IMG/VR virus record: IMGVR_UViG_3300047472_000436
Coordinates: 1-37,787 of that record
DNA length: 37,787 nucleotides
DNA from: a virus
Reading direction: 5' to 3' (one strand)
In this document: positions 1 to 37,787 of the stretch, in pieces
Layout: each line of letters starts with the position of its first letter
How positions within the stretch are numbered: the stretch's first letter is position 1
Made by a program: the position numbers and the translations under genes
The notes under the pieces: model-generated
Told to the model about the DNA's origin: nothing
Database searches by the model: none
Seen by the model: only the letters and a program-made list of their open reading frames with translations

Positions 1-627
1 CGCTCGCGCTTTCATTTGCATGAAACGCTGGAGGTGGAGACCATCGTCGACCTGCTCGACCGGATACGCAGAAACGGCAGCCACGGTGTGCTGCTGAAGG
101 CGCCGGACCTGGCGCCGGTGGCCGCCGCGGTGGCACGCCTGGCCGCGGCCGGAATCCCCGTGGTGACGCTGGTGACCGACCTGCCGGGTTCCGCGCGCAG
201 CACCTATGTGGGCATGGACAACCGCGCCGCCGGCGAGACGGCGGCGTATCTGATCGGGCAGTGGATGGGGGCCGCGAGGAAGTCGGCGCAGCAGCAGAAG
301 CAGCAGCAGATACTGGTGACGCTCAGCAGCAACCGCTTTCACGGCGAGGAGGAGCGCGAGATCGGTTTTCGCCGCGCGTTGCGCGAGCATCATCGCCATC
401 TCGGCATCGTCGAGGTCAGCGAGGGCCACGGCATCGACGGTGCCACCGGGCCGCTGGTGCGGCAGGCGTTGGAAAATCACCCCGGCATAGTCGCCGTGTA
501 TTCCATCGGCGGCGGCAACGCCGCCATCGTCAAGGCCTTTCAGGAAGCGCAGCGGCGCTGCCAGGTGTTTATCGGCCACGACCTCGACGCGGACAACCTG
601 GCGCTGCTGGAGGCGGGCGCCATCCAG
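1..627 (+). pseudogene. LacI-family transcriptional regulator, C-terminal ligand-binding part, interrupted by the phage
   Basis: The reading frame is open from the first base, so the gene begins before the window and its DNA-binding head is not seen. The visible part matches the periplasmic-binding-protein-like effector domain of LacI regulators: a run ending in GIPVVTLVTDLP, then YVGMDNRAAGETAAYLIG, and near the end FIGHDLDADNLALL. In relatives the domain continues with a strand and helix after this point, but here the frame leaves recognisable sequence after Ile-Gln at about 627 and reads 25 codons of phage DNA to a stop at 700-702. The gene is therefore broken by the insertion. Bases 623-627 (TCCAG) are the expected five-base target duplication, but the partner copy beyond the right end is outside the window. 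The effector and target operon are unknown. Confidence 0.85.
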
Positions 628-787
628 TGTGGGGGAGTGAGCGTTTTGACACCGGGCCAAGGGGACATGAAAAGCCTTGAAACCCAGCATTCATGCGGTT
701 AGCGGGTTATTTGGTTATCGAAACCGTTTTGGCATAAATTAGCCAGCTTCGCTATTATTTCGGCCGCATTTGCGTACTTTTTGACAC
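628..787 (+). repeat. Phage left end with three transposase-site-like repeats
   Basis: Three similar short sites lie in the same orientation: CGTTTTGACAC at 642-652, CGTTTTGGCAT at 725-735 and CTTTTTGACAC at 777-787. In phage Mu the left end holds three unevenly spaced transposase-binding sites, the first next to the terminal TG. Number, orientation and position of these repeats fit that plan. The sites were found by eye, and the right-end partners cannot be checked here. Confidence 0.5.
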
Positions 788-980
788 GGCTTCGGGCCGT
801 TTTAGGTGAATTCCCGCCGGGGCGCTTGAACTCGGCGTCGTTCGCCGGCGCCGCCGGGTTCTTATTGCGCCATCCAAAGCCGTCCTGGTCTCGCCATATC
901 GAGCCGCAGCCCCGTAGAGACGACTTCAACAAATCTTTCAAAGCGTTCAGCGCACTGCTACCGTCTTGTTGCAAAATCAT
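699..980 (-). CDS. Possible small leftward protein of the left end
   Basis: This 93-codon frame follows the repressor on the same strand, 82 bases downstream of its stop, and could share its transcript. The middle part has a protein-like composition, with SIWRDQDGFGWRNKNP followed by PANDAEF, and its codons prefer G or C in third position as other genes here do. There is no clear ribosome-binding site before the ATG. The last third overlaps two transposase-site-like repeats, which would be unusual for a left end. I do not recognise a family. It may be a real accessory gene, or an open frame by chance; an opposing 68-codon frame at 781-987 is less convincing. Confidence 0.4.
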   Translation of the reverse strand: MILQQDGSSALNALKDLLKSSLRGCGSIWRDQDGFGWRNKNPAAPANDAEFKRPGGNSPKTARSRVKKYANAAEIIAKLANLCQNGFDNQITR

Positions 981-1062
981 AATCTGAATTTAAATACAGA
1001 AATGATAGTTAGTCTTCGGCAACTAATTCTCTCCAATTGTCACAACCCTACAACTTTTCGGA

Positions 1063-1482
1063 TTATCCAACCAGTTTGAGCAGGTTCGCCACGTCGCCGC
1101 TTCCGGCGCCCTTTTGCAGGTAGTCATAGAGGACCGCAATAATTGCGCTCTTGCGCTCTGGATCAATTGTAATCCGCTCTTCGGCGGCGAACTCTTCTAA
1201 CGCCCGGATAGCCAAGGCAAGTTTCTCCATATCAGCCTTGCCGCCAGCGACTATAGTGGTGGAAGCATCCGAGGCATGCACAGCGCCGCGCTCCACGGGC
1301 GCCTCCGTCACGTAGCGCATGGGCAGCTCATACAGCCGTCGCGTGCCGCCCACGCCCTTGGCTTCGACAAATGCCCACGACTCTGCAGTAGCGCGGTCGA
1401 TAATGCGCGCCTTCGTAGACGGAAGACCAGGTATCCGCATTGCTGCAATTTCTGATGCTGAGTAACGAATCGGCTGCGGCAC
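1063..1482 (-). CDS. Mu c-type repressor
   Basis: This protein of about 139 residues is the likely lysogeny repressor. Its N-terminal 50 residues contain IPGLPSTKARI and EAKGVGGTRRLYE, which match the N-terminus of the transposase in this phage (IPGVPTSKGKA and EVKGVGGTRREYA). In Mu, repressor and transposase share such a winged-helix domain because both bind the operator/enhancer region. The C-terminal part (ADMEKLALAIRALEEFAAEE and ending KGAGSGDVANLLKLVG) is predicted helical and could mediate oligomers and sensitivity to proteolysis. A GTG at 1482 lies five bases after an AGGAG sequence; a second GTG at 1488 is too close to it, so I choose 1482. It is transcribed away from the early genes. 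Confidence 0.85.
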   Translation of the reverse strand: MPQPIRYSASEIAAMRIPGLPSTKARIIDRATAESWAFVEAKGVGGTRRLYELPMRYVTEAPVERGAVHASDASTTIVAGGKADMEKLALAIRALEEFAAEERITIDPERKSAIIAVLYDYLQKGAGSGDVANLLKLVG

Positions 1483-1496
1483 ACTCACTCCTCTTT

Positions 1497-1608
1497 AAGC
1501 GTTCCCTCCGGACAACATTAAGTGTTCCCGGAACGGTTCTAATTAAATCTTTCAAATCAAAGACTTATAAATTTTTGTAGAGGAAGCTCAAAAAAATATG
1601 AGTGTTCC
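1497..1608. promoter_or_regulatory. Repressor operator cluster (GTTCC repeats)
   Basis: The gap between the divergent repressor and ner genes contains AAGCGTTCC at 1497-1505, AAGTGTTCC at 1520-1528 and GAGTGTTCC at 1600-1608, all on the same strand; the second is part of the palindrome GTTCCCGGAAC at 1524-1534. A weaker relative, GTTGTTCACC, lies at 1658-1667. The sites surround the predicted repressor promoter. Clustered repeats here are what a Mu-type repressor operator, also used as transposition enhancer, would look like. The region is much richer in A and T than the genes around it. Confidence 0.6.
1564..1591 (-). promoter_or_regulatory. Predicted leftward promoter of the repressor
   Basis: Read on the minus strand, TTGAGC (1591-1586) and TATAAG (1569-1564) are separated by 16 bases, giving a plausible sigma-70 promoter about 80 bases before the repressor start. 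GTTCC repeats flank it on both sides, which suggests autoregulation. Confidence 0.5.
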
Positions 1609-1620
1609 TCAAAAAACCTG

Positions 1621-1650
1621 TTGACGGCACGCTTTGGCACACTCTAAGAT
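1621..1650 (+). promoter_or_regulatory. Predicted early promoter with a phased repeat in its spacer
   Basis: TTGACG at 1621-1626 and TAAGAT at 1645-1650 are 18 bases apart, a good sigma-70 promoter 33 bases upstream of the Ner start. The spacer is almost filled by two half-sites, GGCACGCT (1626-1633) and GGCACACT (1636-1643), one DNA turn apart. A close copy occurs at 1937-1954 at the end of ner. This is a likely Ner operator, since Mu Ner represses the early promoter. Confidence 0.65.
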
Positions 1651-1682
1651 ACGCTCAGTTGTTCACCCAATAGGAGCCACTT

Positions 1683-1979
1683 ATGAGCGTACTCACAGAA
1701 GTAAAAAAACCCGCCTTGGCCGACTGGCACAGGGCGGACGTTGTTGCAGAACTCCACAAAAAGGGCTGGTCTCTGCGCGAACTATCCCGGCAACACGGCT
1801 TAAGCGCTGGAACGCTTAAATCCGCGCTGGACGCTCCATATCTGAAAGCAGAAGGCATCATCGCCGCCGCCATCGGACTCACGCCAGAGCAAATCTGGCC
1901 CGAACGTTACGCAAAGCGTAATTTTACGCCGGTTTTGGCACGCTCCGCCACACTTTCCACCTGTGCCCAGCACGCTTAA
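1683..1979 (+). CDS. ner: Ner-like DNA-binding protein (early negative regulator)
   Basis: The 98-residue product has the Ner/Nlp-type helix-turn-helix: DWHRADVVAELHKKGWSLRE, then LSRQHGLSAGTLKSAL, then the family signature of the C-terminal helix, GLTPEQIWPERY. In Mu, Ner binds between the early and repressor promoters and turns down both, helping the switch to lytic growth. The ATG at 1683 follows TAGGAG with good spacing and is the first gene of the early transcript. Residues after about 75 are less conserved in kind, and the DNA coding for them contains the second copy of the phased GGCACGCT element. Confidence 0.88.
   Translation: MSVLTEVKKPALADWHRADVVAELHKKGWSLRELSRQHGLSAGTLKSALDAPYLKAEGIIAAAIGLTPEQIWPERYAKRNFTPVLARSATLSTCAQHA
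1937..1954 (+). repeat. Second copy of the 18-base phased element
   Basis: GGCACGCT at 1937-1944 and GCCACACT at 1947-1954 repeat the arrangement found in the early promoter spacer (1626-1643), with 15 of 18 positions identical. A further partial match, GCACGCTT, lies at 1970-1977. The copy is inside the 3' end of ner, so some of its sequence is also constrained by coding. Confidence 0.5.
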
Positions 1980-2060
1980 CGCGCCGTGGCTACGAACAAA
2001 TCTTATTCCTTAGCCAATACAAGCGCCACGCTTGAATTTCTCGTCGAGGGGAAAACCACA

Positions 2061-2540
2061 ATGCGAAATAGAAGATGGAAGTCAGTACGGCCTACGAGCC
2101 TAAGTGAGGCAGTAGAGCTGTGTCACGAATTCGCAGCGGAAAAGCGCCGTCCGATTAAGGTGCTGGCCGATTTAATGGGCGTCGATCCGAAAACCATGTA
2201 TCGCTGGTTGGCGGAAACCTCAATGCCGTTAAATCGTGTTCGCCAATTTGAAACCTTTTGCGGTATTTCATGCATCAGCGAATATCTGTGCCTCGCCGGC
2301 GGAGACAAAGTAGTCATCGATATCCCTGCTGGCAAAAAGGCAGGCGTTGCGGACCTGTCGGAGCTTCAATGCACCTTTGCAGAGGCGGTAGCCCTGCTTG
2401 CACGCTTTTACCAAGACGGTAGCGCGTTGGAAGAAACAGTCGCGGCGCTGACTAGCACGCTGTCGCAGATCGCTTATCAGCGAAGCAATGTGTCGAAGTC
2501 TAATAGCCCTGAGCTTGACCTCTTCGGAGCGATGGCATGA
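2061..2540 (+). CDS. Helix-turn-helix regulatory protein, CII/CP76-like
   Basis: The protein of about 159 residues lies between ner and the transposase gene, which it overlaps by four bases. Its central part, KVLADLMGVDPKTMYRWLAE, is a helix-turn-helix, followed by a region ending in EYLCLAGGDKVVIDIP that recalls phage CII-type regulators (Phage_CP76 family). The C-terminal part is helical (ELQCTFAEAVALLARFYQDG). A GTG at 1986 would give 25 more residues, but the ATG at 2061 has a GAGGGG sequence about ten bases before it and removes an unstructured leader. A role as an early regulator is inferred from the DNA-binding motif and its place; no exact Mu counterpart is recognised. Confidence 0.72.
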   Translation: MRNRRWKSVRPTSLSEAVELCHEFAAEKRRPIKVLADLMGVDPKTMYRWLAETSMPLNRVRQFETFCGISCISEYLCLAGGDKVVIDIPAGKKAGVADLSELQCTFAEAVALLARFYQDGSALEETVAALTSTLSQIAYQRSNVSKSNSPELDLFGAMA

Positions 2541-4675
2541 ACAATATCGCCATTCAGTCGCACTACAGTGCTGCGCAACTCGCGTCGATGTCGATTCCTG
2601 GTGTACCGACGAGCAAGGGTAAAGCAATTGCGAAAGCGGAACGCGAGGGATGGGCGTTCATCGAGGTCAAAGGGGTAGGCGGAACCCGCCGCGAATACGC
2701 CCCGCCAGCATCGGTGATAGCGGCGATACAACAAAAAGCCGCGCAAACGCTGGTAGCCGCCGTCCCGGCCCTGCGCGCACCGGCCCGCACCATCGAGCAG
2801 CTGCCGCTGATCGCCACGGAAGACCAGACACTGAAAGCAGAATGCCGCAAGGGCGTGCTGCTGGCCCTGCAGACGTTGATGAACCGTTCCGGCTACACCA
2901 TGAAAAAAGCCGCGCGCACGCTCGTCGAAATGGCCCGCAGCGGCGAAGCCAACCCCCAGCTGGTCGCCATGCTCAAGGCGGCGCGCGACGAACGCGGCCG
3001 GCCCAGCGCTGACGGTCTGCCGTCCGACCGTAGCGTGCTGCGCTTCGTCGAATACGAGCGCAGCGGCTCCCTGGTTCCGAAGAAGACCCAGCGCGACATG
3101 CGCGTGCCGGATTGGGCGCCTGCGTTCATGGCGCTGTACCAGCGCCCGGAAAAGCCGACCGTCGAGCATGCCTACCGCGAGTTCGTCAAAGCCCCCGGCG
3201 TTGCCGAAGTGCCGAGCGTCCACCAGGTGCGGCGCTTCCTCGGCAAGGTCGGCAATGTAACCCTGGAAATGGGCCGCATGGGTGAGCGTGAGCTTAAAAA
3301 TATCAAGCCGTTCTTCCGCCGCGCCTTCGACCAGCTGCTGCCGGCCGACATTTACACGGCTGACGGTCATACGTTTGACGCCGAGGTGCAGCACCCGATG
3401 CACGGCCGGCCGTTCCGTCCCGAAATTACGACGGTCATTGACATTGCCACACGCCGCGCCGTGGGCTGGTCGACCGGCCTGGCTGAAAGCAGCTTTGAGG
3501 TGCTGGACGCATTACGCAATGCCGTTTTTACCGGCGGTATCCCAGCCATTTTCTACGTCGATAACGGTTCCGGCTACAAAAACCAGCTGATGACCGATGT
3601 CGGCGTGGGCTTGATGTCCCGCCTTGGCACGGAAATGCGCAACAGCCTGCCGTACAACTCCCAAGCGCGCGGCGTGATCGAAAAATCACACCAAACGATA
3701 TGGGTCAACGCGGCCAAAAAAATCGCCGGCTACATCGGCCGCGACATGGATCGGGAAGCCAAGCTGAACGTGTTCAAGCTGTCCCGTAAGGCCATCGCCA
3801 AGCCGGGCGAGGCGCAGGCCATGCCGTTGATGGGCTGGAATAACTTCGTCGCCTTCGCCAAGGAGCAGGTTGACGAGTACAACAACCGCCCGCATCGCTC
3901 CCTGGCGAAGATCGACGATCCAGCGACCGGCCGGCGCCGCCACATGACGCCCAATGAGGCATGGGAACTGGCGGCAAGCAAGGGCTTTGTGCCGCATACC
4001 GTCAGCGATGACGAGGCCCGCCCGCTGTTCCGTCCCCAGGTCATGCGCGTCATCCGCCGCTGCGAAATCGAAGTGTTCGGAAATCGATATTTCTCCAAGT
4101 ACCTGGAGGAATTTCACCAGGAGCAACTGCGTATTGGCTACGACATCAACGACCCGGCCAAGGTGTGGGTCTATGACGAGGACGGCCGCTTTATCTGCGC
4201 CGCCGAGCTGGACGCCAACAAGCGAGACTACATGCCGCGTTCGGTGATCGAGCAGGCCCGCGACAACCGCGAAGCCGGCCGCGAACGGCGCCTTGAGGCC
4301 AAGTTAGAAGAGGTGCGCGCCGAGCGTCGGGGCGCTCCCGCCCTGGAGCAGTCCGAGGGCGTCTATCTCGACGGCCTGATCATCGACCGCGAGGAACTGG
4401 CCGCCAGGGCGCGCGCCGCCGTCCTGGTCGACGTGACGAAATCTGTGCCGCCGATTTCTCGTGACGCTGTCCCGGCGATCCGTGACGCGATGCCGCCGGT
4501 CGCTGACGAGGCGCCTACCTGGGCGGTGCCGGACACCCCGCAAGCCCGCTGGGAAGAGTTTCAACGGATGGAAAACAAGGGGGAACAGCAGGACAGCAGC
4601 GAGAAGCAAAAGAAGTGGCGGCAGACCTACAAGGCCACCGCCGAGTACCGGATGTTTGAACGTAAAAGCGCATAA
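2537..4675 (+). CDS. A: DDE transposase A (MuA-type)
   Basis: This 712-residue protein carries out the DNA cutting and strand transfer of integration and replicative transposition. Residues 1-60 form the enhancer-binding domain shared with the repressor. Residues about 90-250 should hold the end-binding helix-turn-helix domains. The RNase H-like catalytic core follows with the DDE triad visible as D276 (TADGH), D342 (YVDNGSG) and E382 (GVIEKSHQ), compared with 269, 336 and 392 in MuA. A beta-barrel region and a lysine/arginine-rich tail (about 570-712), where MuA contacts MuB and ClpX, complete a protein close to the length of MuA (663). It overlaps the previous gene by four bases and is followed 23 bases later by B. 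No inactivating change is seen. Confidence 0.96.
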   Translation: MNNIAIQSHYSAAQLASMSIPGVPTSKGKAIAKAEREGWAFIEVKGVGGTRREYAPPASVIAAIQQKAAQTLVAAVPALRAPARTIEQLPLIATEDQTLKAECRKGVLLALQTLMNRSGYTMKKAARTLVEMARSGEANPQLVAMLKAARDERGRPSADGLPSDRSVLRFVEYERSGSLVPKKTQRDMRVPDWAPAFMALYQRPEKPTVEHAYREFVKAPGVAEVPSVHQVRRFLGKVGNVTLEMGRMGERELKNIKPFFRRAFDQLLPADIYTADGHTFDAEVQHPMHGRPFRPEITTVIDIATRRAVGWSTGLAESSFEVLDALRNAVFTGGIPAIFYVDNGSGYKNQLMTDVGVGLMSRLGTEMRNSLPYNSQARGVIEKSHQTIWVNAAKKIAGYIGRDMDREAKLNVFKLSRKAIAKPGEAQAMPLMGWNNFVAFAKEQVDEYNNRPHRSLAKIDDPATGRRRHMTPNEAWELAASKGFVPHTVSDDEARPLFRPQVMRVIRRCEIEVFGNRYFSKYLEEFHQEQLRIGYDINDPAKVWVYDEDGRFICAAELDANKRDYMPRSVIEQARDNREAGRERRLEAKLEEVRAERRGAPALEQSEGVYLDGLIIDREELAARARAAVLVDVTKSVPPISRDAVPAIRDAMPPVADEAPTWAVPDTPQARWEEFQRMENKGEQQDSSEKQKKWRQTYKATAEYRMFERKSA

Positions 4676-4698
4676 CCCAAAACGAAGGATGACACCGC

Positions 4699-5442
4699 AT
4701 GAATAACATGAACGCCCCTGTAAGTCGCGTAGCACAGCTCTCCAATCTCGACTTGGTCGAAGTGGCCGCCGAAAAACTGCTGCACCGCGTCGACGGCCTG
4801 CCCGGCATCGGCGTGATGTACGGCGAAGCCGGTCGCGGCAAGACCATCGCCTGCTCCGCACTGGCGAACCGGACGCGCGGCTACTACGTGCAGATGCGTA
4901 GCGCCTGGAACCGCAAAGCGCTGCTGGAAAAGGTGCTGTTTGAAATGGGCATCAAGCCGCGCGGCACGATCACGAACCTGCTCGACCAGATATGCGAGCA
5001 GATCGCCGCAAGCCGCCGGCCGTTGATCATCGACGAATTCGATTTCTGCCTGACCTCGGACAAGATGGTTGAACTGGTGCGCGATATCTACGAGGGAAGC
5101 CAGGGAACCATGCTGCTGGTCGGCGAGGAAATGCTGCCGCAAAAATTGAAGAAATGGGAACGCTTTCACAGCCGCGTCATGGCCTGGATTCCAGCGCTGC
5201 CGGCAACCATGGACGACGCGGTAAAGCTGGCGCCGATCTACGCGCCCGGTATCGCCATCGCCGAAGACCTGATGGCCCACGTCGTCCAGGCCGCGCATGG
5301 TTCCGTGCGCCGCGTCTGCGTCAACCTGACCCGCATCCATGAGGAAGCCAACATGCTGGCCGAGGACGAAATGAACCTCGCCACCTGGGGCAAGCGCGAG
5401 CTGTACACGGGCGAAGCACCACGTCGCCGCGCTGCAGCGTAA
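4699..5442 (+). CDS. B: Transposition ATPase B (MuB-type target selection protein)
   Basis: The 247-residue product is an AAA+ ATPase. The Walker A motif GEAGRGKT is at residues 42-49 and Walker B LIIDEFD at about 109-115. In Mu the B protein forms ATP-dependent filaments on DNA, brings target DNA to the transposase, activates strand transfer and protects phage DNA from self-insertion. The protein is shorter than MuB (312), mainly at the N-terminus, where MuB has an additional DNA-binding domain; the same shorter form occurs in the D3112-like group. The start at 4699 follows a GAAGGA sequence. It is co-transcribed with A. Confidence 0.93.
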   Translation: MNNMNAPVSRVAQLSNLDLVEVAAEKLLHRVDGLPGIGVMYGEAGRGKTIACSALANRTRGYYVQMRSAWNRKALLEKVLFEMGIKPRGTITNLLDQICEQIAASRRPLIIDEFDFCLTSDKMVELVRDIYEGSQGTMLLVGEEMLPQKLKKWERFHSRVMAWIPALPATMDDAVKLAPIYAPGIAIAEDLMAHVVQAAHGSVRRVCVNLTRIHEEANMLAEDEMNLATWGKRELYTGEAPRRRAAA

Positions 5443-5451
5443 GGGGGCGGC

Positions 5452-6087
5452 ATGGCAGCTACAAAGGCAAAGCGCAAGCCTGTGGAAATGGAAATGGTCG
5501 GAGGTAAAGGTTCTCGCCAACGTGCATGGGAGCAGATTCGCAAGCACGCGAGGGGTTTTACCTGCAGTCAGATCGCTCACAAGGCCCAAGCGGAAGAAAA
5601 GACGGTTTACATGTATTTGCAAGCACTCGAAAAAGGCGGCTACCTGACCGGCCACATTGAGCCCGGCGCCGCCATCGGTACAAAGAAGACCTGGTCGCTG
5701 GTACGCGATAACGGCGTGGAAGCACCACGTCTCACGCGCGACGGCGCCCCGGTAAAGCAAGGGCTAGGAACTGAGGCAATGTGGCGCTCCATGCGCATCG
5801 TCGGCGAGTTCGGTTATATCGACCTGGCCGCCCACGCATCGACTTCGGGTGTCGAGGTCAAACCAGAGACGGCCAAGACCTACATTGTCCACCTCAAACA
5901 GGCTGGCTACCTGGTGGTCGTGGTCAAGGCCAAGGGCGGCGCCGCTGTGGGAGCGTCGCGCTATCGCCTGGCGCCTGGCATGAATACAGGCCCGCGCCCG
6001 CCGATGATCCAGCGCACCAAGTCGGTATATGACCCGAACCTTGGGAAGGTCGTATGGCAGGAAGAGGTCGACCATGACGAACTCTGA
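5452..6087 (+). CDS. Double winged-helix DNA-binding protein of the early region
   Basis: This 211-residue protein starts nine bases after gene B behind a GGGGG ribosome-binding site. It has two regions that look like winged helices: residues about 25-85 (RGFTCSQIAHKAQAEEKTVY, then LEKGGYLTG) and about 100-170 (GYIDLAAHASTSGVEVKPET, then LKQAGYLVV). Both show the recognition helix followed by a two-strand wing with glycine. I infer DNA binding and a regulatory or replication-linked role. Genes of this kind occur downstream of B in other transposable phages, but their function is not settled. Confidence 0.7.
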   Translation: MAATKAKRKPVEMEMVGGKGSRQRAWEQIRKHARGFTCSQIAHKAQAEEKTVYMYLQALEKGGYLTGHIEPGAAIGTKKTWSLVRDNGVEAPRLTRDGAPVKQGLGTEAMWRSMRIVGEFGYIDLAAHASTSGVEVKPETAKTYIVHLKQAGYLVVVVKAKGGAAVGASRYRLAPGMNTGPRPPMIQRTKSVYDPNLGKVVWQEEVDHDEL

Positions 6088-6412
6088 ACCGCTGTGGCTG
6101 CAGCTGCTGCGCACCGAGGCCGGCCTGACCAGCAAGGACGCGGTCGCCAAGCTGATCGGGTATTCCCGAACCGCCATCAGCTTGGCCCTCAAGGGCACGT
6201 ATCCGGGCGGCACCGAGAAGCTGGAGCGCAAGGTGCTGGCGACTCTTGACCCATCGCGCGTTGTGCTGTGCCCGTATGAACGCAAAACGATCCCGGTCGA
6301 GCTGTGCCGGGAACTTTCCAGCCGTCGCGCGCCGACCCATAACCCCGTGCAGATGGGGCAATGGAGCGCCTGCCAACGGTGTCAAAACAAGTGCGAAGGT
6401 AAAACGAAATGA
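6074..6412 (+). CDS. Small helix-turn-helix protein with C-terminal cysteines
   Basis: The 112-residue protein begins at an ATG that overlaps the previous gene by 14 bases and follows GAAGAGG. Residues 8-55 (LLRTEAGLTSKDAVAKLIGY then SRTAISLALKGTYPGG) form a helix-turn-helix of the Cro/LacI kind with an operator-reading helix. The C-terminal part has cysteines in an arrangement (VVLCPYE, ELCREL, ACQRCQNKC) that could bind a metal ion. A longer start at 6029 would run deep into the previous gene and is less likely. It may regulate early genes; target unknown. Confidence 0.7.
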   Translation: MTNSEPLWLQLLRTEAGLTSKDAVAKLIGYSRTAISLALKGTYPGGTEKLERKVLATLDPSRVVLCPYERKTIPVELCRELSSRRAPTHNPVQMGQWSACQRCQNKCEGKTK

Positions 6413-6744
6413 ACATCGAAACCGTTAATGTCGTCCCGCTGCGTCAAGTTTCTAACGTGCTGATCGTCGCGCCTTCGCCGAAGGTCTTTACGCCGGCCGT
6501 CGTCCACAAACTGGCCGCCGCAAATAAGACCTTGCGCCTGCTGCGTGACCACCATCAGCCGGTCAAGGCCATCGACCTGGACGGCCCGCAGCCGACCATC
6601 CACGTCGACGCCTCGGCCGCCGCGTGGCTCGTTCCCATTGCCCACGGCTTTAATGTTCGCCGGCCGCTAGGCGGCGGCGAGCCTGTCACCAGCGTCATCG
6701 TCGGCGGCTGCACGATCTGCTGGCCGGGCTGGGGGATGGCATGA
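6409..6744 (+). CDS. Hypothetical early protein
   Basis: The 111-residue product overlaps its neighbours by four bases on both sides (ATGA junctions), so it is clearly part of the early operon. The sequence starts with a strand-like stretch (VSNVLIVAPSP), then a helix with VVHKLAAANKTLRLL, and ends in a glycine-rich segment with CTICWPGWG. I recognise no family, catalytic motif, signal peptide or membrane segment. Confidence 0.65.
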   Translation: MNIETVNVVPLRQVSNVLIVAPSPKVFTPAVVHKLAAANKTLRLLRDHHQPVKAIDLDGPQPTIHVDASAAAWLVPIAHGFNVRRPLGGGEPVTSVIVGGCTICWPGWGMA

Positions 6745-7088
6745 CGCTGTTCAACGTCGCTCACAAGCGCCTGAAATTGAAGGTGTGCTTGCTGCCCACG
6801 GTCGCCCATGTCGACGCCGCCTATCGCCAGGGTTGGAAGGCGCGTCGTGGCACGCAAGTGCATGCGTATTTCTATCCGGCCGCATCGACCGACGCCGACA
6901 TTGCGGGCACCGTAGTGCTGCCGCTGGATGGATGCCTCGACGAGTTGGTCCCGCACGAAGTGACGCACGCCGTCATCCACTACCTGCGCGGCGTCAGCGC
7001 CAGCGATGACGAGGCGGCGGCGACCGCCGTGGGCATGTTGTCGGCCAAGATTTTTAAACGGATCAAGCAACACAAAACCGCCGCGTGA
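6741..7088 (+). CDS. Small HExxH-motif protein, possible zinc metallopeptidase
   Basis: The 115-residue product contains ELVPHEVTHAVIHYL, where HEVTH at residues 72-76 is the HExxH zinc-binding signature in a helix, followed 15 residues later by E91 in DDEAAATAVG, a possible third ligand. Before it lies a strand region (AHAYFYP-like, then IAGTVVLPL), so the size and order fit a minimal zincin or IrrE/SprT-like fold. It may cut a host or phage protein, for example a repressor or defence factor, or be structural only. It overlaps the previous gene by four bases. The motif is seen directly; the activity and substrate are inference. Confidence 0.65.
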   Translation: MTLFNVAHKRLKLKVCLLPTVAHVDAAYRQGWKARRGTQVHAYFYPAASTDADIAGTVVLPLDGCLDELVPHEVTHAVIHYLRGVSASDDEAAATAVGMLSAKIFKRIKQHKTAA

Positions 7089-7113
7089 GCGGCTTACCAG
7101 AAAGGAATGGAGC

Positions 7114-7356
7114 ATGAACAAGAGCGCTTTGAGCCAGCACGTTGCTGTCAACCTCCGCCAGGCCGCCAAGCCCCCGGTGATGCCGGCCTGCAAAAACTGC
7201 AAACACTTCACCTATGACGCTTCTGAGCGGATGGGGATGCGCAGCGACTACATCGAGAAGACCAAGAAGCGTTGCACCAGCCTGGTTATCAAGGTCACGT
7301 CCAGCCTGGTGTGTGATCAGCACGAATTCCGCCACGCCGACAAGCGCGACGTTTAA
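7114..7356 (+). CDS. Small four-cysteine, zinc-ribbon-like protein
   Basis: The ATG at 7114 follows AAAGGAATGG at suitable spacing and gives 80 residues. Cysteines at 26, 29, 54 and 67 (CKNCKHF, KRCTSL, VCDQHEF) suggest binding of one zinc ion. The frame continues upstream to 7006 but that part lies inside the previous gene. It could be a nucleic-acid or protein-binding adaptor. No named family is recognised. Confidence 0.65.
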   Translation: MNKSALSQHVAVNLRQAAKPPVMPACKNCKHFTYDASERMGMRSDYIEKTKKRCTSLVIKVTSSLVCDQHEFRHADKRDV

Positions 7357-7373
7357 CTAGAGAGGAACGCAAC

Positions 7374-7778
7374 ATGAATCAGAGTAACTGGAAACAGCAG
7401 ATCGCCGCAAAAATGAGTGCTGGCGGGACGCTGACCTACGACGAGCTGGAGGCCGCTCTTGCCTTTGCCATGCAGGAACGCGCTACCTTCCGCGCCATGC
7501 TCGCAGCAGCACCCGCGCTAGCAATTACCCAGGAAGTGCAGCAGCCTGACGCGGCAAACCTTGCCGACGCGAAGCGCTATCGGTTTATAAAACGGTTTGC
7601 CTTTCATCGCACCACCAATGGTTTTGACGGGACAGTGCTGATGTGGAACCTGCATATTCCAGCATCCGAACAACAGCATGACTGTATGGATGCGGCTGTC
7701 GATGAGCAAATCCATTTTCACGGCATCGTCCCCAAAAAAATCGAATCGGATTCAGCGGCCCCGAAAGGAGATGCGTAA
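7374..7778 (+). CDS. Hypothetical early protein
   Basis: This 134-residue protein starts after AGAGAGGAACGC. The N-terminal half is helical (DELEAALAFAMQERATFRAM), the C-terminal half contains AKRYRFIKRFAFH, a pattern found in several phage early proteins that begin a domain with DAxRYRxL. It lies in the string of small early genes and its stop overlaps the next start by one base. Function unknown. Confidence 0.6.
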   Translation: MNQSNWKQQIAAKMSAGGTLTYDELEAALAFAMQERATFRAMLAAAPALAITQEVQQPDAANLADAKRYRFIKRFAFHRTTNGFDGTVLMWNLHIPASEQQHDCMDAAVDEQIHFHGIVPKKIESDSAAPKGDA

Positions 7779-8152
7779 TGGGCGCCATCCTTGAAAAAGC
7801 CACCGCGCTGCAGGCCATGGCGCTGCGCGAAATCGGCAGCGGCGCCGGCAAGCCATGCACGGCGACGAACGATCACTGCATCCAGATCGCCCAGGAGGCA
7901 CTGGTAATCACGTCGAAGGTGGGCGCGCTGCTCTCCGCCTTCGCCGCCCTCATGACACCCGAAGAAAGCAAAGCGTTTGATCGGTTTTGCGAGTGCTGCG
8001 AGGACTTTGATGCGCAGGGCCACGACGTACCCGCCCCGATGATGCAACGCCTGCAGCTTATCGGCCTGGTGACGCATATCGGCTGGGGCCGGTATGAAAC
8101 GACCGACTTCGGCGACATCGTCCGTGACGGCGTTATCGCCGCCCTGGCGTAA
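7778..8152 (+). CDS. Hypothetical early protein
   Basis: The start shares a base with the preceding stop (TAATG), and the preceding GAAAGGAGATG provides a ribosome-binding site. The 124-residue product is mainly helical, with a cysteine cluster CECCEDFD near residue 70 and a C-terminal piece (LIGLVTHIGWGRYETTDFG) that looks like a small wing or strand pair. That may reflect a winged-helix fold, but I am not sure. No known family recognised. Confidence 0.6.
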   Translation: MGAILEKATALQAMALREIGSGAGKPCTATNDHCIQIAQEALVITSKVGALLSAFAALMTPEESKAFDRFCECCEDFDAQGHDVPAPMMQRLQLIGLVTHIGWGRYETTDFGDIVRDGVIAALA

Positions 8153-8189
8153 TCCATACCTATTTTTTAACAACAACGAAAGGCTGCAC

Positions 8190-8807
8190 ATGACAAATTC
8201 CCACGCCATCAACGAAGGTTTTATGGTCGACGCAAAGGGGCGGCACGTCCCGCTGTCGCTGGTTGCCCCCATCGACATGGCGCGTAACGACCTGGTCAAC
8301 GATCTGGTCGGCGAAGTCAAAAACGAGAACAAGGTCATCGCCGCCCTGCGCCGCAAGCTGTTCGATGAAATCGAAGCCTTCGTCACCCTGAGCGCCGAAC
8401 TGTACGAAGTGAAACTCGGCGGCCAGAAAGGCAACGTCACGTTGACCTCCTTCGACGGCAAATACAAGATCGTCCGCGCCAACCAGGACACCTTGGTGTT
8501 CGACGAGCGCCTGCAGGCCGCGAAATCCTTGATCGATGCATGTCTGCTGCGCTGGAGCGCTGGGGCCGCGCCCGAAATCAAGGTGCTGATCAATGACGCC
8601 TTCCAGGTCGACAAAGCTGGCAACATCAACACGGGGCGCGTCCTGGAGCTGCGCCGCCTGGCGATCAAGGATGAGGAATGGTTGCGCGCCATGGCCGCCA
8701 TCGGTGACGCGCTCCAGGTGGCCGGCAGCAAAAGCTATGTCCGTGTCTACGAACGCGATGCCGACGGCAAGTATCAGCCGATTACCTTGGACATGGCGGG
8801 AGCGTAA
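8190..8807 (+). CDS. DUF3164 family early phage protein
   Basis: The 205-residue product matches the DUF3164 family found in the early region of many transposable phages: GFMVDAKGRHVPLSLV near the start, ending of the first third with an LVNDLVGEVKNENKVI helix, the YEVKLGGQKGNVTLTSFDGK segment, and a C-terminal part with RLAIKDEEWLRAMAAI and SYVRVYERD. The role is not established; the position near the host-nuclease inhibitor (Gam) in relatives suggests a link to DNA replication or protection. I see no Gam homologue here. Start chosen at the ATG after AACGAAAGG; the frame upstream is inside the previous gene. Confidence 0.85.
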   Translation: MTNSHAINEGFMVDAKGRHVPLSLVAPIDMARNDLVNDLVGEVKNENKVIAALRRKLFDEIEAFVTLSAELYEVKLGGQKGNVTLTSFDGKYKIVRANQDTLVFDERLQAAKSLIDACLLRWSAGAAPEIKVLINDAFQVDKAGNINTGRVLELRRLAIKDEEWLRAMAAIGDALQVAGSKSYVRVYERDADGKYQPITLDMAGA

Positions 8808-8809
8808 CT

Positions 8810-9250
8810 ATGTTGACCAGCCAAAGCCACCCAACAGACCTTTCGCGCAAGCTTCGTTCTATGTGCGCGTTCGGCCCGCACGATTTCAAGTTGCTCACGA
8901 AGGCAGCGGACGAGATTGAGCGCTATTACGGCGGCATGCTGAATTGGAAGAAGACCGCCGAAGAGAAGGACGCCGCGTTGTTCAAGGCACAGGCTGCTGT
9001 AGGTGCAACTTTTCCCGCCGAGTTGACGCCGGGCCTTCAAGAAATCCTTGGCATGCCTAACTTCAGCTGCGCCGCCTTTGCTGAAAGCTATCGCCGGGGC
9101 GGTTATGCCATTGCCTATAAATCGGAACAGGAGCAGGCGTTTGTTCTGCACCGCCTGGTCACTTTGTATCTGGCCGATTCCGTGAATTGGGGACTGAACT
9201 TCCGTAGCGAACTCATTGCAAATCACCGTCACCCGGAACCGAGCGAATAA
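8810..9250 (+). CDS. Hypothetical early protein
   Basis: This 146-residue protein starts two bases after the DUF3164 stop, with a weak GGGAG-like site inside that gene. It is mainly helical: DLSRKLRSMCAFGPHDFKLL near the start and a central KTAEEKDAALFKAQAAV helix. The first helix recalls small phage proteins with an IERLERENAxL-type coiled coil (here DEIERYYGGMLNWKKTAEEK). No function can be given. Confidence 0.55.
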   Translation: MLTSQSHPTDLSRKLRSMCAFGPHDFKLLTKAADEIERYYGGMLNWKKTAEEKDAALFKAQAAVGATFPAELTPGLQEILGMPNFSCAAFAESYRRGGYAIAYKSEQEQAFVLHRLVTLYLADSVNWGLNFRSELIANHRHPEPSE

Positions 9251-9256
9251 AGCGAA

Positions 9257-9299
9257 ACCGCGCCGGCCGGCGCGGTCTACCCGGCAGGGTTGCCGGGTA
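9257..9299 (+). other. Two adjacent perfect hairpins
   Basis: A perfect 20-base palindrome, ACCGCGCCGGCCGGCGCGGT, lies at 9257-9276, and TACCCGGCA (9278-9286) pairs with TGCCGGGTA (9291-9299) over a four-base loop. No T-run follows, so a simple intrinsic terminator is unlikely. They lie in the 74-base gap between two early genes and may slow transcription or protect upstream RNA. Confidence 0.6.
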
Positions 9300-9324
9300 C
9301 TGATGAGCAACCGAGGATATATCG

Positions 9325-9516
9325 ATGTCGATTTTAACGAACAAGCCTGTTTCACCAGATGCGGCCCTGCCCAACATATCAATGCGCTGGGTCGAGTGTG
9401 ACGGTGGGGGATACGCCGTCGAAATGGTGGTCAGCGGATTGGCAAGCGAGAGCCAGGCCCAGGTCGTGGCACACCTGGAGCGCGAGCTGTGCGGCGCCGC
9501 GATTTCTTCCAATTAA
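9325..9516 (+). CDS. Small hypothetical protein
   Basis: The 63-residue product starts at an ATG preceded by GAGGA at 9313-9317. It contains a strand-rich part (SMRWVECDGGGYAVEMVVSG) followed by a helix (ESQAQVVAHLERELCG). It follows the paired hairpins, so its expression may be separately tuned. No family recognised. Confidence 0.5.
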   Translation: MSILTNKPVSPDAALPNISMRWVECDGGGYAVEMVVSGLASESQAQVVAHLERELCGAAISSN

Positions 9517-9538
9517 CGAGCGACCGAGGGAAACGTAA

Positions 9539-9985
9539 GTGAATAAATTAACCAAAGACCAACGGACGGAACTGGAAAAGAAATTGAACCTGCCTTGGGG
9601 AATGGCCGTCCTAATGTGCGATGGCCGCCGCGTCACGCTTCAAGTCCAGCGGTTCAAGGGCTTTAAGTACCGCGTGATGACGTTCGTCGACGGGATTTTC
9701 AAATGGGCATGGACGCAGGAAAAAAGCAACGCCCCCGAGTCGAAGTTTCTACGTAAATCCGTCCGCCCGAACTTAACGCCAGCCCAGCGCGCGAAAGCAG
9801 AAAAAGCGATAGGCAAACGCGCCGTCGCCAAAGACCCGTACTACAGCGGCTCGTTCACGGTGTACCTGCCGGATTGGGCGACTGGTAAGGCAGCACTCAA
9901 TCATCTGTGCAAGGTATGCGAGTCGGTGGAAATCGTCGAGGGCGTTGACCGGCTGGCGGAGCGGACAGAACTGCAGATCGACTAA
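9539..9985 (+). CDS. Hypothetical early protein, GTG start
   Basis: The 148-residue product uses a GTG start behind GAGGGAAACGTAA. It looks like a two-part alpha/beta protein: the first half has GRRVTLQVQRFKGFKYRVMT and FVDGIFKWAW, the second FTVYLPDWATGKAALNHLCK and VEIVEGVD. The basic, aromatic first half could bind nucleic acid. Similar proteins lie just before GemA in other transposable phages; I cannot name a function. Confidence 0.62.
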   Translation: MNKLTKDQRTELEKKLNLPWGMAVLMCDGRRVTLQVQRFKGFKYRVMTFVDGIFKWAWTQEKSNAPESKFLRKSVRPNLTPAQRAKAEKAIGKRAVAKDPYYSGSFTVYLPDWATGKAALNHLCKVCESVEIVEGVDRLAERTELQID

Positions 9986-10003
9986 TTTAAGGGAGTGACA
10001 AAA

Positions 10004-10408
10004 ATGACGCGAAATGCCAGCCTTGCAAAAATCCACATCGCCAAAAAGCAACTTGGCCTGGACGAAGAAACCTACCGCGCCATGCTGCTGCAGCACGGCG
10101 GCGCCAGCTCGTCGAAGGACTTGACGATCATCGGCGCGGCCAAGGTGCTGGCCCACCTGGAGCGCTGTGGCTTCAAGCCGAAGGCGGCGGCGCGTCCACG
10201 GCCGGCAGTCGGCGCCGACCGCCAGGCGCTGATGCGCAAGGTCGAAGCGCAGCTGGCCGACGCAAAGCTGTCTTGGGCCTATGCCGACGGCATGGCGAAG
10301 CGCATCTGCAAGGTCGACCGCATCGAATTCTGTGATGCCGTCGCCCTGGGCAAGATCGTCGCGGCGCTCGCCTACCAGGCCGGCCGACGCGCGGGAGGTG
10401 CGAAGTGA
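10004..10408 (+). CDS. gemA: GemA / Gp16 family regulatory protein
   Basis: The 134-residue product shows the Mu gp16 (GemA, DUF1018) signature: AKIHIAKKQLGLDEETYRAM at residues 7-26, HGGASSSKDLT shortly after, and VLAHLERCGFKP. A linker rich in Ala, Pro and Arg leads to a C-terminal helical segment (SWAYADGMAKRICKVDRIEF). In Mu, GemA affects host DNA supercoiling and gene expression together with Mor. It overlaps mor by four bases, as in Mu. I choose the ATG at 10004 with GGGAG eight bases upstream rather than a GTG at 9995. Confidence 0.88.
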   Translation: MTRNASLAKIHIAKKQLGLDEETYRAMLLQHGGASSSKDLTIIGAAKVLAHLERCGFKPKAAARPRPAVGADRQALMRKVEAQLADAKLSWAYADGMAKRICKVDRIEFCDAVALGKIVAALAYQAGRRAGGAK

Positions 10409-10797
10409 AATTTCCCGACATGGCAGTGAACCTGATCCGGCTTATCGGCGTCGAGTCGGCCATGAAGCTGATGGCCCCGCAGGCTTTCGGCGGCAAAGCG
10501 TTCGAGCTGCCCAAGGGCGAACTTGGGCGCGGCGAACGGGCCTTCGCGGCGCTGGCCGACGTGGTGGGCGAAGAGAACGCCCGCCAGCTGTGCAAACACT
10601 TCGGCGGCGACCGCATCTACGTGCCGCGCTGTGACGCCCTTGACTTGAATACCCGTAACCGTGCTATTGTCACGGCCTATAACGAAGGTAAGTCGGTATG
10701 GCAGCTTTCCTGCGACTTCGTGCTGTCGGATCGCCAGATACAGAAAATTCTCAAGCAGACCAACATGCAGCAAAACATTCAGCCCGAACTGTTCTAA
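10405..10797 (+). CDS. mor: Mor-type middle transcription activator
   Basis: The 130-residue product has the Mor/C family layout: an N-terminal dimerisation part with AFAALADVVGEENARQLCKH, the strand GGDRIYVPRCD, then the helix-turn-helix with NRAIVTAYNEGKSVWQLSC and LSDRQIQKILKQ. In Mu, Mor binds a dyad near the middle promoter and recruits RNA polymerase through its sigma and alpha subunits. It is the last early gene, followed directly by an intrinsic terminator. Transposable siphophages often have only one activator of this kind, so it may switch on the whole lysis, head and tail operon downstream. Confidence 0.9.
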   Translation: MKFPDMAVNLIRLIGVESAMKLMAPQAFGGKAFELPKGELGRGERAFAALADVVGEENARQLCKHFGGDRIYVPRCDALDLNTRNRAIVTAYNEGKSVWQLSCDFVLSDRQIQKILKQTNMQQNIQPELF

Positions 10798-10822
10798 CGC
10801 GTCGCGCAGTACCGAACCCACC

Positions 10823-10850
10823 AGGGCCGCTTTCATAGCGGCCCTTTTTA
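10823..10850 (+). terminator. Intrinsic terminator of the early operon
   Basis: AGGGCCGCT (10823-10831) pairs perfectly with AGCGGCCCT (10837-10845) over a five-base loop and is followed by TTTTTATTT. It sits 26 bases after the mor stop, the expected place for the end of the early transcript. Confidence 0.92.
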
Positions 10851-10982
10851 TTTCCCCCCGAACCATATCGAGTTAACCACCCAGCAGCCCCCGCGTACCT
10901 TCCTCCTGTCAGCGAATTGCTTCGGGGAATTGATTTCCTCCCAGCACATGCGGCCACGACCAATTACAGCGGGAGGTACATC
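10851..10982 (+). promoter_or_regulatory. Likely activator-dependent promoter region before the lysis genes
   Basis: This 132-base gap between the early terminator and the endolysin must contain the start of the next transcript, because the late genes downstream are otherwise closely packed. I see no good -35 and -10 pair, which fits an activator-dependent promoter. The direct repeat GAATTG occurs at 10914-10919 and 10927-10932, 13 bases apart, and could be an activator site. CCCCGAA near 10857 and TTCGGGG at 10921 form a distant inverted repeat. These assignments are tentative. Confidence 0.4.
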
Positions 10983-11504
10983 ATGGATTTCAAAACGGCG
11001 TTTAATCGCCTGATCGGCATCGAGGCCGGTTTCACCAAAGACCCACGCGACCCCGGCAACTGGACGGGCGGCCGGCCAGGCGTCGGCGAACTCAAGGGCA
11101 CCAAGTTCGGCCTGTCGGCCGCGACCTATCCTGACCTTGACATCGAGAACCTGACGCTCGACCAGGCGCAGGCGATCTACCTGCGCGACTGGTGGCAGAA
11201 GCTGCAGGCCGGTAGCGTTGATCCGGCCATCGTCTACCAGGTGTGGGTGTTCGCCATCAACGCCGGCATGGAAACGGCCAAGCGCGCCCTGCAGCGTGCG
11301 GCGTGCGTGGTTGATGACGGCCAGATCGGCGACCACACCATTACCGCCATCCAGGCCATGCCCGTCGCGTCCGTCATCTGCCGCTTCAACGCCCAGGTGC
11401 TGCGCTATTACACCTCCTGCAAAATCTGGAACGTCGAAGGCAAGGGCTGGGTCAACCGCGTGGCCGACCAGCTGGAATATGAAGCCGAGGACGTGACGGT
11501 ATGA
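10983..11504 (+). CDS. Endolysin, GH108-type muramidase
   Basis: The 173-residue product resembles glycoside hydrolase family 108 phage lysozymes. The N-terminal motif FNRLIGIEAGFTKDPRDPG includes the expected catalytic Glu (E14) in place of the usual EGGY context, followed by GTKFGLSAATYP, the counterpart of TxxGIS in the family, and YLRDWWQKLQAG. The C-terminal third matches the peptidoglycan-binding part usually found there (GQIGDHTITAIQAM). It degrades the cell wall at lysis. No signal peptide is seen, so release should depend on the holin next door. The ATG at 10983 follows GGGAGG; the gene overlaps the holin gene by four bases. Confidence 0.88.
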   Translation: MDFKTAFNRLIGIEAGFTKDPRDPGNWTGGRPGVGELKGTKFGLSAATYPDLDIENLTLDQAQAIYLRDWWQKLQAGSVDPAIVYQVWVFAINAGMETAKRALQRAACVVDDGQIGDHTITAIQAMPVASVICRFNAQVLRYYTSCKIWNVEGKGWVNRVADQLEYEAEDVTV

Positions 11505-11908
11505 ATCCCTTACTGACTGGCCCCCTGGCTACCCTGATCGGGCAAATCTTCGACCGCGTGTGGCCCGACGAATCGAAGAAAGCCGACGCACAGATTGCCC
11601 TGCTGAAAATGCAGCAGGACGGCGACCTGAAACAGCTGGAAGTGAATTTGCAGCTGGCCCTGGCGCAAAGTGACGTGGACAAGGTCGAGGCCACCGCGCC
11701 CGACTTCTTTACGCGCGGCTGGCGTCCGTTCATCGGCTGGACGTGCGGCGCCGCCCTGGTCTACGACTTCGTCGCGCGCCCGCTCCTGGTGGGTATCACC
11801 GGCCACGTCTATCCGGCGCTGGAGTCGGAAACCCTGATGACGCTGCTGTTCGGCATGCTGGGCCTGGGCGCCTACCGCACGGCCGAGAAAATCAAAGGTG
11901 TCGCATGA
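11501..11908 (+). CDS. Holin, 3TM family
   Basis: The 135-residue product matches the 3TM holin family found in transposable phages and gene transfer agents. After a short N-terminal helix and a charged, helical stretch with KMQQDGDLKQLEVNLQLALA comes the conserved TRGWRPFIGWTCGAALVYD that begins a membrane segment (about 72-98), and a second hydrophobic helix (TLMTLLFGMLGLGAYRTAEK, about 111-128). It should form pores in the inner membrane to let the endolysin reach the wall. It overlaps genes on both sides by four bases. Confidence 0.88.
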   Translation: MNPLLTGPLATLIGQIFDRVWPDESKKADAQIALLKMQQDGDLKQLEVNLQLALAQSDVDKVEATAPDFFTRGWRPFIGWTCGAALVYDFVARPLLVGITGHVYPALESETLMTLLFGMLGLGAYRTAEKIKGVA

Positions 11909-12159
11909 GCGACATTGCCGAAATGGCCGAACGCATCGAGGCCCAGCACCGCGCCGACGCGATAGAGCGTCAGCGACGTGCCAGTGCGGGCACCGCGACC
12001 GATATGCGCTACACGCACTGCACCGACTGCGCCGCTGAAATTCCCGCCGCCCGCCGCCAGGCGGTGCGTAACTGCCGCCGCTGCATCGAGTGCGAGCAGG
12101 CCGCCGATCTGCAGGCGCGCATGGTACGCCGTGCTGGCAAGCAGACCCTGAACCGTTAG
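11905..12159 (+). CDS. DksA/TraR-type C4 zinc-finger protein
   Basis: The 84-residue protein has an N-terminal helix (AEMAERIEAQHRADAIERQR) and a C4 zinc finger with cysteines at 39, 42, 57 and 60 in HCTDCAAEIP and NCRRCIEC, as in the short TraR/DksA-like phage proteins. TraR binds the secondary channel of RNA polymerase and mimics DksA with ppGpp. Short relatives are common between lysis and packaging genes of phages. It could tune host or phage transcription late in infection. The start overlaps the holin stop by four bases. Confidence 0.82.
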   Translation: MSDIAEMAERIEAQHRADAIERQRRASAGTATDMRYTHCTDCAAEIPAARRQAVRNCRRCIECEQAADLQARMVRRAGKQTLNR

Positions 12160-12183
12160 AACGACCCTATCCCCGGAGCACCA

Positions 12184-12507
12184 ATGGAAATTAGTAACGA
12201 CGAACTCGCCCGCATCCTGGGGCGCATGGAAGCAAAGCTCGACGCGCAGGGCCAGTCCAGCCTGCGTCAGGAAACCGCGCTCGCAGCGCTGGACGAAAAG
12301 CTGACGGCCCGCCTGAACAAGCAGGAAGAACGCCTGCGCGCCATCGAGGTCGTCAACCCGACCCGCCTGGCCGCGACCGTCGAGGAACACGAGCAGCGTA
12401 TTCAGTCGCTGGAGAAAGGCGCCGCGAAGGCCGGCATGATCGCGGGCCTGGCGTCGAGCCTGGGCGTTGCCGCACTGGTGGAACTGTTCAAGCACGCGGG
12501 GCGTTAA
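12184..12507 (+). CDS. Coiled-coil protein with C-terminal hydrophobic helix
   Basis: The 107-residue product is mostly a long coiled coil (residues about 5-80, with heptad-like LNKQEERLRAIEV and EEHEQRIQSLEK) ending in a small glycine- and alanine-rich hydrophobic helix (AGMIAGLASSLGVAALVELF). The design is like XhlA/DUF2730-type phage proteins found beside lysis genes. It could be a holin accessory or spanin-like component, as no clear Rz/Rz1 pair is seen. Its function is not certain. It ends at the base where the terminase small subunit begins. Confidence 0.65.
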   Translation: MEISNDELARILGRMEAKLDAQGQSSLRQETALAALDEKLTARLNKQEERLRAIEVVNPTRLAATVEEHEQRIQSLEKGAAKAGMIAGLASSLGVAALVELFKHAGR

Positions 12508-13016
12508 TGGCAAAGCCGGCAGAGGTACGCGTCAAGCTGCGCAAGCACTACGTGTTTGACCGCCTTTCCCTTGAACAGTCCGCGAAGCTGGCCGATGTCG
12601 CCTATACGACGGCCAAGCGCTGGAAGGACAAGGCGGCCGATGAAGGCGACGACTGGGACAAGCTCAAAAGCGCTTCGGCCCTGGCCGGCGGCGACGTTGA
12701 GCAGCTGTCGCGGCAAATCCTGGTCGAAATGCTGGTGCAGTTCAACAGCGTGCTGGAACTGATCAAGGCCGACGACGGCATGGCGGCCGTCAAGCGCGTC
12801 GACCTGTTGTCGAGCCTGATGGACAACATTCACAAAAGCATGGCGGCGATGCGGCGGTTCCTGCCTGAGACAAACGCGGTGGCCGTGGGCATGCACGTTA
12901 TGCGCGGCTTGGCGGCCTTCGTGCAGCAGCGCTTCCCTGAACACGGCGCCGCCTTTATCGAAATCCTGGAGCCGTTCGGCGACGAGCTGCCGCACATCCT
13001 GGAACAGATGAAATGA
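12507..13016 (+). CDS. DUF1804 protein, probable terminase small subunit
   Basis: The 169-residue product starts like other DUF1804 proteins: AEVRVKLRKHYVFDRLSLEQ, then ADVAYTTAKRWKDKA, a helix-turn-helix. It is followed by helices with LVEMLVQFNSVLELIK and a DLLSSLMDNIHKSM stretch. In transposable phages this gene precedes the large terminase and likely recognises the pac site near the left end. The start shares one base with the previous stop, and the end overlaps the large subunit by four bases. Confidence 0.85.
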   Translation: MAKPAEVRVKLRKHYVFDRLSLEQSAKLADVAYTTAKRWKDKAADEGDDWDKLKSASALAGGDVEQLSRQILVEMLVQFNSVLELIKADDGMAAVKRVDLLSSLMDNIHKSMAAMRRFLPETNAVAVGMHVMRGLAAFVQQRFPEHGAAFIEILEPFGDELPHILEQMK

Positions 13017-14671
13017 AACTGAAAGACCTCAAGCGCGAAATCGCGCAGCTGGCCGTCAAGTTCCGCATGTCGGTGGAGGCCGAGTGCGACGGCTTCGATC
13101 CCGATCCGGCGGCCAGCGCCGCACGGGTTAAGCGCGCGCATAACGATTATGAGTTCTTCGCCCGTACCTATTTCCCGCACTACATCAAGCACGACAACGC
13201 CGTGCTGCACACCTACTTATATAAGCGCTTGCCGGAAATCGTCGACGCCGCCGAGGGCCAGCACGAAGCCATTGCCGCGCCGCGCGGAAACGCCAAGTCA
13301 ACCCTGGTGACGCAAATCTTTGTGATCTGGTGCGCGATCACCGGCCGCAAGCACTACCCGCTGATCATCATGGACGCGCTCGACCAGGCCATGACGATGC
13401 TAGAAGCAATCAAGGCCGAGCTGGCGTTCAATCCGCGCCTCGCCATGGACTACCCAAAGGAGTCGGGCCAGGGCCGCGTGTGGCAAGTCGGCACGATCCT
13501 GACCGCCAACGATGTCAAGATTCAGGCGTTCGGTTCGGGCAAGCGCATGCGCGGCCTGCGCCACGGGCCACACCGTCCAGACCTCGCCATCGGCGACGAC
13601 CTGGAGAATGACGAGAACGTGCGCAGCCCGGATCAGCGCGACAAGCTGGAGAACTGGTTAAAGAAAACCGTCCTGTCGCTGGGCGCGGCGGACGACACGA
13701 TGGACGTGATCGTGATCGGCACCATCCTGCATTACGACTCCCTGCTGTCGCGCCTGCTCAAGAATAAGCTGTGGAAGCGCATCAAGTTCAAGGCCATCAT
13801 CAGCTGGCCGCACCGCATGGACTTGTGGGATCAGTGGGAAGAACTGCTGCTCAATGAGGACGATGACGGCGTTGCCGCCAATCTGTTTTACTTGTCCCAC
13901 CAGGTCGACATGGAATTCGGCGCGGAGGTGTGCTGGCCGGCAGGCCAGCCGCTGCTGAAACTGATGCTCAAGCGCGCGCGTGACGGTCACGCCGCCTTTG
14001 ACTCGGAGCAGCAGAACGATCCCGTCTCGGGCGAGGACGCGCCGTTCGCTGGCGTCATTCAGTTTTGGGTCAACCGCCTGGCCGAATGGGTTTTCTACGG
14101 CGCCTGTGACCCGTCCCTTGGCAAGCAAGGCGCCAGCCGCGATCCATCTGCGCTCCTGGTCGGTGGGTTCAACCGCTTCACTGGGATACTTGACGTGGTG
14201 GAAGCGAAGATCGCCAAGCGCGTCCCGGACAAGATCATTTCCGATGTCATCGAGCTGCAGCGCGTATATCGCTGCCTGGTGTGGGTGGTCGAGAGCGTCC
14301 AGTTCCAGGAATTCCTGCGTACCGAGCTGATCAAGCGCAGCGCGCAGCTGGGCATCCCCGTGCCGGCCAGATCGGTCATCCCACACGCTGACAAGCTGCT
14401 GCGCATCGAGAGCCTGCAGCCACACGTCGCAAACGGCCTGATTCGCCTGCATCCGTCGCAAAGCACGCTCATTGAGCAGCTGACCCATTTCCCCAAGGCC
14501 GACCATGACGACGGCCCCGACGCCCTGCACATGCTTTGGGCAATCGCTACGTCGTTCGCGGTTTTTGACTTCCAGAGCGCGGGAAGCCGGCGCGACGACG
14601 ACGATAACAGGCGCGGGCCTGGCCGTGACCAGGACGACTATGCCGAGGCCGGCGGCCGCGGCGGATTTTAA
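13013..14671 (+). CDS. Terminase large subunit (Mu gp28-like)
   Basis: The 552-residue protein is the packaging motor. The ATPase domain shows Walker A-like APRGNAKST (residues 89-97) and Walker B LAIGDDLEND (about 191-200), with the typical GSGKRMRGLRHG loop between. The nuclease domain shows acidic residues in ACDPSLG (D366), VVESVQ (E427) and KADHDDGPDALH (about 496-506), the three-metal-ligand order of RNase H-like terminase nucleases. It should make the headful cuts in integrated DNA, taking host sequence at both ends as in Mu. The C-terminus has an acidic/arginine-rich tail. It is followed 23 bases later by the portal gene. Confidence 0.94.
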   Translation: MKLKDLKREIAQLAVKFRMSVEAECDGFDPDPAASAARVKRAHNDYEFFARTYFPHYIKHDNAVLHTYLYKRLPEIVDAAEGQHEAIAAPRGNAKSTLVTQIFVIWCAITGRKHYPLIIMDALDQAMTMLEAIKAELAFNPRLAMDYPKESGQGRVWQVGTILTANDVKIQAFGSGKRMRGLRHGPHRPDLAIGDDLENDENVRSPDQRDKLENWLKKTVLSLGAADDTMDVIVIGTILHYDSLLSRLLKNKLWKRIKFKAIISWPHRMDLWDQWEELLLNEDDDGVAANLFYLSHQVDMEFGAEVCWPAGQPLLKLMLKRARDGHAAFDSEQQNDPVSGEDAPFAGVIQFWVNRLAEWVFYGACDPSLGKQGASRDPSALLVGGFNRFTGILDVVEAKIAKRVPDKIISDVIELQRVYRCLVWVVESVQFQEFLRTELIKRSAQLGIPVPARSVIPHADKLLRIESLQPHVANGLIRLHPSQSTLIEQLTHFPKADHDDGPDALHMLWAIATSFAVFDFQSAGSRRDDDDNRRGPGRDQDDYAEAGGRGGF

Positions 14672-14694
14672 CCAGCAACCACACAGAGACAAAT

Positions 14695-16248
14695 ATGGCG
14701 CAAATCGTCGATATCAACGGCAACCCTCTTTCAAGCGATACCCTGGCTGAGCCGCAGACGGCCAGCCTGGGCTACCTGCAGCGCGAGTTTGAAACCCATC
14801 CCTCGCGCGGCCTGACACCGTATAAGCTGTCCCGCATCCTGATCGACGCCGAACTGGGCAACCTGCAGGCTCAGGCCGACCTGTTCGCCGACATGGAAGA
14901 GAAGGACGCGCATATCTTTTCCGAAATGGCAAAGCGCAAGCAGGCGATCCTGACCGTGGACTATAAGATCGTGGCACCGGCCAATCCGACGCCGCAGGAA
15001 CAGGCCGATACCGATTGGCTCAACGAGATCGTGCGCAGCATCGACGCCATGGACGATATGCTGCTCAGTCTGATGGACGCAGTCGGCTATGGCTACAGCA
15101 ACGTTGAAATCGGCTGGGAACTGGTCGAGGGCCAGCAGATTCCCGGCACTCTTAAGCACGTCCCGGCCTCCTGGTTCCGCTTGGCGAACGACAACCAGGA
15201 CGAGCTGCGCTTACGGGACGCGAGCGCGGCGGGCGCACCATTGCAGCCGTTTGGCTGGATTCCGCACGTCCATAAAGCCAAGTCGGGGCACATCGCCCGC
15301 TGCGGCCTGCACCGTGTGCTGGCCTGGCCGTACCTGTTCAAAAACTACGCCATCCGTGACCTGGCCGAGCTGCTGGAAATCTACGGCCTGCCGATTCGCA
15401 TCGGTAAGTATCCAGCCGGCGCCGGCGCCAAGGAAAAAGCCACGCTGCTGCATGCCGTCACCGAATTGGGCCATTCGGCGGCCGGCATCATCCCCGAGGG
15501 CATGGCGATTGACTTCGTCAACGCGACCGCCAGCGGCAGCGCGCCGCACCTGTCTATGAACGACTGGTCAGAAAAGTCGGTGTCAAAAGCCGTGCTAGGC
15601 GGAACGCTCACAAGCCAGGCCGATGGTAAATCGTCCACCAACGCGCTGGGCAAGGTACACAACGGCGTGCGCCACGATCTGCTGGCCTCCGACGTGCGCC
15701 AGATCGCCGCGACGATCAAGCGTTACCTGTTCTATCCGCTGCTGGTGTTGAACCGCCGCAACATCAACCCGCGCCGCCTGCCGTCGATGGTTTTCGACGT
15801 GGCCGAGCCGGAAGACTTCCAGGCATTCTCAACCGCGCTGCCCAATTTGGTCGACATCGGCACACCGGTGCCCGTGTCCTGGGTGCTGACCAAACTGAAC
15901 ATTCCAGCAGCGGTGGGCAACGAGCCGGTATTGAGACGGGTGTCAAAGGCACCGGGCGGCGCCGACGCGGCCAGCGGCCTGGTCGCCAAGCTGATGGCCG
16001 ACCTGGCCGGCACGCCGCCGGCCGACCGGCTGGCGAATAGCCTGGAAGACCAGAGCGCCCAGGCATGGCAGGCAGTGCTGTCGCACGTCACGTCCCTAGT
16101 GGAGAATGCAGCCAGCTTGCCCGAGCTGCAGTCGGCGCTGCTGGCGGCCTACAGTGGCCTGCCGCTGGCCGACTTGCAGGAAGTGATGGCGCAGGGGCTG
16201 GTTGCCGCCCAGGCCGCCGGCATGGTCGATGTCAAGGCGGGTAAGTAG
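14695..16248 (+). CDS. Portal protein, DUF935 family (Mu gp29-like)
   Basis: The 517-residue product matches DUF935. The N-terminal half has HPSRGLTPYKLSRIL and the usual stretch DLFADMEEKDAHIFSEMAKR, then DAVGYGYSNVEIGWEL and, further on, FKNYAIRDLAELLEIYGLP and RIGKY. Near residue 300 it has SKAVLGGTLTSQADG, a loop typical of the family. Twelve copies should form the ring at the head vertex through which DNA passes and to which the tail joins. The C-terminal 100 residues are helical and alanine-rich. It lies between terminase and MuF as in Mu. Confidence 0.94.
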   Translation: MAQIVDINGNPLSSDTLAEPQTASLGYLQREFETHPSRGLTPYKLSRILIDAELGNLQAQADLFADMEEKDAHIFSEMAKRKQAILTVDYKIVAPANPTPQEQADTDWLNEIVRSIDAMDDMLLSLMDAVGYGYSNVEIGWELVEGQQIPGTLKHVPASWFRLANDNQDELRLRDASAAGAPLQPFGWIPHVHKAKSGHIARCGLHRVLAWPYLFKNYAIRDLAELLEIYGLPIRIGKYPAGAGAKEKATLLHAVTELGHSAAGIIPEGMAIDFVNATASGSAPHLSMNDWSEKSVSKAVLGGTLTSQADGKSSTNALGKVHNGVRHDLLASDVRQIAATIKRYLFYPLLVLNRRNINPRRLPSMVFDVAEPEDFQAFSTALPNLVDIGTPVPVSWVLTKLNIPAAVGNEPVLRRVSKAPGGADAASGLVAKLMADLAGTPPADRLANSLEDQSAQAWQAVLSHVTSLVENAASLPELQSALLAAYSGLPLADLQEVMAQGLVAAQAAGMVDVKAGK

Positions 16249-16249
16249 C

Positions 16250-17446
16250 ATGCCGTCCATCGCGCGCCTGACCAGCACCAGACCGGCCTTCAATGCACCC
16301 TTCGCCGAGCAGGTATCGTTTTTCAAAAAGAAACTGAACCTGCCCACCGAGCGCTGGGATAACATCGTTCACGGCGCGCACGACAAGGCGTTTGTCGTCG
16401 CCGGCGCCCAGGCGGCAGACTTGCTCTATGACCTCAATGCTGCCGTGGGCAAGGCCATCGAGCAAGGTACAGGCTTGCAGGCATTCCGCAAGGATTTCAA
16501 GACGCTGGTCGCTAAACACGGCTGGACGGGCTTTACTGGATCGGACAGCAAGGCTGGCCTGGCATGGCGTACCAAAGTTATCTACCAGACCAACATGGCG
16601 ACCAGCTACGCCGCCGGCCGCTTCCAACAGCTGAGCGACCCGGAACTGCTCAAGGCGCTGCCATACTGGACGTACAAGCACAGCGACAGCTCTGTTACGC
16701 CCCGGCCTCTGCATGTCAGCTGGGACGGCCTGACGCTTCCGCCGGATCACTATTTTTGGAAGACGCACTTTCCGCCGAACGGCTGGGGCTGCAACTGCCG
16801 CGCGATTGCCGCCAGCAAGGCGGCATTCATGCAGGCGGTGGCGAAGGGGCGCGGCCCGGCCGATGCGCCAGCTGCGGGCGACATCAACGGCATCGACCCT
16901 GGCTTTGCGTATGCGCCTGGCGCGGCGGCCGATACGTCCTATCGCCAGCTGGTGCAGGACAAGCTGATCAAATATCCCCCGGCAATCACCAAGGCGCTCA
17001 CGCGCGACGTGAATCGCTACCTGAACGCCAGCGAGCCGGCGCCGGACTTCGTGCACCGCGTTCTGGCTGACAAGTCCGTGAAGGAGTCGCTATGGCTGGG
17101 CTTCGTGGAAAACCCCGAGGCCATCAATGATCTGGTCGACCAGGACGTGACCGGCTACACGGTGACGCTGCCGGCCGACGTGCCGCGCCACGTCGAGCGC
17201 AACCATGGGAACGACGGCGGCGACCAGCGGCCACCCGTCCCGGACGATTACAGCTCCCTGATCGACGTGCTCAACAGTCCTGACCGGATCGTGCGGGGGC
17301 ATGATGGCGACTCGCTGGAGAAGTTGCAGCGGGTGATAGCAACCAAGGAAATAGAGGGGGAGACGCACCGAGCGGTGTTTGAGGTCAGACCAGGCAAGAA
17401 CACCAGAACACTGTCCCTGGTCACGCTGGTCGTAAAAAGTGTGTAG
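16250..17446 (+). CDS. F: MuF head morphogenesis protein fused to a PBECR2-like nuclease/toxin domain
   Basis: The 398-residue product has the MuF domain in residues about 20-200, with AWRTKVIYQTNMATSYAAGR and the signature HFPPNGWGCNCR (173-184). It is a minor head protein linked with the portal. Residues from about 300 to the end form a second domain: GYTVTLPADVPRHVERNHG, then QRPPVPDDYSSLIDVLNSPD, and a strand-rich end HRAVFEVRP...TLSLVTLVVKS. This follows the pattern of PBECR2 (barnase/EndoU/colicin-like) domains known as C-terminal cargo of MuF proteins, with a likely catalytic His in RHVERNHG. Such domains may be injected with phage DNA and act on host RNA or competing phages. The fold is recognised by eye; activity is inferred. 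The gene lies one base after the portal stop. Confidence 0.87.
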   Translation: MPSIARLTSTRPAFNAPFAEQVSFFKKKLNLPTERWDNIVHGAHDKAFVVAGAQAADLLYDLNAAVGKAIEQGTGLQAFRKDFKTLVAKHGWTGFTGSDSKAGLAWRTKVIYQTNMATSYAAGRFQQLSDPELLKALPYWTYKHSDSSVTPRPLHVSWDGLTLPPDHYFWKTHFPPNGWGCNCRAIAASKAAFMQAVAKGRGPADAPAAGDINGIDPGFAYAPGAAADTSYRQLVQDKLIKYPPAITKALTRDVNRYLNASEPAPDFVHRVLADKSVKESLWLGFVENPEAINDLVDQDVTGYTVTLPADVPRHVERNHGNDGGDQRPPVPDDYSSLIDVLNSPDRIVRGHDGDSLEKLQRVIATKEIEGETHRAVFEVRPGKNTRTLSLVTLVVKSV

Positions 17447-17519
17447 CTGCAGTAGCTCGTGCTGCACCGAAGTGCCCCTTGGCATAAACGTCCGAAACGA
17501 ATCCGCATCTGCTACACAC
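17439..17519 (+). repeat. Inverted repeat in the gap after the MuF gene
   Basis: GTGTGTAGC (17439-17447, including the MuF stop codon) pairs with GCTACACAC (17511-17519). Within it, TGCAG (17448-17452) and CTGCA (17462-17466) form another hairpin. The following bases to 17566 are relatively rich in A and T and no gene fits. In an operon where most genes overlap, this 120-base joint is unusual and may mark where the variable MuF C-terminus was exchanged. Confidence 0.5.
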
Positions 17520-17566
17520 CCAAATTATAGTATCACAACCAGGGAGAGCGCTACGCGCCTAAGCCA

Positions 17567-18103
17567 TTGATCCAAATTACCATCAACGACGGCCCGATCC
17601 AGGCGCTCCTGGCCGGCTTTGAACAGGGGGCGCATAACACCGAGCCGGCGATGCGCGCCATCGGTGAATACCTGATCGAGGTCGCCAAGCACAGCTTTGA
17701 GGTATCGGCCTCACCGAGCGGCGATCCCTGGCCGGCCAACAGCGATGTGACCATTGCGCGCTACCTGGAGCAGACGACGGGCAACTATAAGAAGGACGGC
17801 AAGTTGTCGAGCAAGGGGGCGACCAGGGTCGCCAACAAGAAGCCGCTCATCGGCGCCAGCCGCGACCTATCACGCCAGTTCAGCTATGCGGCTACGGCTG
17901 ACTCTGTCACAATCCAGAACTCCATGGTCTACGCCGCCATGCAGCAGTTCGGCGGCACCAAGGCGCAGTTCCCCCACCTTTGGGGTGATATTCCGGCGCG
18001 GCCTTTCTTCCCGCTGGATGCGGCCGGCAACCTGACCGATGTTGCCGTGCAATTTGCCACTTCGGCAGTACGGGACTATCTCGACCAGTTATTAGGCATG
18101 TAA
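17567..18103 (+). CDS. G: Virion morphogenesis protein gpG, TTG start
   Basis: The 178-residue product matches the phage virion morphogenesis family (Mu gpG): MRAIGEYLIEVAKHSFEVSA near the start, DPWPANSDVT, a middle KPLIGASRDLSRQFSY, MVYAAMQQFGG and the C-terminal IPARPFFPL. It is thought to act in head completion and joining to the tail. No ATG or GTG gives a full-length protein, and TTG at 17567 fits the start of the family alignment. The only AGGGAGAG (17541-17548) is about 18 bases away, so translation may be weak or depend on RNA folding. Confidence 0.85.
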   Translation: MIQITINDGPIQALLAGFEQGAHNTEPAMRAIGEYLIEVAKHSFEVSASPSGDPWPANSDVTIARYLEQTTGNYKKDGKLSSKGATRVANKKPLIGASRDLSRQFSYAATADSVTIQNSMVYAAMQQFGGTKAQFPHLWGDIPARPFFPLDAAGNLTDVAVQFATSAVRDYLDQLLGM

Positions 18104-18207
18104 TCTGCGGCGCCAATAGCCTAGGATCGGCGTCTGCGCACGAAGACATCGCGAGCGCAGGATTGGTCACGCCAGGAAGCGACAATCGACGCGATGCGAG
18201 ACCTGTT

Positions 18208-19197
18208 CTAATCATACAAAAATTTAAACCATGGAGGCCGACGGAAAATGATGGCGGCGCCGTCCTCAGGCGTGAAGGTGCGTTGCACTTTCGACGATAG
18301 ATAGACAAGTAGCGGAAGAACTCGACGGTACATCAAAAGAACGTTCTTATAACCACCGGGAAACTTCGCACCATATCGATAATCAATCGCACGAGATGGA
18401 TTGGGAAGGAACCCAAGGTCTAAGGGCTCGTTAACTTCGATGCCAACCGCTTTAGCTTGGTTCACAAGGTGTATAAGACTATGCTCAAAATCAGGCTGTA
18501 CTCCTCTTTGAGCGATCAGCGCCTTTAGCATACTTTCTACGGCAAAGTAGATATCCCAAACCGCAGACGAGCAGCGAATTACATCTTGGGTGGATATTTT
18601 TTCAGCTGCCTCACAAATTGAAATTAAAGTAATCGCACAGAAACCTCTGTGTTCATCTGGCGCTGGATCGCCTAGCATTAGGTTTATGTTAATCTTGCGC
18701 AACGTCTCTGTGACTGATTTTAGGTCACAGTCAAGACGAATCGATTGCTTTTGCGATAAGCGTTCTAACGAAGGTGGGGCAACAAGCCATTTTCGAGGCA
18801 TCTCGCTATCGCCAAGTGCCGTATCAAGGGACATTATGAAATGACCGGCGTCCTGATCCCAGACTCCATAACTCGCTGGCACGTTTAAGATGAATGCTAG
18901 TCCATGGATATCGATTAAGCCTTTGAGTGTGACACTCTTCGCGCTCAGTGCCGCTCCGTACTTTTTCTCATACCAGCCCATCACAATCGCGAACAGCACC
19001 GCGAACCAATCCTGAAAATAGGGCTTGTCCGCTGAGCCGTTCTCGACAATAACGAAGTCATCCACAAGAGTTTTTGTTGCCTCCATAGGACGAGATGACA
19101 ACTTCGTCCCCATTGAATTTAGAAACTGGTCGATCTCTGGAAGAAGCTCGCGAATTCGATTGGCGAGTCCTAGATTTGACACCTCAATTTTTCTCAT
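18208..19197 (-). CDS. Leftward cargo (moron) protein, possible HEPN-like C-terminal region
   Basis: The 329-residue protein is coded against the late operon between gpG and the protease, with lower GC and different codon use than its neighbours, a sign of separate acquisition. Residues 1-195 match nothing I know; they include FQDWFAVLFAIVMGWYEKKY, a hydrophobic helix, and ASYGVWDQDAG. Residues about 200-305 recall HEPN helical domains, with SSAVWDIYFAVESMLKALIA followed by FEHSLIHLVNQAK and IDYRYGAKFPGGYKNVLLMY. The usual RxxxxxH motif of HEPN RNases is not evident. The ATG at 19197 is preceded by AAAGG; a TTG one codon earlier is also possible. It should be expressed in the lysogen from its own promoter and may act in phage exclusion, but the function is unproven. 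Confidence 0.75.
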   Translation of the reverse strand: MRKIEVSNLGLANRIRELLPEIDQFLNSMGTKLSSRPMEATKTLVDDFVIVENGSADKPYFQDWFAVLFAIVMGWYEKKYGAALSAKSVTLKGLIDIHGLAFILNVPASYGVWDQDAGHFIMSLDTALGDSEMPRKWLVAPPSLERLSQKQSIRLDCDLKSVTETLRKININLMLGDPAPDEHRGFCAITLISICEAAEKISTQDVIRCSSAVWDIYFAVESMLKALIAQRGVQPDFEHSLIHLVNQAKAVGIEVNEPLDLGFLPNPSRAIDYRYGAKFPGGYKNVLLMYRRVLPLLVYLSSKVQRTFTPEDGAAIIFRRPPWFKFLYD

Positions 19198-19200
19198 CAA

Positions 19201-19700
19201 CAGCGACCTTTCAATAAAAATTCGCTCTTTTCGACGCTAGTCGAGTGAGTGGCAAAGCCGACGCTTTCGTTGACGAAGTCCGCTTCTGGACGAAATCGGA
19301 GAATAGTTGAGAAGGATAGCATTTCGCTGATCCCTAAAAGAGTGAAAATTTCACAACCTTGTGTGCGCCGCTGTAGTCTAATGTCTGCGACGTTGATTGC
19401 GCTTGTCTGTCAGTGCTCAAAGGAGCAGTGAGGTGGAATTAGGAGAATTGATAGGATACAGTGATGCCGTTAGTCTGCTCAGAAACTGCCAAATCGTCTA
19501 GAGGCCCGCCACGCGGCTTTTAAATGCCAACCGGCAAGAATCCTCGTCCGAGGGAGCGACGGGCCGTTAGAGGTGCGTTAGAATGCTTCCAATAAGCAAC
19601 GGTGTTGATAGTTGCCCTGTCACCAGCAGCAAAACAACGGTTTAAACCCCCTGAACCCGTTCACCTGATACGCATTTCCGCCCGGCATCAACATGGCGGT
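19201..19700. other. 500-base gap without a convincing gene
   Basis: This stretch lies between the start of the leftward cargo gene and the protease gene. It must hold the promoter of the cargo gene, but I see no strong -35/-10 pair. A 60-codon frame at 19249-19431 with a GTG start has no protein-like pattern. The right part holds the branched inverted-repeat structure at 19497-19571. In other Mu-like phages gpG and the protease gene are adjacent, so most of this is insert. Confidence 0.6.
19497..19571. ncRNA. Branched inverted-repeat element, possible structured RNA
   Basis: TCTA (19497-19500) and GGCCCG (19503-19508) pair with CGGGCC (19560-19565) and TAGA (19568-19571), separated by a two-base internal loop. 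Inside the closed region are two short hairpins, TGCC-AACC-GGCA (19525-19536) and CCTC-GTCC-GAGG (19542-19553). This gives a multibranch fold of about 75 bases. It may be a small RNA, a processed leader of the head genes, or a remnant of transfer. It does not fit a tRNA. Expression and strand are unknown. Confidence 0.4.
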
Positions 19701-20777
19701 ATGCCTAAGTCACTTACCCATTCCACCGCCAGCACGGTCGCTTTACTCTCCATCGAGATAGCCGACCGCACAGGTAAAGATATCCAGCTGCTGCCGGCTG
19801 GGCAGTTCCAGTCCGTCGACGGTCGCCCCGGCAACATCAAGGGCGCGGCATGCTCCAGCTGGATCATGGACGCAGCCGACGCGCAGCGCCTGATTACTGC
19901 CGCTTCGGCGCGAAATAACAAATCAGTCATCGACTACGAGCATCAAACCCTGCTCAAAGAGCAGAACGGCCAGCCGGCGCCCGCTGCTGGCTGGTTCAAG
20001 AATCTGGAGTGGCGCGAGGGTGAAGGTCTATTCGCTATCAACGTCGAATGGACGCCGGCCGCAGCCAAGGCAATCGCCGAAGGCGAGTACCGCTACATCT
20101 CCCCCGTTATCCGCTTCGACCCCAAAACCGGCCACGTCACGGGCCTGTCGATGGCCGCGCTGACGAACTACGCCGGCATCGACGGCATGCAGCCTGTCAG
20201 CCTGGCCGCTTTATCCACCACCTTTTTTAACGATGATGAACCCGAGGAAAAGCCCATGAATGAATTACTGAAACAGCTGCTGACGGCACTGGGCTGCAAG
20301 CCCGATGTCACCGAGCAGGAAGCACAGGCATCGCTGAACGCCTACGTGGCGAAGGCAACGCAAGCAGAAGAGTCGGTCGCGGCGCTGACGGCGGCCGTGG
20401 CCGCTGGCGGCAAACCCGATCCGGCCAAGTTCGTGCCGGTGGAAACCGTGCAGATGATGCAGTCGCAGCTGGCGGCGCTGTCCGCCCAGGTGAACGGCGG
20501 CGAGGTGGACAAGGTCATCGAGGCCGCGCTGACGGCTGGCAAGCTCGTCCCCGCGATGGAAACCTGGGCGCGCGACCTGGGCACCAAAGACTTGCCGGCC
20601 CTGAAAAAGTACATCGAAACCGTTCCGGCCATTGCCGCCCTCGCGGGCAAGCAAACCAATGGCCTCAACCCTGGCGGTGCGCCGGGTGAACTGGACGCTG
20701 ACGGCATGAAGATCGCCGCGCTGTTCGGCAACACCCCCGATGCCGTGCAGAAAGCCATGAAGGAGTACGCACAATGA
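19701..20777 (+). CDS. I: Mu gpI-like capsid maturation protease with C-terminal scaffold
   Basis: The 358-residue protein matches Mu-like prophage I protein. The protease part (about 1-180) has STVALLSIEIADRTGKDIQL, LPAGQF, the family motif SVIDYEHQT, then PAAGWFKNLEWREGEGL and RYISPVIRFD. The second half is scaffold-like: helical, Ala/Glu/Gln-rich and ending in NTPDAVQKAMKEYAQ. In Mu the full protein is the protease and an internal start gives the scaffold Z. An ATG at 19701 fits the start of the family; an upstream extension to 19602 uses unusual sequence. There is no strong ribosome-binding site before 19701. It overlaps the next gene by four bases. Confidence 0.87.
   Translation: MPKSLTHSTASTVALLSIEIADRTGKDIQLLPAGQFQSVDGRPGNIKGAACSSWIMDAADAQRLITAASARNNKSVIDYEHQTLLKEQNGQPAPAAGWFKNLEWREGEGLFAINVEWTPAAAKAIAEGEYRYISPVIRFDPKTGHVTGLSMAALTNYAGIDGMQPVSLAALSTTFFNDDEPEEKPMNELLKQLLTALGCKPDVTEQEAQASLNAYVAKATQAEESVAALTAAVAAGGKPDPAKFVPVETVQMMQSQLAALSAQVNGGEVDKVIEAALTAGKLVPAMETWARDLGTKDLPALKKYIETVPAIAALAGKQTNGLNPGGAPGELDADGMKIAALFGNTPDAVQKAMKEYAQ
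20256..20777 (+). CDS. Z: Nested scaffold protein from an internal start (Mu Z-like)
   Basis: Within the protease frame, ATG at 20256 is preceded by GAGGAAA at 20244-20250, a better ribosome-binding site than that of the full-length protein. It would give a 173-residue protein starting MNELLKQLLTALGC, consisting only of the helical scaffold region (with ATQAEESVAALTAAVAAG). Mu makes its scaffold Z in the same way. Initiation here is inferred from the site and the known Mu arrangement. Confidence 0.7.
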   Translation: MNELLKQLLTALGCKPDVTEQEAQASLNAYVAKATQAEESVAALTAAVAAGGKPDPAKFVPVETVQMMQSQLAALSAQVNGGEVDKVIEAALTAGKLVPAMETWARDLGTKDLPALKKYIETVPAIAALAGKQTNGLNPGGAPGELDADGMKIAALFGNTPDAVQKAMKEYAQ

Positions 20778-21175
20778 GCCTGACCCAAGACCGAAACACC
20801 GCTATGCGCGGCCCCGGCATCATCGGCGTGCCAGTAGCCGCTGGCGCCCATATCTACGCCGGCGCCCTCGTCGTCGCCAACGCTGCCGGCTTTGCCGCGC
20901 CGGGTTCGACCGCTGTCGGCCTGGCCTACCTGGGCCGCGCTGACGTTGCCATTGACAACACCGCCGGCGCCGCTGGTGCGCAGACGGTCACCGTACGCCG
21001 TGGCGAGGCGTTCAAGTTCGCCAACTCGTCGGTCGATCCCGTCACCCAGGCATCCGTAGGCCGTCTCGCCTACATCGTCGACGATCAGACCGTTGCCGCT
21101 ACCAGCGCAACGAACACCCGTTCACCGGCCGGCGTCGTCCTGGGCATCGAGCCGGACGGCGTCTGGATTCAATAA
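20774..21175 (+). CDS. Head decoration/stabilisation protein, DUF2190-like
   Basis: The 133-residue product lies between scaffold and capsid genes and has the pattern of DUF2190-type capsid cement proteins: PVAAGAHIYAGALVVANAAG, then GLAYLGRADVAIDN, VTVRRGEAFKFANS and a C-terminal AGVVLGIEPDGVWIQ. It is rich in glycine, alanine and short strands. Such proteins bind the outside of the head after expansion and strengthen it. It overlaps the protease stop by four bases. Confidence 0.78.
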   Translation: MSLTQDRNTAMRGPGIIGVPVAAGAHIYAGALVVANAAGFAAPGSTAVGLAYLGRADVAIDNTAGAAGAQTVTVRRGEAFKFANSSVDPVTQASVGRLAYIVDDQTVAATSATNTRSPAGVVLGIEPDGVWIQ

Positions 21176-21244
21176 CCAGCAATACCCAGGCCAGGCGCAA
21201 AGCAGCGCGCCAGCAGTGACCGGACTTAAAACAAGGAGTAATAC

Positions 21245-22177
21245 ATGATTATTAATCGCGGCAACCTCGCTCAGATTTTCATCAATCTGAAGCTGACCTT
21301 TATGAACGCCTTCGATGGTGCGCCGTCGAAATGGCAGAAAATCGCCATGCTCGTCCCGTCGACGGGCGCGCAGAATGATTACAAATGGCTGTCGACCTTT
21401 CCGAAAATGCGCAAATGGATCGGCGAAAAAGCCATCAAATCGCTGGCCGCCTTCAGCTACACCGTCGTCAATGACGATTGGGAAGCGACCGTTGAGGTCG
21501 ACCGCAACGATATCCTGGATGACCAACTGGGAATCTATGCACCGCAGGCACAGATGGCCGGCCAGTCGGCCAAGCAGCTGCCCGATGACATCGTGTTCGG
21601 CTTGGTCGACGGCGCATTTACCAGTAAGTGCTACGACGGGCAGTATTTCTTCGATACCGATCACCCTGTCAAAAATGCTGACGGCACCGACGGCGTCGTT
21701 TCCAACATGTTCGATGTCCCGCTGACCATCGACACGCTGACCGGCGCCATGGCGAGCTTCGGCCTTGCCCGCACGGCCATGCAGCTGGTCAAGGACGATG
21801 AAGGCCGCCCGCTGGGCGTCATGCCCAATATTCTGCTGGTCGGCCCGGCGCTGGGCGATATCGCCAATGCACTGGCGACCACCGACCGCCTGCAGGACGG
21901 CAAGGTGAACATCTACAAGGGCACGGTAGAAGTCGTTGTCGATCCACGCATCAGCTCGCCGACGTTCTGGGCGCTGCTCGATACCACCAAGCCCGTTATG
22001 CCGTTCATCTACCAGCAGCGCATGGCACCGGAATTCGTTCAGCAGAACGATCCGCAGTCCGAAGAAGTGTTCAACCGCAAAAAGTACAAGTTCGGCGCCG
22101 AAGCGCGCGCAGCTGGCGGTTACGGCTTCTGGCAGCTGGCCTACGGCTCGACCGGCACCGGCGCGAAACCGGCCTAA
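21245..22177 (+). CDS. T: Major capsid protein gpT
   Basis: The 310-residue product matches the Mu-like major head subunit gpT: MIINRGNLAQIFINLKLTFM at the start, WLSTFPKMRKWIGEKAIKSL, then VEVDRNDILDDQLGIYAPQA and FFDTDHPVKNADG, a hallmark of the family. The C-terminal part has EARAAGGYGFWQLAYGS. It has the HK97-type fold in relatives and forms the head shell. A clear AAGGAG lies nine bases before the ATG, and the 69-base gap upstream gives it a separate start region. A hairpin follows the stop. Confidence 0.95.
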   Translation: MIINRGNLAQIFINLKLTFMNAFDGAPSKWQKIAMLVPSTGAQNDYKWLSTFPKMRKWIGEKAIKSLAAFSYTVVNDDWEATVEVDRNDILDDQLGIYAPQAQMAGQSAKQLPDDIVFGLVDGAFTSKCYDGQYFFDTDHPVKNADGTDGVVSNMFDVPLTIDTLTGAMASFGLARTAMQLVKDDEGRPLGVMPNILLVGPALGDIANALATTDRLQDGKVNIYKGTVEVVVDPRISSPTFWALLDTTKPVMPFIYQQRMAPEFVQQNDPQSEEVFNRKKYKFGAEARAAGGYGFWQLAYGSTGTGAKPA

Positions 22178-22182
22178 GCCGA

Positions 22183-22203
22183 CGCCCGCCCTGGCGGCGG
22201 GCG
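22183..22203 (+). other. Hairpin directly after the capsid gene
   Basis: CGCCCGCC (22183-22190) pairs perfectly with GGCGGGCG (22196-22203) over a five-base loop, six bases after the capsid stop. It has no following T-run, so it is more likely an RNA-stabilising or attenuating element than a full terminator. Confidence 0.55.
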
Positions 22204-22262
22204 CTTAACGATCACAACCAGGTTGTGCCCGCAGTACCACGAACCCCTGAAAGGAAATGCCC

Positions 22263-22442
22263 ATGCACGAATTGAAAGCAGGCCAGAAAGTCACCGCGTC
22301 CACCACCAGCGGCACCCGCCGCGATGGTGTCTATGTCGCCACCCACCCGAGCAAGAAAGGCGTCTGGATCGAGGTCAAGCCCGACGACGGCACGCCGAAC
22401 TACAAAACCCGCGCCTCCCTGGTGACGCCAGCGAAGCACTAA
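22263..22442 (+). CDS. Small hypothetical protein after the capsid
   Basis: The 59-residue product starts at ATG 22263 with AAGG at proper distance; the ATG six bases earlier is too close to it. It is strand-rich (KAGQKVTASTTSGTRRDGVY and GVWIEVKPDDGTPNYKTR), like a small SH3-like barrel. Its place between capsid and FluMu-type protein suggests a structural or assembly role. No named family. Confidence 0.6.
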   Translation: MHELKAGQKVTASTTSGTRRDGVYVATHPSKKGVWIEVKPDDGTPNYKTRASLVTPAKH

Positions 22443-22448
22443 TCCGTT

Positions 22449-22468
22449 ACCCCTGCCCCGCAAGGGGT
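22449..22468 (+). other. Short hairpin between two small head genes
   Basis: ACCCCT (22449-22454) pairs with AGGGGT (22463-22468) over an eight-base loop, seven bases after a stop codon. No T-run follows. The rest of the 103-base gap has no evident gene. Confidence 0.4.
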
Positions 22469-22545
22469 GGGAACACGCCTGGTATTTGCAGCGTCCTCGC
22501 AGTGACCAGACCTGTTCCGTTAGACCTCGCCACCTGGAGAAGCAA

Positions 22546-22791
22546 ATGAGTGACAAAAAAACCAAAGTGCTGCGCGTGCATAGCCGCCATGGCACGTTCC
22601 GCCGCGCCGGCCATGTCTTCGGCCCGAAACACGTCGACCTGCCGCTGTCGTCGCTGAAAGAAGGTGTACAGGAACGCATCGAGAAGGAAGCCGAGCTGGT
22701 CGCCGTTGTTGTCGAGGTCGACGCCGAGGGCACCGATTACACGGCGGCAGCGCCTGCAGCAGCGCCGGCCAAGAAAGGCCGGGGCAAGTAA
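22546..22791 (+). CDS. FluMu N-terminal-domain protein (Mu gp35-like)
   Basis: The 81-residue protein has the FluMu-type pattern VHSRHGTFRRAGHVFGPKHV followed by a helix LSSLKEGVQERIEKEAELVA and a strand VVVEVD, then an alanine- and lysine-rich tail. Proteins like this lie between the capsid and DUF1320 genes in Mu-like phages and may act in head completion. ATG at 22546 follows GGAGA. Confidence 0.75.
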   Translation: MSDKKTKVLRVHSRHGTFRRAGHVFGPKHVDLPLSSLKEGVQERIEKEAELVAVVVEVDAEGTDYTAAAPAAAPAKKGRGK

Positions 22792-22793
22792 CC

Positions 22794-23213
22794 ATGACCT
22801 ATTGCACCGTCGACGACCTGGTCAGCGCGTATGGACAGGACGACATCGCGCAGCTGACCAACCGCGCCAACGTCATCGCCACCGACGTTGATCCAGTCGT
22901 CGCCGGCACGGCCATCGGCAAGGCCGAGGCCGAAATCAATATGTACCTGGAAGGACGGTATCCGCTGCCTTTGCCGACCGTTCCGCTGATCCTGACGCAG
23001 ATCGCCGTCGATATCAGTTACTTCTACCTGTACACCAAGATCGGCGACGACCACCCGGCGGCGCTGGGCTACGCGCGCCGCGTCAAGATGCTCGCCGGGA
23101 TCGGCGCCGGCCGCCTGTCGCTGGGCCTGGATGCGTCGAGCAATGTTTCGGCGCCGGCAGACACGGTGCAGATCGCACCAGGTCGCAACGACTTCGGAGG
23201 CAACAATTGGTAA
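22794..23213 (+). CDS. DUF1320 head-tail connector protein (Mu gp36-like)
   Basis: The 139-residue protein matches DUF1320: MTYCTVDDLVSAYGQDDIAQ, then AEAEINMYLEGRYPLPLPTV, LTQIAVDISYFYLY and a helix with YARRVKMLAGIGAGRLSLGL. This family is an adaptor at the portal, joining head and tail. It starts two bases after the previous stop and overlaps the next start. Confidence 0.9.
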   Translation: MTYCTVDDLVSAYGQDDIAQLTNRANVIATDVDPVVAGTAIGKAEAEINMYLEGRYPLPLPTVPLILTQIAVDISYFYLYTKIGDDHPAALGYARRVKMLAGIGAGRLSLGLDASSNVSAPADTVQIAPGRNDFGGNNW

Positions 23214-23665
23214 CCGACTATCTTTTCCTGGAACAGCTCATCGTCGACAAGCTCAAGGCTGACGTGCCAGGCTTGAAAGGCGTGTTCTCGTCGCCTGACC
23301 TGGCGACCATATCCGGCCAGCAGCAGATAACGCCCGCCGCGCACGTCATTTACCTGGGCGACGAAACCGGCAGCGGCCCAGGCGATCAGGGCACCATGGG
23401 CCAGGTGCAGACCATTACCCAGCTGTGGGCTGTCGTCATCGCCGTGTACTTCGCCGATGCACACAACACCGGCGCGGGCACCAGGCGCCTGGCCGGGCCG
23501 CTGATCACGTCGATGCTCGATGCCATGTCGGGCTGGACGCCGCAGGACACCGTCGTGCCGCTCACGCGCGGCCGGCCCATCAATGCGCACTACGCCAATG
23601 GGTACGGCTACTACCCGTTCGTGTTCCGCGCCAAGTTTGTCTACAAGCCGAGCAAGAAACCGTGA
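23207..23665 (+). CDS. Tail terminator protein, TTG start
   Basis: The 152-residue product has the mixed alpha/beta layout of phage tail terminator proteins (Gp37/DUF1834-like): a helix with FLEQLIVDKLKADVPGLKGV, then a strand AAHVIYLGDET, TQLWAVVIAVYFADAH and a C-terminal YYPFVFRAKFVYKPS. It caps the tail and binds the connector. The strong GGAGG at 23196-23200 six bases before TTG 23207 decides this start, which overlaps the DUF1320 gene by seven bases. Confidence 0.82.
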   Translation: MVTDYLFLEQLIVDKLKADVPGLKGVFSSPDLATISGQQQITPAAHVIYLGDETGSGPGDQGTMGQVQTITQLWAVVIAVYFADAHNTGAGTRRLAGPLITSMLDAMSGWTPQDTVVPLTRGRPINAHYANGYGYYPFVFRAKFVYKPSKKP

Positions 23666-23850
23666 ACCAGACTCCAAAACATACCGTCAAGCTGATCCGC
23701 CCGCACACCCACGCCAACACCAAGCACGCGGCCGGCGCGACCATCAGCGTATCGGCGCCCGAGGCGAAATGGTTGCAGGACAACGGCATCGCCCACAAGA
23801 AACAGAACCGTCCCACTAAACCCAACACCAAAGGAGTCAAACATGAGTAA
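23662..23850 (+). CDS. Small basic protein before the tail tube (DUF7210-like), GTG start
   Basis: The 62-residue product begins with GTG at 23662, overlapping the tail terminator by four bases, and ends inside the tail tube gene. It is basic and contains HTHANTKHAAGATISVSAPE followed by AKWLQDNGI, the pattern of small DUF7210-type proteins coded at this place in other transposable phages. Function unknown, probably structural or assembly. Confidence 0.62.
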   Translation: MNQTPKHTVKLIRPHTHANTKHAAGATISVSAPEAKWLQDNGIAHKKQNRPTKPNTKGVKHE

Positions 23851-24604
23851 TTACTATCTCGGACAAGGCAAGGTATACCTCGCCGGCCGCACGGCAGCGG
23901 GCGCCGCCACGGCACTGCGCTGGCTGGGCGATGTCAGCACCCTCAACCTGAGCTTGAAAACCGACCTGGCCACGCAGAAAGAGAACTACAGCGGCCAGGC
24001 CGCCACCGTCAAGAACATCGTCGTCGGCAAGGACGCGACGGCCGATATGACGCTGATGGAACTGAGCAAGGAAAATCTCGCGTTCGGCCTGCAGGGCAAA
24101 ACGTCGACCATCGAATCCAGTTCGATCACCGGCGAGGCGTTGCCGCTGGGCCTGGTCGCCGGCGACCGCGTGGCGCTGAAATATCCGAAGCCATCGGCCG
24201 TCATCATTACGGACTCGTCGCCGCAGCCTGCCACGGTCGACGAGAGCAAATACGAGGTTGATCCCGTGTACGGCGCCATTACTTTTACGAGTGTGACGGG
24301 CTTGATTCAGCCCCTCACTGTCGCATACACTCACGGGGCCGTCGACAGCGTTGCGATGTTCAACGCCACGGCACAGGATTTCTTCCTGCGCTACGAGGGC
24401 ATCAACCTGGCCGAGGAAGGCGCCCCGATCATCGTCGAGCTGTACAAGGTCAGCACCGAGCCGTTTAAACAGCTCTCGCTGATCGGCACGAAGTTCGACG
24501 GCGCCGACGTCACGGCGAGCGTGCTGATCGATACGTCCCGTCCGGTCGACGACGAGCTGGGCCAGTTCGGTCGCATCTTGCAGCTGGCACCCGCAACCGC
24601 CTAA
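23843..24604 (+). CDS. Major tail tube protein
   Basis: The 253-residue product has the pattern of siphovirus tube proteins: GQGKVYLAGRTAAGAATALR at the start, GDVSTLNLSLKTDLATQKEN, and the C-terminal part EEGAPIIVELYKVSTEP then SLIGTKFDGADVTASVLID. It follows the tail terminator and precedes the chaperone, the place of the tube gene in long-tailed phages. There is no sheath gene, which supports a non-contractile tail. It overlaps the preceding small gene by eight bases and is followed by two perfect hairpins. Confidence 0.86.
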   Translation: MSNYYLGQGKVYLAGRTAAGAATALRWLGDVSTLNLSLKTDLATQKENYSGQAATVKNIVVGKDATADMTLMELSKENLAFGLQGKTSTIESSSITGEALPLGLVAGDRVALKYPKPSAVIITDSSPQPATVDESKYEVDPVYGAITFTSVTGLIQPLTVAYTHGAVDSVAMFNATAQDFFLRYEGINLAEEGAPIIVELYKVSTEPFKQLSLIGTKFDGADVTASVLIDTSRPVDDELGQFGRILQLAPATA

Positions 24605-24614
24605 ACTGTGTCAA

Positions 24615-24671
24615 GCCTCTCCTGCAATGGGAGAGGCAGGTATCCCACCGAAGCCCATCGCCTTGGGCTTC
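24615..24671 (+). other. Two perfect hairpins after the tail tube gene
   Basis: GCCTCTCC (24615-24622) pairs with GGAGAGGC (24630-24637), and GAAGCCCA (24650-24657) pairs with TGGGCTTC (24664-24671), with loops of seven and six bases. No T-run follows. Their place between an abundant structural protein and a chaperone needed in small amounts suggests partial termination or RNA protection. Confidence 0.6.
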
Positions 24672-24717
24672 AATCCCGCAAAATTCATACTTGATGCATC
24701 CCAACCCGGAGCATCTT

Positions 24718-25173
24718 ATGACGACCGCCGCCCCTTCCAGCAACGACATTTCCGCAGTCATCCCCGAACTCAAGACCATTTCCATCGCCGGCAAGGACGT
24801 GATCATTCGCGCCTTCCGTCTGGGCCAGCTGCCGGCCGTGATCAAGGCCGCGCAGCCCATCAAGTCGATGCTCGCCTACCACAAGGACAAGCCGCTTGAC
24901 CTCTCCGCCGTGTTCATGGCCTACGCGAGCGACTGCCTCAACCTGATGCAAGCGATGTCGAACCTGCCGCGTGAATTCATCGACGCCCTGGAACTGGACG
25001 ACGGTATCACGCTGTTCTCGGCGCTCCTGGAAGCGAACGTAGATTTTTTTGTCCAGCGCATCCTGCCAACGGTTCCAAAGCTGGCCTCGCAGGTGCGCGA
25101 CCTGGCCGCACGGCTGCAGGCAACGGCTGGGCAGAAAGCATCCAGCGCCTCGTTACCAGCGGCCACCGCCTAG
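24718..25173 (+). CDS. Tail assembly chaperone, short form
   Basis: The 151-residue product lies between tail tube and tape measure. It has TISIAGKDVIIRAFRLGQLP, VFMAYASDCLNLMQAMSNLP and FFVQRILPTVPKLASQVRDL, the last followed by a low-complexity end (SSASLPAATA). The position, size and such an end fit the G-type half of a G/GT chaperone pair that coats the tape measure during tail assembly. ATG 24718 follows CGGAG. It includes a T-TTT-TTT slippery sequence at 25044-25050 in the correct phase for a shift into the frame that ends at 25334. Confidence 0.82.
   Translation: MTTAAPSSNDISAVIPELKTISIAGKDVIIRAFRLGQLPAVIKAAQPIKSMLAYHKDKPLDLSAVFMAYASDCLNLMQAMSNLPREFIDALELDDGITLFSALLEANVDFFVQRILPTVPKLASQVRDLAARLQATAGQKASSASLPAATA
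25044..25050 (+). promoter_or_regulatory. Probable -1 ribosomal frameshift site
   Basis: Seven T bases are read as GA-T TTT TTT in the chaperone frame, the classic X-XXY-YYZ layout for -1 slippage. A second, weaker place is around 25127-25138 (GGG CAG AAA GC). The need for a shift is clearer than the exact place. Confidence 0.5.
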
Positions 25174-25334
25174 AAGACATCCTCGATTACACCTGGTCGC
25201 AGTTCCTGGCGTTCTCGGCCGCTGTCGCACGGCAGCGCAAGGACGATAAGCGCGACCTGTTTCAACTCCTTTTCGCCGGTGCGCGCGGCGATGCCAAAAC
25301 GGTCGCAAATTTGATAAAGCAGTTAGGGGAATAG
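25050..25334 (+). CDS. Frameshifted C-terminal part of the tail assembly chaperone (T-type)
   Basis: The -1 frame relative to the chaperone is open from 24975 to 25334 and has no ATG, GTG or TTG until nearly its end, so it cannot be translated on its own. Its last 70 codons read like a real protein: SIQRLVTSGHRLEDILDYTW, SQFLAFSAAVARQ, KRDLFQLLFAGARGDAKT and ANLIKQLGE. This is the T-type domain that binds the tape measure. A -1 shift gives a fused protein of about 205 residues. The start coordinate assumes a shift at the T-run; residues between it and about 25130 look less natural, so the shift could occur later. Confidence 0.75.
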   Translation, partial: CPAHPANGSKAGLAGARPGRTAAGNGWAESIQRLVTSGHRLEDILDYTWSQFLAFSAAVARQRKDDKRDLFQLLFAGARGDAKTVANLIKQLGE

Positions 25335-25335
25335 C

Positions 25336-28300
25336 TTGCCATCAGTGTTAGACATCAAGATCAGGGCGCTGCTGGAAGGCATTGAGAACGTCACCGCGCT
25401 CTCCAATGAAATCCGGGCTACTGGCGATGCTGCCACCGAGGCCGGCGCGCAGGCCCAGGCTGGCGCCGCTGGCGTGAACGCGATCAAGACCGAAATCAGC
25501 GCGCTGACCGACCCCATCGGCTACCTCAAGGAAAACCTTGGTTCGCTGATCAGCGCCTTTACAGCCCTGACGGTAGCCTATGGCCTGAAAGAGTCGGCCG
25601 ACTATGCGGCCCGCACCGAGGTGCTGGGCACCACCCTGGCCGTGGTGGCGAAAAATGCCGGTTACACCACCGAGCAGATTAGCGGCTACGAGCAGGAAGT
25701 GGAAAAGCTGGGCATCACCACCCAGGCCACCCGCGAAGCCCTGACGCAGATGATTCAGGCCGGCATTGCCCTTGGCCCGGCCGAGGCCGGCGCAGTGTCC
25801 CAGGTGGCGCAGCTGGCGCGCGCGGCGCAGGACTTGGCCGTTGTCACCGGCGAGAACTCGTCGGCCACGCTGACGCGCCTGATCACCAATATCTCCCAGC
25901 TCGACACGATGGGCCTGCGCTACATGGGCCTCCTGGTCAACGTGCAGCAGGCCGAGGACAAGTTTGCCGCTTCCCTTGGCAAGACCGCCGACCAGCTCAC
26001 GCAGACGCAGAAGGTGCAGGCCGTCACCAACGAGGCGCTGGTACAGGCCGCCAAGCTGAACGGCGCGTATGAAGCGTCCATGCAGGACGTGGGCAAACAG
26101 CTGCAGTCGATCAAGCGCTACCAGGAAGACCTGGCGAACGACATCGGCAGCCAGCTGCTGCCGGCCTATTATCAGCTCGTCGCGGCGGCCACCGACTTCC
26201 TCAAGCAGACGGATGCCGTCGTCAAGGGCACCGACCAGAGCGGCCAGGGCGCGCACGCGCTCGCCGATGGCGTGCGGGATTTCTTCGGCGCCGTGGATCA
26301 GTCGGGCGTCGAGCTGGTGCGGATTTTCACCGAGGTGCAGGTTCCGCTGGAAGAACTGACCGGCCAGCTACTGTCCCTGCTGGGCCAGGTCGTGACCGGC
26401 GCCGTCGATGTCCTGACGTTTGGCGGCTCTTTTGACACCGCCAGCGGCAAGGTCAGCATCCTGGGAGCCGCGTTGTCTGTCGTCGTCAACACTGTCTCCC
26501 TGTTCGTCGCCTCGTTCCGTGATGGCCTCTCTATCGTCACCGTGGCCGTGCAGGGCTTCGTCGCCGTCGCGCTGGCAACGCTGGGCATCCTGACCGAGGG
26601 CATCGGCAAGGTGATCGGCACGTTCAACAAGAGCTGGGGTGATGCGATCACCGAGGCCGGCAAGGCGATGATCGGCACCGCCAACGAAATCGCCGACAAC
26701 GCCGCCAACACCGTCAACGCTTTCGGCCGGGGCGAATCGGCCGTAGGCAAGTTCTCCAAGGCCCTGCAGGATGCCCAGGTCATTGCCAAGGCGCTCAACG
26801 GCGCCACCAATTATTCGGACATCGAGGCGCAGATTATCAAGCTGACGGCCGCGCAGCGCGACAACACGCAGACCGATGTCGAGCTGCAGAAAAATGCCGG
26901 CCTGATCGCCGACGCCATCAAGCGCCTGGGCGGCGAGGTCGACACCACCACCGGGAAATTCAAGCTGACCACCGCCGAGGTGACGAAACTCAATAACGAG
27001 CTGAACAACGTCACCAAGGACTCGATAGCGCGCTTTCAGACCGATATCACCAACCTGGGCGACAAGGTGCATACCTTCGGCGGGACGGACTACCTGACGC
27101 CGCTGAACGCCCAATTCGAGAAAACGGCCGGGGCCATTCAAGAGCTGGCATCGAACGCGACGGCGACAAGCCTGATATTCCGCGAGGCGTTCAACAACGG
27201 CCTGAACAGCGCCAAGACAGTGAGCGACCTGGTCACGCTCAACGCCTCGCTGCATGACGCCCAGGTAGCCGGCAAAGACCTGGGATCGACCACCACCGAT
27301 CTGCGCGGCCGGTTTGACGATCTGCTTGCTTCCGAACTGAAAGCCGCGCATACCAGCGAGGATTTCCAGGCACTGCGCGCGCAGATCGTTGAGCTGGGCG
27401 ACAAAGGCGGGATCTCGCTGACGCAAATGAAAATCGCCCAGGATCAAATTACCGAGGCGATCACGCAGTCCAATGCCCAGCTGCTGCTGGAAGGCAAGAA
27501 TACGGCAGCAGCGGCCGACGAAGCCGTGAACCTGGCGAAATCGCACCTGGCGGTAGCGACGGCCGACTACAACGTCAGCAAGGCCCGCCTCGACGTATGG
27601 AAGGCCAACAACCAGTACGAGCTGGACGGGTCCAACCTGTCGCAACAGAAACTGGCATATGCCCAGCTGGAACTGGCCGTCGCCAAATCTCAGGCCGACG
27701 ATGCGCGCCTGGCCTACCAGGTGGAAACGGCGCACCGCCAGGAAATTCTAACGCTGCAGAATCAGGAACTGGCCGTCATCAAGCTCAAGGTCGCCATCCA
27801 GTCCGGCGCCGACGCCACCGACCAGGAGCAGGCCCTTGCCAACGCCAAGGCAGCGGTGCAGCAGGCCCAACTGAGCTATGACCTGGCGAAGGAGACCGCC
27901 GACAAGCATCAGGAAGACACTGAGGCGCTGCAGGAAGTGGCGCTGAAACAGAAAGCCGTCGTCGACCAGGCGCAGGCACTGTCCGACCAGCAGACGGCGG
28001 CCAACAAGGCGCTGGGCGACTACAACACGGGCCTTTCCCGTTCCTCGTCCAGTCTTGCAGCTGCTACCGCGAATGCCGGCAACCTGAACAAGGGCATGCT
28101 GGCCGTCGCCGGCGCGGCCAGCCAGTTCGCAAACAACCTGGAAGGCGCCACGGCCGAACAGCTCAAGCTGCAGGCGGCAATCACTGCAACCGACGCGGCG
28201 CAGCAGCGGCTGGACGCCCTGCAGGGCAATGGCGGCGGCGCCGTTCAGTTCGGCGAAGTCTCGACTGCAGGCGCCGGCAGCGCACCCAGCGGCGACCGCA

Positions 28301-28833
28301 CAGACGGCGGGTCGGCCAACAACCTGACGCCTGTCAACACGGCATTCGATATACAGGACAAGCTCCACGCCGGCACCCTGACGGCTGACGACCTGGCCGA
28401 CGCGCAGACCGCCGTCCAGCAGGCAACGACGGCATCGAAGCTGTCGTATTACTTTGAGACGCAGAACGCCAAAAGCCTGGGCGACGATGGTACGGGCGCC
28501 TTGCTGACCAATGCCAACCAGGCGTTGCGCCAGGTGCAGGCGATCATCGACGCCCAAAACAAAAAGGCCAGCGCCGCAGCAGCCGCACCCGATACCAGCC
28601 CCGATCTGTCGGCGCAGGCGCTGGCCCAGGTCGCGGCCGTTGCGCCCACCAGTGCGATTGCTAGCCCCGACACCTCGACGGCGCAGGCGGCCGCGTCGAC
28701 GCAGGCACCGTCCAAGATCATTCAGGTCAATTTCACCACCAACGGCGGCGCCGCTGTGCCGCTCACCCTGGACGCTTCCAACGAAACAGCCTTGCTGGCC
28801 CTGCTGGCGCAGGCAAAAGGGATTTCATCATGA
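25336..28833 (+). CDS. Tail tape measure protein, TTG start
   Basis: The 1165-residue product is the ruler of the tail. The N-terminal 300 residues match phage tape measure cores (LTQMIQAGIALGPAEAGAVS and QVAQLARAAQDLAVVTGENS with repeated helices). Residues about 340-450 have hydrophobic segments (ILGAALSVVVNTVSLFVASF and GFVAVALATLGILTEGIGKV) that may insert into the host membrane. Residues about 730-950 form long coiled coils with many Ala, Gln and Asp. A length of 1165 residues predicts a tail of about 170 nm at 1.5 angstrom per residue. TTG 25336 follows AGGGGA; it starts one base after the chaperone stop. Confidence 0.93.
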   Translation: MPSVLDIKIRALLEGIENVTALSNEIRATGDAATEAGAQAQAGAAGVNAIKTEISALTDPIGYLKENLGSLISAFTALTVAYGLKESADYAARTEVLGTTLAVVAKNAGYTTEQISGYEQEVEKLGITTQATREALTQMIQAGIALGPAEAGAVSQVAQLARAAQDLAVVTGENSSATLTRLITNISQLDTMGLRYMGLLVNVQQAEDKFAASLGKTADQLTQTQKVQAVTNEALVQAAKLNGAYEASMQDVGKQLQSIKRYQEDLANDIGSQLLPAYYQLVAAATDFLKQTDAVVKGTDQSGQGAHALADGVRDFFGAVDQSGVELVRIFTEVQVPLEELTGQLLSLLGQVVTGAVDVLTFGGSFDTASGKVSILGAALSVVVNTVSLFVASFRDGLSIVTVAVQGFVAVALATLGILTEGIGKVIGTFNKSWGDAITEAGKAMIGTANEIADNAANTVNAFGRGESAVGKFSKALQDAQVIAKALNGATNYSDIEAQIIKLTAAQRDNTQTDVELQKNAGLIADAIKRLGGEVDTTTGKFKLTTAEVTKLNNELNNVTKDSIARFQTDITNLGDKVHTFGGTDYLTPLNAQFEKTAGAIQELASNATATSLIFREAFNNGLNSAKTVSDLVTLNASLHDAQVAGKDLGSTTTDLRGRFDDLLASELKAAHTSEDFQALRAQIVELGDKGGISLTQMKIAQDQITEAITQSNAQLLLEGKNTAAAADEAVNLAKSHLAVATADYNVSKARLDVWKANNQYELDGSNLSQQKLAYAQLELAVAKSQADDARLAYQVETAHRQEILTLQNQELAVIKLKVAIQSGADATDQEQALANAKAAVQQAQLSYDLAKETADKHQEDTEALQEVALKQKAVVDQAQALSDQQTAANKALGDYNTGLSRSSSSLAAATANAGNLNKGMLAVAGAASQFANNLEGATAEQLKLQAAITATDAAQQRLDALQGNGGGAVQFGEVSTAGAGSAPSGDRTDGGSANNLTPVNTAFDIQDKLHAGTLTADDLADAQTAVQQATTASKLSYYFETQNAKSLGDDGTGALLTNANQALRQVQAIIDAQNKKASAAAAAPDTSPDLSAQALAQVAAVAPTSAIASPDTSTAQAAASTQAPSKIIQVNFTTNGGAAVPLTLDASNETALLALLAQAKGISS

Positions 28834-29231
28834 TTTTGCAAAACCTCACTACGTCCGACAGCGTGACGCTGCCCGACGATCTGCTATGGACGGACGAACA
28901 CAGCTACACGCCCGTCGTCGCCGCCGTGGACTACTCCATCACCGGCGCGCTGCTGGTGGAAACAGCCGCGCGCCAGGCCGGCCGCACGATATCGCTGTCC
29001 GCGCCGGACACGTCAATGGCCTGGCTTCCTCGGTCGTCCGTTGAGGTGCTGACGGCATGGTATGCCGTGGCCGGCCTGCAGATGCTGCTAACCCTGGCTG
29101 ATGGGCGGGTCTTTACGGTGGCGTTCCGTCACCAGGACGCCCCGGCCCTCGACGCCACCCCGGTGCGCAAGTTCGCCACCCCCGACCCGGATCACGACTG
29201 GCAAGTGACACTTAAATTTATGGAGCTTTAA
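28830..29231 (+). CDS. Distal tail protein after the tape measure
   Basis: The 133-residue product overlaps the tape measure by four bases and the next gene by one. It is strand-rich: SVTLPDDLLWTDEHSYTPVV, GALLVETAARQAGRTISLS, LLTLADGRVFTVAFRHQDA and DHDWQVTLKFMEL. The place and the pattern fit a small distal tail or baseplate hub protein found in transposable siphophages. The exact role is inferred from position. Confidence 0.75.
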   Translation: MILQNLTTSDSVTLPDDLLWTDEHSYTPVVAAVDYSITGALLVETAARQAGRTISLSAPDTSMAWLPRSSVEVLTAWYAVAGLQMLLTLADGRVFTVAFRHQDAPALDATPVRKFATPDPDHDWQVTLKFMEL

Positions 29232-32200
29232 TGGCAATTCTTTCTGGTGACATCGTATTGGCAGCGTCTCAGGTCATGGCCGACGTGCCCGAGGGCGGCG
29301 GCGCCCCGTCCAGCACCCTTATCGTCGACGGCCTGAAAAACGGGATATTCCCGGATATCTCGGAGCTGGATCGCACCCTCGGCCGCGTCAACGTGCGCAA
29401 GGTCTTCCCATCGGTGCATACGGCCAACGTGGACGGCTACAACGGCGTCACGGTGATCGTGTCCGAGCCGCCCGAAGACCCTAATGTGTCGGTCGCGCTG
29501 TTTTCGACTGGCGAGGTTTTTGACACCCGCCAGGATGCCGTGCTGCGCGTCGAATCCTACCTTGCCCAAGGCCCGACGTATCCAGGATACCTGTATGGCA
29601 ATGCGATCACCGGCCAAGCATCGATCACGATCTTGCAGCGCAACGAACTGCCGCTGCCAGCCAACGGTGACACGATTGTTTTGGTCGTCAACGAGGGGAT
29701 GGCAACCGAGGAACAGCAGTTCGTGCGCGTCACGGGCGTCAAGTCGCAGGTTCGCATCTACACCGATGAACAGTCGGCAACACTGGGCGATTTCAGCCGC
29801 ACCGAAGTAACGATGACTTTGTCCGACACCCTGCGCTATGACTTCCCTGGCTATGATGCGACCCGCTACGACGCCGCGATCAACCAGACCCCGACGAAGG
29901 GCAAGCTGTATACGTCGGTCGTCGCCAACGCGGCAAAATACTATGGTGTCGTGCCCCTGGACGCCGCCGCCTCCATCGGGGACGTGGTGATCAATGTCGA
30001 GGATATTTTCACGCAGATCGTTCCCAGCACGCGCGTGGAAATTCCTATCTCCGACGCCCGCATGAACCAGCAGACCGGCGCCTATGTCCCGGCCGGCACG
30101 CGCATCACCACCAGCACGGCGGCCGTGTTCGATACGGCGACAAGCCTTTTCGTGGGCGGCACCATCCTGCCCGGATCGTTTTCCATCGCGCGAGCCGGCA
30201 TCACCCTGACCGACAACGGCGGCACGCTGGTCAACGGCACCACCAAGGTCGGCACCATCGACTACGCCAACGGCATCCTGGCCCTGGCATCGGACGTATT
30301 CGGCACCAGCTCGGGCGCCTACACCGTCAGCTATATTCCGGCGGGTGATCCCGATGTCGTGACGGAATCAATCGGTATTCCCGTGACGGCGCAGAGCCAG
30401 CGCAATACGTGGCTGATCAACCTGGAGCCGATCCCCGCCAAGGGTTCCCTGACCGTGTCGTATCGCTCGTTGTCGCACTGGTACGAGCTGAACGACGACG
30501 GCAGCGGCGCGCTGCGCGGCACCGATAGCAGTTATGGCGCCGGCACGATCAATTTCAACAGCGGCAGCGTCAATGTGACCTTCGGCGCGCTCCCCGACGT
30601 GGGCAGCGAAATTATCTTTACCTACGCGCCGGCCGTTCTGTCGACGCCAATCCAGTCCATCCCACAATCTAGCCCGACAAACCTGCCGGCCGGCTTTGGC
30701 AAGCGCATCAACATCGCCAACGCTATAACGCCCGGCTCGATGGTTCTGAGCTGGAACGACGGCACGCCGCGCACCGCCTCCGACGTGAATGGCAAGCTGC
30801 AGGGTGACGCCACCGGCACGGTTAATTACTCGTCAGGCGATATCGACTTCCGGCCGAACGTCCTGCCGCCTCTCGGCACGTCTGTCGACCTAACGCTGTC
30901 CAACTCGACGCCAAAAACTGCGCAAATCGGCCTGATGACCGACAGCGGCGGCACTGCACCTGGCGCCTACTGGTCGTTTGTCCTGGCCGCGCCTATCAAG
31001 CCTGGTTCAATCGACGCCGCCGTAGTGATGTCGCATGTCATGCGCAGCTATCCGGGCGTCGACGACGACAATTACGACGAGTGGCTGCGCGTGGCCGACG
31101 ATGGCGCCGGCAATCTGTTCATCGGCAATATCACCGGCAATTACATCGTCGGCCAGGTCGACTATGTCAGCGGCGCCTGCACCATCAACAAGTCGCTGCC
31201 GAATGTGTTGTCGGTGCAACCGACTTTTATAACAACGGTCCTCGATGCCAGCACTATTCCCTACGTTACCAAGATTTCGCAGACGGGCACCGAAAACCGC
31301 AGCGTGACAGCGACCGTCATCAACGGCACGGGCGGCGAGCCAGTCGCGTCGCCAACGTGGAATTGGTGGGGACAGACCGGCGCCGCAGCTGTGGTGCGCT
31401 ATGCAGGCGACGACGGTACGGCGCAGACTTTTCCGTTTGTGGTCGACAACCTGTTCATGGCATCGACGCTGGCCCAGGTGCTGACGTTCAACCTGGGCAG
31501 CGACTTCTACACCTGGGCGGCCGGCACCTCAAAATACCAGCTCAACCCTGACCCGTCGACGGGCGTAGGCGCCGATGGCGGTGTGCTGAGCATCGTGGGC
31601 AGCGACTCCGGCGTGCTGGTATCGAAGTGGACCACGGGCGCGCCATCGACGCCGTCCAACCTGACCGGCAACACGCAGCCCGACGTGACGACCCAGCTGG
31701 CCGAGAGCGTGACGTTCCGCACAGCGATTTCGCCGCTGTTTAACGGCGGCTTTTCAATCCAATGGACGGACAAGAACGGTTCGCAGCAGACGGCCACGGC
31801 CAACGTCGACGGCTACATCAATGCGGCCGGCGTGGTGGGCGTGGTCAACTACGACACCGGCGTTGCGACGGTGCGTTTCGGCACGGTGGGCGATCCGTCC
31901 AACACGACCACGCAGGATATCAGCTACCTGAACGTGCCGGGCGTGACGACGATCAACCCGCAGGGCGTGCGCGCTGACTCGCTGCGCTATAACGCGGTCG
32001 GCTACAACTATATCCCGCTCGACGCCGACGTGTTGGGCCTCGATCCGGTGCGGCTCCCACCTGACGGCCGCGTGCCCATCTTCCAATCCGGCACGGTCGT
32101 CGTCATCGGCAATACCCGCAACCTTGGCCCCGTCACCGTGCATAACGGGCAGACGCTCGACTGCTCGCAGGTTCGCCTGTCGCGCGTGCGCCTGCTGGGT

Positions 32201-32887
32201 GCTGACGGCGCGGCGATCAATGTCGGTTATTCGGCTGATCTGGAAGCGGGCAAGGTAACGTTTGCTGATGTCAGCACCTACGATCAACCCGTCACCCTGG
32301 AATATCGGATTGAGGATGCCAGCCTGGTCAGCGATGCGCAGATCAGCGGCCAGCTGACGCTGACCAAGGCAATCACGCACAACTACCCGCTGCAAGGTTC
32401 CTACGTCAGCAGTGCCATGATCGTCGGCGACATGGCCGCGCGCGTCTCAACCGTGTACGACCAACAGACATGGACGAATGTGTTTTCTGACGATCTGATA
32501 GGTAACGCGGCGACCGGAACTTTCAACAACATCGCAAACCCGATCACGGTCGAGAACATCGGTGCGCTAACAGAACGCTGGGCCATCGTGTTCACCAACA
32601 CAACCACATTTAACGTGATTGGGGAACACGTCGGCGGCATCGCCGTGGGCAGCACCGCGGCCGATTGCTCACCCATCAATCCGGCAACCGGCGAGCCGTA
32701 TTTCACCATCCCGGCGCTCGGTTGGGGCACCGGATGGTTGCCCGGCAACGTCCTGCGCTTCGATACAGTCGGCGCCATCGCGCCGGTGTGGGTGTTACGC
32801 ACGATTCAGCAGAGCACGCCAACGGTGGACAAGGACGAATTCACGCTCCTTATTCGCGGCGACATCAATAACGATTCACCTACCTGA
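29231..32887 (+). CDS. Large beta-rich tail protein with repeated modules
   Basis: The 1218-residue product is rich in Gly, Thr, Ser, Val and Asp and has many short strands, like a tail tip or side-fibre protein. A motif of the form G-x-V/I-x-Y/F-x-x-G recurs at residues about 341 (GTIDYANG), 438 (GTINFNSG), 529 (GTVNYSSG), 641 (GQVDYVSG), 870 (GVVNYDTG) and, weakly, 1007 (GKVTFADV), usually followed by a strand and a small linker; spacing is about 90-115 residues or about twice that. This suggests a row of similar beta domains. The C-terminal 150 residues differ. Role is inferred: structural protein of the tail end, perhaps host contact. It directly follows the distal tail gene. Confidence 0.78.
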   Translation: MAILSGDIVLAASQVMADVPEGGGAPSSTLIVDGLKNGIFPDISELDRTLGRVNVRKVFPSVHTANVDGYNGVTVIVSEPPEDPNVSVALFSTGEVFDTRQDAVLRVESYLAQGPTYPGYLYGNAITGQASITILQRNELPLPANGDTIVLVVNEGMATEEQQFVRVTGVKSQVRIYTDEQSATLGDFSRTEVTMTLSDTLRYDFPGYDATRYDAAINQTPTKGKLYTSVVANAAKYYGVVPLDAAASIGDVVINVEDIFTQIVPSTRVEIPISDARMNQQTGAYVPAGTRITTSTAAVFDTATSLFVGGTILPGSFSIARAGITLTDNGGTLVNGTTKVGTIDYANGILALASDVFGTSSGAYTVSYIPAGDPDVVTESIGIPVTAQSQRNTWLINLEPIPAKGSLTVSYRSLSHWYELNDDGSGALRGTDSSYGAGTINFNSGSVNVTFGALPDVGSEIIFTYAPAVLSTPIQSIPQSSPTNLPAGFGKRINIANAITPGSMVLSWNDGTPRTASDVNGKLQGDATGTVNYSSGDIDFRPNVLPPLGTSVDLTLSNSTPKTAQIGLMTDSGGTAPGAYWSFVLAAPIKPGSIDAAVVMSHVMRSYPGVDDDNYDEWLRVADDGAGNLFIGNITGNYIVGQVDYVSGACTINKSLPNVLSVQPTFITTVLDASTIPYVTKISQTGTENRSVTATVINGTGGEPVASPTWNWWGQTGAAAVVRYAGDDGTAQTFPFVVDNLFMASTLAQVLTFNLGSDFYTWAAGTSKYQLNPDPSTGVGADGGVLSIVGSDSGVLVSKWTTGAPSTPSNLTGNTQPDVTTQLAESVTFRTAISPLFNGGFSIQWTDKNGSQQTATANVDGYINAAGVVGVVNYDTGVATVRFGTVGDPSNTTTQDISYLNVPGVTTINPQGVRADSLRYNAVGYNYIPLDADVLGLDPVRLPPDGRVPIFQSGTVVVIGNTRNLGPVTVHNGQTLDCSQVRLSRVRLLGADGAAINVGYSADLEAGKVTFADVSTYDQPVTLEYRIEDASLVSDAQISGQLTLTKAITHNYPLQGSYVSSAMIVGDMAARVSTVYDQQTWTNVFSDDLIGNAATGTFNNIANPITVENIGALTERWAIVFTNTTTFNVIGEHVGGIAVGSTAADCSPINPATGEPYFTIPALGWGTGWLPGNVLRFDTVGAIAPVWVLRTIQQSTPTVDKDEFTLLIRGDINNDSPT

Positions 32888-32897
32888 GAGACGTAAA

Positions 32898-34082
32898 ATG
32901 ACAATCGATACTACCGTTAAATATTTCAACAGCGCGATGGCTGGTGCACCTGCTCTCAACGCCTCGGCCGGCGCGATGATGGCGATTCTTGATGCATGCC
33001 TGGTTACCGGTTGGGGAGTGGCTGCAGCGGACAACATCACAGTGTCGCAGGGTGTCGCAACGTTGCACGTCGCAGCCGGCCATCCGTTCAATAAGGTCGG
33101 CCAGGTCGTGTTAATCAGCGGCAACGGCAACGCGCTCGACGGCGAGCAAAAGATTACCGCGTACACGACAAACACACTGGTTTTCCCGACTACGCTGGCC
33201 GACGGCACGTATGGCGCAGGCGTAGCGCAGTTCAAAGTCGCGCCGCTGGGTTGGGGCAAGACGCTGCCGGAAGGCGCCAATATCCCCCACTACAAGAGCA
33301 ACGATCCTATGTCGACGGGAGCTGTGTTACGTCTGGATGATTCGGCTGCCGCCACTTGCGCGCATGCGACTGGCTTAGACCCGGCCACGGCGGCACCATT
33401 TCCCACCGTGGTACAAAGTGCACAAGGATGCTGGTGGGGCAAAGACGGCTTCAATAGCACCACATCGACAAACCCATGGGCGATCATAGGCGATGGCCGG
33501 ATTTTTTATTTTCTTTTTGGTTCGTCCGGGTCATACAACACTGTCAGGGACATCGTCTGCTTCGGCGATTTCTTGCCAACGCGCTTAAGTGGCGACCCTT
33601 TCGGCGCCATCATTGTCGGTAACAATAGTGATAACGCAAACTACGGGCCGCAAGGGCCGGGTTGCATTTTTTACGGCGGTACGTCGGAAAGCGCCGCTTG
33701 CACCATGCCTCGGAGCTATCTTGGCCTCGGCACGTCCACTTATGCTCGGAGAATTTATCCTCAGGTAGCAGGGTACGGCGATGGCAATTACAGCGGTGGG
33801 CAGAACTATCAAAACTTGTTCCCCAACGCCACGGACGGCGCCATGTTCGTTACGCCAAACTATGTCATTGAGCAGGGCGGCACACTACAGCGCGGCACGA
33901 TGCCGGGGCAGTACAGCGTGCCGCAAGCGATCCCGGCAGGTACGTTTAACACGGGTGATCTTTTGACCGGAATCGCAGGTCTGCCAGGGAAGACCCTGCT
34001 TGCGTTTGCCTCCGGTTACGGTCCCGCGCTGGGCCAGCCAGGCGCGACAGTGTTTTTTGATTTCACCGGCCCATGGAGGTAA
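32898..34082 (+). CDS. Tail protein, possible receptor-binding
   Basis: The 394-residue product starts with TIDTTVKYFNSAMAGAPALN and has a first domain to about residue 120 with HPFNKVGQVVLISGNGNALD, a loop typical of phage tail proteins. The second part has many Gly, Tyr, Ser and aromatic residues (YGPQGPGCIFYGGTSESA) and ends in TVFFDFTGPWR. The GC content is somewhat lower than in the core genes, typical of variable host-contact proteins. It starts ten bases after the previous stop. No named family. Confidence 0.72.
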   Translation: MTIDTTVKYFNSAMAGAPALNASAGAMMAILDACLVTGWGVAAADNITVSQGVATLHVAAGHPFNKVGQVVLISGNGNALDGEQKITAYTTNTLVFPTTLADGTYGAGVAQFKVAPLGWGKTLPEGANIPHYKSNDPMSTGAVLRLDDSAAATCAHATGLDPATAAPFPTVVQSAQGCWWGKDGFNSTTSTNPWAIIGDGRIFYFLFGSSGSYNTVRDIVCFGDFLPTRLSGDPFGAIIVGNNSDNANYGPQGPGCIFYGGTSESAACTMPRSYLGLGTSTYARRIYPQVAGYGDGNYSGGQNYQNLFPNATDGAMFVTPNYVIEQGGTLQRGTMPGQYSVPQAIPAGTFNTGDLLTGIAGLPGKTLLAFASGYGPALGQPGATVFFDFTGPWR

Positions 34083-34088
34083 TCGGCG

Positions 34089-35132
34089 ATGTCGACTCTT
34101 TACCCCGGCGTCATCAACGACTATACGTTCAGCGTATCGACGCCGTCCGATGACGCCGACGCAGCTTACGCTGCCTGGTGCAACGAATTGGGCGTTGACC
34201 CGGCTGCATTAAACCCCGCATTGAATAATGCGTATGTGGCGATCAACGAATTTAATTTCGCATCGCCGCTCACGGGTGGCTCAAACGTGGAAGGTTTTTT
34301 TACATCGAACTATGTCGGCTGGTATGGGCCAAAAAGCAAGGCCCCAGTGCAAGGCGCTGGCACCAACGGCAATCAGGGCGTCACTCCACCCCAATACGCC
34401 ACGCCTTACACGGTCTATGTACCCACAACTGATCCGCTGGACGCGTGCTTTATGTTTGCCATGGCGAATTACACCTATGTGATTGCCGGCACCGGCAAGA
34501 TGCAAAAAGCCAATGGGGTGACGATCATGGCCGCCCACGTCGCTCAAAACGGACAGACGGCGCCGCTCTTAAAATGGGCCATGCGTTTTAACGCCGATGG
34601 TACGTTCGTGTTTATTGGCGCAGGGTCAGGTGTGTCTGTTCCGCTGTATTTTTACCCATCGCCAATGCCGCGCAACGGTGTCTCGTCCCCCATTTTGATC
34701 GGCACTGCACCGGATAGCGCGAACGTTCGCGTTGATGCGCAGGCGCTGCCGCCTTCCATCCCCACAAACTACCGCGCCATCGTGGTCGGGAAGAAAATCG
34801 TCAGTGCGCCGCCTCGTCCGCTGTGGACGAAAACAGTTTTACCAACGGTGCGCTATAACTCGACGCGCGACTATATCTATGGCGGCGACGGTGTCATCAG
34901 CGGAACGGTCAAGATCACCGGTACGCCCAACACACCGACCCATCGCAAGGTGCGCCTGCTGCGCGACTACGACAGCCGACTGATCCGCGAGACATGGAGC
35001 GATCCTGTCACGGGCGCCTACACGTTCGCCGGCATTGACCGCAGCGTTGCGTACACCGTCCTCGGCATCGACTACATGCACAATTTCCGTGCCGTCATCG
35101 CCGACAACCTCACACCGGACAAGATGCCATGA
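34089..35132 (+). CDS. Tail protein with C-terminal Ig/carboxypeptidase-regulatory-like domain
   Basis: The 347-residue product has an N-terminal part of unknown fold (residues 1-255, with NEFNFASPLTGGSNVEGFF and aromatic loops) and a C-terminal domain (about 263-347) with GVISGTVKITGTPNTPTHRK, VRLLRDYDSRLIRETWSD and GAYTFAGIDRSVAYTVLGID. The latter is the pattern of small beta-sandwich domains (transthyretin or carboxypeptidase-regulatory-like) found at the end of tail proteins, where they may stabilise or bind sugar. It lies six bases after one gene and overlaps the next by four. Confidence 0.72.
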   Translation: MSTLYPGVINDYTFSVSTPSDDADAAYAAWCNELGVDPAALNPALNNAYVAINEFNFASPLTGGSNVEGFFTSNYVGWYGPKSKAPVQGAGTNGNQGVTPPQYATPYTVYVPTTDPLDACFMFAMANYTYVIAGTGKMQKANGVTIMAAHVAQNGQTAPLLKWAMRFNADGTFVFIGAGSGVSVPLYFYPSPMPRNGVSSPILIGTAPDSANVRVDAQALPPSIPTNYRAIVVGKKIVSAPPRPLWTKTVLPTVRYNSTRDYIYGGDGVISGTVKITGTPNTPTHRKVRLLRDYDSRLIRETWSDPVTGAYTFAGIDRSVAYTVLGIDYMHNFRAVIADNLTPDKMP

Positions 35133-35536
35133 TTGCTATTTCAGACGCGCTCTCTACAGCGCGCATTACCGCTGTGCTGCAGCTTCTGCAGCTGGGCGAC
35201 GGTAATGCTCATATCGATATTTACGACGGCACGCGCCCGACAGGCGGTGGCGCAGCCACGAACAAACTGGTAAGCCTGGCTCTCGATAAACCGCCTGGTG
35301 CTGTAACGGCGGCGGCCTCGCCGGCCAAGGCTGTTCTGACGCTCTCCAGTGCCGATCTGCCGCTCATCGCCATAACCGGGGTGGCTACTTGGGCGCGGAT
35401 CACCAACCAGAATGGCGACTATGTATTCGACTGTGATGTTGCCGTGGTCGGAGCTTCGACGGGCGAGATCAAGCTGACTTCCACGCAGCTTTACGCGGGC
35501 GGCAAGACGCAACTGGCATCCGGCGTACTTGCGTAA
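35129..35536 (+). CDS. Small tail protein
   Basis: The 135-residue product has a short helix (ALSTARITAVLQLLQLGDGN), then a strand-rich part (AHIDIYDGTRPTGG, AVLTLSSADLP, ITGVATWARITNQNGDYVFD and GEIKLTSTQLYAGG). It occurs in a chain of tail genes with four-base overlaps. Likely a component of the tail tip; no named family is recalled. Confidence 0.7.
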   Translation: MIAISDALSTARITAVLQLLQLGDGNAHIDIYDGTRPTGGGAATNKLVSLALDKPPGAVTAAASPAKAVLTLSSADLPLIAITGVATWARITNQNGDYVFDCDVAVVGASTGEIKLTSTQLYAGGKTQLASGVLA

Positions 35537-35539
35537 AGT

Positions 35540-37573
35540 ATGACCGACCGAGACCTTTTATTTTCCGAAGACCCGGCAACGACACCTGTCGATATTGTTT
35601 TCGGGTTCGAGCCAGGTGTCGCGCTGGTCTTTGTCGATCCTCCTGCAGGCAATCCATTCAATATCGTATTCGGCGGCGTCAGCGGCGGCACGGCCGACAG
35701 TAGCGCCATCTATCTCGATGCCGCTTTCAGCGACCTGTCGTTCGTGGCGTTCGTCGCGCCGCCCGTTATTGCCTCCGTCGATGGCACATTTGACGCACTG
35801 TCCGTCACGGGCTTGATGCGTGAGGTGTACGAAGAAGACCTTACGGGTAGCTTCCCCGCAATGTCGTTTTCAGGAAGTGTGACCTATATCAGCGATACCG
35901 AGCGCCCCACGGTCGCCAAGTGCGCTGCACCATGGGCGCGTAGCCTAGCTGGTGATGCGAGCCTGACCGCAGCTTACCGCGCAAGCATGGCGCTTCCGTC
36001 AGGTGTCGAGGATGACTATCGTGGTGGGGCGCTAACGCCGTTGAGCATTGACCTAAGCTACGCCAGCATGTTGAACGGCAACCGGCCCTCCGTAAGCGGA
36101 CTGTGGCGCAATGGGGTTCAACGCGCGGCCGGAACCCGTACCACAACCAATCAGATGCTTCGTACCAATCGGCCGGTGACGGTAAATATTTGGCGCAACG
36201 GCGTTCAGCATGCCTTCAGCGCGGGCGACCGGTTCGACCAGATGCTGCCAATCCCACGTCCAGCCATCGCCGCCGACTGGCGCGGTGGGAGTGCTACGCG
36301 CATTTCGCGTAAATCCAAGGCCGGCGTAGCCGAAGCCGTTTATTTCGGCCTGATGGCCCGCTGGCGTGCCGGCATCACGCCTCCCATTGGCACATCAACC
36401 ATTGCACCACCGGTCACGCCGCCTAAGCCGCCTTGCTACCCAATACCAGACGGAAATGCTGTCTACCTGATCTTCAAAGATGCACCAGGCGGCAGCGAGC
36501 TGGTATTCGTTTGCGACGGCCACTCTGCGCCGTCAAACCCTGGCACGATCATCGTGCCGATCAAGAGGACGTACATGGTCATCAACGATATACAGCTCAT
36601 CCGAGTTGATGGGAACATAGCGCTCGACGCCAAAGCCCTGTCACTGAACATCGACCAGGACAGCTGGACCTGGTCATTTAACGCTACGCTGCCGGCGTCG
36701 AGTCTGCGCAACCTGCAGCCAGGCGCAGCCGGCGACCAGGTGCAGCTGCGCGCCATCATCAACGGTAGCCCGTACCTATTGATTGTGGAAAGCGTGGCGC
36801 GCGACCGTCAGTTCGGATCGACTAGCATCACGGTGTCGGGACGCGGCCATAACGCGATCCTTTCCAGCCCCTACACGCAGCTGATGACGTTCACCAATGC
36901 CCAGGACAGCACAGCGCAGCAGCTGATGCTGGACGTTCTGACCATCAACGGCATCAGCATCGGATGGGATATCGACTGGCAGATCGGCGACTGGCTCGTG
37001 CCCGCAGGCGCCTGGAACCATCAAGGCGACTATATTACCGCCGTCAACGCCATTGCCGGCGCCGCTGGCGCCTTCGTGCAGCCCGACCCTGTGAACCAGA
37101 TACTGCGCATCCTGCCGCGCTATCCCGTCGCGCCTTGGGATTGGTACAGCTCGACGACAGTGCCCGACTTCCAATTGCCATCTGCGGCCATGCGCAAGGA
37201 ATCGATTAGCTGGGCCACACAGCCCGACTACAACAGCGTGTATGTCAGCGGCTCGACCGCTGGCGGCATCCTCGCGCACGTCACGCGCGCCGGGACGGCC
37301 GGCGACCTAGTCGCGCAGATGATTACCGATGCTTTGATCACCGACAGCGTGGCGGCCCGCCAGCGCGCGCTGCCAGTTCTGGCCTATACGGGCGCGATAC
37401 AGGATTACTCCCTAAGCCTGCCTATCCTCAAGGAGACAGGCATCATCAACCCCGGCAAAATCGTCGCCTACGTCGATGATGGTGTGACCGTCGTCGGCCT
37501 GGTCAAAGGCGTTTCGATATCGTCGCAGCTGCCGTCCGCAACCCAGGTGATTGAGGTGGAAGTACATGGCTAA
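35540..37573 (+). CDS. Tail tip hub protein with repeat-containing N-terminal region
   Basis: The 677-residue product has two parts. Residues 1-300 contain low-complexity strands and tandem repeats based on RP-x5-WRNGVQ and DQML/NQML (29 residues each). Residues from about 345 resemble hub proteins of the gp27/Mu gpP kind: MVINDIQLIRVDGNIALDAK, then LNIDQDSWTWSFNATLPASS, and YLLIVESVARDRQFGSTSIT, a sequence pattern seen in phage hub domains with the late-control-D-like fold. Near the end it has WATQPDYNSVYVSGSTAGG. It probably forms the central hub at the tail end through which DNA and tape measure leave. It overlaps the last gene by eight bases. Confidence 0.8.
   Translation: MTDRDLLFSEDPATTPVDIVFGFEPGVALVFVDPPAGNPFNIVFGGVSGGTADSSAIYLDAAFSDLSFVAFVAPPVIASVDGTFDALSVTGLMREVYEEDLTGSFPAMSFSGSVTYISDTERPTVAKCAAPWARSLAGDASLTAAYRASMALPSGVEDDYRGGALTPLSIDLSYASMLNGNRPSVSGLWRNGVQRAAGTRTTTNQMLRTNRPVTVNIWRNGVQHAFSAGDRFDQMLPIPRPAIAADWRGGSATRISRKSKAGVAEAVYFGLMARWRAGITPPIGTSTIAPPVTPPKPPCYPIPDGNAVYLIFKDAPGGSELVFVCDGHSAPSNPGTIIVPIKRTYMVINDIQLIRVDGNIALDAKALSLNIDQDSWTWSFNATLPASSLRNLQPGAAGDQVQLRAIINGSPYLLIVESVARDRQFGSTSITVSGRGHNAILSSPYTQLMTFTNAQDSTAQQLMLDVLTINGISIGWDIDWQIGDWLVPAGAWNHQGDYITAVNAIAGAAGAFVQPDPVNQILRILPRYPVAPWDWYSSTTVPDFQLPSAAMRKESISWATQPDYNSVYVSGSTAGGILAHVTRAGTAGDLVAQMITDALITDSVAARQRALPVLAYTGAIQDYSLSLPILKETGIINPGKIVAYVDDGVTVVGLVKGVSISSQLPSATQVIEVEVHG
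36083..36256 (+). repeat. Two tandem 87-base coding repeats in the hub gene
   Basis: Codons 36083-36169 and 36170-36256 encode two 29-residue units that begin RPSVSGLWRNGVQ and RPVTVNIWRNGVQ and share NQML/DQML near their end. A partial third unit, RPAIAADWRGG, follows, and YRGG before them may be a diverged one. Confidence 0.8.
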
Positions 37574-37787
37574 TATCTACAAAGCCTTTATGGCGCTCGT
37601 TCCCAAGGCGCCGCTGCTGGTGGGCACGGTTTCGACGGTCTCGGCAGGGGGCTGCACCGTCACGCTTCCCACGGGCGCCGTGATAGCGGCTCGTGGCGAT
37701 GCGACAGTAGGTCAGGCAGTGTTTGTAAGGGATGGCGTGATCGAAGGCGAGGCGCCCAGTCTTACAGTGATTGATATCGAAATCTAG
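37566..37787 (+). CDS. Small tail tip protein
   Basis: The 73-residue product starts at ATG 37566, overlapping the hub gene, and its stop is the last codon of the window. It is strand-rich (PLLVGTVSTVSAGGCTVTLP, TGAVIAARGD, VGQAVFVRDGVIEGEAPSL), like the small OB-fold proteins placed after tail hubs. It may complete the spike or hub. A role is inferred from position and size. Confidence 0.7.
   Translation: MANIYKAFMALVPKAPLLVGTVSTVSAGGCTVTLPTGAVIAARGDATVGQAVFVRDGVIEGEAPSLTVIDIEI

Follow-up and report, generated by a model that had tools for sequence, protein, structure and literature searches.

A leftward low-GC gene in the neck-protease slot of a Mu-like phage encodes a protein with a C-terminal HEPN domain and a candidate role in phage defence

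The stretch of DNA analysed here (the window, 37,787 nucleotides) is the whole virus record IMGVR_UViG_3300047472_000436 and represents a Mu-like transposable, temperate phage of bacteria, with genes for transposase A and B, terminase, portal, an F-like protein, a G-like neck protein, an I-like protease and the capsid. Between the neck or virion morphogenesis gene (Mu G-like, PF05069; 17567..18103, plus strand) and the Mu-like I protease/scaffold gene (PF10123; 19692..20777, plus strand, likely ATG near 19692) lies one gene in reverse orientation (18208..19197, minus strand). Its reading frame extends from an ATG at 19197 to a stop codon at 18208-18210 and encodes 329 aa, or 330 aa if a TTG one codon upstream is used, and an AAAGG located 8-9 nt 5' of the ATG provides a good ribosome-binding site. 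An open frame of at least 329 codons arose in none of 2000 first-order Markov shuffles of the slot (mean of the longest frame 121, maximum 273), and the existence of full-length homologues at 20-26% identity establishes that the frame is a protein-coding gene. With a GC content of 0.468 and a GC3 of 0.470, compared to 0.585-0.638 and 0.762-0.822 in eight other genes of the phage, the gene is foreign as judged by its GC3. Thus, the leftward low-GC gene that the preliminary description had placed in the head operon is confirmed by its reading frame, the shuffles, the homologues and the composition, and all structural genes tested around it (terminase, portal, F-like, neck, protease and capsid) indeed point rightward.

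The left flank of the insert (18104..18207) is phage-like with a GC content of 0.615, whereas the region upstream of the gene (19198..19563) is low in GC (0.48 over 19198-19540). The right limit of the insert is probably marked by a sequence block that is conserved among the phages, CCGTTAG..GCGTTA (19564..19586, plus strand, upstream of the protease gene), which was recognised by eye in comparison with three viral contigs (L012, L014 and L015). An own promoter, as presumed previously, was not borne out by the promoter scan: a single weak sigma-70-like site was returned, which overlaps the start codon, and chance would predict more; overall, promoter and terminator counts around the gene were at or near chance in scans that miss other promoter types. 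A 13-bp palindrome (GTGAAAATTTCAC, 19342-19354) is located approximately 145 bp upstream of the ATG and is possibly an operator, with chance as the other possible explanation. At the left end of the window, an ORF (16-702) matches a periplasmic sugar-binding protein (PF13407), and this end is therefore probably host DNA; the phage itself may start near position 628 (TGTGGGGG, placed by eye), which would make it an inserted prophage.

To put the locus into context, the slot was compared across 80 viral contigs found via the capsid protein and across named Mu-like phages. The closest contigs with both neighbours recognisable carry no gene in the slot (130 bp in L006, 192 bp in L013 and 118 bp in L015), the empty slot spans about 120-290 bp across several relatives, and among the named phages compared no gene is present there in UMP151, VW-6B and Klebsiella ST405-OXA48phi1.1. 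Other phages have filled it: a D12-class DNA adenine methyltransferase gene occupies the slot in L012, L014 and L018, AcrF1 together with a winged-HTH gene is found at exactly the same position in JBD30, and LESphi4 and Etesian contain several acr genes there. Low-GC accessory anti-CRISPR genes have been described for plasticity region G (PMC4378225). The preliminary description had termed the gene a moron and had suggested inspecting its presence or absence in relatives. This designation now stands, considering that the gene separates two genes which are adjacent in related phages, that its composition deviates, and that the locus is variously empty or occupied by a methyltransferase or by AcrF/Aca genes, the latter in Mu-like phages of P. 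aeruginosa. The slot is thus a known accessory locus, and the novelty lies in its content here. In other Mu-like relatives, further low-GC genes were observed in or near the slot, namely L011:1562-3580 (minus strand, 672 aa, GC 0.52), L083:3433-4176 (minus strand, 247 aa, GC 0.33) and L066:3822-4226 (plus strand, 134 aa, GC 0.36), which match neither Pfam nor PADLOC models. Moreover, the PADLOC phage-defence candidate PDC-S42 is matched by L069:1761-2630 and L073:1727-2638, both located between minor-head and protease matches.

Homologues, Pfam, hhalign and structure matches divide the encoded protein into an N-terminal domain and a C-terminal HEPN-T domain. The latter comprises residues about 174-306 (18280..18678, minus strand), with 174-306 delimited by VIA-align, 198-301 by hhalign and 209-256 by Pfam. 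The Pfam model PF05168 scores 22.3 bits against a cut-off of 22 over residues 209-256, two relatives reach 24.6 and 26.6 bits, and a genome search with the family profile picks up small HEPN proteins as the next matches, of which those tested are clear PF05168 members. Profile-profile comparison by hhalign of the family with the HEPN proteins associated with MNT (97.4%, E 9.5e-12, residues 198-301) placed the Ex3K motif, the histidine and the R-Y pair in register. The AlphaFold model, built from few sequences, is of low confidence (mean pLDDT 52-53), and the Foldseek E-values are not significant; HEPN entries nevertheless rank on top. The four best VIA-align matches to model residues 174-306 (3o10, 1ufb, 2hsb and 1o3u) are all HEPN-T, with Z 10.3-11.5 and an rmsd of 2.4-2.9 Å over 109-124 residues, compared to Z values of up to 9.7 for unrelated helical matches, so that structure comparison alone argues with moderate confidence for a four-helix HEPN fold. 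This fold would be shared with HEPN-T proteins of the AF0298/TT1696/TM0613 type (Z 10.3-11.4 to 2hsb, 1ufb and 1o3u). The HEPN-like C-terminus noticed earlier is hence upheld by the sensitive searches, with sequence profile, profile-profile and structure comparison in agreement.

Seven aligned proteins share the invariant residues E221, K225, H239, R274 and Y275 in the HEPN part. These form an Ex3K motif (E221-K225, 18523..18537, minus strand), a candidate alternative catalytic histidine (H239, 18481..18483, minus strand), which is also invariant in the MNT-associated HEPN proteins, and R274-Y275 (18373..18378, minus strand) at the end of the predicted HEPN helix 3, with no histidine 5-7 residues later. 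The canonical RNase motif Rx4-6H is missing, R274 being followed by YGAKFPGG, and occurs at this place only in the relatives L002 and L108; a strictly canonical HEPN RNase is ruled out by the motif. In AF0298-type HEPN-T proteins and AbiV, the canonical histidine is likewise lost, the arginine is kept and a second conserved histidine lies upstream, which may form an alternative active site (PMC3710099). Based on these residues, the window protein resembles this 'alternative histidine' variant, with Ex3K, a histidine in the insert between helices 2 and 3 and the retained arginine in common. The RNA-targeting proposed before stays uncertain, since Rx4-6H is missing and the alternative-histidine arrangement is the only one present; the domain may thus be one that binds RNA without cleaving it.

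The N-terminal domain (about residues 1-173; 18679..19197, minus strand) was delimited by the alignment and the low-confidence model and contains eight residues that are invariant in the seven aligned proteins (D23, R36, A40, W75, Y76, G81, E132 and R167). No model in Pfam, NCBIfam, PHROGs or PADLOC matched the N-terminal ~175 residues, which are conserved, as is the HEPN part, in every relative. Of the new sensor domain proposed earlier, the novelty is thus supported, while the sensing role follows by inference; we propose a domain of a new type acting as sensor or regulator. HEPN-T proteins of the AF0298/TT1696/TM0613 type have ~120-140 aa and stand alone or are located next to or fused with MNT, in contrast to the fusion with a new N-terminal domain seen here.

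Full-length relatives of the protein are rare, with zero to one new match per sample of 370-400 genomes. A tblastn search of 50,697 phage records returned no relative, and neither did single-protein and alignment scans of the viral contigs, where a match in L090 was a 28-residue chance match. In the genome contigs, the single-protein scan found none and the alignment scan identified four near-identical cassette copies. A match on an Azotobacter plasmid was ruled out (E=3, 26% coverage), searches of the PDB by sequence with the single protein and the profile gave chance matches only, the window protein has no match in PHROGs or NCBIfam, and no PADLOC-DB 2.0 model matches it or its relatives.

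The genomic context of these relatives gives hints to a function. In Pseudosulfitobacter plasmids, a homologue (30 records, 26% identity, 95% coverage) overlaps the end of an MmeI-type IIG restriction-methylation gene by 4 bp, the order being a VirB operon and a VapC gene, the IIG gene and the HEPN-family gene; the IIG enzyme gene with this 4-bp overlap is found at L002:5390-9195. The G574/L108 homologue adjoins a KAP NTPase gene (QatA-like), followed by the PRTase and reverse transcriptase of a retron III-A and an LmuB-like (Lamassu-like) gene, whereas the G1243/L112 homologue lies in reverse orientation, flanked by a copG-like gene and traG, within a trb conjugation operon. The defence-island check that had been suggested thus gave a positive result for one relative, located in a bacterial island with retron III-A, Lamassu-like and KAP genes, and the association with defence is based on this island in one genome and on the restriction-modification overlap in one plasmid family. 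Furthermore, the gene stands alone in an integron cassette on a Thiothrix plasmid and in three gammaproteobacterial genomes, with a 48-bp attC (ATTTAAC...GTTAGCT) after the stop codon; a further copy, in Paraglaciecola, has no attC, and L107 contains a copy that has diverged further but shares the N-terminus. No attC is present in the window slot, and the phage copy is therefore not itself a cassette. In three of the four integron arrays, the family gene is directly followed by a cassette for an unrelated protein that contains a HEPN-like motif, R-N-x3-H (L003:8979-9650, RNRLVH; L086:11016-11792, RNSLAH; L087:1425-2723, RNAIAH; shuffle chances 0.065, 0.019 and 0.072, respectively). These proteins match no Pfam model and no PDB sequence, and the arrangement possibly reflects a pairing of HEPN proteins or arrays that are rich in HEPN.

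Taken together, our somewhat favoured reading is that this moron in the anti-CRISPR slot encodes a stand-alone, infection-triggered growth-arrest HEPN immunity protein, with the defence role deduced from context. The gene has no MNT or other obligatory partner, and its relatives are mobile and defence-associated; that it travels alone in cassettes and in the phage slot makes dependence on a linked partner unlikely. We infer expression in the lysogen, defence activity, a trigger and RNA as the target. A self-contained triggered effector, with an N-terminal sensor or brake and a HEPN dimer as effector, is the most economical reading. In the uninfected lysogen the HEPN protein would be held inactive, and the N-terminal domain would be relieved once a second phage infects, by one of its products or by an event of that infection; the HEPN dimer would then act on RNA via E221/H239/R274 as the alternative-histidine site, for which RNA cleavage is a prediction, and growth would stop before the intruder phage multiplies.

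A precedent for such a working mode is Tha, a 301-aa protein with a C-terminal HEPN encoded in antisense arrangement by an S. aureus prophage, which is an RNase triggered by the tail protein of the infecting phage and requires H270 of its motif R265NSIMH270 (PMC11087260). The window protein is similar in its length of ~300 aa, the prophage-type carrier, the unassigned N-terminus, the C-terminal HEPN and the antisense position within an operon. It differs from Tha in that the ArgX4His catalytic motif has no Rx4-6H counterpart, in that no sequence match is found in the 50,697 phage records, and in that no inhibitor gene was identified in this phage. Tha is thus a model for the working of the window protein and not its family, as the window protein lacks the motif that Tha requires. 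AbiJ-type proteins follow the same principle of a novel N-terminal domain joined to HEPN, and some of them are located near restriction-modification systems (PMC3710099); however, AbiJ keeps Rx4-6H, in contrast to the window protein, whose N-terminus matches no Pfam model.

The main rival is motivated by the slot and not by the relatives: an anti-defence protein could shield the phage from host immunity, e.g., by binding its RNA or by dimerising with a host HEPN effector. The slot is the same as that of AcrF1/AcrF3/AcrE1 and of the D12 methyltransferases, the low GC and the position between G-like neck and I-like protease genes are common to the JBD30 gp35-36 anti-CRISPR locus, and a missing catalytic motif would suit a binding or decoy protein. 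Nevertheless, we regard this explanation as unlikely. The homologues in a bacterial defence island and overlapping a restriction-modification gene are not confined to phages, and relatives are missing from the phage records searched. Furthermore, the acr genes of this slot are small (roughly 54-140 residues), point rightward and precede an HTH regulator gene, whereas the window slot contains neither a small Acr gene nor an Aca-type HTH gene and is occupied by one gene of 329 aa in the opposite orientation.

A HEPN toxin or addiction gene that stabilises its element, restrained either internally by the N-terminal domain or by an antitoxin encoded elsewhere, would fit the carriers (plasmids, a conjugative element, a phage and cassettes), the VapC gene nearby in Pseudosulfitobacter and the closeness of the HEPN part to the HEPN proteins of MNT-HEPN modules. 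Yet neither the window nor the surroundings of any full-length relative revealed an MNT motif in a pattern search, compared to an adjacent one by the same pattern in 10 of 11 small HEPN relatives and, by eye, in the eleventh (L097), and the single-gene cassettes contain no antitoxin, so that we give this explanation an equally small chance. Slightly less probable still is a catalytically inactive HEPN with an RNA-binding or regulatory role for phage or host, as proposed for MtlR, and no part in conflicts. The missing Rx4-6H would agree with it, but the E, K, H and R are invariant across relatives of ~20% identity and may form the possible alternative active site (PMC3710099), and the distribution of the family is mobile and defence-associated.

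In conclusion, the architecture of the protein is new, while the effector domain it uses and the accessory slot its gene occupies were both known before; the immunity function is predicted by context with moderate confidence. On a broader view, which we hold more tentatively, the family may constitute a single-gene anti-phage system not characterised before, which joins a new N-terminal sensor domain to a HEPN effector of the alternative-histidine kind and travels between phages, integrons, plasmids and conjugative elements; the Mu-like slot may be a general arms hotspot for defence and anti-defence. If true, the protein would be a compact candidate for testing whether alternative-histidine (AF0298/AbiV) HEPN domains are active effectors, a possibility raised in 2013 (PMC3710099). 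The anti-CRISPR slot of Mu-like phages would also hold lysogen-protecting cargo, and further genes of this kind could be sought by a simple rule, namely reading the interval from the G-like neck to the I-like protease gene.
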